From NCBI RefSeq assembly GCF_900221005.1, contig NZ_OBQI01000006.1, forward strand, positions 310,001-374,000: a DNA stretch of 64,000 bases, given 5' to 3'. The position numbers were made by a program, and so were the translations under genes. The DNA is from Blastococcus aggregatus. GTDB taxonomy: Bacteria > Actinomycetota > Actinomycetes > Mycobacteriales > Geodermatophilaceae. Below, in pieces: positions 1-64,000 of this stretch (the stretch's first letter is position 1; each line of letters begins with the position of its first letter). Under the pieces are notes generated by a model. The model worked only from the letters and a program-made list of their open reading frames with translations. It made no database searches and had not been told where the DNA came from.

Positions 1-889
1 TCTCGGTGTCCAGCGGCGCCGAGCCCTCGGGCGCGAGCCCGAGCTGCACCGCGCGGCTCACCCGCGCGTAGGAGCCCTGCGCCTCCGTCCACGGCCGCGC
101 CGGCCCGACGACGGCGCAGCGGCCGTCGAGCGAGCGCAGCAGGGCCGGCCGCGACCGGCCCTCCGCGTCGGGGACCAGCAGGACCATCAGCTCGCCCTCA
201 CCGGCCGGATCCTGGACGTCGTCGGTGGTGCGCAGCGTCCGCGGGTCCAGGGAGACCATGGCGCCGCGGACCCGCGCCTCCGGCAGCAGGACGGCGGTGA
301 GCGTGCGCGGCGGCGCCCAGTCCGCCCGCTCGGCGGCGGCGAGGAGCTGCTCCGCGGGCGCGCCGGTCAGGAGCAGGGTGGCCAGCCGCTCCAGGTACCG
401 CTGGCGGACCCGGCCCGTCGTCGCCAGCTCGTCGGCGTGGCCGGCCACGCTGGCGGCCGACAGCTGGTCGATGAAGGCGAACACCAGCTCGGCGAAGCGG
501 GCCAGCTGCTCCGCCGACAGCCCGGCGCGGACGGCGGTCGCGCTCATCTCCCGCCACGAGACGCGTGCCCCGACGCGGTAGGCGGCCTGCAGCGCGTCCA
601 TGGAGCGGCCGTCGCGCGCCTCGCCGCGGCCCAGCTCGTAGGCGGCGGCCAGCGCGGGGCGGATCGGGGTGCTGGGGTCGGCGCCGGTGCTCGCGGTGGC
701 CAGCTCGAGGAAGCCGCCGAGCGCCAGCTCCACGGCGCCGCCGATCTTCTGGCCCATCCGGCCCGAGAACGCGTCGGCGTAGCTGGGCACCTCGACGATG
801 ATCTCGGCGACGGTGTGCCCGGCGACCGACGGCAGCTCGTCGCGCATCGCCTGGGCGACCGCGGCCGGGATGGTGTTCGGCTCGCTCAT
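1..889 (-). CDS. PucR-type transcriptional regulator, C-terminus cut by window edge
   Basis: About 296 residues are visible, beginning MSEPNTIPAAVAQAMRDELP. The helical N-terminal region, with phrases such as DAFSGRMGQKI and ATTGRVRQRYLERL, resembles PucR/CdaR-type regulators, whose DNA-binding HTH lies at the C-terminus, here beyond the window. Two ATGs are adjacent (892 and 889). I chose 889 because it is better spaced from the AGGGAG ribosome site, but 892 is possible. The gene diverges from the ferredoxin reductase-desaturase pair, an arrangement in which such regulators usually control the neighbouring desaturase. A perfect palindrome at 904-918 lies directly upstream and overlaps its leader. 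Family call is from recognition of the protein, not a search; regulation of the neighbours is inferred. Confidence 0.72.
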   Translation of the reverse strand, partial: MSEPNTIPAAVAQAMRDELPSVAGHTVAEIIVEVPSYADAFSGRMGQKIGGAVELALGGFLELATASTGADPSTPIRPALAAAYELGRGEARDGRSMDALQAAYRVGARVSWREMSATAVRAGLSAEQLARFAELVFAFIDQLSAASVAGHADELATTGRVRQRYLERLATLLLTGAPAEQLLAAAERADWAPPRTLTAVLLPEARVRGAMVSLDPRTLRTTDDVQDPAGEGELMVLLVPDAEGRSRPALLRSLDGRCAVVGPARPWTEAQGSYARVSRAVQLGLAPEGSAPLDTE

Positions 890-903
890 CATCCCGCTCC
901 CTT

Positions 904-918
904 TGTTCGCAGCGAACA
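904..918. promoter_or_regulatory. Palindromic operator candidate between divergent genes
   Basis: TGTTCGC-A-GCGAACA is a perfect 7-1-7 inverted repeat, 15 bp upstream of the regulator start and about 67 bp upstream of the ferredoxin reductase. Its position suggests binding by the divergently encoded PucR-type protein (autoregulation, control of the desaturase operon). This is inference from symmetry and position. Confidence 0.5.
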
Positions 919-984
919 GAACGTACCGGTTGATTCACGTCCGGCACACAGGTAACTGACCGCTGGGTCGGACAACCTCAGTAC

Positions 985-2088
985 ATGACGACGACCGTTC
1001 CCCGCCCCGACTCGGTGCGGTCGCCCCTGGCCTCGCTGCGGAAGCGCGCCGTGCGGCTGGCCGAGCTGGTGACCACGCCCCTGCTGCCCGTCGACTACCT
1101 GGACCTGTTCGACCCGCTCCGCTCCGGCGCGGCGCTGCGCGGGCGGATCGAGGCCGTGCTGCACGAGACGCGCGACGCGGCCAGCATCGTCATCCGCCCC
1201 GGCCGGGACTGGCTGCCGCACCGCCCCGGCCAGTACGTGCGGATCGGCATCGACATCGACGGGGTCCGCCAGTGGCGGGCCTACTCGATCACCTCGGTGC
1301 TCGACCGCCCCGACGGTTGCTTCTCCATCACCGTCAAGGCGATCCCCGACGGAAAGGTGAGCAACCACCTCGTGCACCGGGTGACGCCCGGCACGATCGT
1401 GCAGCTCGACCAGGCCACCGGTGAGTTCTGCCTGCCCGAGCGGGCGCCGGAGAAGGCGCTGTTCGTCACCGCCGGCTCCGGCATCACGCCGGTCATGGGC
1501 ATCCTGCGCAACCACGCCGCCCAGCTCACCGACACGGTGCTCGTGCACTCGGCCCCCACCGCCGACGACGTCGTCTTCGGCGAGGAGCTGCGGCAGATGG
1601 CCGCCGAGGGGCGGATCCGGCTGATCGAGCAGCACACCGACAGCGCCGGCATGCTCGACGCCCGCTCCATCGCCGAGCTCGTTCCGGACCTGCACGAGCG
1701 CGCCACCTGGGCCTGCGGCCCGCTCGGCATGCTCGAGGCCCTCGAGGAGCACTGGGCGTCGGCCGGCATCGCCGACCGGCTCTACACCGAGCGATTCCGG
1801 CCCCGGATCCTCGTCACAGGCGAGGGCGGCACCGTCTCGTTCACGAAGAACGGCACCACCGTCGAGGCCGACGGCGCGACGCCGATCCTCGACGCCGCCG
1901 AGGAGGCCGGCGTCCTCATGCCCAGCGGGTGCCGCATGGGCATCTGCTTCGGCTGCGTCCTCCCCCTGCGCGAGGGCGCCGTGCGCGATCTGCGCAACGG
2001 CGAGATCACCACCGCCGCCCCCGGGGACGGCGTCCTCATCCAGACCTGCGTCAGCGCCGCCGCCGGCGCCTGCACCGTGGACCACTGA
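985..2088 (+). CDS. Ferredoxin reductase with C-terminal 2Fe-2S domain (desaturase electron donor)
   Basis: This 367-residue protein passes electrons from NAD(P)H through FAD to a plant-type 2Fe-2S centre and on to a partner oxygenase or desaturase. The FAD-binding motif RAYSIT lies near residue 93, the NAD(P)H-binding motif GSGITPVMGIL near 168, and the C-terminal ferredoxin domain has CRMGICFGC (near 317) plus a distal Cys in IQTCVS. Length and domain order match the reductase that partners the membrane desaturase in mycobacteria (DesA3/Rv3230c type). The desaturase follows after 52 bp, so the two are probably one operon. The physiological partner is inferred from adjacency. Confidence 0.9.
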   Translation: MTTTVPRPDSVRSPLASLRKRAVRLAELVTTPLLPVDYLDLFDPLRSGAALRGRIEAVLHETRDAASIVIRPGRDWLPHRPGQYVRIGIDIDGVRQWRAYSITSVLDRPDGCFSITVKAIPDGKVSNHLVHRVTPGTIVQLDQATGEFCLPERAPEKALFVTAGSGITPVMGILRNHAAQLTDTVLVHSAPTADDVVFGEELRQMAAEGRIRLIEQHTDSAGMLDARSIAELVPDLHERATWACGPLGMLEALEEHWASAGIADRLYTERFRPRILVTGEGGTVSFTKNGTTVEADGATPILDAAEEAGVLMPSGCRMGICFGCVLPLREGAVRDLRNGEITTAAPGDGVLIQTCVSAAAGACTVDH

Positions 2089-2140
2089 GCCGAGTCCAGC
2101 TCGCCGACCACTGACCGACCCACGAACCGAGGAGCCGGAC

Positions 2141-3346
2141 ATGACCGTCATCCAGAAGAAGATCGACGACAACCCGATCGCCCACCTCTCCGCCGAGGAC
2201 ATCGAGCTCATCGGCAAGGAGCTCGACACCATCCGCCAGGAGATCCGGGACAGCCTCGGCGAGGACGACGCCGCCTACATCCGCACCGTCATCGACGTGC
2301 AGCGCAAGCTCGAGCTGGGCAGCCGCGCCGTCCTGCTGGCCTCGATGTTTCCGCCGGCCTGGTTCGTCGGCACCGTCGGGCTCTCCCTGGCCAAGATCCT
2401 CGAGAACATGGAGATCGGGCACAACATCCTGCACGGCCAGTGGGACTGGATGCGCGACCCGAAGATCCACTCCACGACGTGGGAGTGGGACATGGCCAGC
2501 CCCGCCGCGCAGTGGAAGCACTCGCACAACGAGCTGCACCACACGTACACGAACGTGATCGGCAAGGACAACGACCTCGGCTACGGGATCATGCGGGTGG
2601 ACGAGGACCAGAAGTGGCACCCGCTCTACCTGGCCCAGCCGCTGTGGAACTTCGTCAACGCCTGCTTCTTCGAGTACGGCATCGCCGCCTACGACCTGGA
2701 GCTGGGCAAGAACCTGGCCACGAAGAAGCGCCGGCAGAACCCGGAGTTCCGGGCCGCCACCAAGCAGGTGCTCAAGAAGATCCGCAACCAGGCGACCAAG
2801 GACTACGTCCTGCACCCGGCGCTGTCGGGTCCCTCGTTCGTGCCCACCCTGGCCGCGAACTTCACCGCCAACGTGGTCCGCAACCTGTGGTCGCACTCGG
2901 TGATCATGTGCGGCCACTTCCCCGAGGGCGTGCAGACCTTCGAGAAGGCCTCGATCGAGGGCGAGACCCGTGGCGAGTGGTACCTCCGCCAGATGCTCGG
3001 CTCGGCCAACATCTCCGGCAGCAAGGCCATGCACATCCTGACCGGCAACCTGAGCCACCAGGTCGAGCACCACCTGTTCCCCGACCTGCCCAGCAACCGG
3101 TACGCCGAGATCGCACCGCGGGTGCAGGACATCTTCGACCGCTACGGCCTGACCTATCACTCGGCGCCGCTCTACAAGCAGGTCGCCAGCGCCTGGCACA
3201 AGGTCATCCGGCTCTCGCTGCCGAACGACTGGATGGCCGAGACGAAGCCCTCCAACCTGCCCTCCCAGCTGGGCAAGCTCTGGAAGATGACGACCGGTGG
3301 GCCGAAGGTCCGCCGCGCGATGCAGGCGCGCCCCGCCGCCGCCTGA
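2141..3346 (+). CDS. Membrane fatty acid (acyl-CoA) desaturase
   Basis: This 401-residue di-iron desaturase introduces a double bond into an acyl chain at the membrane. All three histidine clusters are present: HNILH near residue 93, HNELHH near 129 and HQVEHH near 306. Hydrophobic stretches lie between the first two. The order and spacing are those of the FA_desaturase family, closest in feel to actinobacterial DesA3-like stearoyl-CoA Delta9 desaturases; the exact regiospecificity cannot be read from the sequence. It is preceded by a ribosome site (GAGGAGCCGGAC) and the reductase gene, and followed by a strong hairpin. Probably used to tune membrane fluidity. Confidence 0.92.
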   Translation: MTVIQKKIDDNPIAHLSAEDIELIGKELDTIRQEIRDSLGEDDAAYIRTVIDVQRKLELGSRAVLLASMFPPAWFVGTVGLSLAKILENMEIGHNILHGQWDWMRDPKIHSTTWEWDMASPAAQWKHSHNELHHTYTNVIGKDNDLGYGIMRVDEDQKWHPLYLAQPLWNFVNACFFEYGIAAYDLELGKNLATKKRRQNPEFRAATKQVLKKIRNQATKDYVLHPALSGPSFVPTLAANFTANVVRNLWSHSVIMCGHFPEGVQTFEKASIEGETRGEWYLRQMLGSANISGSKAMHILTGNLSHQVEHHLFPDLPSNRYAEIAPRVQDIFDRYGLTYHSAPLYKQVASAWHKVIRLSLPNDWMAETKPSNLPSQLGKLWKMTTGGPKVRRAMQARPAAA

Positions 3347-3358
3347 CGCACATCCGCT

Positions 3359-3404
3359 GAACGCCAGAGGCCCAGAACCGCACCGGTTCTGGGCCTCTGG
3401 CGTT
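3359..3404. terminator. Bidirectional terminator hairpin
   Basis: A perfect stem of at least 20 bp (arms 3360-3379 and 3385-3404, loop GCACC) sits between the convergent desaturase and DUF2804 genes. There is no long U-run, as is usual in high-GC actinobacteria. Confidence 0.85.
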
Positions 3405-3417
3405 CACTGCTTCGGCC

Positions 3418-4395
3418 TCACCAGAGCTGGCGGGCCTCCTCGGCCCACCCCACGAGGCCGTCGACGCCCACCCGCTCGCCGTCCTCGGTCGTCGCCCAGC
3501 CGGTGAACTCCCCGAAGCACTGGTGGGTCTCCGAGGCGATGATCTTCATGTCGGTGGCCGCCGACCGCTCGTGGAACGGGTGCAGCGTGACGTCGACCGT
3601 CGCGCCGTGGATCCGCCAGGGGCGCATCCAGTCGGTGCGGTCGTAGTCCCAGCGGAGCTCCTCGCCGATCTTGTGCAGCCGGCCGTCGACCAGCACGCCG
3701 TTCTCGGTCGAGCCCGTGCCGTCGGTCCACGTCCCGCCGACGGTGAGCCCCCGCCCGCCGGGCGCGCTGCCGGCCGCCCAGTTCCACGTGATCGAGCGGG
3801 GCCACTTGCCGCGGCCGGAGTCCAGGACGGCGAACGACCCCTCGCCGACCGGCACCTCGACGCCGGCGATCAGCAGCTGCCCGATCACGGGGAGGGCGAC
3901 GTCCTTGACGGTGTACTGGAACCGCTTGGGGCTCCACGGCACGACGACGGCCAGCGCCTCGTGGCCCGGGTCGCGCTGCACGGTGAGGTCGAAATCGATG
4001 TCGGGCGCCCGGCCCTTGAGCGTCGTGGCCGCCGGCGTGCCGCCGAACTCGAAGGCGAGCGTCCTGCCGCGGCCGCTCGCTGTCCCGGTGCGCTCGGGCA
4101 GCACGACGCCCGTGGCCAGCGGCACGGTGTCGGCCCGCTCGATCTCCCGCCCGGTCGCGCGGTCGAGCACGTAGAGGCTGTACAGAGCGGCGTAGTCCAG
4201 CGAGGAGACGGTCACCCCGAGGACGTGCGTGGGGGTGACGATGCCCCAGTACTCCCACCGCTTGGCCCGCCCCCAGCCGCGCAGGTTGGCGCGGTGCAGC
4301 GGGGTGCGGCTCCAGCCCACCGCTGCCGGGTTCAACCGCCCGTCGGCCCCGCACAGGTCCACGGGGGCGGTGAGCTCGCGTTCGGTGGTGGGCAC
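3418..4395 (-). CDS. DUF2804 family protein
   Basis: A 325-residue soluble protein rich in Trp/Gly beta-type sequence (GRAKRWEYWGIV near residue 42, NWAAGSAPGG near 205, DRTDWMRPWRI near 250). I recognise it as the DUF2804 family, whose biochemical function is not established. Start is GTG at 4395. AGGCTA at 4402-4407 reads as a TAGCCT -10 box 6 nt upstream of it, so the transcript is probably leaderless. It is convergent with the desaturase and shares the hairpin at 3359-3404. No catalytic motif can be named. Confidence 0.75.
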   Translation of the reverse strand: MPTTERELTAPVDLCGADGRLNPAAVGWSRTPLHRANLRGWGRAKRWEYWGIVTPTHVLGVTVSSLDYAALYSLYVLDRATGREIERADTVPLATGVVLPERTGTASGRGRTLAFEFGGTPAATTLKGRAPDIDFDLTVQRDPGHEALAVVVPWSPKRFQYTVKDVALPVIGQLLIAGVEVPVGEGSFAVLDSGRGKWPRSITWNWAAGSAPGGRGLTVGGTWTDGTGSTENGVLVDGRLHKIGEELRWDYDRTDWMRPWRIHGATVDVTLHPFHERSAATDMKIIASETHQCFGEFTGWATTEDGERVGVDGLVGWAEEARQLW

Positions 4396-4427
4396 CGCGG
4401 CAGGCTAGCGGGCCGCCCGAGCGGCGA

Positions 4428-4443
4428 TGTTTCCCGTGGAACC
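4428..4443. other. Degenerate parS-like site
   Basis: TGTTTCCCGTGGAACC differs from the parS sites seen elsewhere in this window (TGTTCCACGTGGAACA) mainly by loss of the central A of CACGTG. It lies between the DUF2804 gene and the next one. Whether ParB binds it is uncertain. Confidence 0.35.
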
Positions 4444-4447
4444 GACG

Positions 4448-4867
4448 TCAGCGGACCGCCGGCGCACGGAGGTGCACGGAGTCCAGCCGGCGCCCGACGA
4501 CGGCGCCCGGCTGCCACACCTCCGCGTACCGGATCGTCTGCTCGACCTCCTGGTCCAGCAGGTCGTCGAACTCCAGGGCGCCGATCACGTCGGGCCCCAT
4601 GCCCGTGGTCACGAAGTGGTCGGTGAGGGCCAGACGGACGTCGTCGTAGGACAGGTCCAGGTCGCGCACCAGCGCCGTGGTGGTGGCCTTCCGGGAGCTC
4701 AGCCCGGAGAACGCCCGGCCGCAGCCGCAGCCGCCCGCGGGATCGCGCCGGTCGGTCGCGCAGACGAACCCCGCGAACACCAGCTCGCCCTCGACGGCGA
4801 AGCAGAAGTCCCCGCCCCGGTCGCCCTGACCCTCGCGGGTCGCAGTCAGCAGCTTCATGGCCGCCAC
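4448..4867 (-). CDS. Small conserved-looking protein of unknown function with a Cys cluster
   Basis: About 139 residues with a clear alpha/beta pattern (MKLLTATREGQGDRGGDFCF at the start). Cysteines occur in FVCATDRRD and GGCGCGRAF near residues 36-48, then a helical second half (DLSYDDVRLALTDHF). I do not recognise a named family. The start is unsure: GTG at 4867 gives the listed form, while ATG at 4858 (MKLLTATRE) is equally plausible. It ends beside the DUF2804 promoter, and its start lies about 40 bp from the edge of the dnaB-end island. The CxC pair could bind a metal, but nothing proves it. Confidence 0.65.
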   Translation of the reverse strand: MAAMKLLTATREGQGDRGGDFCFAVEGELVFAGFVCATDRRDPAGGCGCGRAFSGLSSRKATTTALVRDLDLSYDDVRLALTDHFVTTGMGPDVIGALEFDDLLDQEVEQTIRYAEVWQPGAVVGRRLDSVHLRAPAVR

Positions 4868-4908
4868 TGTGGCGAGTGAGTACGACAGTTCCCGCTGGTC
4901 CGGCTGCT

Positions 4909-4952
4909 AGTTGGCCATGTCCACGAAGCGGCTGTAGTGGCCCTGGAAGGCG
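4909..4952. repeat. Distal copy of dnaB 3' end (attachment site copy 1)
   Basis: Forty-four bases starting AGTTGGCCATGTCCACGAAG are identical to 6684-6727. Homology stops abruptly after GGAAGGCG. On the minus strand this copy still spells the dnaB C-terminus and ends in TAG, so it is probably the displaced original host end. Confidence 0.85.
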
Positions 4953-4959
4953 TCTTGCG

Positions 4960-5358
4960 TCAGTGCGACGACCAGTCAATGCCGATCACTCGAACCACCG
5001 CATGCTTGTCCCCCTGCCCGCCCCCCTGATATGCAGGATGAAACTCGTAGTCGACCCGCCCGGCCCCAGTGATCTCATAGTGGTACCGGCGTGACCAACC
5101 CCCACTTCCAGCATTGTGCTTGCCCTTGAGTGGCGTACACGTGCCGAGGAGAGGTGGCTGATCAGCGCGATTGGAAACATGATCCCAGAACTGCTGGGCG
5201 TTTTGCGTTCCCACACGCCGCACCAATTCCTGCCATTTAGCCAGGTGGCGCTTATGGATGAGCACCCGGAAGCGCGGCTGGGCATCCGGTCGCCCACCTG
5301 GCCGCTCGGTCGTCAGGTAGGGGTCGTACGCGCCGGCCTCCCTGACGCGAGGGGTCAC
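4960..5358 (-). CDS. Putative RelE/ParE-superfamily toxin
   Basis: A 132-residue basic protein. The C-terminal half (RRYHYEITGAGRVDYEF, then HAVVRVIGIDW) has the beta-strand pattern of the RelE/ParE fold, and the N-terminal half (LIHKRHLAKWQELVRRVG) reads as the two leading helices. It starts with GTG at 5358, sharing GTGA with the stop of the upstream antitoxin-like gene, so translation is coupled. Antitoxin first, toxin second, with overlap, is the classical order for a type II module. RelE-type toxins cleave mRNA on the ribosome and ParE-type toxins poison gyrase; which applies here cannot be decided. The family call is by pattern, not by search. Confidence 0.55.
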   Translation of the reverse strand: MTPRVREAGAYDPYLTTERPGGRPDAQPRFRVLIHKRHLAKWQELVRRVGTQNAQQFWDHVSNRADQPPLLGTCTPLKGKHNAGSGGWSRRYHYEITGAGRVDYEFHPAYQGGGQGDKHAVVRVIGIDWSSH

Positions 5359-5834
5359 TCTTCAGACGCTGGACGATGGACCTCTATAAAGTCATCGTCT
5401 CCAGCTCGTCCCTCAAGAATTTCGCGACTTACGGGATCCGAGAGTGTCGCCGCGGTCATCTGCCAAGCGTGCAAACACCCATCCAACTTTTCGGTGTTGC
5501 GGGCGGATGCTGCGCGGGCCAATTCCTGACCGTACTCCCGCCGCAGTTCATGGAGATCATCATCATCTAGGAATTCAGCCCACGCCAATCCACCGAAGTC
5601 CGTGGGCGCACGGTCCTCACGGGGACGACCCAAAGCAGTCTCAAGTGCCAAGTAATCAGTTATGAATCGTCGCATACTACTCAGAAAGGACAATTCTCCC
5701 TCGGGGAGCATCACCAAACTTGTGCCGTCGGTATCCCGCAGTCGAGCGGTCCCCGCCTTGGCCTCGTCCAGAAACTCACGCCGACCTGTTCCAGCTAGGT
5801 CGCTCGCTTGATACGTACGCTCTAGCAGCGCCAC
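5355..5834 (-). CDS. Putative Phd/YefM-like antitoxin
   Basis: A 159-residue acidic protein. The N-terminus (ERTYQASDLAGTGRREFLDE, then ARLRDTDGTSLVMLPEGEL) matches the Phd/YefM pattern, in which a short DNA-binding domain starts with a beta-strand and 'S-x-x-...-R-R-E-x-L' helix. The long C-terminal helices would wrap the toxin. GTG at 5834 is the start because AGGAGG (5841-5846) lies 6 nt upstream; an earlier GTG at 5867 lacks such a site. It overlaps the RelE-like gene by 4 nt. Antitoxins of this type usually repress their own promoter. At about 160 residues it is longer than classical Phd (about 70-90). Confidence 0.6.
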   Translation of the reverse strand: MALLERTYQASDLAGTGRREFLDEAKAGTARLRDTDGTSLVMLPEGELSFLSSMRRFITDYLALETALGRPREDRAPTDFGGLAWAEFLDDDDLHELRREYGQELARAASARNTEKLDGCLHAWQMTAATLSDPVSREILEGRAGDDDFIEVHRPASEE

Positions 5835-5914
5835 GTGCCACCTCCTGTCGTCCAGGATCATACCCACGATCCTGGCATGCGCACTATCGGCAGGCCTGGC
5901 GTCACTCTTGAGCG

Positions 5915-6559
5915 CTACCTGGGTGGCGCCTGCTCCAGCGTCATCCAGGCTCTGTTCACCTGGGCTTCGACCGAGCAGCCCTCCTGATGCGCCAGGCCGC
6001 TCATGATCTCCTCGGCTCGTTCGAGCAGCAGCCCGATGACCTGCTCGGGCTGCACGTGGTCCTCGACCACCTGTATGGCCGCCATGACCAGGTCAAGCAT
6101 GGCGGAGATGAGGAGGTGGGCCCCGGAGGTGCAGCGGGCGATGCAGGCGCGAAAGACAACCTCGCTCACCCGCAGGTCCTTGATCGCCAGGGCTCCGAGC
6201 AGAGCCTGAGCAGCCTGATGAATGGGATCGTCCGCTTCAGACGGCATTGTCAGCACGACCCCGAGAAGCTCCGAGACAACCGGCTCACCCGGGGCATCAA
6301 GACTCTCGGCCGCGCAGGCACCCAGACCTTCGATGACCGCGTGCGCGCTGCGCCCGACATAGTTGATCATCTCGTCGGGCTCCCCCACGTCCTCTGAGAC
6401 AGCCGTGTGCGCGTGGATGAACGCGATCAAGCAGGCGATCATGTCGGTCGGCATCTCCCGCGCAGCCTCCGCAACCAACGGGTCCAGGACCGCACTGCGG
6501 TTCACCTTGGCCGTTATGAGTGCCTGAGCGCTGCGGCGAACGTCCAAAGCGCTCGTCAA
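5915..6559 (-). CDS. Unrecognised mostly helical protein of the dnaB-end island
   Basis: A 214-residue, largely alpha-helical, acidic protein without signal peptide or clear membrane span (for example EVVFRACIARC near residue 132, LVMAAIQVVEDHVQPEQVI near 157). I recognise no family. Start is TTG at 6559 with AAGGGGG about 7 nt upstream; later starts are possible. It lies upstream of the antitoxin-toxin pair (81 bp between reading frames) in the same orientation and could belong to one transcript. It has lower GC than neighbouring core genes, in keeping with acquisition. It could be a third toxin-antitoxin component, a regulator or cargo; nothing in the sequence decides. Confidence 0.6.
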   Translation of the reverse strand: MTSALDVRRSAQALITAKVNRSAVLDPLVAEAAREMPTDMIACLIAFIHAHTAVSEDVGEPDEMINYVGRSAHAVIEGLGACAAESLDAPGEPVVSELLGVVLTMPSEADDPIHQAAQALLGALAIKDLRVSEVVFRACIARCTSGAHLLISAMLDLVMAAIQVVEDHVQPEQVIGLLLERAEEIMSGLAHQEGCSVEAQVNRAWMTLEQAPPR

Positions 6560-6681
6560 GAGCGGCCCCCTTGCAACGGCTCAGCCCACTGGTCGTCGCG
6601 GCGGGAAGGGCTCAGACCGCCGAACGCTGCATGTCGGTCGGCGAACGTGCCCTCCGTCCCATCCGCCAAACGCAACATCTG

Positions 6682-8052
6682 TCAGTTGGCCATGTCCACG
6701 AAGCGGCTGTAGTGGCCCTGGAAGGCGACGGTGACGTTCGCGGTCGGGCCGTTGCGGTGCTTGACCAGCATGATGTCGGCCTCGCCGGCCCGCGGGGACT
6801 CCTTCTCGTACATGTCCTCGCGGTGGATCATCATCACCATGTCGGCGTCCTGCTCGATCGAGCCGGACTCGCGGAGGTCGGACAGCATCGGCTTCTTGTC
6901 CTGACGCTGCTCCGACCCACGGTTGAGCTGCGACATCGCGATGACCGGGAGCTCGAGCTCCTTGGCCAGCAGCTTCAGCGCGCGGGAGAACTCCGAGACC
7001 TCCTGCTGGCGGCTCTCCACCTTCTTGCCCGAGGTCATCAGCTGCAGGTAGTCGATCACGATGAGCTTGAGGTCGTTGCGCTGCTTGAGCCGCCGGGCCT
7101 TGGCCCGGATCTCCATCATCGTCATGTTCGGTGAGTCGTCGATGTAGAGCGGCGCGTCGGCGATCTCGCCCATCCGCCGGGCCAGCTTCGACCAGTCCTC
7201 GTCGCTCAGCGTGCCGGCGCGCATGTGGTGCAGCGGCACCTTCGCCTCGGCCGACAGCAGACGCATGGTGATCTCGTGCTTGCTCATCTCGAGCGAGAAG
7301 ATGGCGGCGGGCATGTGGTGCTTCACCGACGCCGAGCGCGCGATGTCCAGGCCCAGGGTGCTCTTGCCGACACCGGGACGGGCCGCGATGACGATCATCT
7401 GGCCGGACTGCAGGCCGTTGGTCAGTTCGTCGAGGTCGCGGATGCCGGTCGGGACGCCGCGGCTCACACCGCCGCGGGACGCGATCGCGTCCAGCTCGTC
7501 CATCGTGGGCTGCAGGACGTCGGCGAGGCGCGAGTAGTCCTCGCTCATCCGCTTCTCGGTGACGTCGTAGATCTCCTGCTGGGCGCGGTCGACGATGTCG
7601 TCGACGTCGCCCCGGCCGCCGGCGGCGCCGTAGCCCAGCTGGACGACGCGCGTGCCGGCCTCGACCAGCCGGCGCAGCACTGCCTGCTCGGCCACGATCG
7701 CGGCGTAGTAGCCGGCGTTGGCCGCCGTCGGCGTCGAGGCGATGAGCGTGTGCAGGTAGACCGCGCCACCCATCTTGGACAGCTGGTCGGTGCGGTTCAG
7801 CTCGGCGGCGACGGTGATCGCGTCGGCGGGCTCACCGCGGCCGTACAGGTCAAGGACGACGTCGAAGATGATCTGGTGCGCCGGGCGGTAGAAGTCGGCG
7901 CCGTGCAGGACCTCGACGACGTCGGCGATGGCGTCCTTGCTGAGCAGCATGCCGCCGAGCACCGACTGCTCGGCCTGGACGTCCTGCGGGGGCTGCCGGT
8001 CGTACTCCGGCGCCGCCGCCATCGGCCGGCTGTACTCGTCGGCCACCGCCAC
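6682..8052 (-). CDS. dnaB: Replicative DNA helicase DnaB
   Basis: A 456-residue hexameric 5'-3' helicase of the replication fork. The N-terminal DnaB domain begins near PPQDVQAEQSVLGGML. The RecA-like C-terminal domain has Walker A ARPGVGKST, Walker B LIVIDYLQLM and the conserved MSQLNRG and SDLRESGSIEQDADMV segments. No intein is present, unlike many mycobacterial DnaBs. GTG at 8052 is the start because GGAGGT (8060-8065) lies 7 nt upstream; upstream in-frame codons look like leader. Its last 44 bp are duplicated at 4909-4952, the boundary of the island. It follows rplI in the same direction, as in other actinobacteria. Confidence 0.97.
   Translation of the reverse strand: MAVADEYSRPMAAAPEYDRQPPQDVQAEQSVLGGMLLSKDAIADVVEVLHGADFYRPAHQIIFDVVLDLYGRGEPADAITVAAELNRTDQLSKMGGAVYLHTLIASTPTAANAGYYAAIVAEQAVLRRLVEAGTRVVQLGYGAAGGRGDVDDIVDRAQQEIYDVTEKRMSEDYSRLADVLQPTMDELDAIASRGGVSRGVPTGIRDLDELTNGLQSGQMIVIAARPGVGKSTLGLDIARSASVKHHMPAAIFSLEMSKHEITMRLLSAEAKVPLHHMRAGTLSDEDWSKLARRMGEIADAPLYIDDSPNMTMMEIRAKARRLKQRNDLKLIVIDYLQLMTSGKKVESRQQEVSEFSRALKLLAKELELPVIAMSQLNRGSEQRQDKKPMLSDLRESGSIEQDADMVMMIHREDMYEKESPRAGEADIMLVKHRNGPTANVTVAFQGHYSRFVDMAN
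6684..6727. repeat. dnaB-proximal copy of 44-bp repeat (attachment site copy 2)
   Basis: This is the 3' end of the intact dnaB gene, identical to 4909-4952. After the copy the sequence continues as dnaB on one side and island DNA on the other (stop TGA at 6682-6684). Confidence 0.85.
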
Positions 8053-8251
8053 GGGGCATACCTCCATCTCCTGCAGGCGCGCCCGCAAGCCGCTCACCGA
8101 GGGGAAGCCGGGAGGTCGGCGGGCGCCGCCAGTGCCGAACGCGTGTTCGGTCCTTGCTACCGCCGGGCACTGACATTTCGCGTCCCGCAGCAGCTGGGGA
8201 GGACGTTAGGAACCTGGAGCGGCGCCGTCCAACACCTCGATCTGCACAACA

Positions 8252-8260
8252 TGTGGACAA
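8252..8260 (-). promoter_or_regulatory. DnaA box upstream of dnaB
   Basis: TTGTCCACA on the minus strand is an exact match to the actinobacterial DnaA box. It lies about 200 bp upstream of the dnaB start, with a one-mismatch copy at 8362-8370. It could let DnaA regulate dnaB or titrate DnaA. Confidence 0.5.
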
Positions 8261-8571
8261 GTCGGTGGACGGAGGCGTGTCGACATGTGGAGACGGACGG
8301 GGACACCCTGGGGTCGGCTCCCCGTCGCGAGCCGGTCACCTGCGCGGACGCCGTCCCCGGGCTGTGGACAGAAAGTTCTCCGAAACTTTTTTCCCGGTTG
8401 GCACGCGTGGTGTCGGCGTGACGAACGGGACCGTCCCATCCACCGCCGCGGGGCACCCGCGGGCGGGCGCGCGCCGCCGCCGCGGAGCACGGGACCGCCC
8501 GCGTGCGCAGCCGAGCGCGGGGGCACGGGCGACGACCGGCCGGGCGACCGCTGAGCACCCCCAGGACGCCA

Positions 8572-8605
8572 CGAGGGGCGCCGGACCGGAGTCCGGCGCC
8601 CCTCG
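8572..8605 (-). terminator. Terminator after rplI
   Basis: Perfect 15-bp stem (arms 8572-8586 and 8591-8605, loop CGGA), about 35 bp beyond the rplI stop on the minus strand. It separates the ribosomal/ssb operon from dnaB. Confidence 0.85.
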
Positions 8606-8640
8606 GGACGGTGCACGCGCTCAGGGCGCGCTCAGGCCGT

Positions 8641-9096
8641 TCAGCCGGCGACGACGTCGATCGCCAGCGTGGTGCTGACCTCGGGGTGCACCCGCACGGT
8701 GACGGTGTGCTGGCCCGTGGTCTTGATGCTGCTGGGCAGCTCGATCCGGCGACGGTCGAGCTCCGGGCCACCGGCCGCGGTGACCGCGGCGGCGACGTCG
8801 GCGGTGGTGACGCGACCGAAGAGGCGGCCACCGTCGCCGGCGCGAGCCGGCACGCGGACCTTCAGGCCGGCCAGCTGGCCGGCCACGGCCTGTGCCTCCT
8901 CGAGCGAGCGCACCTCACGGGAGGCACGTGCCCGGCGGAGCGACTCGATCTGCTTCTCGGCACCCCGGGTGGCCTTGATGGCCAGCCCGCGGGGCAGGAG
9001 GTAGTTGCGGCCGTAGCCGCCCTTGACCTCGACGGTGTCGCCGGAGGAACCGAGACCGGTGACCTCCTGCGTGAGGATCAGCTTCAGAGTGCTCAT
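8641..9096 (-). CDS. rplI: 50S ribosomal protein L9
   Basis: At 151 residues, this is the normal length of L9, which bridges 23S rRNA domain V and projects from the large subunit. The N-domain signature GDTVEVKGGYGRNYLLPRG is near residue 19, followed by the long linker helix (SLRRARASREVRSLEEAQ) and the C-terminal RNA-binding domain (GRLFGRVTTADVA). It starts with ATG 2 nt after the rpsR stop and is the last gene of the rpsF-ssb-rpsR-rplI operon; a hairpin follows. Confidence 0.97.
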   Translation of the reverse strand: MSTLKLILTQEVTGLGSSGDTVEVKGGYGRNYLLPRGLAIKATRGAEKQIESLRRARASREVRSLEEAQAVAGQLAGLKVRVPARAGDGGRLFGRVTTADVAAAVTAAGGPELDRRRIELPSSIKTTGQHTVTVRVHPEVSTTLAIDVVAG

Positions 9097-9098
9097 GA

Positions 9099-9335
9099 TC
9101 AGCGCGCCGTGGAGGTGTAGGGCAGCAGGGCCATCTCGCGGCTGTTCTTCACAGCGATCGCGACATCACGCTGGTGCTGGCTGCAGTTGCCGCTGACGCG
9201 GCGGGCACGGATCTTGCCGCGGTCGGAGATGAACTTCCGCAGCAGCGTCGTGTCCTTGTAGTCGACGCCGGTCGCCTTGTCCTTGCAGAACTGGCAGACC
9301 TTCTTCTTGACCTTGCGAATGGGTGGCTTGGGCAC
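9099..9335 (-). CDS. rpsR: 30S ribosomal protein S18 (zinc-binding form)
   Basis: A 78-residue S18 that pairs with S6 on the platform of the small subunit. The zinc ligands are kept: CQFC at residues 14-17 and a later Cys in GNCSQHQ, so this is the C+ form, not the zinc-free paralogue induced by zinc starvation. Conserved [15 protein letters not shown] is present. It lies between ssb (43 bp) and rplI (2 bp) in one operon. Confidence 0.97.
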
Positions 9336-9378
9336 CGGAGTACTCCAGAGATCTCAGAGAGAAAGAGGGATCGAGGGA

Positions 9379-9888
9379 TCAGAAGGGCGGCTCGTCGGAG
9401 GGGCCGGCCGGCGTCGACCAGGGGTCGCTCGCACCGCCGCCACCGCCGCCGCTGGGGCCGCCGAAGCCGCCTCCACCGCCACCGCCGCTGCCGCCACCGA
9501 AGCCGCCGCCGCCACCCTCACCGCGGGAGGCCTTGGTGACCTTCGCGGTGGCGTAGCGCAGCGAGGGGCCGATCTCGTCGACCTCCAGCTCGATGACGGT
9601 GCGCTTCTCGCCTTCCTTCGTGTCGAACGAGCGCTGCTTGAGCCGCCCGCTGACGATGACCCGCGAACCGCGGGTGAGGGACTCGGCGACGTTCTCGGCC
9701 ACCTGGCGCCACACGTTGCACCGGAGGAACAGCGCTTCGCCGTCCTTCCACTCCTGCGACTGGCGGTCGAAGGTGCGCGGCGTCGAGGCCACGGTGAAGT
9801 TGGCGACGGCGGCACCCGACGGCGTGAACCGCAGCTCGGGGTCCGACGTCAGGTTGCCGATGACGGTGATGACGGTTTCGCCGGCCAT
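9379..9888 (-). CDS. ssb: Single-stranded DNA-binding protein
   Basis: A 169-residue SSB. The OB-fold fills residues 1-115 ([20 protein letters not shown] at the start; [18 protein letters not shown] near 69), followed by a Gly-rich flexible linker (GGGGGFGG repeats) and the acidic tip DEPPF that binds partner proteins. It coats ssDNA at forks and recruits repair enzymes. It sits 2 bp after rpsF in the ribosomal operon, the usual bacterial arrangement. Confidence 0.97.
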
Positions 9889-9890
9889 GC

Positions 9891-10178
9891 TCAGTGAGCC
9901 TCGGGGCGCATCAGCTTCGTACGGAGCACCGACTCGTTGAGGTTCAGCTGCCGGTCCAGCTCCTGGACGGCGGCCGGCTCGGCCTGGATGTCGATGATCG
10001 CGTAGATGCCCTCGGGCTTCTTGTTGATCTCGTAGGCCATCCGGCGACGACCCCAGATCTCGGTCTTGACGGTGCCACCGGAGTTGGTGACGACGGTCAG
10101 GAACCGGTCGAGCGAGGGCGCGATGGTGCGCTCCTCGAGATCGGGGTCGAGGATGATCATCAGTTCGTAATTGCGCAC
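9891..10178 (-). CDS. rpsF: 30S ribosomal protein S6
   Basis: A 95-residue S6, which binds S18 in the 30S platform. It begins [17 protein letters not shown], and conserved GRRRMAYEI and EGIYAIIDI follow. GTG at 10178 is chosen over upstream codons because it gives the normal S6 N-terminus; AGGAGG lies 11 nt upstream, slightly far. First gene of the rpsF-ssb-rpsR-rplI operon. A hairpin stands just upstream in the leader (10208-10226). Confidence 0.95.
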
Positions 10179-10207
10179 GGAGAACCCCACCTCCTCTGGT
10201 CTCGGCG

Positions 10208-10226
10208 GCTGCAGGGGATCTGCAGC
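10208..10226 (-). promoter_or_regulatory. Leader hairpin of the rpsF operon
   Basis: GCTGCAG / CTGCAGC arms (10208-10214 and 10220-10226) with a 5-nt loop lie upstream of the rpsF ribosome site; on the transcript the stem is followed by CCGCCGAG. S6:S18 is known to bind a leader stem carrying a CCG element in many bacteria, so this may be an autoregulatory site. The match is only suggestive. Confidence 0.35.
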
Positions 10227-10347
10227 AGGAGGGTTGTGCATGCGTTGCGCGTCCCGACGAGCTCGTGGAGTGCCGGAACGCGCGGGCCCAGGCTACCAGT
10301 GACCCAGGGTGCGCCCGGCGTCGTCCACAGGGAGCCCGGGAACGGCA

Positions 10348-10381
10348 GCGGCCGCCGGCCCCTGAGGGGGACGGCGGCCGC
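10348..10381 (-). terminator. Terminator of the surface-protein gene
   Basis: GC-rich hairpin (arms 10348-10362 and 10366-10381, one mismatch) beginning 16 bp beyond the stop at 10397 on the minus strand. Confidence 0.75.
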
Positions 10382-10396
10382 GGGCCCGGCGGAGCG

Positions 10397-11428
10397 TCAG
10401 CTGGAGGCGCGCGAGGCCTGGTGGGTGCGGACCAGGGCGGCGCCGGCGGCAGCCAGGGCGACCACCGCGGCCAGGGCCGCCGCCGGCAGCGGCGTCGCGG
10501 TGGACGCGGTGTCGGCCGTGGTGTCCAGGGCCTCGCCCTCGGCGTCCAGGCCCGACCCGTTCAGGCCGGCGAGCTGGCCGAAGACGGGGACGGTCGCGCC
10601 GTCGTAGCTGCCGGCCAGGCCGCCGGAACCCGAACCGGTGCCGGCCGAGCCGGTCGCGTTGCGGGAGGCGAGGAAGCGGGCCGGGTCGAAGGCGGCCGCG
10701 GCCGAGCCGGTGCCGGGGCTCAGCTGAGCGGCGCCCGCACCGGTCGAGTAGGTGTACTGGCTGCCCGGGACGCCCTCGACGGCCGGCTGCTCGGGAGCCG
10801 CCGCCGGGGGAGCGACGGCCCCGGGAACGGTGGGGGTGTTCGGCTGGGCGCTGGGCGGCGTCGGCAGCAGGCCACCGGCAGCCGGCGCCGGGAGGGTCAG
10901 CGGCGGGAGCTGCGGCAGGTTCACACCCGGCAGGTTCGGCAGCGGGATCAGCGTGTTCACCACGAACGGCGTCGGGGCCGGCAGCGGCGGCAGCAGCTTG
11001 GTGGCGGCGTCGGTGAGGACCGAGGTCAGCGAGGCGTTGCTTTGCAGCCGGTAGGTGTAGGTGATCGAGCAGGTCAGGCAGGTGCTGGCGAACGTCTCGG
11101 CGACCGAGGCGCCCGGTGCGAGCACCCGCTGACCCGAGGGCAGGCCGAGCGTCACCTCCGTCTTCGCGGTGACGCTCACCAGCGTGGGGAGCAGCCCGCC
11201 GCCACCGACCTGGACGGTCTTGTCCTGGATCTCGTTGACGAAGGTGACCGTGCCGCCGCCGTCGACGGAGACCACGGGCGGGGTCAGGTCACGGATCGGC
11301 ACGGTGACGGCGGGGGCGGCGCCGGCGGGCGGGGCCAGGACGACCGCGGCGGCTGCGACGGAGAGCCAGCCGAGGATCGCGACGGCGATGCCACGCCGCG
11401 CGTTCCGGTGGATGCGATCCGTTGCCAT
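10397..11428 (-). CDS. Secreted, C-terminally anchored surface protein of unknown function
   Basis: 343 residues. An N-terminal signal peptide ([25 protein letters not shown] cleavage region near residue 37) leads to a beta-rich domain of about 100 residues ([19 protein letters not shown]) with a close Cys pair in [11 protein letters not shown] long Pro/Ala-rich region ([17 protein letters not shown]) follows, then a C-terminal hydrophobic segment ([20 protein letters not shown]) and basic tail [10 protein letters not shown]. The opening domain recalls cupredoxin-like folds but no copper ligands can be assigned. GGAGG lies about 9 nt before the ATG. It probably spans or decorates the cell wall. 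I do not recognise a named family. Confidence 0.7.
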
Positions 11429-11548
11429 CTGCGAAGAACCTCCGACTCGACCTACTGCTGGGTAACCCCCGTCACGCTGCTTGAACGATGATGTGTGATC
11501 CGGGTTACGGCTAAACCTGGATCGGGTCGCGAACTAGTGTCCGGAGGC

Positions 11549-12337
11549 GTGGCCAACCACCCGATCGGCGTACACGTGGGCGCAGCGAGCGAGGGGCCGC
11601 TGGCAGCGGCCGCCGAGCTGGACGCCGACGCCGTCCAGCTGTTCCTGACCGACCCGCAGAGCTACAAGGCGCCGAAGCCGCGTCCCGACGAGGCCGAACT
11701 CCGGGCCGCCGACGTCACCGTCGTCGTGCACGCGCCGTACATGCTCAACGTGGCGTCGACGAACAACCGGATCCGCGTTCCCGGCCGCAAGCTGCTGGCC
11801 CAGCACGCCTCGGCGGCCGCGGCGATCGGCGCCCTCGGGCTGGTCGTGCACGGCGGGCACGTGCTGGCCACGGACGATCCGGCCGCCGGCGTCGACAACT
11901 GGCGCAAGACCTTCGCCTACCAGGCGAAGGACGGCGGCTTCGCGCTCCCGCTGCTCATCGAGAACACCGCCGGCGGCGGCAACGCCATGGCCCGTGACCT
12001 GGACGCGCTCGCCCGGCTCTGGGAGGCGGTGGGGGAGTTCGGCGCCGGGTTCGTGCTGGACACCTGCCACGCCTGGGCCGCCGGCTGGGACCTGGGCAGC
12101 GTCGTCGACGACGTCCGCGCGATCACCGGCCGGATCGACCTCGTGCACCTGAACAACAGCCGCGACCCGGCCGGCTCCAGCCGCGACCGGCACGCACCGC
12201 TGGCCGACGGCGAGATCCCGACCGAACTGCTCCTCGAGGTGGCCCGCGCCGCGGACTGCCCGGTGATTCTCGAGACCCCCGGGGACGCCGCGGGCCACGC
12301 CGGGGAGATCGCGCTGGTCAGGAACGCGCTCACCTAG
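11549..12337 (+). CDS. nfo: Endonuclease IV-type AP endonuclease
   Basis: A 262-residue TIM-barrel zinc enzyme that cuts DNA 5' of abasic sites in base excision repair. Metal ligands fit the family: His in VVHAPYML and VVHGGH, Glu in LLIENTAGGGN, Asp/His in VLDTCHAW, His in LVHLNNS, D-R-H in SSRDRHAPL and the final Glu in VILETPG. I chose GTG at 11549: TAGTGT at 11535-11540 is a likely -10 box 8 nt upstream, and the protein then opens directly with the first strand (HPIGVHVG). GTG at 11537 is an alternative. Confidence 0.9.
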   Translation: MANHPIGVHVGAASEGPLAAAAELDADAVQLFLTDPQSYKAPKPRPDEAELRAADVTVVVHAPYMLNVASTNNRIRVPGRKLLAQHASAAAAIGALGLVVHGGHVLATDDPAAGVDNWRKTFAYQAKDGGFALPLLIENTAGGGNAMARDLDALARLWEAVGEFGAGFVLDTCHAWAAGWDLGSVVDDVRAITGRIDLVHLNNSRDPAGSSRDRHAPLADGEIPTELLLEVARAADCPVILETPGDAAGHAGEIALVRNALT

Positions 12338-12340
12338 CCG

Positions 12341-12415
12341 TCCTCCCTCACCGCAGCGCTTCCTCCCTCACCGTGTGCCGTGAGGGAGGAAGCTCGATGA
12401 TCAGGTGACCTGATC
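12341..12415. repeat. Dispersed hairpin repeat, copy 1
   Basis: Three modules: TCCTCCCTCACCG (12341-12353), a hairpin TCCTCCCTCAC...GTGAGGGAGGA (12361-12390), and the palindrome GATCAGGTGACCTGATC (12399-12415). The same modules in reverse order and orientation occur at 52344-52427. The palindrome supplies the last codons of the GT87-like gene (D-Q-V-T-stop). It serves as terminator between two convergent genes. Confidence 0.75.
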
Positions 12416-13876
12416 CCGGCGGCGGCCCAGGACCACGATGTCCTCGGCGCGCTCCAGCGGACCGCCGGCCGGGTCGTCGACGCCGGGCCAGCTCGTGCGG
12501 ACGACGTCGCGGTCGGGCCGCAGCACGTCCCGGACCACCAGCCCCATGAGGACGACGACGGCGACGTCGCGGAGGCCCACGGCGAGGAAGAACCAGCCGA
12601 CCTCGATGCCGTTGTCGTCGGTGCCGAGGTAGTGCAGCATCGTCGCCACCCAGACCAGCACCTCGGTGGCCTGCCACAGCAGCAGCGACCGCCACCGCGG
12701 GCGGGCCAGCACGGCGAGCGGCAGCAGCCAGAGCGAGTACTGCGGGCTCCACACCTTGTTGAGCAGCAGGAACGCCGCGACCAGCAGGAACGCGATCTGC
12801 GGCAGCCGCGGGCGCAGGGGTGCGGCGAACGTCAGCCACGCGACCCCGAGTCCGACGAGCAGCAGCGCGACGGTCACCACGGCGTTGAGCACGGTGGGCG
12901 CCTGCCCCTCGGCGAGCGGCCCGTCGAACAGCTCCCCACCGGCCAGCCGGCTGAGCATGTTCCAGATCGACTCCGGGTTCGCCCCGCGCTCGCGGCTGAA
13001 CGCGAAGAACCACGACCAGTTCTCCTGCGCGGCCAGCGCGACGGGCAGGTTGACGGCGGTCCAGGCGAGGATCGCCGCCCCGGCGGTCCTCGCCCACTCG
13101 GTCAGCCGGCCCGCCCGGAGGCACAGCAGGAAGAGCGCGCCCAGGATCAGCACCGGGTAGAGCTTGGCGGCGACGCCCAGCCCGAGGAGGACGCCGGCCA
13201 GCACCGGCCGGGAGCGGGCCCAGGCGAGCATCGCGGCGGTCGACAGCGCGACCGCCAGCACGTCCCAGTTGGTGAAGGCGTGCACCACCAGCAGCGGCGA
13301 CAGCCCGATCATGGCCGCGTCCCACGGCCGCCGGCCCGCCAGGCGCAGGACGGCGCCCACCAGCGCCAGCCCGAACAGGGCGAGCAGCAGGCAGGTGACG
13401 ACGTAGTAGCTCTCGACCGGCGGCGCGTCGGGCAGGAACCCGAGGGAGCCGGCCAGGGCGTCGTAGCCGCGCGCCACCTGCGCGGACAGCGCCATGAACC
13501 CGCCGGTGAGCACGGGGTACTCGACCGCTGAGTCCAGGTAGGGCTGCGCGCCGTCGCCCAGGCCGTAGGAGCCGAAGAGCGGGACGGCGTCGGAGTAGCA
13601 GAGGTGGGTGTACTGGCGGGAGCCGCTCCAGTCGCCGTCGGCACACGGCGCCTGCTTCGCCCAGGCCAGGCTCAGCGCCAGGACGACGAACAGCAGGCAG
13701 ACCCGCAGCGGCGTCCAGAACAGCGCCCGGCCGGTCACCGCGTGCCGGCCCCACGGGCCGCCGACCGCCTCGCTGGCCTGGGCGGCGACCGGATCGGTCC
13801 AGGTCGGCACGACCCGGTCCGGGAACGCGGCGGGCCCGTCCGCGGTGGCGGACGGGCCCGACGGCGTGCTGCTCAC
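12401..13876 (-). CDS. Polytopic membrane glycosyltransferase-like protein (GT87/DUF2029 type)
   Basis: 491 residues with about ten hydrophobic spans (for example LRVCLLFVVLALSLAWA, VVTCLLLALFGLALVGAVL, PQIAFLLVAAFLLLNKVW). The first loop (WSGSRQYTHLCYSDAVPLFG) and the loop EYPVLTGGFM are typical of GT-C family mannosyltransferase-like proteins using polyprenyl-phosphate sugars. In mycobacteria the homologue (Rv0051) also follows ponA1, so a wall or envelope glycan role is likely. Start GTG at 13876; CACACT 6 nt upstream may be a -10 box. It lies just downstream of the penicillin-binding protein, same strand. The C-terminus ends inside a dispersed repeat. Confidence 0.8.
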   Translation of the reverse strand: MSSTPSGPSATADGPAAFPDRVVPTWTDPVAAQASEAVGGPWGRHAVTGRALFWTPLRVCLLFVVLALSLAWAKQAPCADGDWSGSRQYTHLCYSDAVPLFGSYGLGDGAQPYLDSAVEYPVLTGGFMALSAQVARGYDALAGSLGFLPDAPPVESYYVVTCLLLALFGLALVGAVLRLAGRRPWDAAMIGLSPLLVVHAFTNWDVLAVALSTAAMLAWARSRPVLAGVLLGLGVAAKLYPVLILGALFLLCLRAGRLTEWARTAGAAILAWTAVNLPVALAAQENWSWFFAFSRERGANPESIWNMLSRLAGGELFDGPLAEGQAPTVLNAVVTVALLLVGLGVAWLTFAAPLRPRLPQIAFLLVAAFLLLNKVWSPQYSLWLLPLAVLARPRWRSLLLWQATEVLVWVATMLHYLGTDDNGIEVGWFFLAVGLRDVAVVVLMGLVVRDVLRPDRDVVRTSWPGVDDPAGGPLERAEDIVVLGRRRDQVT

Positions 13877-13898
13877 CCGGTCAGTGTGCGGGACCGGG

Positions 13899-16481
13899 TC
13901 AGCCGTTCCCGGGAGCGACCGGGGCTACCGGTTCAGCGGGGGCGGGGAGTCCACCCTGCCTCCCCGGGATCGAGGGATCGTTCGGCGCCGGGTCCCGGTC
14001 GTCAGGCGTCCCGTCCCCGTCCGTGTCGACAGGGGCGACCGGGGTCGGCCGCGCTGTCACCGAGGGATCCCGCGGGGCGAAGTCCTGGTCGTCGGGCGTC
14101 CCGTCCCCGTCGGTGTCCACCGGGGTCCTCGGCGCGGGCGGCGTCGTCGTCGTGACCGTCGGGGTGGGCGTCGCCGTCGCGGTCGGCGTCGGCTCCGCGG
14201 TCTGCTCCGGCGTCGGCTCGGGGACGCCCTCGCCGGTGTCGCCCTTGATGGAGGGCGCCGTCGGGAGCTTCTCCTTCGCCGCCCCCTCGAGGACGCCGTC
14301 CATGAACGTCTTCCAGATCGCGCCGGGCAGCCCCGACCCGTAGATGATCCGGCCCTGGGCGTTGCGGATGGGCTCGTAGCGGTCGGTGCCCATCCAGACC
14401 GCCGCGGAGAGCGACGGGGTGTAGCCGACCATCCAGGCATCGGCGTTCTCCTCGTCCGAGGAGCCGACGGTGCCGGTCTTGCTGGCCACCTCGCGGCCGC
14501 CGTCCAGCGCGCGCTTCGAGTACGTGGCGACGTCGCGCAGCGCGTAGGTGACGTCGTTGGCCACGCGGGCGTCCATCACCTGCTCGCCGGCCTGGCCGGT
14601 GTTCTCCAGCAGGACGGTGCCCTCGCTGTCGGTCACCTTGGCCACGAAGTAGGCGTCGCGGCGGATGCCCCCGCTGGCGAAGGTGGCGAAGCCGACGGCC
14701 TGGTCGATGGGGCGCATGTCGTACTGGCCGATGCCCAGACCGGAGTCGACGCCCGCGCTCTGCGGATCGGCGAGCGTCCGGTTGCCGATGAACTGGTCGT
14801 TGCCGCTCTCCCACGTCTCCGGCATGCCGGTGGCGGCCAGGATCGTCTCGCGCACCTTCTCCGGGCCGAGCTCGTAGGTGAGCCCGTAGTAGGTGGTGTT
14901 GAGCGAGCGCTTCATCGCCTCCTCGAGCGTGCAGGAGGGGCAGGACGCGCCACCGGAGTTGCGCACCGGCTTGTCCGGCCGGTCGGGGAAGGTCTTCGAC
15001 GCGCTGCCGTCCCGGCGGGCCGTGACGCTGATGCCCTGCTCGAGCGCGGTGGCCAGCACGTAGGGCTTCACCGAGGAGCCCGGCTGGCGCTGGTTCACGC
15101 CGTAGTCGGTGCCGGTGCCGTTCGGGCCGCCGTAGTAGGCCTGCACCGCACCGGTGCGCGGGTCGACGGCGACCAGCGCCTCGCGCAGCACCGCGCGGTC
15201 CTCGCCCTCCATCACGGTGTTCACCGCGTTGACGGCGATGTCCTGCGAGCGCTTGTCGACGGTGGTGACGATCTTCAGGCCGCCGCCGTAGAGCTGGTCG
15301 TCGGTGTAGCCCTTCGCGCGCAGCTCGGTGAGCGCCCGGCCGACGATCAGGCCCTCCGGGCCGGCGGGGATGCCCATGGACGGCGCCACCTTCGGCAGCA
15401 CGACCGGGTACTGCGACAGCGCCCGCTCCTCGGCCGACAGCCAGCCCTCGCCGACCATCGCGTCGAGCACCAGGCCCCAGCGGTCCTGCGCACCCTCGGG
15501 GTTGGTCTCCGGGTCGTAGGCGCCGGGGCTGCGGATCAGCACGGCGAGCACGGCCGCCTGCTGGGCGGTCAGCTCGGCCGCCGGCACGTCGAAGTAGGTG
15601 GTCGCCGCGGACTCGATGCCGTAGGCACCCCGGCCGAAGTAGATCGTGTTGAGGTAGTTCTCGAGGATCTGCTCCTTCGAGTAGTTGTTGTCCAGCTTGA
15701 TGGCCAGGAAGAGCTCCTGGAACTTGCGGCTGAACGTCTGCTCGGAGTTCTGCAGGATCGCGTTCTTCACGTACTGCTGGGTGATCGTCGAGCCACCCTG
15801 GGTGGAGCCACCGGTCAGGTTGTTCCAGGCGGCGCGGACGATGCCCGTCGCCGAGATGCCCGGGTCGGTGTAGAAATCGCGGTTCTCCGCGGCCAGGATC
15901 GCGTTCTGCGCGGCTTCGCTCACCTGGTCCAGCGGCACGTTGGTGCGGTTCTCGTCGCCGAGGCGCGCGATCTCGGTGGTGCCGTCGGCGTAGTAGACGA
16001 CCGTGGTCTGGGCGTTGGTGATCGAGTCCGGGCTGGGCACCTCGGTGCTGGCGTAGACGACGCCGATGAAGACGCAGAACAGCACGAACAGCCCGCCGAG
16101 GACGCCGGCGCCGATCTTCAGCCGGCGACGACGGCGCTGCTTCTTCGTGCGGGCCGGACGGCCCTTGCCACCCGAGGGCTTGCCGCCCGACGGGGGGCGG
16201 CCACCGGAACCCGGCGGACGGCCGGACCCGGGCGGGCCACCGGAACCGGGGGGACGACCACCGGAGCCCGGCGGACGGCCGCCGCCCGCGCCGCCGCTGC
16301 GGGCGGCCGTGGTGCGCGCGCCCCGGCTCGGCGGGACCGCCGGGCGACGAGCGCCCGAGCCGGCGCCGGAGCCGCGTGCGGCGCCACCACCGCCACCCGT
16401 GCTCCGGGTGCGGGCGGGGGCCGGACGGTGCACCGAGCCGGCGCGCGGTCCGACGGTCGAGGTCTCGTCGTGGATCGGCAC
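13899..16481 (-). CDS. ponA: Bifunctional class A penicillin-binding protein with calcium-repeat tail
   Basis: 860 residues. A basic, Gly/Pro/Ser-rich cytoplasmic head of about 120 residues precedes one membrane span (LKIGAGVLGGLFVLFCVFIG). The glycosyltransferase domain carries AENRDFY with the catalytic Glu and GGSTITQQ; the transpeptidase has SSVK, SLNTT (SxN) and SKTGT. It polymerises lipid II and cross-links peptides. The tail is Pro/Thr-rich (TPTATATPTPTV) and ends with two DTDGDGTPDD thrombospondin-type-3-like repeats, which normally bind calcium; that is unusual for a PBP. GTG at 16481 is the start, with AAAGGGG 8 nt upstream. Neighbours match mycobacterial ponA1. Confidence 0.95.
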   Translation of the reverse strand: MPIHDETSTVGPRAGSVHRPAPARTRSTGGGGGAARGSGAGSGARRPAVPPSRGARTTAARSGGAGGGRPPGSGGRPPGSGGPPGSGRPPGSGGRPPSGGKPSGGKGRPARTKKQRRRRRLKIGAGVLGGLFVLFCVFIGVVYASTEVPSPDSITNAQTTVVYYADGTTEIARLGDENRTNVPLDQVSEAAQNAILAAENRDFYTDPGISATGIVRAAWNNLTGGSTQGGSTITQQYVKNAILQNSEQTFSRKFQELFLAIKLDNNYSKEQILENYLNTIYFGRGAYGIESAATTYFDVPAAELTAQQAAVLAVLIRSPGAYDPETNPEGAQDRWGLVLDAMVGEGWLSAEERALSQYPVVLPKVAPSMGIPAGPEGLIVGRALTELRAKGYTDDQLYGGGLKIVTTVDKRSQDIAVNAVNTVMEGEDRAVLREALVAVDPRTGAVQAYYGGPNGTGTDYGVNQRQPGSSVKPYVLATALEQGISVTARRDGSASKTFPDRPDKPVRNSGGASCPSCTLEEAMKRSLNTTYYGLTYELGPEKVRETILAATGMPETWESGNDQFIGNRTLADPQSAGVDSGLGIGQYDMRPIDQAVGFATFASGGIRRDAYFVAKVTDSEGTVLLENTGQAGEQVMDARVANDVTYALRDVATYSKRALDGGREVASKTGTVGSSDEENADAWMVGYTPSLSAAVWMGTDRYEPIRNAQGRIIYGSGLPGAIWKTFMDGVLEGAAKEKLPTAPSIKGDTGEGVPEPTPEQTAEPTPTATATPTPTVTTTTPPAPRTPVDTDGDGTPDDQDFAPRDPSVTARPTPVAPVDTDGDGTPDDRDPAPNDPSIPGRQGGLPAPAEPVAPVAPGNG

Positions 16482-16645
16482 GCGATGAACCCCTTTCTGA
16501 CTGGTGGTGGGCGACGGGCACGGCCCTGGTCGCAGCCTGGCGTCTTCAGCTGTGGGTACGGGGGAGGTCCTCGTCCGTCGGAGCCCTGGCGGGGCTGCAG
16601 TGACGGAGGGGTCCGCCGGGGCGGGCCGACGATCGGTCGTCGGCA

Positions 16646-17059
16646 CTAATCCGTGGCGGTCCGGCGCCGCCCCCGCTGGGGCCGGCGTCCCGGGACCGGC
16701 TCGGCTCCGAGCACGTACGAGCACTCGAGATGGTTCCAGCCGCACCCCCGGCACACCTCGACGGCGTACACGGTGAACTCCTCCTGGGCGGCGTCCATGC
16801 GGGCCAGCTCGACCGGGCTCTTCGCCTGGCCGGCGACCGGGCCGAGGCGGTCGCCGTACACGTAGTTCACGCGGGTGAGGCGCTCCCGGCGGCACACCGG
16901 GCAGGGCGCGTCGGTCGCCTCGCCGTGGTACTTCGCCGCCCGGGACAGGTAGGGACTGGCGTCGCAGACCTCGAACAACCCGGTGCGCCCGGCGTACACG
17001 TCGGCCAGGACGGCTCGCCTCTGCAGCGAGTAGTCCACGACGGATCGACGTCCGGGCAC
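16646..17059 (-). CDS. DUF5318 family protein with zinc-ribbon-like cysteines
   Basis: 137 residues. Two CxxC pairs occur: CPVC in the middle (near residue 53) and CRGCGWNHLECSY towards the end, suggesting a metal-binding domain. The body (SLQRRAVLADVYAGRTGLFE) matches the DUF5318 family, found upstream of ponA in actinobacteria (Rv0049 in M. tuberculosis); its function is unknown. Start GTG at 17059: AATGTA at 17066-17071 reads as TACATT on the coding strand, 6 nt upstream, so the mRNA looks leaderless. It diverges from padR. Confidence 0.85.
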   Translation of the reverse strand: MPGRRSVVDYSLQRRAVLADVYAGRTGLFEVCDASPYLSRAAKYHGEATDAPCPVCRRERLTRVNYVYGDRLGPVAGQAKSPVELARMDAAQEEFTVYAVEVCRGCGWNHLECSYVLGAEPVPGRRPQRGRRRTATD

Positions 17060-17155
17060 CGCGCCAATGTACGTGGCGGGCGCCCTCGGCCGGAGGTCAG
17101 CGAGCTGTGTCACCTGCGTCGACGCCCATGGCCACTTGCCACGCCGGGGCTCCCC

Positions 17156-17178
17156 CGATGTATCGTGCCGATACATCG
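17156..17178. promoter_or_regulatory. PadR operator
   Basis: CGATGTATCG-TGC-CGATACATCG is a perfect 10-3-10 inverted repeat containing the ATGT(N)ACAT core typical of PadR-family operators. It ends 23 bp before the padR start and lies in the padR/DUF5318 divergent region, so PadR probably represses its own operon including ino1. Confidence 0.75.
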
Positions 17179-17201
17179 ACCGCAGGGTCCGAGGAGGCGT
17201 G

Positions 17202-17894
17202 GTGCTCGAGTTCGCCATCCTCGGTCTGCTGCACCAGGCGCCGATGCACGGGTACGAGCTGCGCAAGCAGCTCGCGCACGTGCTCGGCGGGCTGCGCAGC
17301 ATCTCCTACGGCTCGCTGTATCCCGCGCTCAAGCGGATGCGGGCGGCCGGACTCATCAGCACCGATGAGCCCGACCCGCACGCGCTGCTGCCGGCGGACG
17401 CTCCGCCGCTCACCGGCCGGCGCGGGAAGGTGGTCTACACGATCACCGCGGAGGGCAAGGAGCGCTTCCACGACCTGGTCAGCCAGACCGGGCCGGAGGC
17501 GTACGACGACGGTGGGCTCTTCGGGGTCCGCCTCGCCTTCTTCGGGCACACGGCCTCCGACGTACGACTGCGGATCCTCGAGGGCCGCCGTCGCACCGTC
17601 GAGCGGCAGCGCGAAGGGTTGCGGTCCTCACTGTCGCGGACCCGCGAGCGGTTCGACCGCTACACCCTCGAGCTGCAGCGCCACGGCCTGGAATCGGTGG
17701 ACCGCGAGGTCCGCTGGCTCTCGGAGCTGATCGATTCCGAACGCCGCGAGGCGTCGGGCAGCACGGCAGGACGCGAGGAGCCGGGCGCTGCGCCGGCACC
17801 GGCGGCCCCTGCACCGTCATCCGCGGACCGCACCCGGTCCGCGTCCGTCGGACCCGCTGAGGGTCCAGGGGAAGGAGAGCCATGGGCTCCGTGA
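17202..17894 (+). CDS. PadR-family transcriptional regulator
   Basis: 230 residues. The N-terminal winged helix is textbook PadR ([20 protein letters not shown], then [18 protein letters not shown] and the wing [18 protein letters not shown]). A C-terminal coiled-coil-like half ([20 protein letters not shown]) serves dimerisation, and a low-complexity Ala/Pro tail follows. GTG at 17202 gives the usual V/M-L-E-F start; GTG at 17199 is an alternative. Its 3' end overlaps ino1 by 13 nt, so the two are translationally coupled. The palindrome at 17156-17178 is the likely operator. In mycobacteria the homologous Rv0047c also sits beside ino1, which suggests control of inositol synthesis. Confidence 0.92.
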
Positions 17895-18961
17895 AGGTCG
17901 CCATCGTCGGCGTCGGCAACTGCGCCGCATCGCTCGTGCAGGGCGTGCACTACTACCGCGACGCGGACGAGTCCGCGTCGGTTCCCGGCCTGATGCACGT
18001 CCGTTTCGGCGAGTACCACGTCTCGGACATCGAGTTCGTCGCCGCGTTCGACGTGGACGCCAAGAAGGTCGGCCGTGACCTCTCCGAGGCCATCGTCGCC
18101 AGCGAGAACAACACGATCAAGATCTGCGACGTCCCGCCGCTCGGCATCGCCGTCCAGCGCGGCACCACCCTCGACGGCCTCGGCAAGTACTACCGGGAGA
18201 CCATCGAGGAGTCCGACGACACCCCGGTCGACATGGTCGCCGCCCTGCGGGAGTCCGGCGCCGACGTCCTCGTCTGCTACCTCCCCGTGGGCTCGCAGGC
18301 CGCCGCCGAGTTCTACGCCCAGGCCGCGATCGACGCCGGCGTCGCGTTCGTCAACGCGCTCCCGGTCTTCATCGCCGGAACCAAGGAGTGGGCGGACAAG
18401 TTCACCGCCGCGGGCGTGCCGATCGTCGGTGACGACATCAAGAGCCAGGTCGGCGCCACGATCACCCACCGCGTGCTCGCCAAGCTCTTCGAGGACCGCG
18501 GCGTGCAGCTCGACCGCACGATGCAGCTGAACGTCGGCGGCAACATGGACTTCAAGAACATGCTCGAGCGCGAGCGCCTGGAGTCCAAGAAGATCTCCAA
18601 GACCCAGGCCGTCACCAGCCAGGTCGACCGGGACATGGGCAAGGACAACGTGCACATCGGCCCGTCGGACCACGTGCCGTGGCTCTCGGACCGCAAGTGG
18701 GCCTACGTCCGCCTCGAGGGCCGCGCGTTCGGCGACGTCCCCCTGAGCCTGGAGTACAAGCTCGAGGTCTGGGACTCCCCGAACTCGGCCGGCATCATCA
18801 TCGACGCCGTCCGCGCCGCGAAGATCGCCAAGGACCGCGGCATCGGCGGCCCGATCCTGTCGGCGTCCTCGTACTTCATGAAGTCGCCGCCGGTCCAGTA
18901 CGACGACAGCCAGGCGCGGGACGCCGTCGAGGCGTTCATCCGCGGCGACATCGAGCGCTGA
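17882..18961 (+). CDS. ino1: Inositol-3-phosphate synthase
   Basis: A 359-residue NAD-dependent enzyme converting glucose 6-phosphate to inositol 1-phosphate, the source of mycothiol and phosphatidylinositol in actinobacteria. The Rossmann start [16 protein letters not shown], the [11 protein letters not shown] loop, [16 protein letters not shown] and LNVGGNMDF are all family motifs. AAGGAGAG lies before the ATG inside the end of padR. The gene overlaps padR by 13 nt and is followed by a strong terminator, giving a padR-ino1 operon under PadR control. Confidence 0.96.
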
Positions 18962-18980
18962 CGACCGCTTCCCCGCACGC

Positions 18981-19022
18981 CGACGAGGCCCGCGTCCCCA
19001 TCCGGGGGCGCGGGCCTCGTCG
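18981..19022 (+). terminator. Terminator after ino1
   Basis: Long GC-rich hairpin: arms from CGACGAGGCCCGCG (18981 on) to CGCGGGCCTCGTCG (ending 19022), loop around ATCC, starting 20 bp past the stop. Confidence 0.85.
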
Positions 19023-19065
19023 CGTCGTCCCGTGGCCGGGGACCTGGCCTCCTACGCTGACGGCC

Positions 19066-19818
19066 ATGCGGCTCCCGACCCACGCGCTGCCGGCAGTCGC
19101 CCTGGTGCTGGCGCTGGCGACCGGCTGCGCCGGGGACGACGGCCGGCGGACCGCCGGGGACGACGTGACCGCGCAGGAGGCGGCCCTCCTCGCCGGGCTG
19201 CTGCACCGCAACCACACCGAGGGCGGCGCCGACTTCGTGGTCACCGCCCCCTTCGGCCCGGGCGCGGTGCTCACCCTCGTCGGGGAGGTCGACTTCCGTG
19301 CCGGGACCGGCCGCGCGCAGGCCGTGACCAGCACCGACGGTGACGACGTGGTCCGCACCGTGTTCTTCACCCGCGAGCAGCTCTGGTTCGGGGACGTGCC
19401 GGGGGTGACCGAGGCGCTGGCCGACTCGGGTGCGACCTTCCTCAGCCGCCCGATGGCCACCGGCGACGGCGAGACCCCGCTGGTCGACGTCCTGGTGACC
19501 GTGCTGCTCGGCCTGTCCGCCGACGGTGACGACGCCCCGGCCGGCTTCCTCGACGGCGACTACAGCTGGCAGGGGCGGCGGTCGATCGACGGCCGGCCCA
19601 CGGACCTCTTCGGCCTGCCGGGGGACCGCACGGTCGCGGTCTCCTCCACCGAGGACGTGCTCGTGCAGTTCGCCACGCCGCTGCCGGCCGCCGACGGCGA
19701 GCTGGAGGCGACGACGACGCTGGCCGAGCACGGCCGCCGCTCGCTGGACCTGCCGGACGAGGCGCAGACCGCGCCGGTGGCCGACCATCCCGAGCTCGCC
19801 GCGGCGCTGGGGCTCTAG
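19066..19818 (+). CDS. Putative lipoprotein of unknown function
   Basis: 250 residues. A type II signal peptide (LPAVALVLALATGC) ends in a lipobox with Cys near residue 22, so the protein is probably lipid-anchored outside the membrane. The mature part alternates beta strands (GADFVVTAPFGPGAVLTLVG, RTVFFTREQLWFG), reminiscent of LppX/LprG-type folds, but the match is only general. Start ATG at 19066 with TACGCT (19053-19058) 7 nt upstream suggests a leaderless transcript. It stands alone between two terminators. Confidence 0.75.
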   Translation: MRLPTHALPAVALVLALATGCAGDDGRRTAGDDVTAQEAALLAGLLHRNHTEGGADFVVTAPFGPGAVLTLVGEVDFRAGTGRAQAVTSTDGDDVVRTVFFTREQLWFGDVPGVTEALADSGATFLSRPMATGDGETPLVDVLVTVLLGLSADGDDAPAGFLDGDYSWQGRRSIDGRPTDLFGLPGDRTVAVSSTEDVLVQFATPLPAADGELEATTTLAEHGRRSLDLPDEAQTAPVADHPELAAALGL

Positions 19819-19850
19819 GGCTCGTCCGCAGCGGAGGCGGACGGAGAAGT

Positions 19851-19887
19851 GGGAAGGGGCGGCCTCTTCCCCAGACCGCCCCTTCCC
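19851..19887. terminator. Bidirectional terminator
   Basis: GGGAAGGGGCGG (19851-19862) pairs with CCGCCCCTTCCC (19876-19887), a 12-bp perfect stem between the convergent lipoprotein and YqgE genes. Confidence 0.8.
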
Positions 19888-19928
19888 GGGTACTTCCTAC
19901 CAGATGCGCGGCGTTCCGGCAGCCATCC

Positions 19929-20594
19929 TCAGTTGATCGTCGGGTCGACCGGCGCGGTCCGGAGGACGGCGAGCCGGCCCGTCTGGCGGCCCACGACCGC
20001 GCGCCACAGCTGCGACCCGGAGACCTCGGTGAAGACGTCGTCCGGCGAGCCCGGCAGGCAGGCCCAGGCGCCCTCGGCCAGCTCACCGGCCAGCTGCCCG
20101 GGCGACCAGCCGGCGTAGCCGGCGAAGACGCGCAGGTCCTGCACCGATCCGGCCAGCGGTTCCGGGTCGACGTCGAGGTCGAGGAGGTGGACCCCGTCGG
20201 CGACGGGGCGCAGCCCGCTGTCCGGCGGCGGGCCGCTGCCGGCGCAGCGGGCCAGGCACAGCGCGGTGTCGGTCTCGCACGGCCCGCCGACGTGGAACAC
20301 GCCGGGCTCGACGGCGAGGTCGCACCAGCCGGGCAGCACGTCGCGGATCTGCACCTGGCTGGGGCTGCCGAGAACCACGCCGAGCGTGCCGGTCTCGGAG
20401 TGGTCGAGCACGTAGATCACCGATCCCGCGAAGGTGGGGTCGGTGAGGCCGGGCATGGCCACGAGCAGCGAGCCGGGGCGCACGTCCGCGAGCTCGCCGA
20501 TGGAGAGCGCGGGCATCGGCGCACGTCGGCGACCGGTCACGGGCCGCGCGGGCGGTCCGGACTCGGGATCGGGCGAGGCGGGCACCGGGGTCAT
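19929..20594 (-). CDS. UPF0301 (YqgE/AlgH) family protein
   Basis: 221 residues. Family motifs are clear: GSLLVAMPGLTDPTFAGSVI, DHSETGTLGVVL, GGP(C) and FAGYAGWSPGQLAGELAEGAW. The molecular function of YqgE is not settled. ATG at 20594 is the listed start, but the core family begins nearer MPALSIGELADV (20514), so the first 26 residues may be extra. Adjacent and divergent to an MFS transporter, as in M. tuberculosis (Rv0038/Rv0037c). Confidence 0.9.
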   Translation of the reverse strand: MTPVPASPDPESGPPARPVTGRRRAPMPALSIGELADVRPGSLLVAMPGLTDPTFAGSVIYVLDHSETGTLGVVLGSPSQVQIRDVLPGWCDLAVEPGVFHVGGPCETDTALCLARCAGSGPPPDSGLRPVADGVHLLDLDVDPEPLAGSVQDLRVFAGYAGWSPGQLAGELAEGAWACLPGSPDDVFTEVSGSQLWRAVVGRQTGRLAVLRTAPVDPTIN

Positions 20595-20663
20595 CACCTC
20601 CAGTGTGCCCCACCTCGCGGCTGCCGGCGCCGTGCCGATCGCCACTCCTCCTAGGGTGGGCCG

Positions 20664-21971
20664 GTGCGGGAGGACGGGGCGACGGTGCGGTCGCTCCTGG
20701 CCCGCGGCGACTTCCGGCGGCTGTTCGGGACCCGGCTGCTCTCCCAGTTCGGCGACGGCGTCTTCCAGGCCGCGCTGGCCGGCACGGTGCTGTTCAACCC
20801 GCAGCGCGCCACCGACCCGCTCGACGTCGCCGCCGCCTTCGCGGTCCTGCTGCTGCCCTGGTCGGTGCTGGGTCCCTTCGCCGGCGTCCTGCTGGACCGC
20901 TGGAGCCGGCGCACGGTGCTGCTGCGCGCCAACGTGGTGCGGGCGCTGCTGGTCGCGGTCGCCGCCGCGGTGATCTCCGGCGGCGTCGACGGCGTCCCCT
21001 TCTACCTCGCCGGCCTCGCGGTCTTCTCGGTCAACCGGTTCGTCCTGGCGGCGCTGTCGGCGGGGCTGCCGCACACGACGGACGCGCTCGTGCCGGCGAA
21101 CGCGCTGTCCACGACGTCGGGCTCGGTCGCCACCGTCGCCGGCGGCGGTGCCGCGCTCCTGCTGCTGCCGCTCGTCGGGTCCGGGGACGCCGGGTACGCC
21201 GCGATCGCGCTCGCCTCGGCGCTGCCCTACCTGGCCGCCTCCGCCGTCGTCTCCGGGTTCGACCGCGGCTACCTCGGTCCGGACGGGGTGGTCGGGGCCG
21301 ATGCGGTCGGGGTCGGGGTGGCCGGGGTCGGGGCCCGGGGCGTCGTCGCCGGCCTGGTGGACGGCGCCCGGCACGCCTGGGCGCGACCGCCGGCCGCCGC
21401 CGCGCTGGCCGCCATCGGCCTGCACCGCGTCTGCTTCGGCCTGCTGACCCTGATGACGCTGCTGCTCCACCGCGGCCCGTTCGAGGACGCGGCCGGCCTG
21501 CTCCGGGGCGGCCTGGCCGGTCTCGGCCAGCTGGTGGCGGCGATCGCGGCGGGTTCGCTGCTCGCGGCGGCGCTCACCCCGCCGGCGGTGCGCCGCGCGG
21601 GCCGCGTCCGCTGGACGGTGGGGCTGCTGCTGTCCGGCGCCGTCGCCCAGGTGCTGCTCGGGCTGCCCTTCACGCCGGCCGGCGTGGTGGCCGGCGGTTT
21701 CGTGCTGGGTCTGGTCGGCCAGGGCGTGAAGATCTGCGTCGACGCGACCCTGCAGGAGACGGTCGACGACGACTTCCGCGGCCGGGTCTTCTCCGTCTAC
21801 GACACCCTGTTCAACGTCGCGTTCGTCGGCGCCGTCGTGGTCGCCGCCCTCGTGCTCCCGGAGTCGGGCCGGTCGGTGCCGGTGCTCCTGGCCGTCGGCG
21901 CCGGCTACCTGCTCGCCGTCGTCGCCTACCTGGGCATCCGCCGCCGGGCTCCGCTGGCGTCCCCGGCCTGA
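20664..21971 (+). CDS. MFS transporter
   Basis: 435 residues with about twelve hydrophobic spans. The N-terminus RRLFGTRLLSQFGDGVFQAAL and loop LDRWSRRTVLLRANVVRALL are typical of major facilitator proteins of the Rv0037c/MFS_1 type, and VFSVYDTLFNVAFVGAVVVA forms a late helix. Substrate unknown. GTG at 20664 follows TAGGGT (20652-20657) by 6 nt, a leaderless pattern. The central loop (GVVGADAVGVGVAGVG) is a Gly/Val-rich low-complexity insertion. Confidence 0.9.
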   Translation: MREDGATVRSLLARGDFRRLFGTRLLSQFGDGVFQAALAGTVLFNPQRATDPLDVAAAFAVLLLPWSVLGPFAGVLLDRWSRRTVLLRANVVRALLVAVAAAVISGGVDGVPFYLAGLAVFSVNRFVLAALSAGLPHTTDALVPANALSTTSGSVATVAGGGAALLLLPLVGSGDAGYAAIALASALPYLAASAVVSGFDRGYLGPDGVVGADAVGVGVAGVGARGVVAGLVDGARHAWARPPAAAALAAIGLHRVCFGLLTLMTLLLHRGPFEDAAGLLRGGLAGLGQLVAAIAAGSLLAAALTPPAVRRAGRVRWTVGLLLSGAVAQVLLGLPFTPAGVVAGGFVLGLVGQGVKICVDATLQETVDDDFRGRVFSVYDTLFNVAFVGAVVVAALVLPESGRSVPVLLAVGAGYLLAVVAYLGIRRRAPLASPA

Positions 21972-21989
21972 CGGTGCCGGTCCGCCGGC

Positions 21990-22880
21990 TCACAGCTCCG
22001 GCACGCACCGCCCCGCACCGAGGCGGGCCAGCCCGGTGAGGTCTCCGGTGGCCAGCTCGGTGAGCTCGGACTGCACCTCCGGGTACATCAGCTGGGTGGC
22101 GTCGTCGACGTGCGCGAGCCCCACCAGGTGGCCCAGTTCGTGCAGCACGATCGCCTCGACGACCGCCCGGCCGCTGCGGCGCTCCAGCACCGGTGTGATC
22201 TGCGGGGCGTCGAGCGCCACGGTGCCGGTGACGTAGACGGTCGGCCCGCCCCCCAGGGACACCCCGGCACTGCCGGCCTGACCGACGACGTCGCCGGCCA
22301 GGGCGGGCTCCTCCTGCTCGGTCTGCCAGGCGATGAGCACCGGCGCCCAGCGGTCGCCGTAGCGCTCGGGCTGGTAGACGGGGCGGTCCGGCAGCAGGAG
22401 CTCGTCGCTGGCGCCGTCGTGCACGAAGCGCAACCCGGTCACCTCCGCGATCCGCGCGACGGCGGCGTGCACGAGCGGCTCGCCGCCGGGCGGGGCGCCG
22501 AGGCCGTTGACCACGTAGTGGATCGGCCGGCAGGGGTCGTAGGCCACCGGGGTGACCCCGTCGGCCTGCAGGGCCGTGAAGGCGTGCGTCCCGCCCTGCG
22601 GGGGCGGGGGTTGCGGCACGCCCAGCGGCACGTCGGCGGCCTCGCGGCCCGGCGTCGGCCGGTCCCGGGGCTTCTCCGGGACCGGGGGCGGCGGGGGTGG
22701 CTCCGGGAGCACGTCGGGCTGCGCGGTGACCTGCACCGCCCAGGGCAGCCCACCGGGCCCGCCGAGCACCCCCGCGCCGAGGACGGCGAGCAGCAGCACC
22801 AGCACGACGCCGGCTCCGCGCAGCAGCCGCCGCAGTGCTCTCACAGGAGCACTCTCGGCCGTGGAGGCCCCGACCGGCAC
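21990..22880 (-). CDS. Membrane-anchored zinc metalloprotease (matrixin-like)
   Basis: 296 residues. One N-terminal membrane segment (GVVLVLLLAVLGAGVLGG) and a Pro-rich stalk (EPPPPPPVPEKP) lead to an extracytoplasmic protease domain of about 190 residues. The zinc site HELGHLVGLAH is followed by DDATQLMYPEV, which supplies the Met-turn, so this is a metzincin close to matrixins (peptidase M10). Substrate unknown; it faces the wall. It is 15 bp downstream of pcnA on the same strand. Confidence 0.88.
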   Translation of the reverse strand: MPVGASTAESAPVRALRRLLRGAGVVLVLLLAVLGAGVLGGPGGLPWAVQVTAQPDVLPEPPPPPPVPEKPRDRPTPGREAADVPLGVPQPPPPQGGTHAFTALQADGVTPVAYDPCRPIHYVVNGLGAPPGGEPLVHAAVARIAEVTGLRFVHDGASDELLLPDRPVYQPERYGDRWAPVLIAWQTEQEEPALAGDVVGQAGSAGVSLGGGPTVYVTGTVALDAPQITPVLERRSGRAVVEAIVLHELGHLVGLAHVDDATQLMYPEVQSELTELATGDLTGLARLGAGRCVPEL

Positions 22881-22895
22881 CCGGCGCGCCGGGAC

Positions 22896-24407
22896 TCAGG
22901 CCTGCCGGGCCGCCCACCACTCGCGCAGCGCCGTCTCCGCGTCGTCCGGATCCAGCGGGCCGCGCTCGAGCCGCAGCTCCTTGAGGAAGCGCCAGGCCTG
23001 CCCGACCTCCGGGCCGGGGGGGAGCCCCAGGAGCTCCATGATCGCGTTGCCGTCCAGATCGGGCCGCACCCGCGCGAGGTCCTCGGCCGCCGACAGCTCG
23101 ACGATCCTCGCCTCGAGCGAGTCGTAGGTCTCGGCCAGCGCGGCCGCCCGGCGCCGGTTGCGGGTCGTGCAGTCCGAGCGGACCAGCTTGTGCAGCCGCG
23201 GCAGCAGGCTGCCGGCGTCGGTGACGTAGCGCCGCACCGCCGAGTCGGTCCACTCGCCGCGCCCGTACCCGTGGAAGCGCAGGTGCAGGAAGGTCAGCCG
23301 GGAGACCGCCTCGACGACGTCCTTCGGGTACTTCAGCGCCATCAGCCGCTTGCGCACCAGCTTGGCGCCCACGACCTCGTGGTGGTGGAAGGAGACCCGG
23401 CCCTTCTCCTCGTGCCGCCGGGTCGCCGGCTTGCCGATGTCGTGCAGCAGCGCGGCCAGCCGGAGCACCAGGTCGGGGGAGTCCGCGTCCGGGTCGGCCT
23501 CCTCGAGCGCGATCGCCTGGTCCAGCACGGTCAGCGAGTGGCTGTAGACGTCCTTGTGCTGGTGATGCTCGTCGATCTCCATCCGCAGCGCGGAGAGCTC
23601 CGGGAGGACGACGTCGGCCAGCCCGGTCGCCACGAAGAGCTCCAGCGCGGCCCGCGGCGATGCCTGCAGCAGCGTCTTCGACAGCTCCGCCTGCACCCGC
23701 TCGGCGGTGATCCGGCCCAGCTGCGCCGACATCGCGGTCATCGCGCGCACGACGTCGTCGTCGGGCTCGAGGCCGAGCTGCGCCACGAAGCGGACGGCGC
23801 GCAGCATGCGCAGCGGGTCGTCGGCGAACGACTCCTCGGCCGCCCCGGGGGTGCGCAGGCGACGGCGGATCAGGTCGCCCAGACCGCCGAAGGGGTCGGT
23901 GACGGTGCGGTCCGGGCCGAGCGAGACCGCCATCGCGTTGACCGTGAAGTCGCGGCGGGCCAGGTCGTCCTCGAGCGAGTCGCCCCAGGCCACCTCCGGG
24001 TTGCGGGACTCCCGGTCGTAGCGGTCCGCGCGGAAGGTCGTGATCTCCAGCCGCGATCCCCGGACGTCCGCCCCGACCGTCCCGAAGGCGATGCCGGTGT
24101 TCCACGTGGAACCGGCCCAGCCCCGCAGCAGCTCGAGCGTCTGCTCCGGACGGGCGTCGGTGGTCAGGTCGAGGTCGCCCGGGACGCCCGGGGCCCCCGA
24201 CTCGGCGGCCAGCAGCGCGTCGCGGACGGATCCGCCCACCAGGTGCACCTGGAAACCGGCCGCGGTGAAGCGCTGACCGACCTCGGCGAGCACGGGGGAG
24301 AGGTCCACCAGGTCCCGCACGGTCTGCTGCACGGCGGGCGGCACGGGCTCCGGGACGGGGCGGGGCCCACTGGTCCCGCTCGCACGACTCGGAGGTGGGA
24401 CGGACAC
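22896..24407 (-). CDS. pcnA: CCA tRNA nucleotidyltransferase / poly(A) polymerase family
   Basis: A 503-residue nucleotidyltransferase. The head domain has VHLVGGSVRDALL and DLDLTTDARPEQ with the catalytic Asp pair, RRDFTVNAMA and the DPLRMLRAVRF helix. An HD domain (RLAALLHDIGKPATR) follows. It is the RNA-adding enzyme at the mycobacterial Rv3907c position, divergent from the Nudix gene. GTG at 24407; AGAGTA at 24416-24421 gives TACTCT on the coding strand 8 nt upstream, so the mRNA is probably leaderless. It contains a perfect parS-type site at 24098-24113. Confidence 0.94.
   Translation of the reverse strand: MSVPPPSRASGTSGPRPVPEPVPPAVQQTVRDLVDLSPVLAEVGQRFTAAGFQVHLVGGSVRDALLAAESGAPGVPGDLDLTTDARPEQTLELLRGWAGSTWNTGIAFGTVGADVRGSRLEITTFRADRYDRESRNPEVAWGDSLEDDLARRDFTVNAMAVSLGPDRTVTDPFGGLGDLIRRRLRTPGAAEESFADDPLRMLRAVRFVAQLGLEPDDDVVRAMTAMSAQLGRITAERVQAELSKTLLQASPRAALELFVATGLADVVLPELSALRMEIDEHHQHKDVYSHSLTVLDQAIALEEADPDADSPDLVLRLAALLHDIGKPATRRHEEKGRVSFHHHEVVGAKLVRKRLMALKYPKDVVEAVSRLTFLHLRFHGYGRGEWTDSAVRRYVTDAGSLLPRLHKLVRSDCTTRNRRRAAALAETYDSLEARIVELSAAEDLARVRPDLDGNAIMELLGLPPGPEVGQAWRFLKELRLERGPLDPDDAETALREWWAARQA
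24098..24113. other. parS site inside pcnA
   Basis: TGTTCCACGTGGAACC contains the full GTTCCACGTGGAAC palindrome. It is the same core as the sites near parA, about 15 kb away. Confidence 0.8.
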
Positions 24408-24449
24408 GACCGACCAGAGTAGTGCGCGCACTCGCGCTACCCTCCTGGC

Positions 24450-24926
24450 ATGGCTGGGACGGGCGGACGCGGGCGCCCCGGCCGCCGGCTGCGTCGGGTC
24501 GACGAGACGTCCGCCGGGGGCCTGGTGGTCGCCGACGACGGCGTGCACGGGCCCCGTGCCGCGCTCATCGGCCGCACCGATCGGCGCGGCCGGTTGCTGT
24601 GGTCGCTGCCCAAGGGCCACATCGAGGCCGGTGAGACACCCGAGGACACCGCCGTCCGCGAGGTCGCGGAGGAGACCGGGATCATCGGCGAGGTGGTCGC
24701 GCCGCTCGGCATCATCGACTTCTGGTTCGTGGCCGACGGCCGACGCGTGCACAAGACGGTGCACCACTTCCTCCTCCGGGCGGTCGGGGGCGCGCTCTCC
24801 GACGCCGACGTCGAGGTGACCGAGGTGGCCTGGGTGCCGCTGGACGAGCTCAGCGGCCGGCTCGCCTACGCCGACGAACGCGCCCTCGTCGAGCGTGCGC
24901 CCGGACTGCTGGCCGACACCGCGTGA
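24450..24926 (+). CDS. Nudix hydrolase
   Basis: 158 residues with a full Nudix box [22 protein letters not shown] near residue 55. Like MutT4 (Rv3908) it probably hydrolyses a nucleoside diphosphate-linked substrate; the substrate cannot be read. ATG at 24450 follows TACCCT (24438-24443) by 6 nt, so it is leaderless and its promoter abuts that of pcnA. The stop shares GTGA with the start of the next gene, the first link of a Nudix-DUF6049-murJ operon. Confidence 0.93.
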
Positions 24927-27298
24927 CCCGGCCGGCCGCCGGTGGCGCCGGTGGCCGCCGTGCCGCCGCCCCCGACTCCGACCGCACCCGCTCCCGGCCC
25001 CGGGCGCTGCTGCCCGTCGTCCTCCTCCCCGTGCTGCTGACCACCGTCGGCGTCGTCGCCCCCGCCGCCGCGGCCGCTCCGCACGCCGCCGTCCCGGTCC
25101 TCGCCGCAGCACCGGCCGACGAGACCGTCGACCCCGACCGCCCGGTGCGCCTCGAGGTCAACCTGTTCGAGCCGCGCACGGTGACGCCCGGCTCGCTGAT
25201 CCGGGTCAAGGGCACGGTCGTCAACACCGGCAGCGCGGTGATCGAGGACCTCGACCTCCGGCTCCAGCGCGGGGACGTGCTGCTCAGCCGGGCGGAGCTC
25301 GCCGCGGAGGACGCCGACCCCGATCCCTCGACCAGCGTCGTGCTGCCCTTCCAGCGGCTCGCCGAGCGGCTCGAGGCCGGCGAGAGCAGCACCTTCGACT
25401 ACACCGTCGACTCCACGGAGCTGCGGCTGGAGCGGGACGGCGTCTACCCGGTGCTGCTCAACGTCAACGGCAGCATCGACGGCGACACCAGGCGCGTCGG
25501 CGAGCTCTCCACCTTCGTCGTCCAGCAGCCCCTGCAGCCCACGGCACGGACCGCCGTGGCCTGGCTGTGGCCACTCACCGAGAAGACCCACCGCACCGCC
25601 TCCGGCCGGTTCGCCGACGACGAGCTCGCGGAGTCCATCGCCGACGAGGGCCGGCTGGACCGGGCGCTCGGCGTCGTCGAGCGGCTGCCGGGCTCCTCGG
25701 ACACACCGACCCTGCCGATCACCCTGGCGATCGACCCGGCCCTGGTCGAGGAGCTGCAGATCATGGCGGCCGGCGAGTACGAGGTGCCCGGCGGACGCGG
25801 GTCGGGGACCGAGGAGGCGCGCGACTACCTCCGGCGGCTGCGCGACATGGCCGCCGCGCACCCGGTCGTCGCGCTCCCCTACGGCGACGTGGACATCGAT
25901 TCGCTGGAGACCGCCGGTCTCGGCGACGTCGTCACCCGCAGCCTGCCGGGCACACCCGCAGGGACGGCCCAGGACCCGCCCGGCACCCCGGCGGGCGCCA
26001 CCACCGACGCACCGCTGCCGCCTGCCGGGGAGTCCGGTGCGCCCGCCGACGTCCCCGTCCCGGAGGAGGGGGCCGGTGCCCGCATCCTCGCCGAGGCGCT
26101 CGACGTCGAGCCGCGCACGGACCTGGCCTGGGCCCCGGGCGGGTCGCTGCTGCCGGGCGCCCTGGAGCGGCTCCGCGGAGGCGGCATCGACCAGGTGGTC
26201 CTCGGCCCCGACGCGGTGACCACCGGGGACTCGGCGGTCGGGCTCACCGACGCCACCGCCGCGGCCGCCGTCACCGTCGGCACGGCGGGGGGCCCGATGC
26301 CCGGTCTGGTCGCCGACTCCCGGCTGACCGCGGTGGTCGGCGGCAGCCAGCTCGCTGCCGGCGGCCCCCGGCTCGCCGAGCAGCGCTACCTCGCCGAGCT
26401 CGCCGTCCTCACCAGCCAGGCGGCGCCGGACACCGAGCAGACCGTCCTGGTCACCGCGCCGCGCGACGTCGACGCCGGGCCCGAGGGCGCCGGGGCGATG
26501 ATGGCCGACACCACCTCGCAGCCCTGGCTGCGGCCCATCCCGCTCGAGTCGCTCAGCACCGGCCCGTTCACCGAGGACGGCGACCTCCTCGCGCCGGCCG
26601 ACCCGCTCCGGCTGGACACCGCCGGTCTCCTCGGCGTCACGGCGGCGAACGACGCACGGAACGATCTCGCCGGCGCCGTCGAGGGCGACGCCGCCACGGC
26701 GCTGCAGGCCTTCGACGCCGCCACCGCCCGCGCCACCTCGGTGGCCTGGTGGGACGACCCGACCGGGTTCCGCGACGCCGCCGCGGACCTGACCGCCACG
26801 ATGCAGCGGATGCGCGGGCAGGTGACGCTGCTGGCGCCCGCCGACGGCACCTACACGCTGGCCTCCAGCGACGCCCCGCTCGTGCTCACCGTCCGCAACG
26901 ACCTCCCCTTCGCGGTGCGGGTGCTCCCCGAGGTCCGGGCGCGGGGCAACCGGGCGCTGTCGATCGGCGACATCGGCGTCCGGGTGCTCGCACCGGGCGA
27001 GCGGGCGGTGCTCCAGGTGCCCACCTCGCTGGGGCAGTCCGGCGGGTTCGCCGTCACCGCCACCCTCACCACCCCCGGCGGCAGCCCGCTGGGCGAGCGC
27101 GTCCAGTTGCAGGTGCGCAGCACCGCCTACGGACCGATCTCGCTGATCATCACCTTCGGGGCGGCGTCCCTGCTGGGGCTGCTGTTCCTCCGCCGCCTGG
27201 TGCGCTTCGTGCTGCGCCGCCGCGCCCGCACCGGCGGTGCCGACGACGCAGGCGTGTCGCTGGGCCCCGACGGCACGCCGACGCGGAGCCCGGTGTGA
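24923..27298 (+). CDS. DUF6049 family membrane protein
   Basis: 791 residues. An N-terminal signal/anchor ([20 protein letters not shown]), a large extracytoplasmic part, and a C-terminal membrane helix ([20 protein letters not shown]) followed by a basic tail. The external part begins with a beta-rich domain ([20 protein letters not shown]) and includes an alpha/beta middle resembling glycosyl-hydrolase-like scaffolds. It matches Rv3909, always next to MurJ; function unknown, presumably with lipid II export or wall assembly. GTG start overlaps the Nudix stop by 4 nt and its own stop overlaps murJ by 4 nt. Confidence 0.88.
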
Positions 27299-29271
27299 GC
27301 ACGCCGCCCGACGACGAGCAGGCGGCCCTCGAGCGACCCCGGCCGCCGGCCGGCCGGCCGCTGCCGCCCGCGCCGTACCGGGCCACCCCGCCGGAGGGTG
27401 CCCCCTTCGCCGCGCCCGACGACGGCCGCCTCCCGCTGCCTCCGGTGCCCCCGCCGGTGCGGCGCGGCTCGCCCCCGGCACAGCAGGGCCGGCTCCGGAC
27501 CGACCGGGCGGCCGGACCCGTGCCGCCGCTGCCGCCGCTGCGGCACCGCTGGGTGCCTGCCGCGGACGAGACCCAGGTCTTCCCGATGCCGGTGCTGCCG
27601 CCGGTGCCGCGCACCGCGCACGACACCGACGACGACGTCGAGCAGCGCGAGGGCGCTCCCGGCGCCAGCCGGGGCATCCTGCGCGCGGCGGGCACCATGG
27701 CCGTGGCGACGCTCGTCTCCCGTGTCACCGGCCTGGCCCGCACGATGGTGCTCACCGCCGCGCTGGGCATCGGCCTCGTGGGCGACGCCTACAACACCGC
27801 CAACACCCTGCCCAACATCGTCTACGAGCTGCTGCTCGGCGGGGTGCTGACCTCGGTCGTCGTCCCGCTGCTGGTGCACGCCCAGGAGCGCGACCGGGAC
27901 GGCGGCGCCGCCTACGCCCAGCGGCTGGCCACCATCGCCACGGTCGGGCTGGTGTTCGTCACCGCGCTCGCGGTGCTGGCCGCACCCCTGCTCACCGCGC
28001 TGTACGGCATCAGCGACGACCCCGGGCAGGTCCGGCTGGCCAACTGGCTGGCCCGCATCCTGTTGCTGGAGATCGTCTTCTACGGCCTGGGCGCCCTGGC
28101 CCAGGCGATCCTCAACTCGCGGGGGGTCTTCGGGCCGCCCGCGTGGGCGCCCGTGCTCAACAACCTCGTGGTCATCGCCACCGGTGGGCTGCTCATCGCC
28201 GCGACCGGGCCCGGCGCGCTGACGCCGGTGACCATCACCACCGGGCAGGTGTGGCTGCTGGGCATCGGCACGACGCTCGGCATCGCCGTCCAGGCGCTGG
28301 TGCTGCTGCCGCTGCTCTCCCGGGCCGGCGTGCCGCTGCGTCCGCGCTGGGGGCTGCGCAACACCGGGCTCAAGGAGGCCGGCACGCTCGGCCTGTGGGT
28401 CATCGCCTACGTGGCGATCAGCCAGATCGGCGTCGTCGTCGCCATGCGGGTGGCCAACGCCGCCGGGCGCGAGGACGGCCTGGGGTCCTACGGCTTCGCC
28501 AACGCCAGCCTGCTGTTCCAGATGCCCTACGGGATCATCGGCGTCGCGCTGCTGACCGCCCTCGTGCCGCGGATGAGCCGGGCGGCGTCGCGGCACGACG
28601 TCCCGGGCGTGGTCTCCGACCTCTCCCTCGGCACCCGCCTCTCCGCGCTGGGCCTGCTGCCGGTGACGGCGCTGCTGACCGTGCTCGGCCCGGCCCTGGG
28701 CGTCGTCGCCTTCGCCCGCGGCAACACCTCCGTCGACGACGCCGCCGCGATCGGGACCGCCCTGGCGATCGGCGCCTTCGGGCTGCTGCCGATGGCGGTC
28801 ACCCTGCTCCAGCTCCGGGTGTTCTACGCGATGAAGGACGCCCGCACGCCGACGCTGATCCAGCTCGGCATGGTCGCCGTCCGGGTGCCCCTGCTGCTGC
28901 TGGTCCCCGCGGTCGTGGGCCCCGAGCACGTGGTCGCCGGGCTCATGCTGGCCACGAGCATCACGTACCTGGCCGGCTGGGTCCTCGGCGACCTCGCGCT
29001 GCGCCGGCGGCTCGGTGCGCTGCGCACCCGGGAGACCCTCGTCCAGGTCGCCCGGGTGGCCGCGGCGTCGCTGGCCGCGGGCCTCCTCGGGCAGCTTGTC
29101 CTGATCGTGACCGATGACCTGCTCGGATCGTCGACCGCAGGGTCGCTCGGCCGCGTGCTGGTCGGTACCGTGGTCATCGGCGCCGCAGCTCTCGCAGGTC
29201 TCGTGGTCGCCCGCGTACCGGAGATCCGCGAACCCCTGGCAGCCGTCAGGGCGCGCGTCCGGCGCGGATGA
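27295..29271 (+). CDS. murJ: Lipid II flippase MurJ
   Basis: 658 residues. A Pro-rich cytoplasmic head of about 125 residues precedes fourteen-helix MurJ/MviN sequence: LVSRVTGLARTMVLTAALG, GDAYNTANTLPNIVYELLLG and VLTSVVVPLLV are diagnostic. It flips lipid II across the membrane for peptidoglycan synthesis. GTG at 27295 shares GTGA with the DUF6049 stop. In M. tuberculosis the flippase is fused to a pseudokinase and external domain; here MurJ ends with VRARVRRG and the pseudokinase is a separate gene 76 bp on. Confidence 0.95.
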   Translation: MSTPPDDEQAALERPRPPAGRPLPPAPYRATPPEGAPFAAPDDGRLPLPPVPPPVRRGSPPAQQGRLRTDRAAGPVPPLPPLRHRWVPAADETQVFPMPVLPPVPRTAHDTDDDVEQREGAPGASRGILRAAGTMAVATLVSRVTGLARTMVLTAALGIGLVGDAYNTANTLPNIVYELLLGGVLTSVVVPLLVHAQERDRDGGAAYAQRLATIATVGLVFVTALAVLAAPLLTALYGISDDPGQVRLANWLARILLLEIVFYGLGALAQAILNSRGVFGPPAWAPVLNNLVVIATGGLLIAATGPGALTPVTITTGQVWLLGIGTTLGIAVQALVLLPLLSRAGVPLRPRWGLRNTGLKEAGTLGLWVIAYVAISQIGVVVAMRVANAAGREDGLGSYGFANASLLFQMPYGIIGVALLTALVPRMSRAASRHDVPGVVSDLSLGTRLSALGLLPVTALLTVLGPALGVVAFARGNTSVDDAAAIGTALAIGAFGLLPMAVTLLQLRVFYAMKDARTPTLIQLGMVAVRVPLLLLVPAVVGPEHVVAGLMLATSITYLAGWVLGDLALRRRLGALRTRETLVQVARVAAASLAAGLLGQLVLIVTDDLLGSSTAGSLGRVLVGTVVIGAAALAGLVVARVPEIREPLAAVRARVRRG

Positions 29272-29347
29272 CCGCCTCTCCTCGCAGGAAGCGGCGCCGA
29301 TGCCGGTGCAGTCGCACCGTCCGCCGGAGCAAGGCAGGAGGTCGACA

Positions 29348-30997
29348 GTGTCGATGACGTCCACGGTCACCGGCCTCCCGGAGCGCTACCGGCCACTGGA
29401 TCAGGTCGGGCCCGACGAGCAGACCGAGACCGGCGTCATCCAGACCTGGCGGGCCAAGGACCGGATCCTCAACCGCGACGTCGCCGTCCGCGTGCACACC
29501 CCCGCCGGCCCGGCCGCGCACGCGTGGATCACCCGTGCCCTCACCGCCGGCGGGCTGGCCACCCCCGCCCTCGCGATGGTCTACGACGCCTCCGAGGGCA
29601 GCGGCGATCCGCAGTCCCCCGGCGGGGCCGCCTACGTCGTCAACGAGTGGATCGACGGCGTCCCGCTGTCCGAGCGGCTGGCCGAGGGGCCGCTCCCGGA
29701 GCGGGAGGTGCGCACCGTGCTGCGCCGCCTCGCCGACGGCGTCGCCGAGGCGCACCGCGTCGGCCTGGCCGTCGGGGGGCTCACCCCCGAGAACGTGGTG
29801 CTGCGGCCCAACGGCCTGGTGGGTCTGCGCGGCGTGCCGGCCGCCAGCGGCACGATCGACGGCGACGTCGCGGCCCTGGGCGCACTGCTCGAGGTCTGCC
29901 TGACCGGCCTGCGCCCCGGCGAGGCCGAGCCCCGCCCGCTGCACGGCCCCTCCGACCTGGTGGCGCTGGCGCGACGGGCCCGGTCCACCGATCCCGGCCA
30001 CGCGCTGTCCAGCGTCGCGGCCATGGCGGCGATCCTCGCCGAGCGGCCGCGCAGCCGGCCCGCCACCAGCGGCACCCGCGGGGACCGGTCCGAGCACCCG
30101 CGCGCCGAGCCGCCCGTCCGCCAGGACCCGGGCACCCTCCCGCCGGTCCCGTCCCTGCGCCCGGCCGGCTCCGGCGACACCGTCGTGGCACCGGTCGCGT
30201 TCGGCGGCGACACCGTCGACGCCCGCTCGGTCGCCCCCGCCGGGGGGCCCTACGCCGCCGGCCGACGGCCCGAGCAGGCCGACGACTTCGCGTTCGCGTC
30301 GCTGCCCGGTGACCTCTACACCGGCCCACCCACCGGCTCCACCGGTCCGGACGACGAGGAGGACGGCGCGCGCCGGCACCGGCTGCTCGTCGTCGGCCTG
30401 CCCCTGCTGGCGCTGCTCGTGGTGATCGGGCTGGCCTGGTGGGTCGGTACGAGCGTGCTGTCGGTCGCCGGCTCCGTCGACGAGGGCTCCACGCCGTCGA
30501 TCAGCGTGCCCACCGCCGGCGCCTCCGGTGAGGACGACGCCCCGGCCGGGCCCTCGACGACGATCCAGGGCGCCGAGGTCTTCGACCCCGAGGGCGACGG
30601 CCAGCCCGAGAACGACGGCGACGTCCCGCTGACCTTCGACGGCGACCCGACCACGACCTGGTCCACCGTCACCTACCGGGGTTCGGCCACGTTCGGCAAC
30701 CTCAAGTCCGGCCTGGGCATCGTCTACGACCTCGGCGACTCGCAGTCCCTCGCCGGCGTGACGGTCAGCACGCCCCGGCCCGGCGCGACCGTCGAGATCC
30801 GCACGGCCGACTCCCCGGCCGGCGACCTGGGCGGCTTCGACCCCGCGGCCTCCGGCACCCTCGAGGAGACCACCGACCTGCGCTTCGACGAGCCGGTCGA
30901 GGCCCGCTACGTCCTGCTCTGGATCACCGAACTGGTCGAGGACGGCGACGGCTTCGTCGGGGAGATCGGCGAGGTCACCGTCCAGGCCGCGGGCTGA
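29348..30997 (+). CDS. Membrane pseudokinase with discoidin-like external domain
   Basis: 549 residues. The cytoplasmic part is a Ser/Thr-kinase fold without catalytic motifs: [14 protein letters not shown] stands where HRDLKPEN is expected and no DFG follows. A linker and one membrane span ([21 protein letters not shown], near residue 345) lead to an external beta domain ([35 protein letters not shown]) like discoidin/F5-8C folds. This equals the C-terminal part of mycobacterial MviN, whose phosphorylated pseudokinase recruits FhaA and restrains MurJ. GTG at 29348 has AGGAGG 6 nt upstream. The regulatory role is inferred from the homologous fusion. Confidence 0.88.
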
Positions 30998-31041
30998 CCC
31001 GTCGGGGGCAGGCCCGGAATGCCGGACCTACGATTCCGGTT

Positions 31042-32061
31042 GTGCCGCCTGTGAGTGACTCCCCGACCCCCGGTCCCGCCGTGACGACGGAGGAGATCGT
31101 GAACCCCGTGATCCCCCCGGCCGAGCACGACGGCATCCGCGACCTGATCATCATCGGCTCCGGCCCCGCGGGCTACACCGCGGCCACCTACGCCGCGCGC
31201 GCGAACCTGCACCCGCTGGTCTTCGAGGGCTCCCAGTTCGGTGGCGCGTTGATGACGACCACCGAGGTGGAGAACTTCCCCGGCTTCCCGGCCGGCATCC
31301 AGGGCCCCCAGCTCATGGACGACATGCGCACGCAGGCCGAGAAGTTCGGCGCCGAGCTGGTGCCGCGCGACGTGACCGAGGTCGACCTGACCGCGGAGCC
31401 GAAGATCGTGAAGGTCGGCGACGAGGTGCACCGCGCGCACGCGGTCATCGTCGCCACCGGCTCCAAGTACCGGTACCTGGGTCTGGAGAACGAGGAGCGC
31501 CTGCTCGGCCGCGGCGTCTCCGCCTGCGCCACCTGCGACGGCTTCTTCTTCCGCGACCAGGACATCGCCGTCGTCGGCGGCGGTGACTCGGCGATGGAGG
31601 AGGCCACCTTCCTCACCCGCTTCGCCAAGAGCGTCACCGTCGTCCACCGGCGGGAGGAGCTGCGCGCCTCCAAGATCATGCAGAAGCGCGCCCAGGACAA
31701 CGAGAAGATCCGCTGGGCGCTCGGCAAGCAGGTCACCGAGGTGCACGGCGACAGCACCGTCTCCGGCGTGGAGCTGACCGACGCCACCACCGGCGCCACC
31801 GAGACGCTCCCGGTGAGCGGGCTGTTCGTGGCCATCGGCCACGACCCCCGCACCGAGCTGTTCGTCGGCCAGCTCAAGCTGGACGACGAGGGCTACGTGC
31901 AGGTCGAGCACCCGACCACCCGCACGAACATCGACGGCGTCTTCGCGTGCGGCGACGTCGTGGACCACATCTACCGGCAGGCCATCACCTCGGCCGGCAC
32001 CGGTGCCGCCGCCGCGATCGACGCCGAGCGCTGGCTCGCCGACACCTTCGACGAGCGCTGA
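31042..32061 (+). CDS. trxB: Thioredoxin-disulfide reductase
   Basis: A 339-residue FAD enzyme that reduces thioredoxin with NADPH. FAD motif [19 protein letters not shown] near residue 36, redox pair CATC in [16 protein letters not shown] motif [12 protein letters not shown] and [15 protein letters not shown] are complete. GTG at 31042 follows TACGAT (31029-31034) by 7 nt, a leaderless pattern. The N-terminal 35 residues are an extension. The trxA gene follows after 85 bp, and the pair sits beside murJ as in mycobacteria. Confidence 0.97.
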
Positions 32062-32146
32062 CCGCCCGCCACCCGGGCATAGAACGACCGTCCCGCGGGT
32101 TCTCCCCGCAGGACTTCGAGCAAGTGGACGAGAGGGAGAACGACCG

Positions 32147-32473
32147 ATGGCAGGCAACACCGTGACGGTCACCGACACCAGCTTCGCCACCGACGTGCTG
32201 GGCAGCGACAAGCCCGTGCTCGTGGACTTCTGGGCGGAGTGGTGCGGCCCCTGCAAGATGGTCGCCCCCGTGCTGGAGGAGATCGCCGCCGAGCACGGCG
32301 ACAAGCTGACGATCGCCAAGCTGAACATCGACGAGAACCCGCAGATCGCCCGCGACTACCAGGTCATGTCGATCCCGACGATGACGGTGTTCCAGGGTGG
32401 CAAGCCGGTGAAGAGCATCATCGGTGCCAAGCCCAAGGGCGCGATCCTGAACGACCTCGCCGACTACATCTGA
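32147..32473 (+). CDS. trxA: Thioredoxin
   Basis: 108 residues with active site WCGPC in DFWAEWCGPCKMVAP and the cis-Pro segment SIPTMTVFQGG. It is the general disulfide reductant kept reduced by the preceding TrxB. GAGAGGGAGAACGACCG provides a ribosome site before the ATG at 32147. A strong hairpin ends the operon. Confidence 0.97.
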   Translation: MAGNTVTVTDTSFATDVLGSDKPVLVDFWAEWCGPCKMVAPVLEEIAAEHGDKLTIAKLNIDENPQIARDYQVMSIPTMTVFQGGKPVKSIIGAKPKGAILNDLADYI

Positions 32474-32514
32474 GCAGCACCCCCTGCCGCGCAGGGGCGC
32501 CACACAGCGTGATC

Positions 32515-32550
32515 ACGGGTCCACCTGTCCACCCGGACAGGTGGACCCGT
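32515..32550 (+). terminator. Terminator after trxA
   Basis: Perfect 16-bp stem (arms 32515-32530 and 32535-32550, loop ACCC), 41 bp past the trxA stop. Confidence 0.88.
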
Positions 32551-32609
32551 CGTCGTTCCGGGTACCCCGTGAGGCCGGGACGGGGGTCGGGGACGACAAT
32601 CAGGACACG

Positions 32610-33797
32610 ATGGGAGCCAACACCGGTATGCAGATCCTGAGGCTCGGCGATCGCGGGCCCGCGGTCGCGGACGTGCAGACCGCCCTCCGCAGTCTGGGGC
32701 TGCTCCCCGACGTCGACGGCAGCGCCGCGCCCCGCCCACTGCAGGCGATGGCCACGCTCCCCGACATCGCGCTGGACGCCGCGGTCTTCGACGACGCCAC
32801 CGAGCTGGCGGTGCGGCACTTCCAGCAGAACCGCGGGCTGTCCGTCGACGGGCGGGTCGGCGAGGAGACCTACCGGGCGCTGAACGAGGCCCGCTGGTCG
32901 CTGGGGGACAGGCTGCTGCGCTACGACCCCGAGCGTGCCGTCCGCGGGGACGACGTCATCAACCTGCAGGAGCGGCTGCACGAGCTCGGCTACGACGCCG
33001 GCCCGGTGGACGGCGTCTTCGGTGCCGACACCGAGACGGGGCTGCGCGCCTTCCAGCGCGACTACGGGCTCACCTCCGACGGCACCTGCGGCCCGGCCAC
33101 GCTGCGCGCGCTGCGCCAGCTCGGCCGCAAGGTCACCGGGGGCCGGCCCCAGCTGCTGCGGCAGAGCGCCTCGTTCGTCGACAGCGGCCCGCACCTGATC
33201 CGACGGCGGATCGTCGTCGACCCCGGCCACGGCGGCACCGACCTCGGCCACGTGCACGGCGAGACCACCGAGGCCGACCTGGTCTTCGACCTCGCCTCGC
33301 GCATCGAGGGCCGGCTCGCGGCCGCCGGGGCGACGGTCTACCTCACCCGGGGCCGCGAACAGAACCCGACCGCGGCCGAGCGCACGGCCTTCGCCAACGC
33401 CGCCCGCGCCGACCTCTTCCTGTCCCTGCACGTGGACGCGCACGCGTCCGAGCACGCCCGCGGGGTCGCCAGCTTCTACTACGGCACCGGCTCCGGGGCG
33501 TCGTCCACCGTCGGCGAGCAGTTCGCCAACCTCGCGCGGCGGGAGGTGGTGGCCCGCACCGGCCTGCTCGACCTCGAGTCGCACGCCAAGACCTGGGATC
33601 TGCTGCGCATGAGCCGGATGCCGGCCGTGCGCCTGGACGTCGGCTACCTGTCGCACCCGGTGGACCGGCTGCTGCTGCTCGACGCCCGCGTGCGCGGCTC
33701 GATCGCGCAGGGCGTGCTCGCCGCCGTGCAGCGGTTGTTCCTGCCTGCCGAGGCCGACCCCCCGACCGGAACCTTCGTACTGCCGAGCGGCGTCTAG
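32610..33797 (+). CDS. cwlM: CwlM-like N-acetylmuramoyl-L-alanine amidase family protein
   Basis: 395 residues. Two peptidoglycan-binding domains (FQQNRGLSVDGRVGEETYRAL and AFQRDYGLTSDGTCGPATL) precede an amidase_3 domain with zinc-site sequence VVDPGHGGTDLG, a Glu in TEADLVFDLA and LHVDAHAS. The catalytic-position Glu of the usual VEVGF motif is Asp here (RLDVGYLSHP). In mycobacteria CwlM is a cytoplasmic regulator that activates MurA rather than a lytic enzyme, and there is no signal peptide here either, so a regulatory role is likely. ATG at 32610 chosen for length; upstream in-frame codons are possible. Confidence 0.85.
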   Translation: MGANTGMQILRLGDRGPAVADVQTALRSLGLLPDVDGSAAPRPLQAMATLPDIALDAAVFDDATELAVRHFQQNRGLSVDGRVGEETYRALNEARWSLGDRLLRYDPERAVRGDDVINLQERLHELGYDAGPVDGVFGADTETGLRAFQRDYGLTSDGTCGPATLRALRQLGRKVTGGRPQLLRQSASFVDSGPHLIRRRIVVDPGHGGTDLGHVHGETTEADLVFDLASRIEGRLAAAGATVYLTRGREQNPTAAERTAFANAARADLFLSLHVDAHASEHARGVASFYYGTGSGASSTVGEQFANLARREVVARTGLLDLESHAKTWDLLRMSRMPAVRLDVGYLSHPVDRLLLLDARVRGSIAQGVLAAVQRLFLPAEADPPTGTFVLPSGV

Positions 33798-34145
33798 GCG
33801 CGAGCCGAGTGCTGTGGGGCCCGGAGGGTCCCGCGCAGGGATGACCGCCGCGCTGAGCTCAGCCGGGGGGGCTCCTGGCCGTGTGCAGCCCGAGTGGGGC
33901 CCGGAGGGTCCAGGGCAGGGATGACCGACGCGCTCGTCGCAGCAGGGGACGGCACGTGGCCGCGGTGAGTGCTGTGCAGCCCGAGTGGGGCCCGGAGGGT
34001 CCCGCGCAGGGACGACCGACGCGCTCAGCTCAGCAGGGGACGGCACGTGGCCGCGGTGTCGTCCGGAGGACGACAGTGTCATCGTGTGACGGGTCGGTCC
34101 GGTCGCCTCCCGGAACGCGGTGGCGTGCGGGCCTAGACTCGGTCC
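33798..34145. repeat. Three imperfect tandem repeats in a gene-free stretch
   Basis: Copies start near 33806, 33884 and 33973 (spacings about 80 and 91 bp). The core GTGGGGCCCGGAGGGTC is followed by GCAGGGATGACCG-type sequence and, in copies 2 and 3, by AGCAGGGGACGGCACGTGGC. Copy 1 diverges in its second half. The unit is GC-rich and able to fold. It is followed by a hairpin TGTCGTCC-GGA-GGACGACA (34057-34075). No reading frame is convincing; it lies after cwlM and before the aminotransferase promoter (TAGACT, 34134-34139). Confidence 0.75.
34057..34075 (+). terminator. Hairpin after the tandem repeats
   Basis: TGTCGTCC (34057-34064), loop GGA, GGACGACA (34068-34075): a perfect 8-bp stem. 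A similar GTCGTCC/GGACGAC hairpin follows the DUF3566 gene at 61260-61276. Confidence 0.55.
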
Positions 34146-35570
34146 GTGGCCACCTCCCCGCCCGGCTCGTCGGCCGGTTCCGGACAGCAGGGCGCGCACC
34201 GCGGTGCGCCCCACCCCTCCCCGCGGCATCCGCGGCTGGACCCGCTGGCCGACCGCTACGCAGCACGCACCCACGGGATGAAGAGCTCGGAGATCCGTGC
34301 GCTGTTCTCCGTGGTCAGTCGGCCCGAGGTCGTCTCCCTCGCCGGCGGCATGCCCGCCGTCACCGCCCTGCCCCTGGACGCCGTCGGCTCGATGATCGGC
34401 GACCTGGTGTCCGGGATGGGCGCGCAGACCCTGCAGTACGGCTCCGGTCAGGGGGACCCGCGGCTGCGCGAGCGGATCTGCGACGTCATGGCGCTGGAGG
34501 GGATCCACGACGCCTCGGCCAGCGAGGTCGTCGTCACGGTCGGATCCCAGCAGGGTCTGGACCTCGTCACCCGCGTCTTCGTCGACCCCGGCGACGTGAT
34601 CCTGGCCGAGGCGCCGTCCTACGTCGGTGCGCTGGGTGTCTTCCAGTCCGCCGAGGCCCGCGTACGCCACGTCGCCATGGACGACGACGGGCTGATCCCG
34701 GAGGCGCTCGAGGAGGCCCTGCTCGACTGCCGGGCCGCGGGCGACCGGGTCAAGTTCCTGTACACGGTGCCGAACTTCCACAACCCCGCCGGCGTCACGC
34801 TCACCGAGCCGCGACGCGAGGCGATCATCGCCCTCGCCGAGAAGTACGACCTGCTGGTCATCGAGGACAACCCCTACGGTCTCCTGGGCTTCGAGCACGA
34901 GCCACTGCGGGCGCTGCGGGCGCGCAACTCGGAGCGGGTCATCTACCTCGGCTCGTTCTCCAAGACGTTCTCGCCGGGGCTGCGGGTCGGTTGGGTGCTC
35001 GCGCCGCTCGCCGTCCGCGAGAAGCTGGTGCTGGCGACCGAGGCGCAGGTGCTCTGCCCGCCCTCGCTCACCCAGTACGCCGTCGCCCGGTACCTGGACA
35101 CCCAGCCCTGGCGCGAGCAGATCAAGATCTTCACCGAGCTGTACCGCGAGCGCCGCGACGCCTGCCTGGAGTCCCTCGAGGCCCTCATGCCGGCCGGCAC
35201 CACCTGGACCAGGCCCGACGGTGGCTTCTACGTGTGGCTCAAGCTCCCGCACGGTCTGGACGCCAAGCTGATGCAGCCGCGCGCGGTGAACGCGCTGGTC
35301 GCCTACGTCCCCGGCATCGGCTTCTACGCCGACGGGAGCGGCCAGGAGTACATGCGGCTGTCCTACTGCTACCCCGAGCCCGACCAGATCCGCGAGGGCG
35401 TCCGCCGGCTGGCCCGCGTCATCGAGGCGGAGCTCGACCTGCACAGCACCTTCGACGCCGTCGACACCGGCACCTTCCGCGCGGTCCGGCCGGATGCCGA
35501 CGGCCGGTTCAGCGGGTCCGGCACCATCGTGGGGCCCGCCAACAGCAACGCCTACGAGGACGGCCGATGA
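34146..35570 (+). CDS. PLP-dependent aminotransferase (class I/II, 2-aminoadipate-type)
   Basis: 474 residues. Fold-type I features: LQYGSGQGDPRLRERI, VPNFHNPAGVT, LLVIEDNPYG with the PLP-ring Asp, and SFSKTFSPGLRVGWV with the Schiff-base Lys. No N-terminal HTH, so not a MocR regulator, though most like the aminotransferases related to that group (LysN/2-aminoadipate type). Substrate uncertain. GTG at 34146 follows TAGACT by 6 nt (leaderless). Its stop overlaps the next ATG (ATGA), coupling it to a D-Ala-D-Ala ligase-like gene, which hints at amino acid supply for wall precursors. Confidence 0.88.
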   Translation: MATSPPGSSAGSGQQGAHRGAPHPSPRHPRLDPLADRYAARTHGMKSSEIRALFSVVSRPEVVSLAGGMPAVTALPLDAVGSMIGDLVSGMGAQTLQYGSGQGDPRLRERICDVMALEGIHDASASEVVVTVGSQQGLDLVTRVFVDPGDVILAEAPSYVGALGVFQSAEARVRHVAMDDDGLIPEALEEALLDCRAAGDRVKFLYTVPNFHNPAGVTLTEPRREAIIALAEKYDLLVIEDNPYGLLGFEHEPLRALRARNSERVIYLGSFSKTFSPGLRVGWVLAPLAVREKLVLATEAQVLCPPSLTQYAVARYLDTQPWREQIKIFTELYRERRDACLESLEALMPAGTTWTRPDGGFYVWLKLPHGLDAKLMQPRAVNALVAYVPGIGFYADGSGQEYMRLSYCYPEPDQIREGVRRLARVIEAELDLHSTFDAVDTGTFRAVRPDADGRFSGSGTIVGPANSNAYEDGR

Positions 35571-36562
35571 CCGAGTCCGCACCCGCCCCGGCACCCGCCC
35601 CCGAGAGCGCACCACACCCGCTGCGGGCCGTCGTCCTGGCCGGCGGGCTGACCTTCGAGCGCGAGGTGTCGCTCTCCTCGGGCACCCAGGTCGTCGAGGA
35701 GCTCACCCGAGTCGGCCTGGACGCCGAGCTCCGGGACGCCGACGCCGATCTGCTGCCCGGACTCGCCGCCTCCCCGGCTGACGCGGTCTTCATCGCCCTG
35801 CACGGCGCCACGGGTGAGGACGGCGCCCTGCGCGCGGTGCTGGACCTCGCCGGGGTGCCCTACGTCGGCTCGCCCGCCGCCGCCTGCCGCCTCGCATGGG
35901 ACAAGCCGGCCGCCAAGTCGGTCGTCCGCTCCGCCGGCATCACCACGCCCGACTGGGTCGCGCTCCCCCACAGCACCTTCCGCGAGCTGGGCGCCGGCAC
36001 GGTGCTGGACCTGATGGTGGCCCGGCTGGGGCTGCCGCTCATGGTCAAGCCGGCCTCGGGCGGGTCGGCCCTCGGCGTCCAGCGGATCAACCGCGTGGAG
36101 GACCTGCCCGCCGCCATGGTGAGCTGCTTCGCCTACGGCGACACCGTGATGGTGGAGCGGTACGTGGAGGGCGTCGAGGTGGCGCTGGCGGTGATCGACC
36201 TCGGCGACGGCCCGCAGGCCCTGCCGGCGGTCGAGATCACCCCCGAGTCCGGCGTCTTCGACTACACCGCCCGCTACACCCCGGGGCTCACCGAGTACCA
36301 CGCGCCCGCCCGCATCCCGGACGACGTCGCGGCGAAGGCGGCTGCGGTCGCCGTCCGCGTGCACGAGACCCTGGGCCTGGCCGACCTCTCCCGCACCGAC
36401 GCGATCATCACGCCGGACGGCGAGGTGCACTTCCTCGAGGTGAACGTCTCGCCCGGGCTGACCGAGACGTCGATGTTCCCGATGGCGATCGAGGCCGCCG
36501 GGTACGAGCTCGGCGACGTGATCGCCAGGCTGCTCGCGGCGCGGGCGGCCACGGCCCGCTGA
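35567..36562 (+). CDS. D-alanine-D-alanine ligase-like ATP-grasp enzyme
   Basis: 331 residues of ATP-grasp fold. N-terminal VVLAGGLTFEREVSLSSG resembles Ddl (GG-x-S-x-EREVSL-x-SG), FIALHGATGEDGALRAVLD and VPYVGSPAAACRLAWDK follow, LMVKPASGGSALGVQRI binds ATP, and EVNVSPGLTETSMFPMA carries the Mg ligands (Glu, Asn). The first motif reads GGLTFEREVS, a small departure from classical Ddl. It could be a second Ddl or ligate another dipeptide. ATGA overlap with the aminotransferase implies coupled expression. A hairpin follows. Confidence 0.85.
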   Translation: MTESAPAPAPAPESAPHPLRAVVLAGGLTFEREVSLSSGTQVVEELTRVGLDAELRDADADLLPGLAASPADAVFIALHGATGEDGALRAVLDLAGVPYVGSPAAACRLAWDKPAAKSVVRSAGITTPDWVALPHSTFRELGAGTVLDLMVARLGLPLMVKPASGGSALGVQRINRVEDLPAAMVSCFAYGDTVMVERYVEGVEVALAVIDLGDGPQALPAVEITPESGVFDYTARYTPGLTEYHAPARIPDDVAAKAAAVAVRVHETLGLADLSRTDAIITPDGEVHFLEVNVSPGLTETSMFPMAIEAAGYELGDVIARLLAARAATAR

Positions 36563-36581
36563 TCCCGGTCCCGCACGACGA

Positions 36582-36614
36582 GGCCCCCATAACGTCTGTG
36601 ACGTTATGGGGGCC
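36582..36614. terminator. Bidirectional terminator between ligase gene and parB
   Basis: GGCCCCCATAACGT (36582-36595), loop CTGTG, ACGTTATGGGGGCC (36601-36614): perfect 14-bp stem between convergent genes. Confidence 0.88.
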
Positions 36615-36634
36615 CGCGCACAGGTAGGGGCTGG

Positions 36635-37729
36635 TCAGGCCTCCGGGCGCCGTCCGGTGATCTCGGGCGCCATCACGCCGATGATCCGCTGGAGGTCGTC
36701 GACCGAGCCGAACTCGACGACGATCTTGCCCTTCGAGCGACCGATCTGGATCTTGACCTTCGTCTCGAAGCGGTCGGACAGCCGGGAGCCCAGCTCCTCG
36801 ACCCCGGGGGCGGAGATGTTCCGCGTCCGGCGCTTGGCGGCCGGCCGCTCCAGGGCCGCCATCGCGACGGCCTCCTCGGTGGCCCGCACCGACATGCCCT
36901 CCGCCACGATGCGGGTGGCGAGGGCGTCCTGGGCCTCGGCGTCGGCGAGCCCGAGCAGGGCGCGGGCGTGGCCGGCGGAGATGACCCCCGCGGCGACGCG
37001 CGTCTGCACCTTCACCGGCAGCTTCATCAACCGGATGGTGTTCGTTACCTGCGAGCGGCTGCGGCCGATCTTGCTGGCCAGCTCCTCGTGGGTGGCGCCG
37101 AACTCCTCCAGCAGCTGCTGGTAGGCGGCGGCCTCCTCGAGCGGGTTCAGCTGCACCCGGTGGATGTTCTCCAGCAGGGCGTCGCGCAGCATCGCGTCGT
37201 CCGTGGTGTCGCGGACGATGGCCGGAACGGTCTCCAGGCCGGCGACACGGGCCGCACGCAGGCGGCGCTCGCCCATGATGAGCTCGTAGGTGACCGCGCC
37301 GCCCTCGGCGCCGGCGTTCTCCCGGACGACGATCGGCTGGAGCAGGCCGAACTCCTTGACGCTGTGGGCGAGCTCCTCCAGCGCCTCGTCGTCGAAGACC
37401 TGCCGGGGCTGCTTGGGGTTCGGGACGACGTCGTCGACCGCGACCTCGCGCAACTGGGCGCCGGGGACGCCGAGCGCACCCGAGGGCTCGACGCTGCGGA
37501 CCGCCGGCGCGGGAGCGGCGCTGTCCGTCACCGGCCCGTCGTTCGACGACGGCTCGGAGGGCGGCGGCGGCACGAGGCTCACCGGTGAGCTCGACCGCTC
37601 GTCGTCCGACGGCCGGTCGGCAGGCGCTTCAGCGGGGTGCGTCTCGGCAACCGGTGCCGGGGTCGCCGGCGGCGGCCCCGTCGGGATGAGAGCGGCCAGT
37701 CCGCGCCCCAGTCCACCGCGCTTGCTCAT
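36635..37729 (-). CDS. parB: Chromosome partitioning protein ParB
   Basis: 364 residues. The N-terminus [16 protein letters not shown] binds ParA; after a disordered linker, the CTPase/ParB box ([16 protein letters not shown]), the HTH ([20 protein letters not shown]) and [11 protein letters not shown] are complete, and the C-terminus dimerises. It spreads from parS as a CTP-dependent clamp. Several parS sites lie in the window: 38874-38889 and 38907-38922 just upstream of parA, and others in pcnA and an SDR gene. parA lies 91 bp upstream. Confidence 0.97.
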
Positions 37730-37820
37730 CGCTGCTCCTCGCTCACGCGTGCTCCTCGCTGGCGCTCGTCATCCGCGTGACCGGGCGCTGCTGTGCTCAT
37801 CGGTTCGCTCGCAAGCTCGC

Positions 37821-38855
37821 TCACGAGCCGTCCTGCGTACCCGGGGGTGGACCGTCGGCGACGGCGAAGGCCGTCGCGGCGGCCGGTGTGCTCGTGCGGT
37901 CGATCGGGGGGAGATCCACCCCGCGGTGCGCCAGTTCACGCGCCGCCTCGACGTAGCTCGTCGATCCGCGGGATCCGGGGTCGTAGGTCAGCACCGACTG
38001 GCCGTAGCCCGGGGCCTCGGACACCCGGACGTTGCGCGGGATCACGGCGTTCAGCACGACGTCGCCGAAGTGGTTGCGCACCTCGTCGGCGACCTGGTCG
38101 GCGAGCTTGGTCCGGCCGTCGTACATCGTGAGCAGGATCGTGCGGACGGCGATGCCGGGATTCAGGTGCTGCCGGACCAGGTCGATGTTGTTGAGCAGCT
38201 GACCCAGGCCCTCCAGCGCGTAGTACTCGCACTGGATCGGGATCAGCACCTCGTCGCCCGCCACGAGCGCGTTGAGGGTGAGCAGTCCCAGGGACGGCGG
38301 GCAGTCGATCAGCACGTAGTGCGGCCGCTTCTCCGGGGGGAGCGCGGCGATGTAGCCCTCGATCGCGCGGCGCAGCCGGTGCTCGCGGGCGACGACCGAG
38401 ACGAGCTCGATCTCGGCGCCCGCCAGGTCGATGGTCGCGGGGACGCAGAGCAGGTGCGGGCTCGCCGTGGTCGCGTGCACGACCTCGGTGAGGGTGCTGT
38501 CCCCGACCAGGGCGTCGTAGATGGACGGCGTGCCGACCGTGTGGTCCACACCGAGGGCGGTGCTCGCGTTGCCCTGGGGATCCAGGTCGATGACCAGCGT
38601 CCGCAGCCCGTAGAGCGCGAGCGCGACGCCGAGGTTGACCGTGGACGTCGTCTTCCCGACGCCGCCCTTCTGGTTCGCGATGGTGATGATCCGGATCCGC
38701 GCCGGCGGAGGGAAGGGATCCTGGTCCGCGGCGTGCAGCACCCGGGTCGCCCGGAGCGCCTCCATGGCGATCGGGCTGTCGAAGTCCGCCATGCCCCCGG
38801 AAGACGACTGGTCGGCCGCGAGGCTGCTCCGCAGCCGCTCGCCCGGGTCGGTCAT
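37821..38855 (-). CDS. parA: Chromosome partitioning ATPase ParA
   Basis: 344 residues. Deviant Walker A KGGVGKTT in ITIANQKGGVGKTTSTVNLG near residue 65, Walker A' LVIDLDPQGNAS and Walker B YVLIDCPPSLG. It forms the nucleoid gradient that moves ParB-parS. ATG at 38855 has AGGAGG 7 nt upstream. It lies between rsmG and parB in one leftward cluster, with two parS sites in its leader. Confidence 0.96.
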   Translation of the reverse strand: MTDPGERLRSSLAADQSSSGGMADFDSPIAMEALRATRVLHAADQDPFPPPARIRIITIANQKGGVGKTTSTVNLGVALALYGLRTLVIDLDPQGNASTALGVDHTVGTPSIYDALVGDSTLTEVVHATTASPHLLCVPATIDLAGAEIELVSVVAREHRLRRAIEGYIAALPPEKRPHYVLIDCPPSLGLLTLNALVAGDEVLIPIQCEYYALEGLGQLLNNIDLVRQHLNPGIAVRTILLTMYDGRTKLADQVADEVRNHFGDVVLNAVIPRNVRVSEAPGYGQSVLTYDPGSRGSTSYVEAARELAHRGVDLPPIDRTSTPAAATAFAVADGPPPGTQDGS

Positions 38856-38873
38856 CGCAGTTCCTCCTGGTGG

Positions 38874-38889
38874 CGTTTCACGTGGAACG
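38874..38889. other. parS site upstream of parA (1)
   Basis: CGTTTCACGTGGAACG, close to the consensus TGTTTCACGTGAAACA, is 19 bp from the parA start. Confidence 0.85.
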
Positions 38890-38906
38890 GGTCGGGCATC
38901 TGCACC

Positions 38907-38922
38907 TGTTCCACGTGGAACA
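38907..38922. other. parS site upstream of parA (2)
   Basis: TGTTCCACGTGGAACA is a perfect 16-bp palindrome in the parA-rsmG gap, 33 bp from the first site. This is the best parS in the window. Confidence 0.92.
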
Positions 38923-38955
38923 GGTCGCTCCTCAGCATCTCGCGGGGGAGAGCCG

Positions 38956-39627
38956 TCACCGTGCCCCACGCGTCATGACCACCACGGTAGTGGCAGCGGA
39001 CCCCAGCGACGCACCGACCGCCCGCGGGTGGATGTCGCGCATGCCCGCCGCCTCCAGTTCGGGAACCAGCGACGGCAACTCCTCGAGCGCGCGGGCACCC
39101 ACGAGGGCGACCAACTGGGTGCCCGGGCGCAGCAGGCCACGGCACCAGCCGACCAGCCGGGGGAGCGGTGCGACCGCGCGGGCGGTGACGACGTCGACCT
39201 CGCCCACGGCGACGGCGACGGATCGCTCCTCGGCCCGCCCGCGGAGCACCCGCCAGGGCGTCCGCTGGACCTCGGACAGCTCGCTGACCGCCTCCTGCAG
39301 GAACTCGACCCGCCGGGCCATCGGCTCGACCAGCGTCAGCGCGACGTCGGGGCGCGCGAGACCCAGCGGGATGCCCGGCAGGCCCGCTCCGCTGCCCACG
39401 TCGACCACCCGCGCACCCTCGGGCACCGCCTCGGCCACGGCGGCGCTGTTGAGCACGTGCCGCTCCCACAGACGCGGCACCTCGCGCGGGCCGATGAGGC
39501 CACGGGTCACGCCGTCGGAGGCGAGCTTGGCGACGAAGGCCAGCGCCGCGGGCAGGGCGTCGCCGAAGACCTCCGCGGCCACCGGGGGCGGCGGAGGGGC
39601 CTCGGGCGTGCGCTCCGCCTCGGTCAC
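38956..39627 (-). CDS. rsmG: 16S rRNA (guanine-N7) methyltransferase RsmG
   Basis: 223 residues. SAM-binding VVDVGSGAGLPGIPLGLARP near residue 70, LVEPMARRVEFLQE and VVTARAVAPLPRLV identify RsmG (GidB), which methylates G527 of 16S rRNA (E. coli numbering). Loss of this enzyme gives low-level streptomycin resistance in other bacteria. GTG start shares GTGA with the jag stop. In the conserved rpmH-to-parB cluster. Confidence 0.96.
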   Translation of the reverse strand: MTEAERTPEAPPPPPVAAEVFGDALPAALAFVAKLASDGVTRGLIGPREVPRLWERHVLNSAAVAEAVPEGARVVDVGSGAGLPGIPLGLARPDVALTLVEPMARRVEFLQEAVSELSEVQRTPWRVLRGRAEERSVAVAVGEVDVVTARAVAPLPRLVGWCRGLLRPGTQLVALVGARALEELPSLVPELEAAGMRDIHPRAVGASLGSAATTVVVMTRGAR

Positions 39628-40229
39628 GCGTCCGGCAGGACCACGACGCGGCGGTTCGGCTCCTCGCCCTCCGACTCGCTGTGCACGCCGGTCACGCCGG
39701 CGATCACGTCGTGGACGACCTTGCGCTCGAACGGGTTCATCGGGCTGAGCCGCTCCGGCTGGCCGCTCTCGGCGACCCGGCGGGCCGTCTCGCCCGCCAG
39801 GCCGGTGAGGTCGGTCCGCCGCTTGGCCCGGAAGCCACCGACGTCCAGCATCAGCCGGCTGCGGACGCCGGTGGACTGCGCGACGGCGAGCCGGGTGAGC
39901 TCCTGCAGCGCCTCCAGCGTGGCGCCGTCCGGGCCGATCAGGTCGTTCAGCCGACCGCCCACGATCGCGACCGACGCGCGGTCGCCCTCGACGTCGAGGT
40001 CGATGTCACCGTCCACGTCGAGGATGTCGAGGAGCCGCTCCAGGTAGTCCCCGGCGACGTCACCCTCCTGGACGAGCAGGGCCTCCCCACGCGGCCCGGT
40101 GGACGCAGGAGCCGCACCGGCCCCGTCCGTCTCGAGGTCGGCGGGCTCGACGAGCGCGTCGTCGCTGGCCGCATCGGCGTCCGGGAGCGCCGGAGCGCTG
40201 TCGATGGGGTGCTGCTGAGGGGCACTCAC
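39624..40229 (-). CDS. jag: Jag/KhpB RNA-binding protein
   Basis: 201 residues. KH domain around VAIVGGRLNDLIGPDGATLEAL and R3H domain around LSPMNPFERKVVHDVI. Bacterial Jag/KhpB binds RNA and influences cell division and wall synthesis in firmicutes. GTG at 40229 is the start: GGAGG lies 7 nt upstream. The N-terminal 75 residues are acidic and disordered. Between yidC and rsmG as usual. Confidence 0.93.
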   Translation of the reverse strand: MSAPQQHPIDSAPALPDADAASDDALVEPADLETDGAGAAPASTGPRGEALLVQEGDVAGDYLERLLDILDVDGDIDLDVEGDRASVAIVGGRLNDLIGPDGATLEALQELTRLAVAQSTGVRSRLMLDVGGFRAKRRTDLTGLAGETARRVAESGQPERLSPMNPFERKVVHDVIAGVTGVHSESEGEEPNRRVVVLPDA

Positions 40230-40308
40230 GGAGATTCCTCCACTGTCGGTTCGGGCATCCGGGATGGCCCCGGTGGTCGAGGTCCGGACCGCAGTCCGGA
40301 GTGCGCCG

Positions 40309-41373
40309 TCAACGGCGTTTGCGCTTGCCCCGGTTCGCGGGGCCCTGGCCGGCCCGGCCGGCGCCCCCGCGGGGTCCGTTGCCGGCCGCTCCGCCCGGTC
40401 GGCCGTCCGCCGCACCGGCGGCCGTCGCGCCGTTCGGCGTCGTGCCGTCCACCGCGCCGTCGACCGTGCTCTCGGGTGCGGCGGTCGCGGGGCGGCCCGG
40501 CTTCGGGCGCACCGGCTTGGCTCCGGGCTTGGGGGCGAGGGTCTTCGGGTCGATCACGGGCTTGTCGGCAGCGGCCTTGGCCTTGGCCGCGGGCGAGCCG
40601 GCCGGCGGCAGCTTGCGGAGGATGAAGAACTGCTGGCCGAACGTCCAGGCGTTGTTCACGACCCAGTAGAGGAGGACGCCGATCGGGAAGAAGAAGCCCG
40701 TGACGAAAAGGCTCAGCGGCATGCCGTAGAGCAGCAGCTTCTGCACCATGGCGGCCTGGCCCTCGACGGGGCCGGAGCGCTTCATGACCTGCTTCTGGGT
40801 GAAGAAGGTGGTCAGGCACATCAGCGGGATGAGGATCAGCGCGACGGTGCGGATGCTGCCGTAGGTGACCCCGTCCAGGGCCAGGATCGCCTGCTCCTTG
40901 GCACCGTCCATGTTGAACGACGAGGAGATCGGCGCTCCGAACAGATCGGCGCGGGCCGCCTGGTCGGTGAGCTCGTCGGACCAGCTGTAGAGGCCGTCCT
41001 TGTCCGGGGCCAGCCGGCGCAGCACGTGGAAGAGCGAGATGAAGATCGGGATCTGCGGCAGGATCGGCAGGCAGCCGGCCAGCGGGTTGACCCCACGCTC
41101 CTTCTGCAGCGCCATGATCGCCTGGCTCATGCCCTGGCGGTCGCTGCCGTACTGCTTGCGCAGCTTCGCGATCTCGGGCTGCAGCTCCTGCATCGCCCGC
41201 TGCGACTTCACCTGCTTGACGAACAGCGGGAAGAGCAGCAGCCGGACGGTGACGACCAGCAGCGCGATCGACAGCGCCCAGGTGAGGCCGCCGGCCGGGT
41301 CGAGGAAGGTCGAGAGCACGTCGTGCCACCGGGCCATCACCCAGGCGATCGCGGTGTACAGCCAGTCAAGCAA
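40309..41373 (-). CDS. yidC: Membrane protein insertase YidC
   Basis: 354 residues. Five-helix Oxa1-type core: [20 protein letters not shown] with the buried Arg in the groove, [20 protein letters not shown], and [19 protein letters not shown]. The C-terminal tail of about 100 residues is basic and Ala/Gly-rich, ending RGKRKRR. It inserts proteins with or without SecYEG. TTG at 41373 is the start, with GAGGAG 7 nt upstream; it overlaps the yidD stop by 8 nt. Confidence 0.95.
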
Positions 41374-41719
41374 CGGAGGTCTCCTCGTTCGCCCGGCGCA
41401 GGGCCGGCGGGGTGGCACGGTCGGATGAGGGTGCCGCCGTCGGAGGCACCGCAGTGCTCGACGCCTGGGCAGGCAGGCTGGTTCCGGAGAGGGGCGGCAC
41501 GTGGTCCACCCCGCCGGGGTGCCAGGGCGCGCACTTCAGGATCCGGCGCAGGGCGAGCCAGCTCCCGCGCGCGGCTCCGTGTCGCTCGATCGCCTCGGCG
41601 GCGTATGCGCTGCAGGTGGGGTAGAAGCGGCACCGCGGCGGCAGCGCGGGGCTGATCGCCCGCGAGTAGAAGCCGACGACGGCCAGCAGCGCCCGTCGCA
41701 CCGGTGCGCGCCCGCTCAT
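41366..41719 (-). CDS. yidD: Membrane protein insertion factor YidD
   Basis: 117 residues. Signature [31 protein letters not shown] with conserved Cys residues and [13 protein letters not shown]. YidD assists YidC. The C-terminal 40 residues are an extension. It overlaps rnpA by 4 nt (ATGA) and yidC by 8 nt, so the three are translationally coupled. Confidence 0.95.
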
Positions 41720-42117
41720 CGGTCGGCCCGAGGGCCGAGCAGCCGGTCCAGGCCGCGGCTCAGGTCACGGTGCAGTTCCGCCGAGCCGGCGGACGCCGCC
41801 TCCGGCCGAGCACGCACGACCAGGTCGGCCGTGGCCGGCAGGCGGTCGAGCTCGGCGCGGACCACCGCGCGGAGCCGGCGCGTCACGCGATGGCGGACGA
41901 CGGAGTTGCCCACCGACCTGCCCACCACGAAACCGGCCCGAGCACCGGACGGCAGCACCGGGCGCGCGTTCTCGCTGCGTGCCGGATGACCGCCCGCGTG
42001 CGCGGGCCGTTCGGGGAGGAGGTGGAGCACCATGGTCGGCCGCCCGGCACGTCGACCGGACCGGACGACCGCGGTGAACTCCGGGCGCCGGCGCAGGCGT
42101 GCCTGCGCGGGCAGCAC
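41716..42117 (-). CDS. rnpA: Ribonuclease P protein component
   Basis: 133 residues. Starts [20 protein letters not shown]; the RNR motif [20 protein letters not shown] binds the P RNA. It helps RNase P mature tRNA 5' ends. It starts 1 bp after the rpmH stop and overlaps yidD by 4 nt. Confidence 0.95.
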
Positions 42118-42118
42118 G

Positions 42119-42256
42119 TCAGGCGGAGAGCTTCTCGCGACCCTTGCGCCGGCGGCCGGCGAGGATCGCTCGGCCGGCGCGGGTGCGCATCCGCAGCCGG
42201 AAGCCGTGGGTCTTGGACCGGCGACGGTTGTTCGGCTGGAACGTGCGCTTGCTCAC
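42119..42256 (-). CDS. rpmH: 50S ribosomal protein L34
   Basis: A 45-residue, very basic protein: [19 protein letters not shown] followed by [20 protein letters not shown], ending LSA. Start GTG at 42256 with GAGTACCTC-type leader. First gene of the leftward rpmH-rnpA-yidD-yidC-jag-rsmG cluster, divergent from dnaA. Confidence 0.96.
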
Positions 42257-42913
42257 GAGGTACTCCCACTATCACGTTCGGCGGTGCGCGCCACCGGTGG
42301 GCGGACGCGCGCGGGGTGCCGGCCGGGACGGCGTTCGCCGCACCCACCCCGGACCCCGGAAGCTGGTCTTTCCGCAACGAGCCCCACACCCACCAGCCGC
42401 GCGCGAGGCGGGCATGGCGGCAGGAGCCGTCACGGACTCCGGACAGCATAACCGAGGATTCCCGCCCGACGGTGGCGGGGATTCATCCGGACCGCCCATG
42501 ATGCCCCGACCGGGGTGGCGGGCCGGCGGCGGCGCGCCGCCGCGACGCGCCCGGAACCGGAACCGCGTCGTTGCCGGGCTGTGGACGGGGCTGTTAGCGT
42601 CGCCGTCGCCCCGCACCGGACGACAGGGTCACGGCGCGTGGGCCGACCCGAAGGTCAACCGAGCCCCCGTAGCGCCCGCAGACCCCGACGACGGGGTGCT
42701 GACCAGCAGAAACGCTGGCCAGTCCCCGGCCCTCGCCGGCCCCGGTGGCATCGCCACCGGTCGTGCACAGCCTGTGGACACCCGTGTGGAACACGAGCGT
42801 CCGCAGCTGCCGTGGGGGAACGCACCAGATCCGCCGGCAGGCACCACGCTGACGGGATCGGAACGCCACGGGGGACCGACCACCGGGGTCGACTGCATGG
42901 GGAGGACGACGGC
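42257..42913. other. rpmH-dnaA intergenic region
   Basis: About 660 bp without a convincing gene. It must hold the divergent promoters of rpmH and dnaA. Imperfect DnaA boxes: TGTGGACGG at 42580-42588 and TGTGGACAC at 42773-42781, consistent with dnaA autoregulation. GGAGG at 42901-42905 is the dnaA ribosome site. No RNA gene recognised. Confidence 0.6.
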
Positions 42914-44692
42914 ATGGCGGACGCCACGCTGGACCTGGCGACGGTCTGGGACCAGATCCGGGAGCGGCTGGCCACCAGCCTCTCCCCGCAGCAGAACGCC
43001 ATGCTGAACCTGACCCGCCCGCTGGGGCTGGTCGAGGACACGGCGGTGCTCGCCGCACCCAACGAGTTCACCCAGACCGTGCTGGAGTCGCGGATGCGCC
43101 GGGTGCTCGCCGAGGCGCTGTCCGAGCAGTTCGGCCGGGACATCCGCGTCGCGATCCAGCTCGAGGACGCGCCGGCCCAGGACGACGAGCAGGCCGACCC
43201 CGAGCCGACCCGTCGTCCGTGGTCGGCCTCCGAGGCGGCGCTCGAGGCACGCCGGGCGGCCGAGGACCAGGCGACGCGCGACCGTGCCGACGACGGCCGG
43301 AGCGCGTTCGGCGTCCGGACCGACGTCGTCGGCACCGCCCCCTGGGACCGCGACTCCCGCGACTCCCGCGACTCGCACGAGGAGCCCGCCGCCGGCCGCC
43401 CCTCCGAGGTACGCGAGCTGCGGCCGCTGGACGGGGGCCGCCCGCCGGTCGACCGCGGCGCACCCGAGGACTGGAGCACCACCCCCTGGGGGCCACCCGA
43501 CTCCGGTTCGGGATCGCAGGACTGGGGCGGCGGTGACGACGGCCAGTCCGCCGACGTCCTGCCGTTCGACCTCTCCTCCACCGAGGGTGAACGGCACAGT
43601 TCGCGGGCCGGCGGCGGCCGCGGACGCCGACCGGAGACCAACCGGCCCGCCGGGCTGGATCCGGGCATGAACCCCAAGTACGTCTTCGACAGCTTCGTCA
43701 TCGGCAACAGCAACCGGTTCGCCCACGCCGCCGCCGTCGCCGTGGCCGAGGCGCCGGCGCGCGCCTACAACCCGCTGTTCATCTACGGCGAGTCCGGGCT
43801 GGGCAAGACGCACCTGCTGCACGCGATCGGCCACTACGCGGCGCGGATGTTCCCCAACGTCAAGGTGCGCTACGTCAGCACCGAGGAGTTCACGAACGAG
43901 TTCATCAACCTGGTGCACTCCGGCCGGGCCGAGGACTTCCGCCGGCGCTACCGCGACATCGACTTCCTGCTGATCGACGACATCCAGTTCCTGGAGCGCG
44001 CCGAGCGGACGCAGGAGGAGTTCTTCCACACCTTCAACACGCTGCACAACGCCAGCAAGCAGATCGTCATCACCTCCGACCGCGCCCCGAAGAAGCTGAC
44101 GACGCTGGAGGACCGGCTGCGCACCCGCTTCGAGTGGGGCCTGATCACCGACGTCCAGGCGCCCGACCTCGAGACCCGCATCGCCATCCTGCGCAAGAAG
44201 GCCTGGGGCGAGCGGCTGCAGGTGCCCGACGCCGTCCTCGAGTTCATCGCCAGCAAGGTGCAGACCAACATCCGCGAGCTCGAGGGCGCGCTGATCCGCG
44301 TCACCGCCTTCGCCTCGCTGAACAAGCAGCAGGTCGACCTGCCCCTCGCCGAGCTGGTGCTCAAGGACCTCATCAGCGACGAGCAGGGCCCGCAGATCAC
44401 CGCGGCGATCATCATGGCTGCCACCGCCGAGTACTTCTCCGTGACGATGGAGGAGCTGCAGGGCTCCAACCGCAGCCGCACGCTGGTCAACGCCCGGCAG
44501 ATCGCCATGTACCTGTGCCGCGAGCTGACCGAACTGTCCCTGCCGCGCATCGGTGCCTCGTTCGGCGGCAAGGACCACACCACGGTCATGCACGCCGTCA
44601 AGAAGATCACCAACCTGATGAGCGAGCGGCGGGCCACCTACACCCAGGTCACCGAGCTCACCGCACGCATCAAGAGCCGCGCGAGGCAGTGA
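42914..44692 (+). CDS. dnaA: Chromosomal replication initiator DnaA
   Basis: 592 residues. Domain I ([20 protein letters not shown]), a long acidic linker domain II of about 150 residues, AAA+ domain III ([28 protein letters not shown]) and DNA-binding domain IV ([20 protein letters not shown]). It binds DnaA boxes and melts oriC. ATG at 42914 has GGAGG 8 nt upstream. oriC follows. Confidence 0.97.
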
Positions 44693-45645
44693 CAGGGCGG
44701 TCCTCCGGACCGCACCGCCACCGTTTGCCGTTCCCCCCACCTGCGCTGAGCGGGTCCATCACGCCCGTCCCGGGGTCCAGCCGTGCGGACGGACGTCCAG
44801 CCGCGTGGTGGCGCGGCTGGACGTCGATCGACATGGCTGGAGCGCCGACGGAGCGGTTCGTCGTCCGCTCGTCACCCGGTCGTCGGGCAGCCGCCACCCC
44901 GAGGTCGACAAGTCGCTGTCCACAGTTGTGTGGAACCCGGTGGACGACGAAATCCCAGTTCCGGCGGGACGGGGACTGGTCATCGACCGGCTCCCGCGTC
45001 GACACATCGAGAAGTTGTCCCCAGACATGTGCACAGCCTGGGGAGATCCCTCACCGAGCCGGTTCGTGACGTCACCCCGGTCCTCGACGGCGGATCCCAC
45101 GCGGCGCCGGCCACACCGGCCGACCCGCGTCTGACCTGGGGTTATGTCGTCACAGGGCGTCCGGAGGTCGCCGCGGGGTCCAGCCGTCGCAGCCGGGCCT
45201 GCTCGGGCGTGCACAGGGGATGGGGACGGACAGGGGGCAACCAGGGGAGTGCAGGTGGACGGGGAGCGGCCGCTGTGCACGGCGGTCGAGTTGTCCACGT
45301 GTCGACAACAGATCGACGGTCACCGCCCACATCGGGCCAACAGGGCTGGTGGGGCCCTGACCTGCGCAAAGGGCCTCGATCCCCAGCTTCCACACGTGTG
45401 ATGACGAAGATGAGGTACTTCTACCCAAATTTTCTTGAACCACATTCTGGGTGGGGACGCTCCCCTGGGCAGGCCTCGCGGAGCCTCGACAGCAGCACCA
45501 GGTGTGGTCGGTGGAGCACTCATCGAGGGACAGGGTTTCCCCCCGAGGGCACCCAGCAGGCACCATGAGCACCGCACCGGGGCAGGAGGCCAGACCTCGT
45601 CCCCCGATGCACCGTGGACGCAGAAGAGATCGGGTGGATGGACAG
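44693..45645. other. oriC: Replication origin oriC (dnaA-dnaN intergenic region)
   Basis: About 950 bp without genes between dnaA and dnaN, the usual actinobacterial origin position. DnaA-box-like 9-mers include CTGTCCACA (44916-44924), TTGTCCCCA (45015-45023), TTGTCCACG (45291-45299) and directly abutting inverted TGTCGACAA (45300-45308). A clearly AT-richer stretch (about 45400-45450, containing CCCAAATTTTCTTGAACCA) just before the dnaN side is the likely unwinding element. A 14-bp hairpin at 44792-44825 probably ends dnaA transcription. Boxes were found by eye; more degenerate ones are likely. Confidence 0.85.
44792..44825 (+). terminator. Hairpin after dnaA, inside oriC
   Basis: GACGTCCAGCCGCG (44792-44805), loop TGGTGG, CGCGGCTGGACGTC (44812-44825): perfect 14-bp stem. 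Confidence 0.75.
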
Positions 45646-46797
45646 ATGAAGTTCCGGGTGGCACGAGAGGTGCTCGCCGACACCGTCGCGTGGACGGCGC
45701 GCAGCCTGCCGCCGCGCCCCTCGGTGCCCGTCCTCGCCGGCATCCTGCTGGAGGTCGACGGCAACCAGCTGTCGGTGTCGGGCTTCGACTACGAGGTCTC
45801 CGCCCGCGCGGAGGCCGACGTCCAGGCCACCGAGAACGGCCGGGTCCTGGTGCCCGGCCGGCTCCTCGCCGAGATCACCCGCGCCCTGCCGCCGCACCCG
45901 GTGGACATCACCGCCGACGGGCCGCGGCTGGCGATCACCTGCGGCAACGCCCGGTTCAGCCTGCCGACCCTGCCGGTGGAGGACTACCCGTCCCTCCCGC
46001 ACATGCCGTCGTCGGCCGGCGTCGTCGACAGCGACGTCTTCGCCGAGGCCGTGAGCCAGGTGGCCGTGGCCGCCGGCCGGGACGACACGCTGCCCATGCT
46101 CACCGGCGTCCGGCTGGAGATCGAGGGCGACCAGATCACCCTCGCCGCCACCGACCGCTACCGGCTGGCCGTGCGCGAGTTCGCCTGGCGCCCCGACACC
46201 TCCGGGCTGTCCGCCGCCGTGCTGGTCCCCGCCCGCACCCTGGCCGACGCCGCGAAGACGCTCACCAGCGGACCGGAGATCACCGTGTCGCTGTCCTCGG
46301 GGAGCTCCGGCGAGGGCATCCTCGGCCTCTCCGGCAAGGACCGGCAGACCACGACCCGGCTGCTCGACGCCGAGTTCGTGAAGTACCGCGCGATCATGCC
46401 GAACGAGTCCGCCTCCAGCGCCACGCTGCCGGTCGGCCTGTTCACCGATGCGGCCAAGCGCGTCGCCCTCGTCGCCGAGCGCGGCACGCCGCTGCGCTGC
46501 GAGTTCACCCCCGGCCAGGTCACCCTGCGCGCCGGCGGCACCGACGACGAGGGTCAGGCGGAGGAGCGCTGCGACGTCGACTTCGACGGTGAGCCGCTGA
46601 CCATCGGCTTCAACCCGACGTTCCTGCTGGACGGGCTGGCCGCCGTGCACACCTCGCGGGCGCGGATGGACTTCACCAGCCCGCTCAAGCCGGCGGTCCT
46701 CTCCGGTGTCGAGGAGCCCGCCGAGGGCGACGACGCCCCGGCGCCGCGACCGGGCAGCTACCGCTACCTGATCATGCCGGTGCGCCTTCCGGGCTGA
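45646..46797 (+). CDS. dnaN: DNA polymerase III sliding clamp (beta)
   Basis: 383 residues in three beta-clamp domains. Starts MKFRVAREVLADTVAWTARS; DRYRLAVREF near residue 170 and the end YRYLIMPVRLPG are diagnostic. It tethers the replicase to DNA. The ATG at 45646 gives the standard N-terminus; an in-frame GTG 12 nt earlier is possible. The longer upstream open frame lies in oriC and is not coding. Confidence 0.97.
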   Translation: MKFRVAREVLADTVAWTARSLPPRPSVPVLAGILLEVDGNQLSVSGFDYEVSARAEADVQATENGRVLVPGRLLAEITRALPPHPVDITADGPRLAITCGNARFSLPTLPVEDYPSLPHMPSSAGVVDSDVFAEAVSQVAVAAGRDDTLPMLTGVRLEIEGDQITLAATDRYRLAVREFAWRPDTSGLSAAVLVPARTLADAAKTLTSGPEITVSLSSGSSGEGILGLSGKDRQTTTRLLDAEFVKYRAIMPNESASSATLPVGLFTDAAKRVALVAERGTPLRCEFTPGQVTLRAGGTDDEGQAEERCDVDFDGEPLTIGFNPTFLLDGLAAVHTSRARMDFTSPLKPAVLSGVEEPAEGDDAPAPRPGSYRYLIMPVRLPG

Positions 46798-46877
46798 GCC
46801 CCGTCGGGCGGCACCGCGTCGCCACGCGCACGATGGGGCACTGACCAGGACGTGCAAGCCGAGAGGGGACATCCGCC

Positions 46878-47813
<936 letters not shown>

Positions 47814-47831
47814 CGACCCCGCCGCGTCCCC

Positions 47832-47867
47832 CCGGGAGGGCAGGAATGGCCATGTCTGCCCTCCCGG
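47832..47867 (+). terminator. Hairpin between gnd and recF
   Basis: CCGGGAGGGCAG (47832-47843), 12-nt loop, CTGCCCTCCCGG (47856-47867); perfect 12-bp stem, 14 bp before the recF start. It may end gnd transcription or attenuate recF. Confidence 0.65.
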
Positions 47868-47881
47868 TGCGCTGAGCCCAG

Positions 47882-49057
47882 GTGTACGTCCGGCACCTGC
47901 AGCTCGGCTCCTTCCGCAGCTGGGAGCACGTGGACCTGCCCCTGTCGCCGGGCCCGACGGTCTTCGTGGGCCGCAACGGCGAGGGCAAGACCAACCTGGT
48001 CGAGGCCGTGGGCTACCTGGCGACGATGAGCAGCCACCGCGTCTCGGCCGACGCGCCGCTGGTGCGGCACGGCGCGGCCCAGGCGGTGGTGCGCGCCGCG
48101 CTCCGGCGCGGCGACCGCGAGCTGCTGGTCGAGATCGAGATCAACCCCGGCCGGGCCAACCGGGTACGGGTCAACCGGGCGCCGATGCAGCGCCCGCGCG
48201 ACTGGCTCGGCATGGTGCGGACGGTGCTGTTCGCGCCCGAGGACCTCGCGCTGGTCCGCGGCGACCCGACCGAGCGCCGGCGGTTCCTGGACGAGTTGCT
48301 GGTCAGCCGCACGCCCCGGCTGGCGGGGGTGCGCGCCGACTACGACCGCGTCCTCAAGCAGCGCAACGCGCTGCTCAAGACCGCGCGGCTGGCGCGGGGC
48401 AAGGCGATCGAGACCCTGGACGTCTGGGACGGGCACCTCACCGACCTGGGCGGTCAGCTCCTGTTCGCGCGGCTGGGGCTGATCGCCGACCTCGCCCCGC
48501 AGCTGACCGAGGCGTACGCGCGGGTGGCCGGGGACGGCGCGCTCGCCGCGGGCCTGGGCTACTCCTCGACCACCCCGCTGGCCGGGGACGGCGCGGCGCT
48601 GCGCCCCGACTGCACGTTGCCGACGGCGGCGGAGCTGACCGAGGCGATGCGCGAGCGGGTGGCCGAGCGGCGGGGTGACGAGCTCGACCGCGGGATGACG
48701 CTCGTCGGCCCGCACCGCGACGACCTGGTCATCCACCTGGGCCCGGCACCGGCGAAGGGCTTCGCCAGCCACGGGGAGTCCTGGTCGCTGGCGCTGGGGT
48801 TGAAGCTGGCGACGTTCGCCCTGCTGCGCGCCGAGGGCGAGGACCCGATCCTGATCCTGGACGACGTGTTCGCCACGCTGGACGCCGAGCGTCGCGCGGC
48901 GCTGGCCGAGGTGGCACGCTCGGCCGAGCAGACGCTCATCACCGCGGCGGTCCTCGAGGACGTCCCGGCGGAGCTGCGCGGGGGCCGGGTCGAGGTGGGC
49001 GGCGGCACCGCACGCGTGCTCGATCCCGGAGAGGTGGCGACGAGCGATGAGCGATGA
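47882..49057 (+). CDS. recF: DNA replication and repair protein RecF
   Basis: 391 residues. SMC-like ATPase with Walker [15 protein letters not shown] near residue 34, signature [11 protein letters not shown] and Walker [17 protein letters not shown]. It loads RecA at gaps with RecO/RecR. GTG at 47882. Its end overlaps the DUF721 gene by 11 nt. Confidence 0.96.
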
Positions 49058-49547
49058 GCGACCGGCCCGGCCGAGCGACATCGCCCGCGCCGCGCTGGAG
49101 GCGGCCCGCGCGGCCTCCGCGGCCCGCCCGCGGCCGACCCGCCGGCGGATCGCCGGGCCGCGCCGGTCGTGGAGCGGTCCGGGCCCCGGCGCCGACGATC
49201 CGCAGCCGCTGGGCCGGCTGGTGGACTCGCTGGTCGCCCAGCAGGACTGGTCCGAGCGCACGCGCACCGGGGCGGTCTTCGGCCGGTGGGAGATGCTGGT
49301 CGGACCGGAGATCGCCGCGCACTGCGCGCCGCAGACGCTGACCGAGGGCGAACTGCTGATCGTCGCGGAGTCCACCGCCTGGGCCACCCAGCTGCGGCTG
49401 CTGGCGCCGACGATCCTGGGCAAGCTGCGCGCGGGGGTCGGCGGGGACGTCGTGACCCGGTTGCGCGTTGTCGGACCGACGGCCCCCAGTTGGAAGAAGG
49501 GCCCGCGCTCCGTGCGCGGGCGGGGGCCCCGCGACACGTACGGATAG
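49047..49547 (+). CDS. DUF721 (DciA-like) protein
   Basis: 166 residues. The conserved C-terminal DUF721 half ([49 protein letters not shown]) is preceded by a basic Arg-rich head. Related DciA proteins load the replicative helicase DnaB, and the recF-gyrB position (Rv0004 in M. tuberculosis) supports a replication role. ATG overlaps the recF stop region by 11 nt. Confidence 0.9.
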
Positions 49548-49571
49548 CAGGCACACGACGGAAGGGCAGCG

Positions 49572-50567
49572 ATGAGCACGCCTCGGGACCGCAACGGCTC
49601 GGACGACGACGACGCCGGCCGCGGCTGGCAGGAGCCGCCGCACCTCGGGGGCGACGAGCCCACCCGGGACGAGCCCGCGCAGGACGGGCCGGCCCAGGAG
49701 GACCCCAACTTCGCCGACCGCCGCAAGCAGCCCCGCGACAGCGACCCGTCGGTCGACCCCGCGACCTGGCGGCCCGCCGGGTGGGACCTGCCCGACGCCG
49801 AGCCCCAGCGGCCGGCGCGCGAGCCGTCCGCCGCCGAGTCGTCCGCCGCCGAGCCATCGGGCATCGACCCCGGCTGGGCCCCGCCGCAGCAGGACCAGGT
49901 GCAGCAGGCCCCGCCCCAGGAGGCGCCCGTGCGGCGCGGCCTCTTCGGGGGCCGCCGCCAGCGCGATCCCGAGATGGAGCGGGCGTTCACCTACGAGGGC
50001 GACGTCGTCGGCGCGCAGGGCTGGGCGCTCCAGCGCGGCTGGACCATCTCCGACGGCACCGCCCCCGAGGACGCCGCGCTGCAGGAGCTGATCGCCTCGG
50101 CGCCGGTGCGGCTGACCAAGGACCACCGGCCGGGCAGCGTGCTGCGCGGCCGGGCCGGAACGCTCGACCTGGTCGCCTTCGACGCCGTCTACACGTCGGG
50201 CCGGCACGTGGTGCCGGAGTACGCCATCACCGCCGCCCCGCTGCTCGGTGCGCCGCCCGCGCTGCGGCTCTCCCCGGCCCGGCTGTGGAAGCACGGCGTC
50301 GGCGGGATGGTGCAGATCCCGTCGGACGACCCGGACTTCGACCGCCGCTGGACGCTGCTGGCGGTCGAGGACGGCCCGCAGGTGCGGCGGCTCGTCGCCG
50401 ATCCCGAGGTCCGGCGGCTGCTGCTCGGCACCGACGACGGCGACGAGTTCTGGACGACGGGCGGTTTCCTGGCGGCGATCCGGCCGGACGGCCACCGCCC
50501 CCAGCTGATCGAGCACCACACCCGGCTGCTCACCGCCCTCGTCGCCGCGCTGGCCGCCGGGTTCTGA
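49572..50567 (+). CDS. Hypothetical protein, unknown function
   Basis: 331 residues. The first 130 are disordered, Pro/Glu/Asp-rich (DEPTRDEPAQDGPAQEDP). The C-terminal 200 form an alpha/beta domain (MERAFTYEGDVVGAQGWALQ, GRAGTLDLVAFDAVYTSGRH, WTLLAVEDGPQVRRLVADPE). It looks cytoplasmic, without membrane span or catalytic motif. I do not recognise the family. GGAAGGGCAGCG before the ATG gives a ribosome site. It lies between DUF721 and an ABC exporter where most relatives go straight to gyrB, so 50-55 kb appears to be a lineage-specific insertion of genes. Confidence 0.75.
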   Translation: MSTPRDRNGSDDDDAGRGWQEPPHLGGDEPTRDEPAQDGPAQEDPNFADRRKQPRDSDPSVDPATWRPAGWDLPDAEPQRPAREPSAAESSAAEPSGIDPGWAPPQQDQVQQAPPQEAPVRRGLFGGRRQRDPEMERAFTYEGDVVGAQGWALQRGWTISDGTAPEDAALQELIASAPVRLTKDHRPGSVLRGRAGTLDLVAFDAVYTSGRHVVPEYAITAAPLLGAPPALRLSPARLWKHGVGGMVQIPSDDPDFDRRWTLLAVEDGPQVRRLVADPEVRRLLLGTDDGDEFWTTGGFLAAIRPDGHRPQLIEHHTRLLTALVAALAAGF

Positions 50568-50700
50568 CCGGGCTGATCCGCTGACTCCTCCCGACCGCCC
50601 CGGGTCGACGGCCACCCCGACCGGCGCCGGCCCCCGCGAGCTGCTGCCCCTGCTGCGGCCGCACCGCCGTGCGCTGGCCGCGGCGGCGGGGCTGTCCCTC

Positions 50701-52341
50701 GTGTCCGCGGCCGGCGCGCTCGCCCAGCCTGCGCTGGTCGCGCGGGTGATCGACGCCGTCGGGTCGGGGCGTCCGCTGCTGCCCGTCGTCTCGGTGCTGG
50801 TCGTGGTGCTGCTGGCCGCCTCGGCGCTGGGCGCCTTCCAGCAGTACCTGCTGCAGCGCACCGCCGAGGGCGTCGTCCTCACCACCCGCCGGCTGCTCGC
50901 CGACCGGCTGCTGCGGTTGCCGGTGGCCGAGTACGACCGACGCCGGACCGGCGACCTGATGTCGAGGGTGGGCGCGGACACCACGCTGCTGCGCGCGACG
51001 GTCACCTCCGGCGTCGTCGACGTCGCGGGATCCGTGGTGCTCGGGGTCGGCGCCGTGATCGCGATGGCGCTGGTCGACGTCTGGCTGCTGCTGCTCACCC
51101 TCGTCTCGGTCGCCGTCGGCCTCACCGTCGTGGTGCTGGCCTCGCGCGGTGTGCGACGGCTGTCGCGCCTGGCGCAGGAGGAGGTCGGGGCGATGACCGC
51201 GGCCGTCGAGCGGGCGCTGTCGGCCGTGCGCACCATCCGCGCCAGCGGCGCCACCACCCGCGAGGTGGCGACGGTGGGCGGCAGCGCGCGGCGGGCGTTC
51301 GACGCCGGCGTGCGACTGGCCCGGCTCGAGTCGCTGATCGCCCCGGCCGGGTCGATCGCCGTCCAGGGCGCCTTCCTGGCGGTGCTCGGCGTCGGCGGCT
51401 ACCGCGTCGCGAACGGCTCCATCAGCGTGGCGTCGCTGGTCGCCTTCATCCTCTACCTGTTCCTGCTGGTCATGCCGCTGGGCCATGCGATCTCGGCGTG
51501 GACCCAGCTGCAGACCGGGCTGGGTGCGCTGACCCGCATCCAGGAGATCCTCGCGCTCGAGCCGGAGGAGGACGGGCGGCCCGAGCGGACGGGAGCCGGT
51601 CCGCGCCCCGGTGCACCCCTGCTCGCGCTGGAGGACGTCTCCTTCGCCTATCCCGACGGGACGCCGGTGCTGCGCGGGGTCTCCTTCGAGGTGGCCGCCG
51701 GCAGCCGGGTCGCCCTGGTCGGCCCCTCGGGCGCGGGCAAGTCCACGGTCCTGGCGCTGATCGAGGGCTTCTACCCGGTCGGCGACGGCGCGGTCCGCTG
51801 GGCGGGGACGGACGTCCGTGAGCTGCCGCGGGCGGCGCTGCGGGCGCGGCTGGGCTACGTCGAGCAGGAGGCACCCGTCCTGGCCGGCACGGTGCGCGAC
51901 AACCTGCTGCTCACCCGGCCGGACGCGACCGATCCCGAGCTGTGGGCGGTGCTCGCGGACGTGGGCCTCACCGAGGTCGTCCGCCGGTCCCCGCGCGGGC
52001 TGGACGTGCTGGTCGGCGACGAGGGCGTGCTGCTCTCCGGCGGCGAGCGCCAGCGGCTGGCGATCGCCCGCTCGCTGCTGGCCCGGCCCGAGCTGCTGCT
52101 GCTCGACGAGCCCACCGCCAGCCTCGACGCGCGCAACGAGGGGCTGCTGCGGGAGACGCTCGCCGCCGCCTCGGCCGACCGCGCCCTGCTCGTCGTCGCG
52201 CACCGGCTCTCGACGGTCCTCGACAGCGACCAGATCGTGGTGCTCGACCAGGGCCGCGTGGTCGCCCGCGGCACGCATGCCGAGCTCGTGGACAGCAGCC
52301 CGCTGTACCGGGAGCTCGCCACCGCCCAGCTCCTCGTGTGA
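50701..52341 (+). CDS. ABC exporter, fused membrane and ATPase domains (start uncertain)
   Basis: 546 residues from GTG at 50701. Membrane domain with about five visible spans (LLPVVSVLVVVLLAASALGA, VVLGVGAVIAMALV), then an ATPase with Walker A GPSGAGKST, signature LSGGERQRLAIARS, Walker B LLLLDEPTAS and H-loop VVAHRLST. It is a type I exporter half-transporter, probably a homodimer; substrate unknown. The open frame and the expected first helix (ELLPLLRPHRRALAAAAGLSL) extend back to 50581, but no ATG, GTG or TTG occurs there, only CTG at 50581. The true start may be that CTG. Confidence 0.88.
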   Translation: MSAAGALAQPALVARVIDAVGSGRPLLPVVSVLVVVLLAASALGAFQQYLLQRTAEGVVLTTRRLLADRLLRLPVAEYDRRRTGDLMSRVGADTTLLRATVTSGVVDVAGSVVLGVGAVIAMALVDVWLLLLTLVSVAVGLTVVVLASRGVRRLSRLAQEEVGAMTAAVERALSAVRTIRASGATTREVATVGGSARRAFDAGVRLARLESLIAPAGSIAVQGAFLAVLGVGGYRVANGSISVASLVAFILYLFLLVMPLGHAISAWTQLQTGLGALTRIQEILALEPEEDGRPERTGAGPRPGAPLLALEDVSFAYPDGTPVLRGVSFEVAAGSRVALVGPSGAGKSTVLALIEGFYPVGDGAVRWAGTDVRELPRAALRARLGYVEQEAPVLAGTVRDNLLLTRPDATDPELWAVLADVGLTEVVRRSPRGLDVLVGDEGVLLSGGERQRLAIARSLLARPELLLLDEPTASLDARNEGLLRETLAAASADRALLVVAHRLSTVLDSDQIVVLDQGRVVARGTHAELVDSSPLYRELATAQLLV

Positions 52342-52343
52342 CC

Positions 52344-52427
52344 CGCTGGGATCAGGTGACCTGATCCCAGCGCGTCCTCCCGCACGGTCTGCGGTGAGGG
52401 AGGACGCGGGACGGTGAGGGAGGACGG
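52344..52427. repeat. Dispersed hairpin repeat, copy 2
   Basis: Palindrome CGCTGGGATCAGGT-G-ACCTGATCCCAGCG (52344-52372), then CGTCCTCCCGCAC...GCGGTGAGGGAGGACG and a further CGGTGAGGGAGGACGG. Same modules as 12341-12415 in opposite orientation. It stands between the convergent ABC exporter and SDR genes. Confidence 0.75.
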
Positions 52428-52439
52428 CGGGCGACGGCG

Positions 52440-53930
52440 TCAGCCGCGCCGCTCGGCGGCCCCGGCGATGCCCTTGATCATGCCGCCGAAGACGATCCCG
52501 TGGAACGCGGCGACCGTCCACCAGTAGGCGTGCCCGGCGAGGCCGTGCGGCGCGAAGGTGGCCCGCTGCCGCAGCGTCGTCGTGCCCTGCCCCCCGTCCG
52601 CGGAGTCGTGTTCCACGTGGAACTCCAGCCAGGCCAGGCCGGGCACGCGCATCTCGGCGCGCAGCCGGAGCAGCCGGCCGCGCTCGAGCTCCTCCACCCG
52701 CCAGAAGTCGAGGGCGTCGCCGGCGTAGAGCCGGTCGGGGTCGCGGCGGCCGCGGCGCAGCCCGACCCCGCCGACCGCCCGGTCCAAGAGCCCGCGCACC
52801 CGCCACGCCAGCGGGAACGAGTACCACCCGCGCTCGCCGCCGATGCCCTCGACGACCCGCCAGACGGCGGCGGGATCCGCGCTGGTGGACCGGGTCCGGT
52901 CGTCGACGTAGAGGCTGCCGCCCGCCCAGTCGGGGTCGGTCGGCAGCGGGTCCGACGGAGCGCCGGGCACCGACGCCGAGGCCCACCGCGTGGCGACGGC
53001 GGAGTCGCGCACCCGCTGCACCGCCAGCTCCACCGCCTCGTCGAAGCCGAGCAGCCCCTCGGGCGGATCCGGCACGTGCTCGGCGATGTCGTGCTCGCCG
53101 CAGACCACGGTGTTGCGCAGCGACTCCACCAGGGGACGGGCGATCCCGGCCGGCACCGGCGTGATCAGGCCGACCCAGTGGCTGGACAGCGAGGGGCTGA
53201 ACAGCGGCACCGGCAGGATCCGGCGGCGCGGCAGGGCGGCGACCTCGGCGTACCGCTGCATCATCTCGGCGTAGTTCATGACGTCGGGCCCGCCGACGTC
53301 GAAGCACCGGTTCACCTCGGCCGGCAGGCCGGCGCTGCCGACGAGGTAGCGCAGCACGTCCCGGACGGCGATCGGCTGGATGCGGCTGTGCACCCAGCGC
53401 GGCGTGACCATCACCGGCAGCCGCTCGGTCAGGTACCGGAGCATCTCGAACGACGCCGAGCCCGAACCGAGCACCATCGCCGCGCGGAGCACGGCCGTCG
53501 GGACGCCGGAGGCGAGCAGGATGTCGGCGACCTCGGTGCGCGAGCGCAGGTGCGGGGAGAGCTCCTCGTCTTGCGGGCGCAGCGCCCCGAGGTAGACCAG
53601 TCGGCCGACACCGGCGGTGCGGGCCGCGTCGGCCATGACCCGGGCGGTCCGGCGGTCGGTCTCCTCGAACTCCGGCCCGGCGCCGAGGGCGTGGATCAGG
53701 TAGTAGACGACGTCGACGCCGGCGCAGGCGGCGGCGACCTGGGCGGCGTCGGTCGCGTCCGCGCGGGCCACCTCGACCTGGCCGGCCCAGGGGTGGTCCC
53801 GGATCCGGTCGGGGTTGCGGGTCATCACCCGCACGCGGTGACCGGCCGCCAGCAGCTCGGGCACCAGCCGCCCGCCGATGTAGCCGGTCGCGCCCGTGAC
53901 CAGGCAGAGCGTGGGTTCCGAGGAGGGCAT
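52440..53930 (-). CDS. NAD(P)-binding SDR-like protein with C-terminal DUF2867 domain
   Basis: 496 residues. N-terminal Rossmann domain of the atypical SDR type (LCLVTGATGYIGGRLVPELL near residue 8, VVYYLIHALG, RLVYLGALRP) reaches about residue 290. The C-terminal part (GWYSFPLAWRVRGLLDRAVG, LDFWRVEELERGRLLRLRAE) is DUF2867. Substrate unknown. The ribosome site before ATG 53930 is weak. It diverges from an amino acid permease. A parS site lies inside it at 52609-52624. Confidence 0.88.
   Translation of the reverse strand: MPSSEPTLCLVTGATGYIGGRLVPELLAAGHRVRVMTRNPDRIRDHPWAGQVEVARADATDAAQVAAACAGVDVVYYLIHALGAGPEFEETDRRTARVMADAARTAGVGRLVYLGALRPQDEELSPHLRSRTEVADILLASGVPTAVLRAAMVLGSGSASFEMLRYLTERLPVMVTPRWVHSRIQPIAVRDVLRYLVGSAGLPAEVNRCFDVGGPDVMNYAEMMQRYAEVAALPRRRILPVPLFSPSLSSHWVGLITPVPAGIARPLVESLRNTVVCGEHDIAEHVPDPPEGLLGFDEAVELAVQRVRDSAVATRWASASVPGAPSDPLPTDPDWAGGSLYVDDRTRSTSADPAAVWRVVEGIGGERGWYSFPLAWRVRGLLDRAVGGVGLRRGRRDPDRLYAGDALDFWRVEELERGRLLRLRAEMRVPGLAWLEFHVEHDSADGGQGTTTLRQRATFAPHGLAGHAYWWTVAAFHGIVFGGMIKGIAGAAERRG
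52609..52624. other. parS site inside the SDR gene
   Basis: TGTTCCACGTGGAACT contains the full GTTCCACGTGGAAC core and lies about 7 kb on the other side of oriC from the parA-proximal sites. Confidence 0.8.
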
Positions 53931-54047
53931 GCCGCCGAGTGTCGGCGCTCTCCGGTCGGGGCGCCCGAATCGCGCAGGCGCAGGTCGCGCAGGACGATCG
54001 ACGCGGCCGCCGCCGGCCCCGCGCACCACCGTCCCCCGGAGGGCCCG

Positions 54048-55469
54048 ATGGCCGACGCCACCACCGACGAGCGCACCGCCGACGGCCAGCCGGCGCTCAA
54101 GCGGGTCATGGGCCCGGGGCTGCTGCTGCTGTTCATCGTCGGCGACGTCCTGGGCACCGGGATCTACGCGCTCACCGGCCAGGTGGCCGCCGAGGTGGGC
54201 GGCGCCGTCTGGCTGCCGTTCCTGGTGGCCTTCCTCGTCGCGCTGGTGACCGCGTTCAGCTACCTGGAGCTGGTGACGAAGTACCCGCAGGCCGCGGGTG
54301 CGGCGCTGTACACGCACAAGGCCTTCGGCGTGCACTTCCTGACGTTCGTCGTGGCCTTCGCGGTGATGAGCTCGGGCATCACGTCGGCGTCGACCGCCGC
54401 CCGCGCGTTCAGCGCGAACTTCGCCAGCGTGTTCGAGCTCGACCTGGGCGACGGCATCGGGATCACCCTGATCGGGTTGGCCTTCATGTCGCTGGTGGCC
54501 CTGGTCAACCACCGCGGGGTCGGCGAGAGCGTCAAGGCCAACGTCGTCCTCACCTGCGTGGAGCTGACCGGCCTGCTCATCGTGATCGGCGTCGGTGTCT
54601 GGGCCCTCGGCGGTGGGAGCGGCGACTTCTCGCGGGTCACCGAGTTCGACACCGGCGAGCGATCGGTGGTGGGCGGCGTCATCGCCGCGACCGGGCTGGC
54701 GTTCTTCGCGATGGTCGGCTTCGAGGACTCGGTGAACATGGCCGAGGAGTGCAAGGAGCCGCGGCGGATCTTCCCCCGGGTGCTGCTCGCCGGGCTGGTG
54801 GCCACCGGCGTCATCTACGTGCTGGTGTCGATCTCGGCGATCGCGCTGGTGCCGGCCGACGACCTGAGCGAGGGCGACACCCCGCTGCTGAAGGTGATCG
54901 AGGCCGGTGCCCCCGGCTTCCCGATCGGGCTGTTCGGCGTCATCACGATGTTCGCCGTCGCCAACTCGGCGCTGATCAACATGCTCATGGCCAGCCGGCT
55001 GGTCTACGGCCTGAGCCGGGAGCGGGTCCTGCCGCCGCTGCTGGGCCGGGTGCACGCGCGCCGCCGCACGCCGACGACGGCGATCCTGTTCACCACCGCG
55101 CTCGCCTTCGGGCTGATCACCTTCGTCGGGGCGGTGCCGGCGCTCGGCGGCACCACCGCCCTGCTGCTGCTGCTGGTGTTCACCGTGGTCAACGTGGCGG
55201 TGCTGGTGCTCCGGCGCGACGGCGTCGACGCAGACCACTTCCGCACCCCGACGGTGCTGCTGGTCATCGGCGCCCTGGCCTGCGGATTCCTCGCCACGCC
55301 CTTCGCCGGGCGGCCGACGGAGGAGTACCGGATCGCCGGGATCCTGCTGGCGATCGGCGTCGTCCTCTGGTTCGTGACCGTGCTCGTGACCCGCCGGACG
55401 GGCGGTCGACCGGCGTCGTTCGACCCGCAGAACCTCAGTGGCGAGCGGCCCGCGGGCCCGAAGAACTGA
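54048..55469 (+). CDS. APC-family amino acid permease
   Basis: 473 residues with about twelve helices. The first helix has the substrate-binding GTGIYALTG motif, and VAFAVMSSGITSASTAARAF and FAMVGFEDSVNMAEECKEP are typical of cationic/neutral amino acid transporters of the APC superfamily. Substrate unknown. GGAGG before the ATG at 54048. Next rightward is gyrB, separated by a large nested inverted repeat. Confidence 0.92.
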   Translation: MADATTDERTADGQPALKRVMGPGLLLLFIVGDVLGTGIYALTGQVAAEVGGAVWLPFLVAFLVALVTAFSYLELVTKYPQAAGAALYTHKAFGVHFLTFVVAFAVMSSGITSASTAARAFSANFASVFELDLGDGIGITLIGLAFMSLVALVNHRGVGESVKANVVLTCVELTGLLIVIGVGVWALGGGSGDFSRVTEFDTGERSVVGGVIAATGLAFFAMVGFEDSVNMAEECKEPRRIFPRVLLAGLVATGVIYVLVSISAIALVPADDLSEGDTPLLKVIEAGAPGFPIGLFGVITMFAVANSALINMLMASRLVYGLSRERVLPPLLGRVHARRRTPTTAILFTTALAFGLITFVGAVPALGGTTALLLLLVFTVVNVAVLVLRRDGVDADHFRTPTVLLVIGALACGFLATPFAGRPTEEYRIAGILLAIGVVLWFVTVLVTRRTGGRPASFDPQNLSGERPAGPKN

Positions 55470-55483
55470 CCGCGACCGGATGA

Positions 55484-57772
<2,289 letters not shown>

Positions 57773-57774
57773 GT

Positions 57775-57806
57775 CGGGCGGCCCCCGCCCGGCGGGGGCC
57801 GGCCGC
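57775..57806 (+). terminator. GC-rich hairpin between gyrB and gyrA
   Basis: GCCCCCGCC (57781-57789) and GGCGGGGGC (57791-57799) pair within a longer GGCGG/CCGCC frame. It may partly attenuate readthrough into gyrA. A DnaA-box-like TTGTCCACC follows near 57820. Confidence 0.5.
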
Positions 57807-57857
57807 CGAGCAGCGACGTTGTCCACCTCTGTGCACCCACCTGTGGAGACCTGAACC

Positions 57858-60326
57858 GTGACCGAGACCCCTCCCCGCGACCGCGTCGAACCGGTCGATC
57901 TCCAGCAGGAGATGCAGCGGAGCTACATCGACTACGCGATGAGCGTGATCGTCGGCCGCGCCCTCCCCGAGGTCCGCGACGGACTCAAGCCGGTCCACCG
58001 CCGCGTCCTGTACGCGATGTTCGACCAGGGCTTCCGGCCCGACCGCAGCTACGTCAAGTGCGCCCGCGTCGTCGGTGAGGTGATGGGTAACTACCACCCG
58101 CACGGCGACAGCTCGATCTACGACGCCCTCGTGCGGCTGGCCCAGCCGTGGTCGATGCGGTACCCGCTGATCGACGGGCAGGGGAACTTCGGCTCGCCGG
58201 GCAACGACCCGGCCGCGGCCATGCGGTACACCGAGGCGCGGCTCACCCCGCTGGCCATGGAGATGCTCCGGGACATCGACGAGGACACCGTCGACTTCCA
58301 GCCCAACTACGACGGCAAGAACCAGGAGCCCCTGGTCCTGCCGGGGCGCATCCCGAACCTGCTGATCAACGGCTCCGCCGGCATCGCCGTCGGCATGGCC
58401 ACCAACATGCCGCCGCACAACCTCCGCGAGATCGCCGAGGCGGTGTTCTGGGTGCTCGACCACCCGGACGCCGAGGCCGAGGAGTCCCTCGCCGCGTGCA
58501 TGCAGCGGGTCAAGGGCCCGGACTTCCCGACCCACGGCCTGATCGTCGGCCGCGAGGGCATCGAGGACGCGTACCGCACCGGCCGTGGCTCGGTGCGCAT
58601 GCGCGCCGTCGTCACCGTCGAGGAGGACTCGCGGGGCCGGGTGCAGCTGGTCTGCACCGAGCTGCCCTACCAGGTCAACCCGGACAACCTCGCCGAGTCC
58701 ATCGCCGAGGCGGTCAAGGAGGGCCGGATCCAGGGCATCAGCGAGATCGCCGACGAGTCCAGCGACCGCGTCGGCCGCCGGCTGGTCTTCACGCTGCGCC
58801 GCGACGCCGTCGCCAAGGTCGTGCTGAACAATCTCTACAAGCACACCCAGCTGCAGACCACCTTCGGCTGCAACATGCTCTCCATCGTCGACGGCGTCCC
58901 CCGCACGCTGCGCCTCGACGAGCTCGTCCGCGAGTACGTGAACCACCAGATCGAGGTCATCCAGCGGCGCACGCGCTACCGGCTGCGCAAGGCCGAGGAG
59001 CGCGCGCACATCCTGCGCGGGTACGGCAAGGCGCTCGACCACCTCGACGACGTCATCGCCCTCATCCGCCGCAGCCCCTCGGCCGAGGAGGCGCGCTCCG
59101 GCCTGATGGAGCTCCTCGACGTCGACGAGATCCAGGCCGTCGCGATCCTCGACCTGCAGCTGCGCCGGCTCGCGGCCCTGGAGCGCCAGCGGATCCTCGA
59201 CGAGCTGGCCGAGATCGAGGCGCGCATCGCCGACCTGCTCGACATCCTCGAGAAGCCGCTGCGCCAGCGGCAGATCATCAAGGACGAGCTCGCCGAGATC
59301 GTCGAGAAGTACGGCGACGACCGCCGCACCCAGTTCGTGGCGAACGAGGGCGACGTGTCGATGGAGGACCTCATCGCGGAGGAGGAGGTCGTCGTCACCA
59401 TCACCCGCACCGGGTACGCCAAGCGGACGAAGAGCGACCTCTACCGCTCGCAGCGCCGCGGTGGCAAGGGCGTGATGGGCGCGGCCCTCAAGCAGGACGA
59501 CATCGTCGACCACTTCTTCGTGGGCTCCACCCACGACTGGATCCTGTTCTTCACGAACAAGGGCCGGGTCTACCGCTCCAAGGCCTACGAGCTGCCGGAG
59601 GCCAACCGCACGGCCCGCGGCCAGCACGTGGCGAACATCCTCGCGTTCCAGCCGGACGAGAAGATCGCCCAGGTCATGCAGATCAAGGACTACACGGTCG
59701 CGCCGTTCCTGGTCCTCGCCACCGCCCGCGGGCAGGTGAAGAAGACCCGGCTGACCGACTTCGACTCCCCGCGCCAGGGCGGCGTCATCGCCATCAACCT
59801 GCGCGACGGCGACGAGCTGGTCGGTGCCGCGCTCATCGACAGCGAGTCCGACCTGCTGCTGGTGACCCGCAAGGCCATGTCGATCCGGTTCACCGCCGAC
59901 GACACCGCGCTGCGCCCGATGGGCCGGGCGACCGAGGGCGTGCGCGGCATCGCGCTGTCCGAGGACGACCGGCTCCTGTCGCTCATGGTGGTGCAGGAGG
60001 GCGTCGACGTCCTCGTCGCCACCGAGCGCGGCTTCGCCAAGCGCACCGGGATCGAGAACTACCCGAACCAGGGCCGGGGCGGGAAGGGCGTGCTCACCGC
60101 CGACCCGAAGGCCCGAAAGGGTGCCCTGGTCGGCGCCCTCGCGGTCACCCTCGGGGACGAGCTCTACGCCATCACCTCCGGTGGTGGCGTGATCCGGACG
60201 CCGGTCAACGGGGTGCGACACAACAAGGACCGCGCGACCATGGGCGTCAAGCTCATGAACTTGCCGGAGGACGTGTCCATCGTGGCAATCGCGCGTACGA
60301 CGGACAACGACGAGCCGTCGGCCTAG
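57858..60326 (+). CDS. gyrA: DNA gyrase subunit A
   Basis: 822 residues. N-terminal breakage-reunion domain with catalytic Tyr in [16 protein letters not shown], quinolone region [17 protein letters not shown] (Ser and Asp at the usual resistance positions, hence wild-type in look), and a C-terminal beta-pinwheel with GyrA box QRRGGKG in [14 protein letters not shown]. It cuts and reseals DNA while GyrB hydrolyses ATP. GTG at 57858. Confidence 0.97.
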
Positions 60327-60430
60327 GGTGACGGCTGGTGACGATTGATCGGAGCCCGGGCGCGCGCGAGCGTGGCCCGGGAGCCGGTCGCGAGGGAGCG
60401 GTCCGTGCCGCAGGCGATGGGGAGACTGGC

Positions 60431-61252
60431 ATGAGCGACCGGCCGGACGGTTCGGTGCGCACCGGATCCCGCAACGACGAGGACCCGGCCGGCGGCGAGG
60501 CCCCCGCGGCCGCCGCCCCGCAGGCGCCGACGACCGACACCGGGACGCACGCGATCCCCGGTGCCGGCGCGCAGACGGGCACCGCCGACCGGGCAGTCCC
60601 GGCCACCGGCACGCAGGCGATCCCCACGACCGGGACCCAGCGCGCGGCCGGTGCGTCGGCGAGCGCGGCGCCGGCCGCTACGCCCGCTCCGCCGATCGCC
60701 GTCCCGCCGACCCCGGTGTCCGCTGCCGGGGCCGTCCCGGCCGGTCCCGCGTCGCCGCCTCCCGCGTCGCCGCCTCCCGCCCCGTCCGGTTCCGCCCCGT
60801 CCGGTGGTGGTGCCCCCGCCGGTGGTGCCGGCTCCGCTGGTGCCCCGGCCGCGGCCAAGGGCCGCTCCGGGCGCAGCGCCACCCGTGGGCCGCGCCGGGC
60901 CCGGCTGCAGCTGCGGCACATCGACACCTGGTCGGCGCTGAAGATCTCGCTGGTCCTGTCGATCGCGCTGTTCTTCATCTGGATGGTGGCCGTCGGCGTG
61001 CTCTACGGCGTGCTCAACGCCCTCGGCGTCTTCGACACCCTCAACGAGCTCTTCGGCCAGCTGGGCACCGAGAGCGGCACGGAGGAGGGCAGCGACGTGC
61101 TGACCCCCGGCGTCGTCTTCGGTGGTGCGGCGATCATCGGCGCCATCAACATCGTGCTGCTCACCGCGCTGTGCACCGTGGGGACGTTCATCTACAACAT
61201 GTGCTCCGACCTGGTCGGCGGCCTCGAGCTCACGCTCTCCGAGCGCGACTGA
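60431..61252 (+). CDS. DUF3566 membrane protein
   Basis: 273 residues. A long Ala/Pro-rich cytoplasmic head of about 150 residues precedes the conserved domain: ARLQLRHIDTWSALKISLVL, helix SIALFFIWMVAVGVLYGVLN, and helix IIGAINIVLLTALCTVGTFIYN. DUF3566 proteins follow gyrA in actinobacteria (Rv0007); function unknown. ATG at 60431 is preferred because GGGGAG lies 8 nt upstream; GTG at 60338 is an alternative. Followed by a hairpin at 61260-61276. Confidence 0.9.
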   Translation: MSDRPDGSVRTGSRNDEDPAGGEAPAAAAPQAPTTDTGTHAIPGAGAQTGTADRAVPATGTQAIPTTGTQRAAGASASAAPAATPAPPIAVPPTPVSAAGAVPAGPASPPPASPPPAPSGSAPSGGGAPAGGAGSAGAPAAAKGRSGRSATRGPRRARLQLRHIDTWSALKISLVLSIALFFIWMVAVGVLYGVLNALGVFDTLNELFGQLGTESGTEEGSDVLTPGVVFGGAAIIGAINIVLLTALCTVGTFIYNMCSDLVGGLELTLSERD

Positions 61253-61259
61253 GTAATCC

Positions 61260-61276
61260 GTCGTCCTCCGGACGAC
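61260..61276 (+). terminator. Terminator after DUF3566 gene
   Basis: GTCGTCC, loop TCC, GGACGAC: perfect 7-bp stem 8 bp past the stop. Confidence 0.6.
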
Positions 61277-61414
61277 ACCGCCACCAGGAGCCGTTCCCCT
61301 GCGCCGTGGAGCCCCGTCGTCGCGCCTGCGCGGACCCCTCCGGGGCCCACTCGGCACGACAGGACCCCTCCTGCCGATCCGTCTCCAAGCCCAGGTACGC
61401 TGTTCGAGGTTCAC

Positions 61415-61488
61415 GGGCCTGTAGCTCAGGCGGTTAGAGCGCATCCCTGATAAGGATGAGGCCGGAGGTTCAAGTCCTCCCAGGCCCA
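61415..61488 (+). tRNA. tRNA-Ile (anticodon GAT)
   Basis: 74-nt cloverleaf: acceptor GGGCCTG/CAGGCCC, anticodon arm CATCC-CTGATAA-GGATG with GAT at 61449-61451, T arm GGAGG-TTCAAGT-CCTCC. CCA is not encoded. It follows gyrA-DUF3566 as in mycobacteria. Confidence 0.98.
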
Positions 61489-61560
61489 CCCGTGTGCCGG
61501 TGCCTCCGGGCGCCGTACTCGCATCGAGTCGGCGCGCCACGCGCCCGAGGAGGTCATCGC

Positions 61561-61704
61561 GTGCTGAAGAAGCTGGCGCTGGTCGCAGCGGCCGTCGGTG
61601 CAGTCGCCGCCGTCCGCAGGCGCTCCAGCGGCAAGGCCGAGGCCGACCTCTGGCGCGAGGCCACCAGCGGCCCCCAGGCCGTCAGCACCCCCACCGCACG
61701 CTGA
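61561..61704 (+). CDS. DLW-39 family small protein
   Basis: 47 residues: a short hydrophobic N-terminal helix (LKKLALVAAAVGAVAAV), a basic patch and the family's DLW motif (ADLWREAT). The function of DLW-39 proteins is not known. GTG at 61561 has AGGAGG 8 nt upstream. Its place between tRNA-Ile and tRNA-Ala is the usual one in actinobacteria. Confidence 0.85.
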   Translation: MLKKLALVAAAVGAVAAVRRRSSGKAEADLWREATSGPQAVSTPTAR

Positions 61705-61729
61705 TCCACCCCGGGGCCCCGGCCCCGTC

Positions 61730-61802
61730 GGGGACGTAGCTCAATTGGCAGAGCACCGCCTTTGCAAGGCGGGGGTTAGGGGTTCGATTCCCCTCGTCTC
61801 CA
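61730..61802 (+). tRNA. tRNA-Ala (anticodon TGC), attachment site of an integrated element
   Basis: 73-nt cloverleaf: acceptor GGGGACG/CGTCTCC, anticodon arm CCGCC-TTTGCAA-GGCGG with TGC at 61763-61765, T arm AGGGG-TTCGATT-CCCCT. CCA not encoded. The integrase gene reads into it from the right, ending in its D-arm, so its 3' end is the attL side of the element. Confidence 0.98.
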
Positions 61803-62955
61803 CTCCGCTGACCTGCGGATTCACCTCCGTCGGGGGCTCCGGCGAACCCTCCCGCCGGGTCTCAGTCCGCAAAAAGTCCGCAACTCGTCCGCGGGCTGCG
61901 GCCCGCAGGGCGTCCAGCCGGTCTGCCACGTCGTCCAGGTCGTCATCGAACAGGTCGGCGTAGCGGTCCAGGGTCATGGCCGCCGAGGCGTGCCCGAGCA
62001 TCCGCTGCACCGCCTTGACGTTGGCTCCCGCCTTGATCGCCAGCGAGGCCGCGGTGTGCCGGAGCTCATGCGGCGTGAGCCCGGGCTCCCCGATGGCCCG
62101 GGCCGCGGCGTCGAACCAGGCGGACCGGGCGTTCCGGTTGCGCAGCACCGCGCCCTGCGGCGAGGGGAAGGCCAGCTCGTCGGCAGGGCGGGTCACGACC
62201 GCCCGGGCGAGCTCGTCGACGAGGAACCGCGGCAGCGGCACCGAGCGGCGGCCGTGGGTCTTCGGCGTACCCCACACCAGGCGCGAGCCGTCGACCTCGG
62301 TGACCGCCTCCTCCACCAGGACCCGCCGGCGCAACAGGTCGAAGTGCCGCACCCGCAGCGCCGCCAGCTCCGACCAGCGCAGCCCGCAGTAGCCGAGCAC
62401 CAGTACCGCCACCCGGCCGGGCCCGGCGGCCTCGGCGAGCGCGTCGAGCTGCTCGGCGGTGAGGTACCGCCGGCGCTTCTCGCCCATCGGCGGCAGGGCG
62501 ACGCCCAGGGCGGGATTGACCGCCAGGCGCCGGTCGCGCACCGCGAGCCCGAGGATGCCCGACAGGACGCCCTGGGCCTTGCGGACCGAGGCCCCGGCCA
62601 GCCCCCGGCCGGAGAGCTCGGACAGCCAGGCCTGCACGTCGCCGTGGGTCACCCGGATCAGCGCGACGTGCCCCCAGCGCGGTAGGACGTGGGTCTTGAG
62701 GACGTCGGCGTAGCGGGCCCGACTGGTGGGCTTGAGGTTGATCTTCCCGGCGAGCCAGACCGGCGCCAGCTCGCCCACGGTCGTCCTGGCCCGCTTGGGG
62801 TCGACGTAGGTGCCCGTCTGCACGGCCGCGGTGACCTCGTCGAGCCATCGCTGGGCATCGACCTTGCGCTTGAAGTGGCGAGCGTGCTCCTTGCCGTGCT
62901 CGTCGCGGTACCGCGGCCGGTACGTACCGTCAGGTCTTCTCGCGATCGACACCAT
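61741..62955 (-). CDS. int: Tyrosine recombinase (integrase) ending inside tRNA-Ala
   Basis: 404 residues. N-terminal AP2-like DNA-binding part (RPDGTYRPRYRDEHGKEHAR), SAM-like core-binding domain (ELAPVWLAGKINLKPTSRAR) and catalytic domain with Arg in GLRWSELAALR, HELRHTAASLAIK, LGHASAAMTLDRY with the nucleophile Tyr. The catalytic set looks complete. The last 20 or so residues (TRGIEPLTPALQRRC) are simply the antisense reading of tRNA-Ala, and the stop lies in its D-arm. ATG at 62955. Confidence 0.95.
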   Translation of the reverse strand: MVSIARRPDGTYRPRYRDEHGKEHARHFKRKVDAQRWLDEVTAAVQTGTYVDPKRARTTVGELAPVWLAGKINLKPTSRARYADVLKTHVLPRWGHVALIRVTHGDVQAWLSELSGRGLAGASVRKAQGVLSGILGLAVRDRRLAVNPALGVALPPMGEKRRRYLTAEQLDALAEAAGPGRVAVLVLGYCGLRWSELAALRVRHFDLLRRRVLVEEAVTEVDGSRLVWGTPKTHGRRSVPLPRFLVDELARAVVTRPADELAFPSPQGAVLRNRNARSAWFDAAARAIGEPGLTPHELRHTAASLAIKAGANVKAVQRMLGHASAAMTLDRYADLFDDDLDDVADRLDALRAAARGRVADFLRTETRREGSPEPPTEVNPQVSGVETRGIEPLTPALQRRCSAN

Positions 62956-63117
62956 CGCCGACCACCTGCCTCTCCTCGATCCCCGGCCACGGCGTGCGCA
63001 CGAGGGGTTCTACCGCTCACGCGAGCATCTGCCGAGCCAAGCTTGCCGTCGGTCGCCTGTCCTTCGGTGGATGCACCGGCATTCTGTGGATTCCTGTGGG
63101 CGCCGGGTGGTGGCAGC

Positions 63118-63342
63118 TCACTGCCTGTTTCGTGGGCCATGGGCGACCTGGCCGTGCTGTGCGTCGATCCAGCTGCGGAGGTCGTCGTGGCGATAGAGGA
63201 CGCGGCGGCCGAGGCGGAAGCTGCGGGGGCCGGTGCCCAGGTGGCGCCAGTACCGCAGGGTGGCGACCGGAGCACGGAGGAGCTCGGCGGCTTCGGTGAT
63301 GGTGAGCAGTTCGGGCTCGCGGCTGGCGGGATGGTCGGGCAT
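63118..63342 (-). CDS. Excisionase-like helix-turn-helix protein
   Basis: 74 residues: LLTITEAAELLRAPVATLRY, then WRHLGTGPRSFRLGRRVLYR, the MerR/AlpA-type HTH17 pattern of excisionases (Xis/DNA-binding family). It would direct the neighbouring integrase towards excision. ATG at 63342 has GGAG 6 nt upstream; a GTG at 63381 is an alternative. CTGGCTCCGT occurs twice upstream (63344-63353 and 63370-63379), possibly its own binding sites. Confidence 0.85.
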   Translation of the reverse strand: MPDHPASREPELLTITEAAELLRAPVATLRYWRHLGTGPRSFRLGRRVLYRHDDLRSWIDAQHGQVAHGPRNRQ

Positions 63343-63501
63343 GGCTGGCTCCGTTCTGGTCGGGTGGACTGGCTCCGTCACCTGAGAAGGCGCCGATTCA
63401 GAGCCCTTGCTGACAGCCGACCGCCAGATGCTTCCGAAAACCTCCAGTTGTTCTCCTGCTCCGCGTGGCCGAACCCGCGGTCGCCGGCGGAACCACGCTG
63501 C

Positions 63502-64000
63502 TCATCGACCGATGCCTGGGGCGCTGCCACGCGGGGCGAGGGACGAGCCGAGGCGCTCCTCCTCGGGCCGAGGGACCCCCGGGACGGGGGCGGTCGGCCG
63601 CGGGCGCGCCGATCCACGTTGGTCGGGGCCGGCCGTGCGCCATGTGCGCCATGCCTCGCGCTCGCGATCGAGCCAGTCCGGCGGCTGGGCGCGGAGAGCC
63701 GGGTCAGCGGTGAGGGTCGCGATGCGCGCCTGGGCGTCGGTCAGCTCCTGGCGGGTGGTGGCGATGTCGCGCTGGAGGTCCGCGAGCCGGCCGGCCGGGT
63801 CAGGGGCCCAGGCCACCGGCCCAAACGGGCCGAGTCGTTCCTCGCGCCGGCGGCTGGCCTCGGCCAGTGCGCGCCTGGCCTGCCCTGCCGCGTGCCGGGC
63901 GGTGTCGGCTGCGACGCGGAGCTGGACGTGTTCTGGGTCGGCCTGTTCGGTCGCCTGGTGGGCGGAGGTGTCGAGCGCCCTCCACAGGGCGGGCCGGTCG
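63502..64000 (-). CDS. C-terminal part of a putative MobF-type relaxase, 5' end outside window
   Basis: The open frame runs off the window edge; about 165 C-terminal residues are visible. They are helical and coiled-coil-like (WRALDTSAHQATEQADPEHV, LADLQRDIATTRQELTDAQA, PDWLDREREAWRTWR) with a Pro/Arg-rich tail. This resembles the C-termini of actinobacterial TrwC/MobF relaxases, which nick oriT and pilot ssDNA in conjugation. The catalytic N-terminus is not visible, so the call rests on texture and on position beside int/xis. Confidence 0.45.
   Translation of the reverse strand, partial: DRPALWRALDTSAHQATEQADPEHVQLRVAADTARHAAGQARRALAEASRRREERLGPFGPVAWAPDPAGRLADLQRDIATTRQELTDAQARIATLTADPALRAQPPDWLDREREAWRTWRTAGPDQRGSARPRPTAPVPGVPRPEEERLGSSLAPRGSAPGIGR

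What the first reader, a model, noticed from the sequence alone, without database searches (positions are those of the whole stretch)
4909..6727. Micro-island using the dnaB 3' end as attachment site
The last 44 bp of dnaB are duplicated exactly on the far side of a 1.7-kb lower-GC segment. The distal copy ends with TAG and the intact gene with TGA, as expected if an element replaced the gene's 3' end on integration. I know of no actinobacterial element family that targets dnaB, and this one carries no recombinase. It could be a minimal trans-mobilised element or a decayed larger one.
Basis: partly seen in the sequence, partly recalled or inferred. Interest (0 to 1): 0.8.

Follow-up and report, generated by a model that had tools for sequence, protein, structure and literature searches.

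The report
Toxin-antitoxin islet behind dnaB gene
A small piece of foreign DNA carrying a toxin-antitoxin-like gene pair sits just behind an essential replication gene, bracketed by two copies of that gene's tail, and similar tail-bracketed toxin-antitoxin islets occur in a few other actinobacteria, which may show how such gene pairs move without their own recombinase.

Summary
The last 44 bp of dnaB (6684-6727) recur exactly at 4909-4952, TGA against TAG, around 1,731 bp of low-GC DNA with no recombinase match. Of 111 other genomes of the family, 101 have a recognisable dnaB end; none shows the insert.

The cargo is a conserved actinobacterial gene pair, YoeB-fold toxin (ORF1) with probable Phd/YefM-type antitoxin (ORF2), plus an orphan ORF3.

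Searching by cargo, not by repeats, I found other toxin-antitoxin islets bracketed by a neighbour gene's tail: sdaA (Actinomadura hibisca), a GNAT gene (Cellulomonas cellasea), msrA and an epimerase gene (G278, G228). These are 4 of 28 loci, at 3 independent sites, against 0 of 85 control loci. One more, round a Fic pair in A. hibisca, was met by another route.

Target genes differ, repeats run from 40 to about 350 bp, and in G278 two stacked pairs share no common core. I therefore favour additive recombination anchored in a gene tail over a dnaB-specific attachment site. An integrase-made att site remains possible for dnaB taken alone. The mechanism is inferred, not shown.

The parts
6682..8097 (-). 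dnaB, intact replicative helicase gene, 471 aa, ends M-A-N-TGA; uninterrupted
   Evidence: ORF list; Pfam DnaB_C 1.3e-107 and DnaB N-terminal 2.8e-34
6684..6727 (-). gene-side copy of the 44-bp repeat (dnaB tail)
4909..4952 (-). distal copy of the 44-bp repeat, ends TAG, cut off from the rest of dnaB
4953..6683 (.). inserted segment, 62.7% G+C, not found in the other 111 genomes of the family searched
4960..5358 (-). ORF1, 132 aa, toxin of YoeB/RelE fold (predicted); its stop lies 7 bp from the distal copy
   Evidence: family of 13 aligned; AlphaFold pLDDT 79.7; Foldseek top hit YoeB 7v6w, prob 1.00, target TM 0.74, E 0.036, no hit with E below 0.001; no Pfam match
5355..5867 (-). ORF2, 170 aa, probable antitoxin: Phd/YefM-like N-terminus, DUF6247-like C-terminus; overlaps ORF1 by 4 bp
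   Evidence: DUF6247 match (E up to 1) in 13 of 15 family members, below the curated cut-off in the window protein (19.2 vs 26.9 bits); Foldseek hits to YefM and Phd over about 50 residues, prob up to 0.75 but E about 1 or more
5915..6559 (-). ORF3, 214 aa, function unknown; first gene of the three, all in dnaB's direction
   Evidence: no convincing family match; two weak genome hits outside its own genome
4448..4867 (-). native gene (DUF7715) on the far side of the islet
   Evidence: Pfam 5e-44; a relative of it lies between the desaturase gene and dnaB in 4 of 20 same-genus loci (L035, L041, L044, L049)

Best explanation
A horizontally acquired toxin-antitoxin islet (ORF3, Phd/YefM-like ORF2, YoeB-fold ORF1) was added behind dnaB. 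Shown: the insert is foreign to the family as searched, its repeats are the dnaB tail, dnaB is intact, no recombinase match lies inside, and the same gene pair or other toxin-antitoxin pairs elsewhere sit between duplicated tails of other genes. Inferred: donor DNA carrying the end of a dnaB gene followed by the toxin-antitoxin operon paired with the recipient's dnaB tail (the anchor). The crossover joined donor DNA behind dnaB, bringing the donor's stop codon TGA. The other end was closed without homology, or the fragment had first been circularised, and this left the recipient's own tail (TAG) displaced on the far side. Such one-sided, additive events would be kept because the gene stays whole and because an addictive resident pair cannot be replaced without harming the cell. 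The repeat ends at the stop codon because only coding sequence is shared between donor and recipient.
For: (1) Family survey: 101 of 111 other genomes have a dnaB-end match (E <= 4e-10), 100 at one place and G066 at two contigs that both hold dnaB sequence; none shows the islet. (2) Same gene pair in 12 named actinobacterial genomes, ORF2 homologue directly upstream of the ORF1 homologue in 12 of 12. (3) Loci chosen by cargo show gene-tail repeats around a pair: A. hibisca sdaA 39/40, spacing 2,505; C. cellasea GNAT 69/83, spacing 2,744; G278 msrA 115/123 (around the ORF2-type pair) and epimerase 75/82 (around a YefM-YoeB pair); G228 msrA 54/59, spacing 682 (around a YefM-YoeB pair next to the ORF2-type pair for which the locus was chosen). 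One more, A. hibisca C48 round a Fic pair (81.6% over 347 columns), was met through a stray sdaA-like match. (4) Tally: gene-tail pairs around a toxin-antitoxin pair in 4 of 28 cargo-chosen loci against 0 of 85 control loci, Fisher p 0.003 by script; L206 and L212 are the same site, so 3 independent sites. (5) In G278, msrA - pair 1 - epimerase tail fused to msrA tail - pair 2 - epimerase: it reads as two alleles of one intergenic region in tandem; the msrA tail is at the first two junctions only, the epimerase tail at the last two only. In G228 the same two pairs lie behind msrA in the other order. (6) In G228 the gene ends TGA and the displaced copy TAG, breaking after the same T as in dnaB; by my reading 4 of the 5 differences are at third codon positions, as if both had diverged as genes. 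(7) Precedent: homology-facilitated illegitimate recombination proposed for Vibrio effector-immunity arrays (PMC5361080, section 13 read).
Against: No donor with dnaB followed by this operon was found. The 44-bp repeat by itself looks like an ordinary att repeat, and its precise restoration of dnaB is what tyrosine integrases do (recalled). In the Fic case the copies differ without third-position bias (mismatches 25, 17, 17 by codon position) and in C. cellasea the distal copy has an in-frame stop and a short shifted stretch, as expected if one copy simply decayed in place. In 24 of 28 cargo loci no gene-tail repeat was seen, and one copy (Streptomyces sp. P3) rides in a tRNA-Pro island with a broken tyrosine integrase, so integrase-borne transport of this cargo does occur. 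The same paper that gives the precedent notes that such recombination is rare in experiments. The statistics are small and the control loci are not matched for gene content. The window case was found because of its repeat.
Confidence: 0.5

Rival explanations
1. Site-specific integration: the 44 bp are attL and attR of a tyrosine-integrase element that targets the dnaB 3' end. The islet is what is left after decay, or a minimal element moved by an integrase in trans (a CIME-like element).
For: Exact 44-bp repeat inside the 3' end of a gene, with the gene restored and a new stop codon, is the textbook picture (recalled). The host genome has 16 PF00589 matches, 15 marked over the curated cut-off, one of them in the window at 61741-62955, so a trans-acting enzyme is conceivable. 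One relative of the cargo sits in a tRNA-Pro island with a broken integrase.
Against: No other dnaB-tail copy in the genome above background, no larger dnaB-bounded element seen in 112 family genomes, no attP-only copy in 50 IMG/VR contigs with the motif (the match ends a dnaB reading in each); the best phage-collection match is a full dnaB. The same cargo or its neighbours sit at sdaA, GNAT, msrA and epimerase tails with repeats of 40 to 123 bp, and the G278 stack has no common core.
Confidence: 0.35
2. Capture at a staggered break: a double-strand break with a long overhang in the dnaB tail was filled in while a foreign fragment was joined, which duplicates the overhang like a target-site duplication.
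For: Would give an exact repeat of arbitrary length with no recombinase, as here. A 30-bp sdaA-like piece (28 of 30, E 7.9e-6, next best match 0.028) at the junction of the A. hibisca Fic islet looks like filler DNA.
Against: The copies should then be identical up to their end when formed. In G278 the msrA copies match 103 of 105 and then differ at 6 of the last 18 bases, and the epimerase copies match 61 of 61 and then 14 of 21 beyond, which looks like two diverged alleles.
Confidence: 0.08
3. Chance or in-place duplication with no transfer: the dnaB tail was duplicated locally and the DNA between is native.
For: A short tandem tail duplication exists in one relative, G044: 14 bp exact by script, an 18-bp unit by my reading.
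Against: Foreign base composition, absence from the relatives searched, cargo of patchy distribution, chance expectation about 3e-14.
Confidence: 0.02

Closest known systems
CIME (cis-mobilisable element; decayed ICE or IME keeping attL and attR), definition in passages seen of PMC5704250
   Same: Flanking direct repeats at a gene 3' end, no integration or transfer genes
   Different: No parent element with the same site found; same cargo at other genes with other repeats; only 1.7 kb with a toxin-antitoxin pair
Vibrio cholerae T6SS effector-immunity arrays and orphan Rhs tails, explained by homology-facilitated illegitimate recombination (PMC5361080, section 13 and passages seen)
   Same: Module added behind a conserved gene part, old module kept, displaced 3' end of a gene left behind, no integrase
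   Different: There the displaced tail belongs to the toxin gene itself; here it is the tail of an unrelated neighbour such as dnaB, sdaA or msrA, and the cargo is an intracellular toxin-antitoxin pair
YefM-YoeB type II toxin-antitoxin systems (Streptomyces example: PMC3303803, passages seen)
   Same: Antitoxin gene first, overlapping toxin gene, toxin of YoeB fold
   Different: ORF1 is longer (132 aa) and without a Pfam match; ORF2 has an extra DUF6247-like helical half; no activity shown
AICEs, actinobacterial integrative and conjugative elements (PMC3218068, passages seen)
   Same: Integrated elements at gene 3' ends in Actinobacteria; most in tRNA genes, a few in protein genes
   Different: No int, rep or tra match here; the word dnaB does not occur in that paper's main text

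Membership tests
CIME / trans-mobilised integrative element | flanked by attL and attR made by site-specific recombination | tested here: inconclusive
   44-bp repeat present; site-specific origin not shown
CIME / trans-mobilised integrative element | no integration or transfer genes | tested here: met
   three ORFs without a recombinase, relaxase or tra match
CIME / trans-mobilised integrative element | related complete element at the same site | tested here: not met
   none seen in 112 family genomes; order (298) and class (296) pattern searches show no other adjacent pair in the rows that could be read (class rows were cut off, five genomes with two same-strand copies not followed)
Type II toxin-antitoxin system | two overlapping co-directional genes, antitoxin first | tested here: met
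   4-bp overlap in the window; order kept in 12 of 12 other loci
Type II toxin-antitoxin system | toxin of a known fold | tested here: met
   YoeB top Foldseek hit, prob 1.00, target TM 0.74, but E 0.036 and no Pfam match
Type II toxin-antitoxin system | antitoxin with a known DNA-binding fold | tested here: inconclusive
   Phd/YefM hits over about 50 residues, prob up to 0.75, E about 1 or more; no Phd/YefM match among the Pfam families listed for 15 members
Type II toxin-antitoxin system | growth arrest by the toxin, rescue by the antitoxin | not testable with these tools
   needs an expression test
Integron gene cassette | attC-like foldable site | tested here: not met
   the repeat folds no better than shuffles as single-stranded DNA: z 1.34 and -0.18
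Homology-facilitated illegitimate (tail-anchored) insertion | one homologous anchor, displaced homologous remnant, second junction without homology | tested here: met
   dnaB tail as anchor and remnant; bases beyond the repeat on the inner sides do not continue dnaB by my reading. This signature is not exclusive to the mechanism
Homology-facilitated illegitimate (tail-anchored) insertion | donor allele with the same gene followed by the module | tested here: not met
   not found in the family; beyond it only cargo proteins and the dnaB-end motif were searched

The most novel reading that the evidence does not exclude
Solitary chromosomal toxin-antitoxin pairs of several families travel between actinobacteria as recombinase-free, tail-anchored cassettes. 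Each carries 40 to a few hundred bases of the 3' end of its neighbour gene, inserts by host recombination behind that same gene in the new host, stacks with resident pairs instead of replacing them, and can in principle leave again by recombination between the two tails.
Probability: 0.3. Interest if true: 0.8.

Novelty: new variant of a known kind. Interest (0 to 1): 0.6.

Why it matters
How lone chromosomal toxin-antitoxin pairs move without a plasmid, phage or transposon is, as far as I know, an open question. A duplicated neighbour-gene tail is a simple footprint that can be counted in any genome. If it holds up it would tell the anchor gene, the order of arrivals and possibly the donor, and it would suggest that addiction favours stacking over replacement. 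It would also warn annotators that a repeat at a gene 3' end need not mean an integrase.

Tried and rejected
dnaB attachment site in viruses: the motif hit 50 IMG/VR contigs, and in each the match ends a dnaB reading, in a few cut short by the end of the held stretch (19 residues in L100), not a lone tail; the exact 35-mer gave none. The phage collection gave 4 weak records; the best is a full dnaB (442 aligned residues), the other three were not looked at. Plasmids: 90 records match the tail at E up to 10; of the 30 listed, 21 lie under an annotated dnaB and 9 under no listed gene. Of three of those 9 read, one holds a long dnaB, one a dnaB cut at residue 319 and one a 30-codon remnant. Order survey: 5 genomes of one genus have two motif copies on opposite strands, far apart or on other contigs; the second is a full dnaB-like gene in 4 and a 33-codon remnant in G281. 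Class survey: besides the window's genome, 8 have two copies on one strand (G412, G426, G442, G539, G548, G555, G586, G609); for G426, G548 and G609 they lie on different contigs, the rows of the other five were cut off and not followed.

Cargo in viruses and plasmids: no ORF1, ORF2 or ORF3 relative confirmed in viral contigs, no ORF2 in phages, one ORF2 relative in a Mycobacterium intracellulare plasmid, no ORF1 or ORF3 in plasmids, one weak match of the TPR-like protein in an Arthrobacter plasmid, not followed. Repeats rejected as not gene tails: L148 (dispersed repeats, some straddling the pair), L150 (two whole small paralogous genes), L154 (away from the pair), L216 (tandem paralogues). 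The 8 control loci with 80-89% pairs: L040, L042, L043, L051 repeats within one gene, L041 terminator-like, L089 both kinds, L129 and L143 copies within longer reading frames. At 90% identity, 5 of 28 cargo loci (L147, L148, L154, L206, L212) and 0 of 85 controls have a pair; 3 of those 5 are gene tails around a pair. An earlier ungapped test on other segments gave 2 of 87 null segments at score 20 or more, one of them (L040) at 31 or more. Recombination inside dnaB: the tail is near-identical in the 35 relatives compared, no clear mosaic signal. Folding of the repeat, Rfam and promoter scans gave nothing useful. Sequence search of solved structures gave nothing useful. Papers: ten searches ran. 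Exact phrases for dnaB as insertion site gave 0 papers, and searches for toxin-antitoxin pairs with direct repeats or duplicated tails listed nothing that I recognised as this (listings and starts of abstracts only). So absence from print is not established.

Rows dropped before the 28-locus count: of the ORF2-like matches, those of G223 and G325 lie at contig edges and were not fetched; the plasmid locus L054 was left out; L149 has only about 700 bp on one side. A. hibisca C48 is not in the count because it was not found by cargo.
Full report
Observation. The repeat is real and exact: 44 bp at 4909-4952 and 6684-6727, 47 of 49 with neighbouring bases. It is the last 14 codons of dnaB plus one base on each side. 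The functional dnaB ends TGA, the displaced copy TAG. The 1,731 bp between are 62.7% G+C in a window of 72.9%, lower than all 236 segments sampled elsewhere in the window. A composition-only estimate for such a pair is about 3e-14.

Family survey. With the whole segment as query, 112 genomes of the family were searched, then again with the dnaB end alone down to E 1. Of the 111 other genomes, 101 have a dnaB-end match (E <= 4e-10); 100 have one place and G066 two contigs, both holding dnaB sequence. Ten genomes, all in about 260 contigs or more, have no clear match. Only the window's genome has a second tail. No relative shows the interior; four have short matches of 28-59 bp (E 1.8e-4 to 8.8e-4). 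The list of weak matches was cut at about E 0.01, so I also read about 9 kb behind dnaB in 35 relatives: the longest exact match to the last 72 bases was 15 bp, and in G044 a 14-bp match directly behind the gene, which I read as an 18-bp tandem unit. The region between the desaturase gene and dnaB is variable in the genus: in the 20 loci compared, DUF2804 and DUF7715 genes come and go. G016 has the DUF2804 gene 66 bp behind dnaB and G002 the DUF7715 gene 467 bp behind it. An exact empty site was therefore not seen, though the relatives with a dnaB end are unoccupied.

Cargo. ORF1 has relatives in 1 of the 297 other order genomes searched and in 12 named actinobacterial genomes: Actinomadura, Cryobacterium, Nonomuraea (2), Microbispora, Acrocarpospora, Streptomyces (2), Cellulomonas, Bifidobacterium, Actinokineospora and a Propionibacteriaceae MAG. 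An ORF2 relative lies directly upstream in 12 of 12. A protein related to one of 446 aa in A. hibisca lies divergently upstream in 9 of 12; weak TPR matches were found in 3 of 4 members scanned. It was not found in the window, where ORF3 takes that place. The AlphaFold model of ORF1 (13 sequences, pLDDT 79.7) has one good Foldseek match, a YoeB toxin (7v6w, probability 1.00, target TM 0.74, E 0.036; none under 0.001). ORF2 (pLDDT 86.2) matches YefM and Phd over about 50 N-terminal residues with probability up to 0.75 but E about 1 or more, and DUF6247 in 13 of 15 members. I call the pair a type II toxin-antitoxin system by this evidence; activity is not shown. ORF3 stays unexplained.

Other tail-bracketed islets. 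I tested loci chosen by cargo for flanking repeats. In A. hibisca (L147) the pair and its TPR-like partner lie between two copies of the sdaA tail, 39 of 40 bp, 2,505 bp apart, with sdaA intact. In C. cellasea (L153) the same three kinds of gene lie between copies of a GNAT gene's tail, 69 of 83 bp, 2,744 bp apart; the distal copy has an in-frame stop. In G278 (L212) msrA is followed by pair 1 (DUF6247-type antitoxin with a small partner that has no Pfam match), then an 82-bp epimerase tail fused to a 123-bp msrA tail, then pair 2 (YefM-YoeB by Pfam), then a 111-aa ORF and the intact epimerase gene. In G228 (L206) the same two pairs lie behind msrA in the other order, and the YefM-YoeB pair alone is bracketed by msrA tails 682 bp apart. 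G228 is Actinokineospora sp. NBRC 105648 by equal contig length with L157, an inference. In A. hibisca C48 (L174, L175) a Fic gene with an Arc-like partner (weak Pfam match) lies between two copies of a neighbour gene's tail, 81.6% over 347 columns, with 30 bp of sdaA-like tail at the junction. I saw no recombinase among the ORFs read in these intervals; not every ORF was scanned. In Streptomyces sp. P3 (L155) the pair sits in an 8.1-kb tRNA-Pro island with a tyrosine integrase in two pieces.

Control. Self-comparison with one rule (80% identity, 30-450 bp, 600-3,000 bp apart) gave pairs in 8 of 85 control loci (35 family dnaB loci, 50 IMG/VR loci), none a gene tail, and in 6 of 28 cargo loci, 4 of them gene tails around a pair. 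At 90% identity: 0 of 85 against 5 of 28, 3 of them gene tails around a pair. Fisher p 0.003 for 4 of 28 and 0.014 for 3 of 28 against 0 of 85. L206 and L212 are the same site, so independence is overstated, and the controls are not matched.

Mechanism. A single dnaB-specific integrase does not explain tails of six genes (dnaB, sdaA, GNAT, msrA, epimerase and the C48 neighbour), repeats of 40 to about 350 bp, and a stack whose three junctions share no core. Two alleles of the msrA-epimerase interval joined in tandem are what additive transfer would leave. The dnaB case has the same anatomy as the G228 case down to the base: both repeats end on the T of the stop codon, gene TGA, remnant TAG. 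Homology that ends at the stop codon is natural if the two tails come from two real genes of donor and recipient. The published model for Vibrio effector-immunity arrays, homology-facilitated illegitimate recombination, gives comparable structures (PMC5361080). I put this at 0.5 and a classical att site at 0.35, because for dnaB alone the latter remains entirely possible and one relative of the cargo does ride in an integrase island.

Limits. No donor and no exact empty site were found. The genome sets hold one strain per species. The class survey rows were cut off. The literature searches cannot show that the pattern is unpublished.

Noticed in passing
L160, L165, L167 and many family dnaB loci, for example L082, L087: Breaks in dnaB matches at about codons 245 and 413 suggest inteins at two sites in relatives; the window's dnaB is uninterrupted. 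Intein identity was not tested.
   Followed up: partly
window 61741-62955, next to tRNA-Ile and tRNA-Ala at 61415-61803: A tyrosine integrase gene lies beside two tRNA genes; possibly the end of another element that runs out of the window.
   Followed up: partly
L174 / L175, A. hibisca contig C48: 30 bp very like the sdaA tail (28 of 30) sits at the junction of a Fic toxin-antitoxin islet, as if filler DNA had been copied in.
   Followed up: partly
L159, G281:C1:2775430: A 33-codon dnaB tail remnant near ORFs that I read as Cas1- and Cas2-like (by recall, not scanned).
   Followed up: no
L170, Streptomyces virginiae plasmid NZ_CP109128.1: A lone 30-codon dnaB tail on a 105-kb plasmid without the rest of dnaB next to it.
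   Followed up: no
L031 and L088, G044 behind dnaB: A short tandem duplication that includes the dnaB stop codon (14 bp exact by script, 18-bp unit by my reading).
   Followed up: no
window 3358-3406 and L041, L089: Long perfect or near-perfect terminator-like hairpins recur at several gene ends in the family, with similar sequence.
   Followed up: no
L147 6093-7433 and homologues in 8 more of 12 loci: A conserved protein, weakly TPR-like in 3 of 4 members scanned, divergent from the toxin-antitoxin pair and unmatched in PADLOC (2 members scanned); may be a third component of the system.
   Followed up: partly
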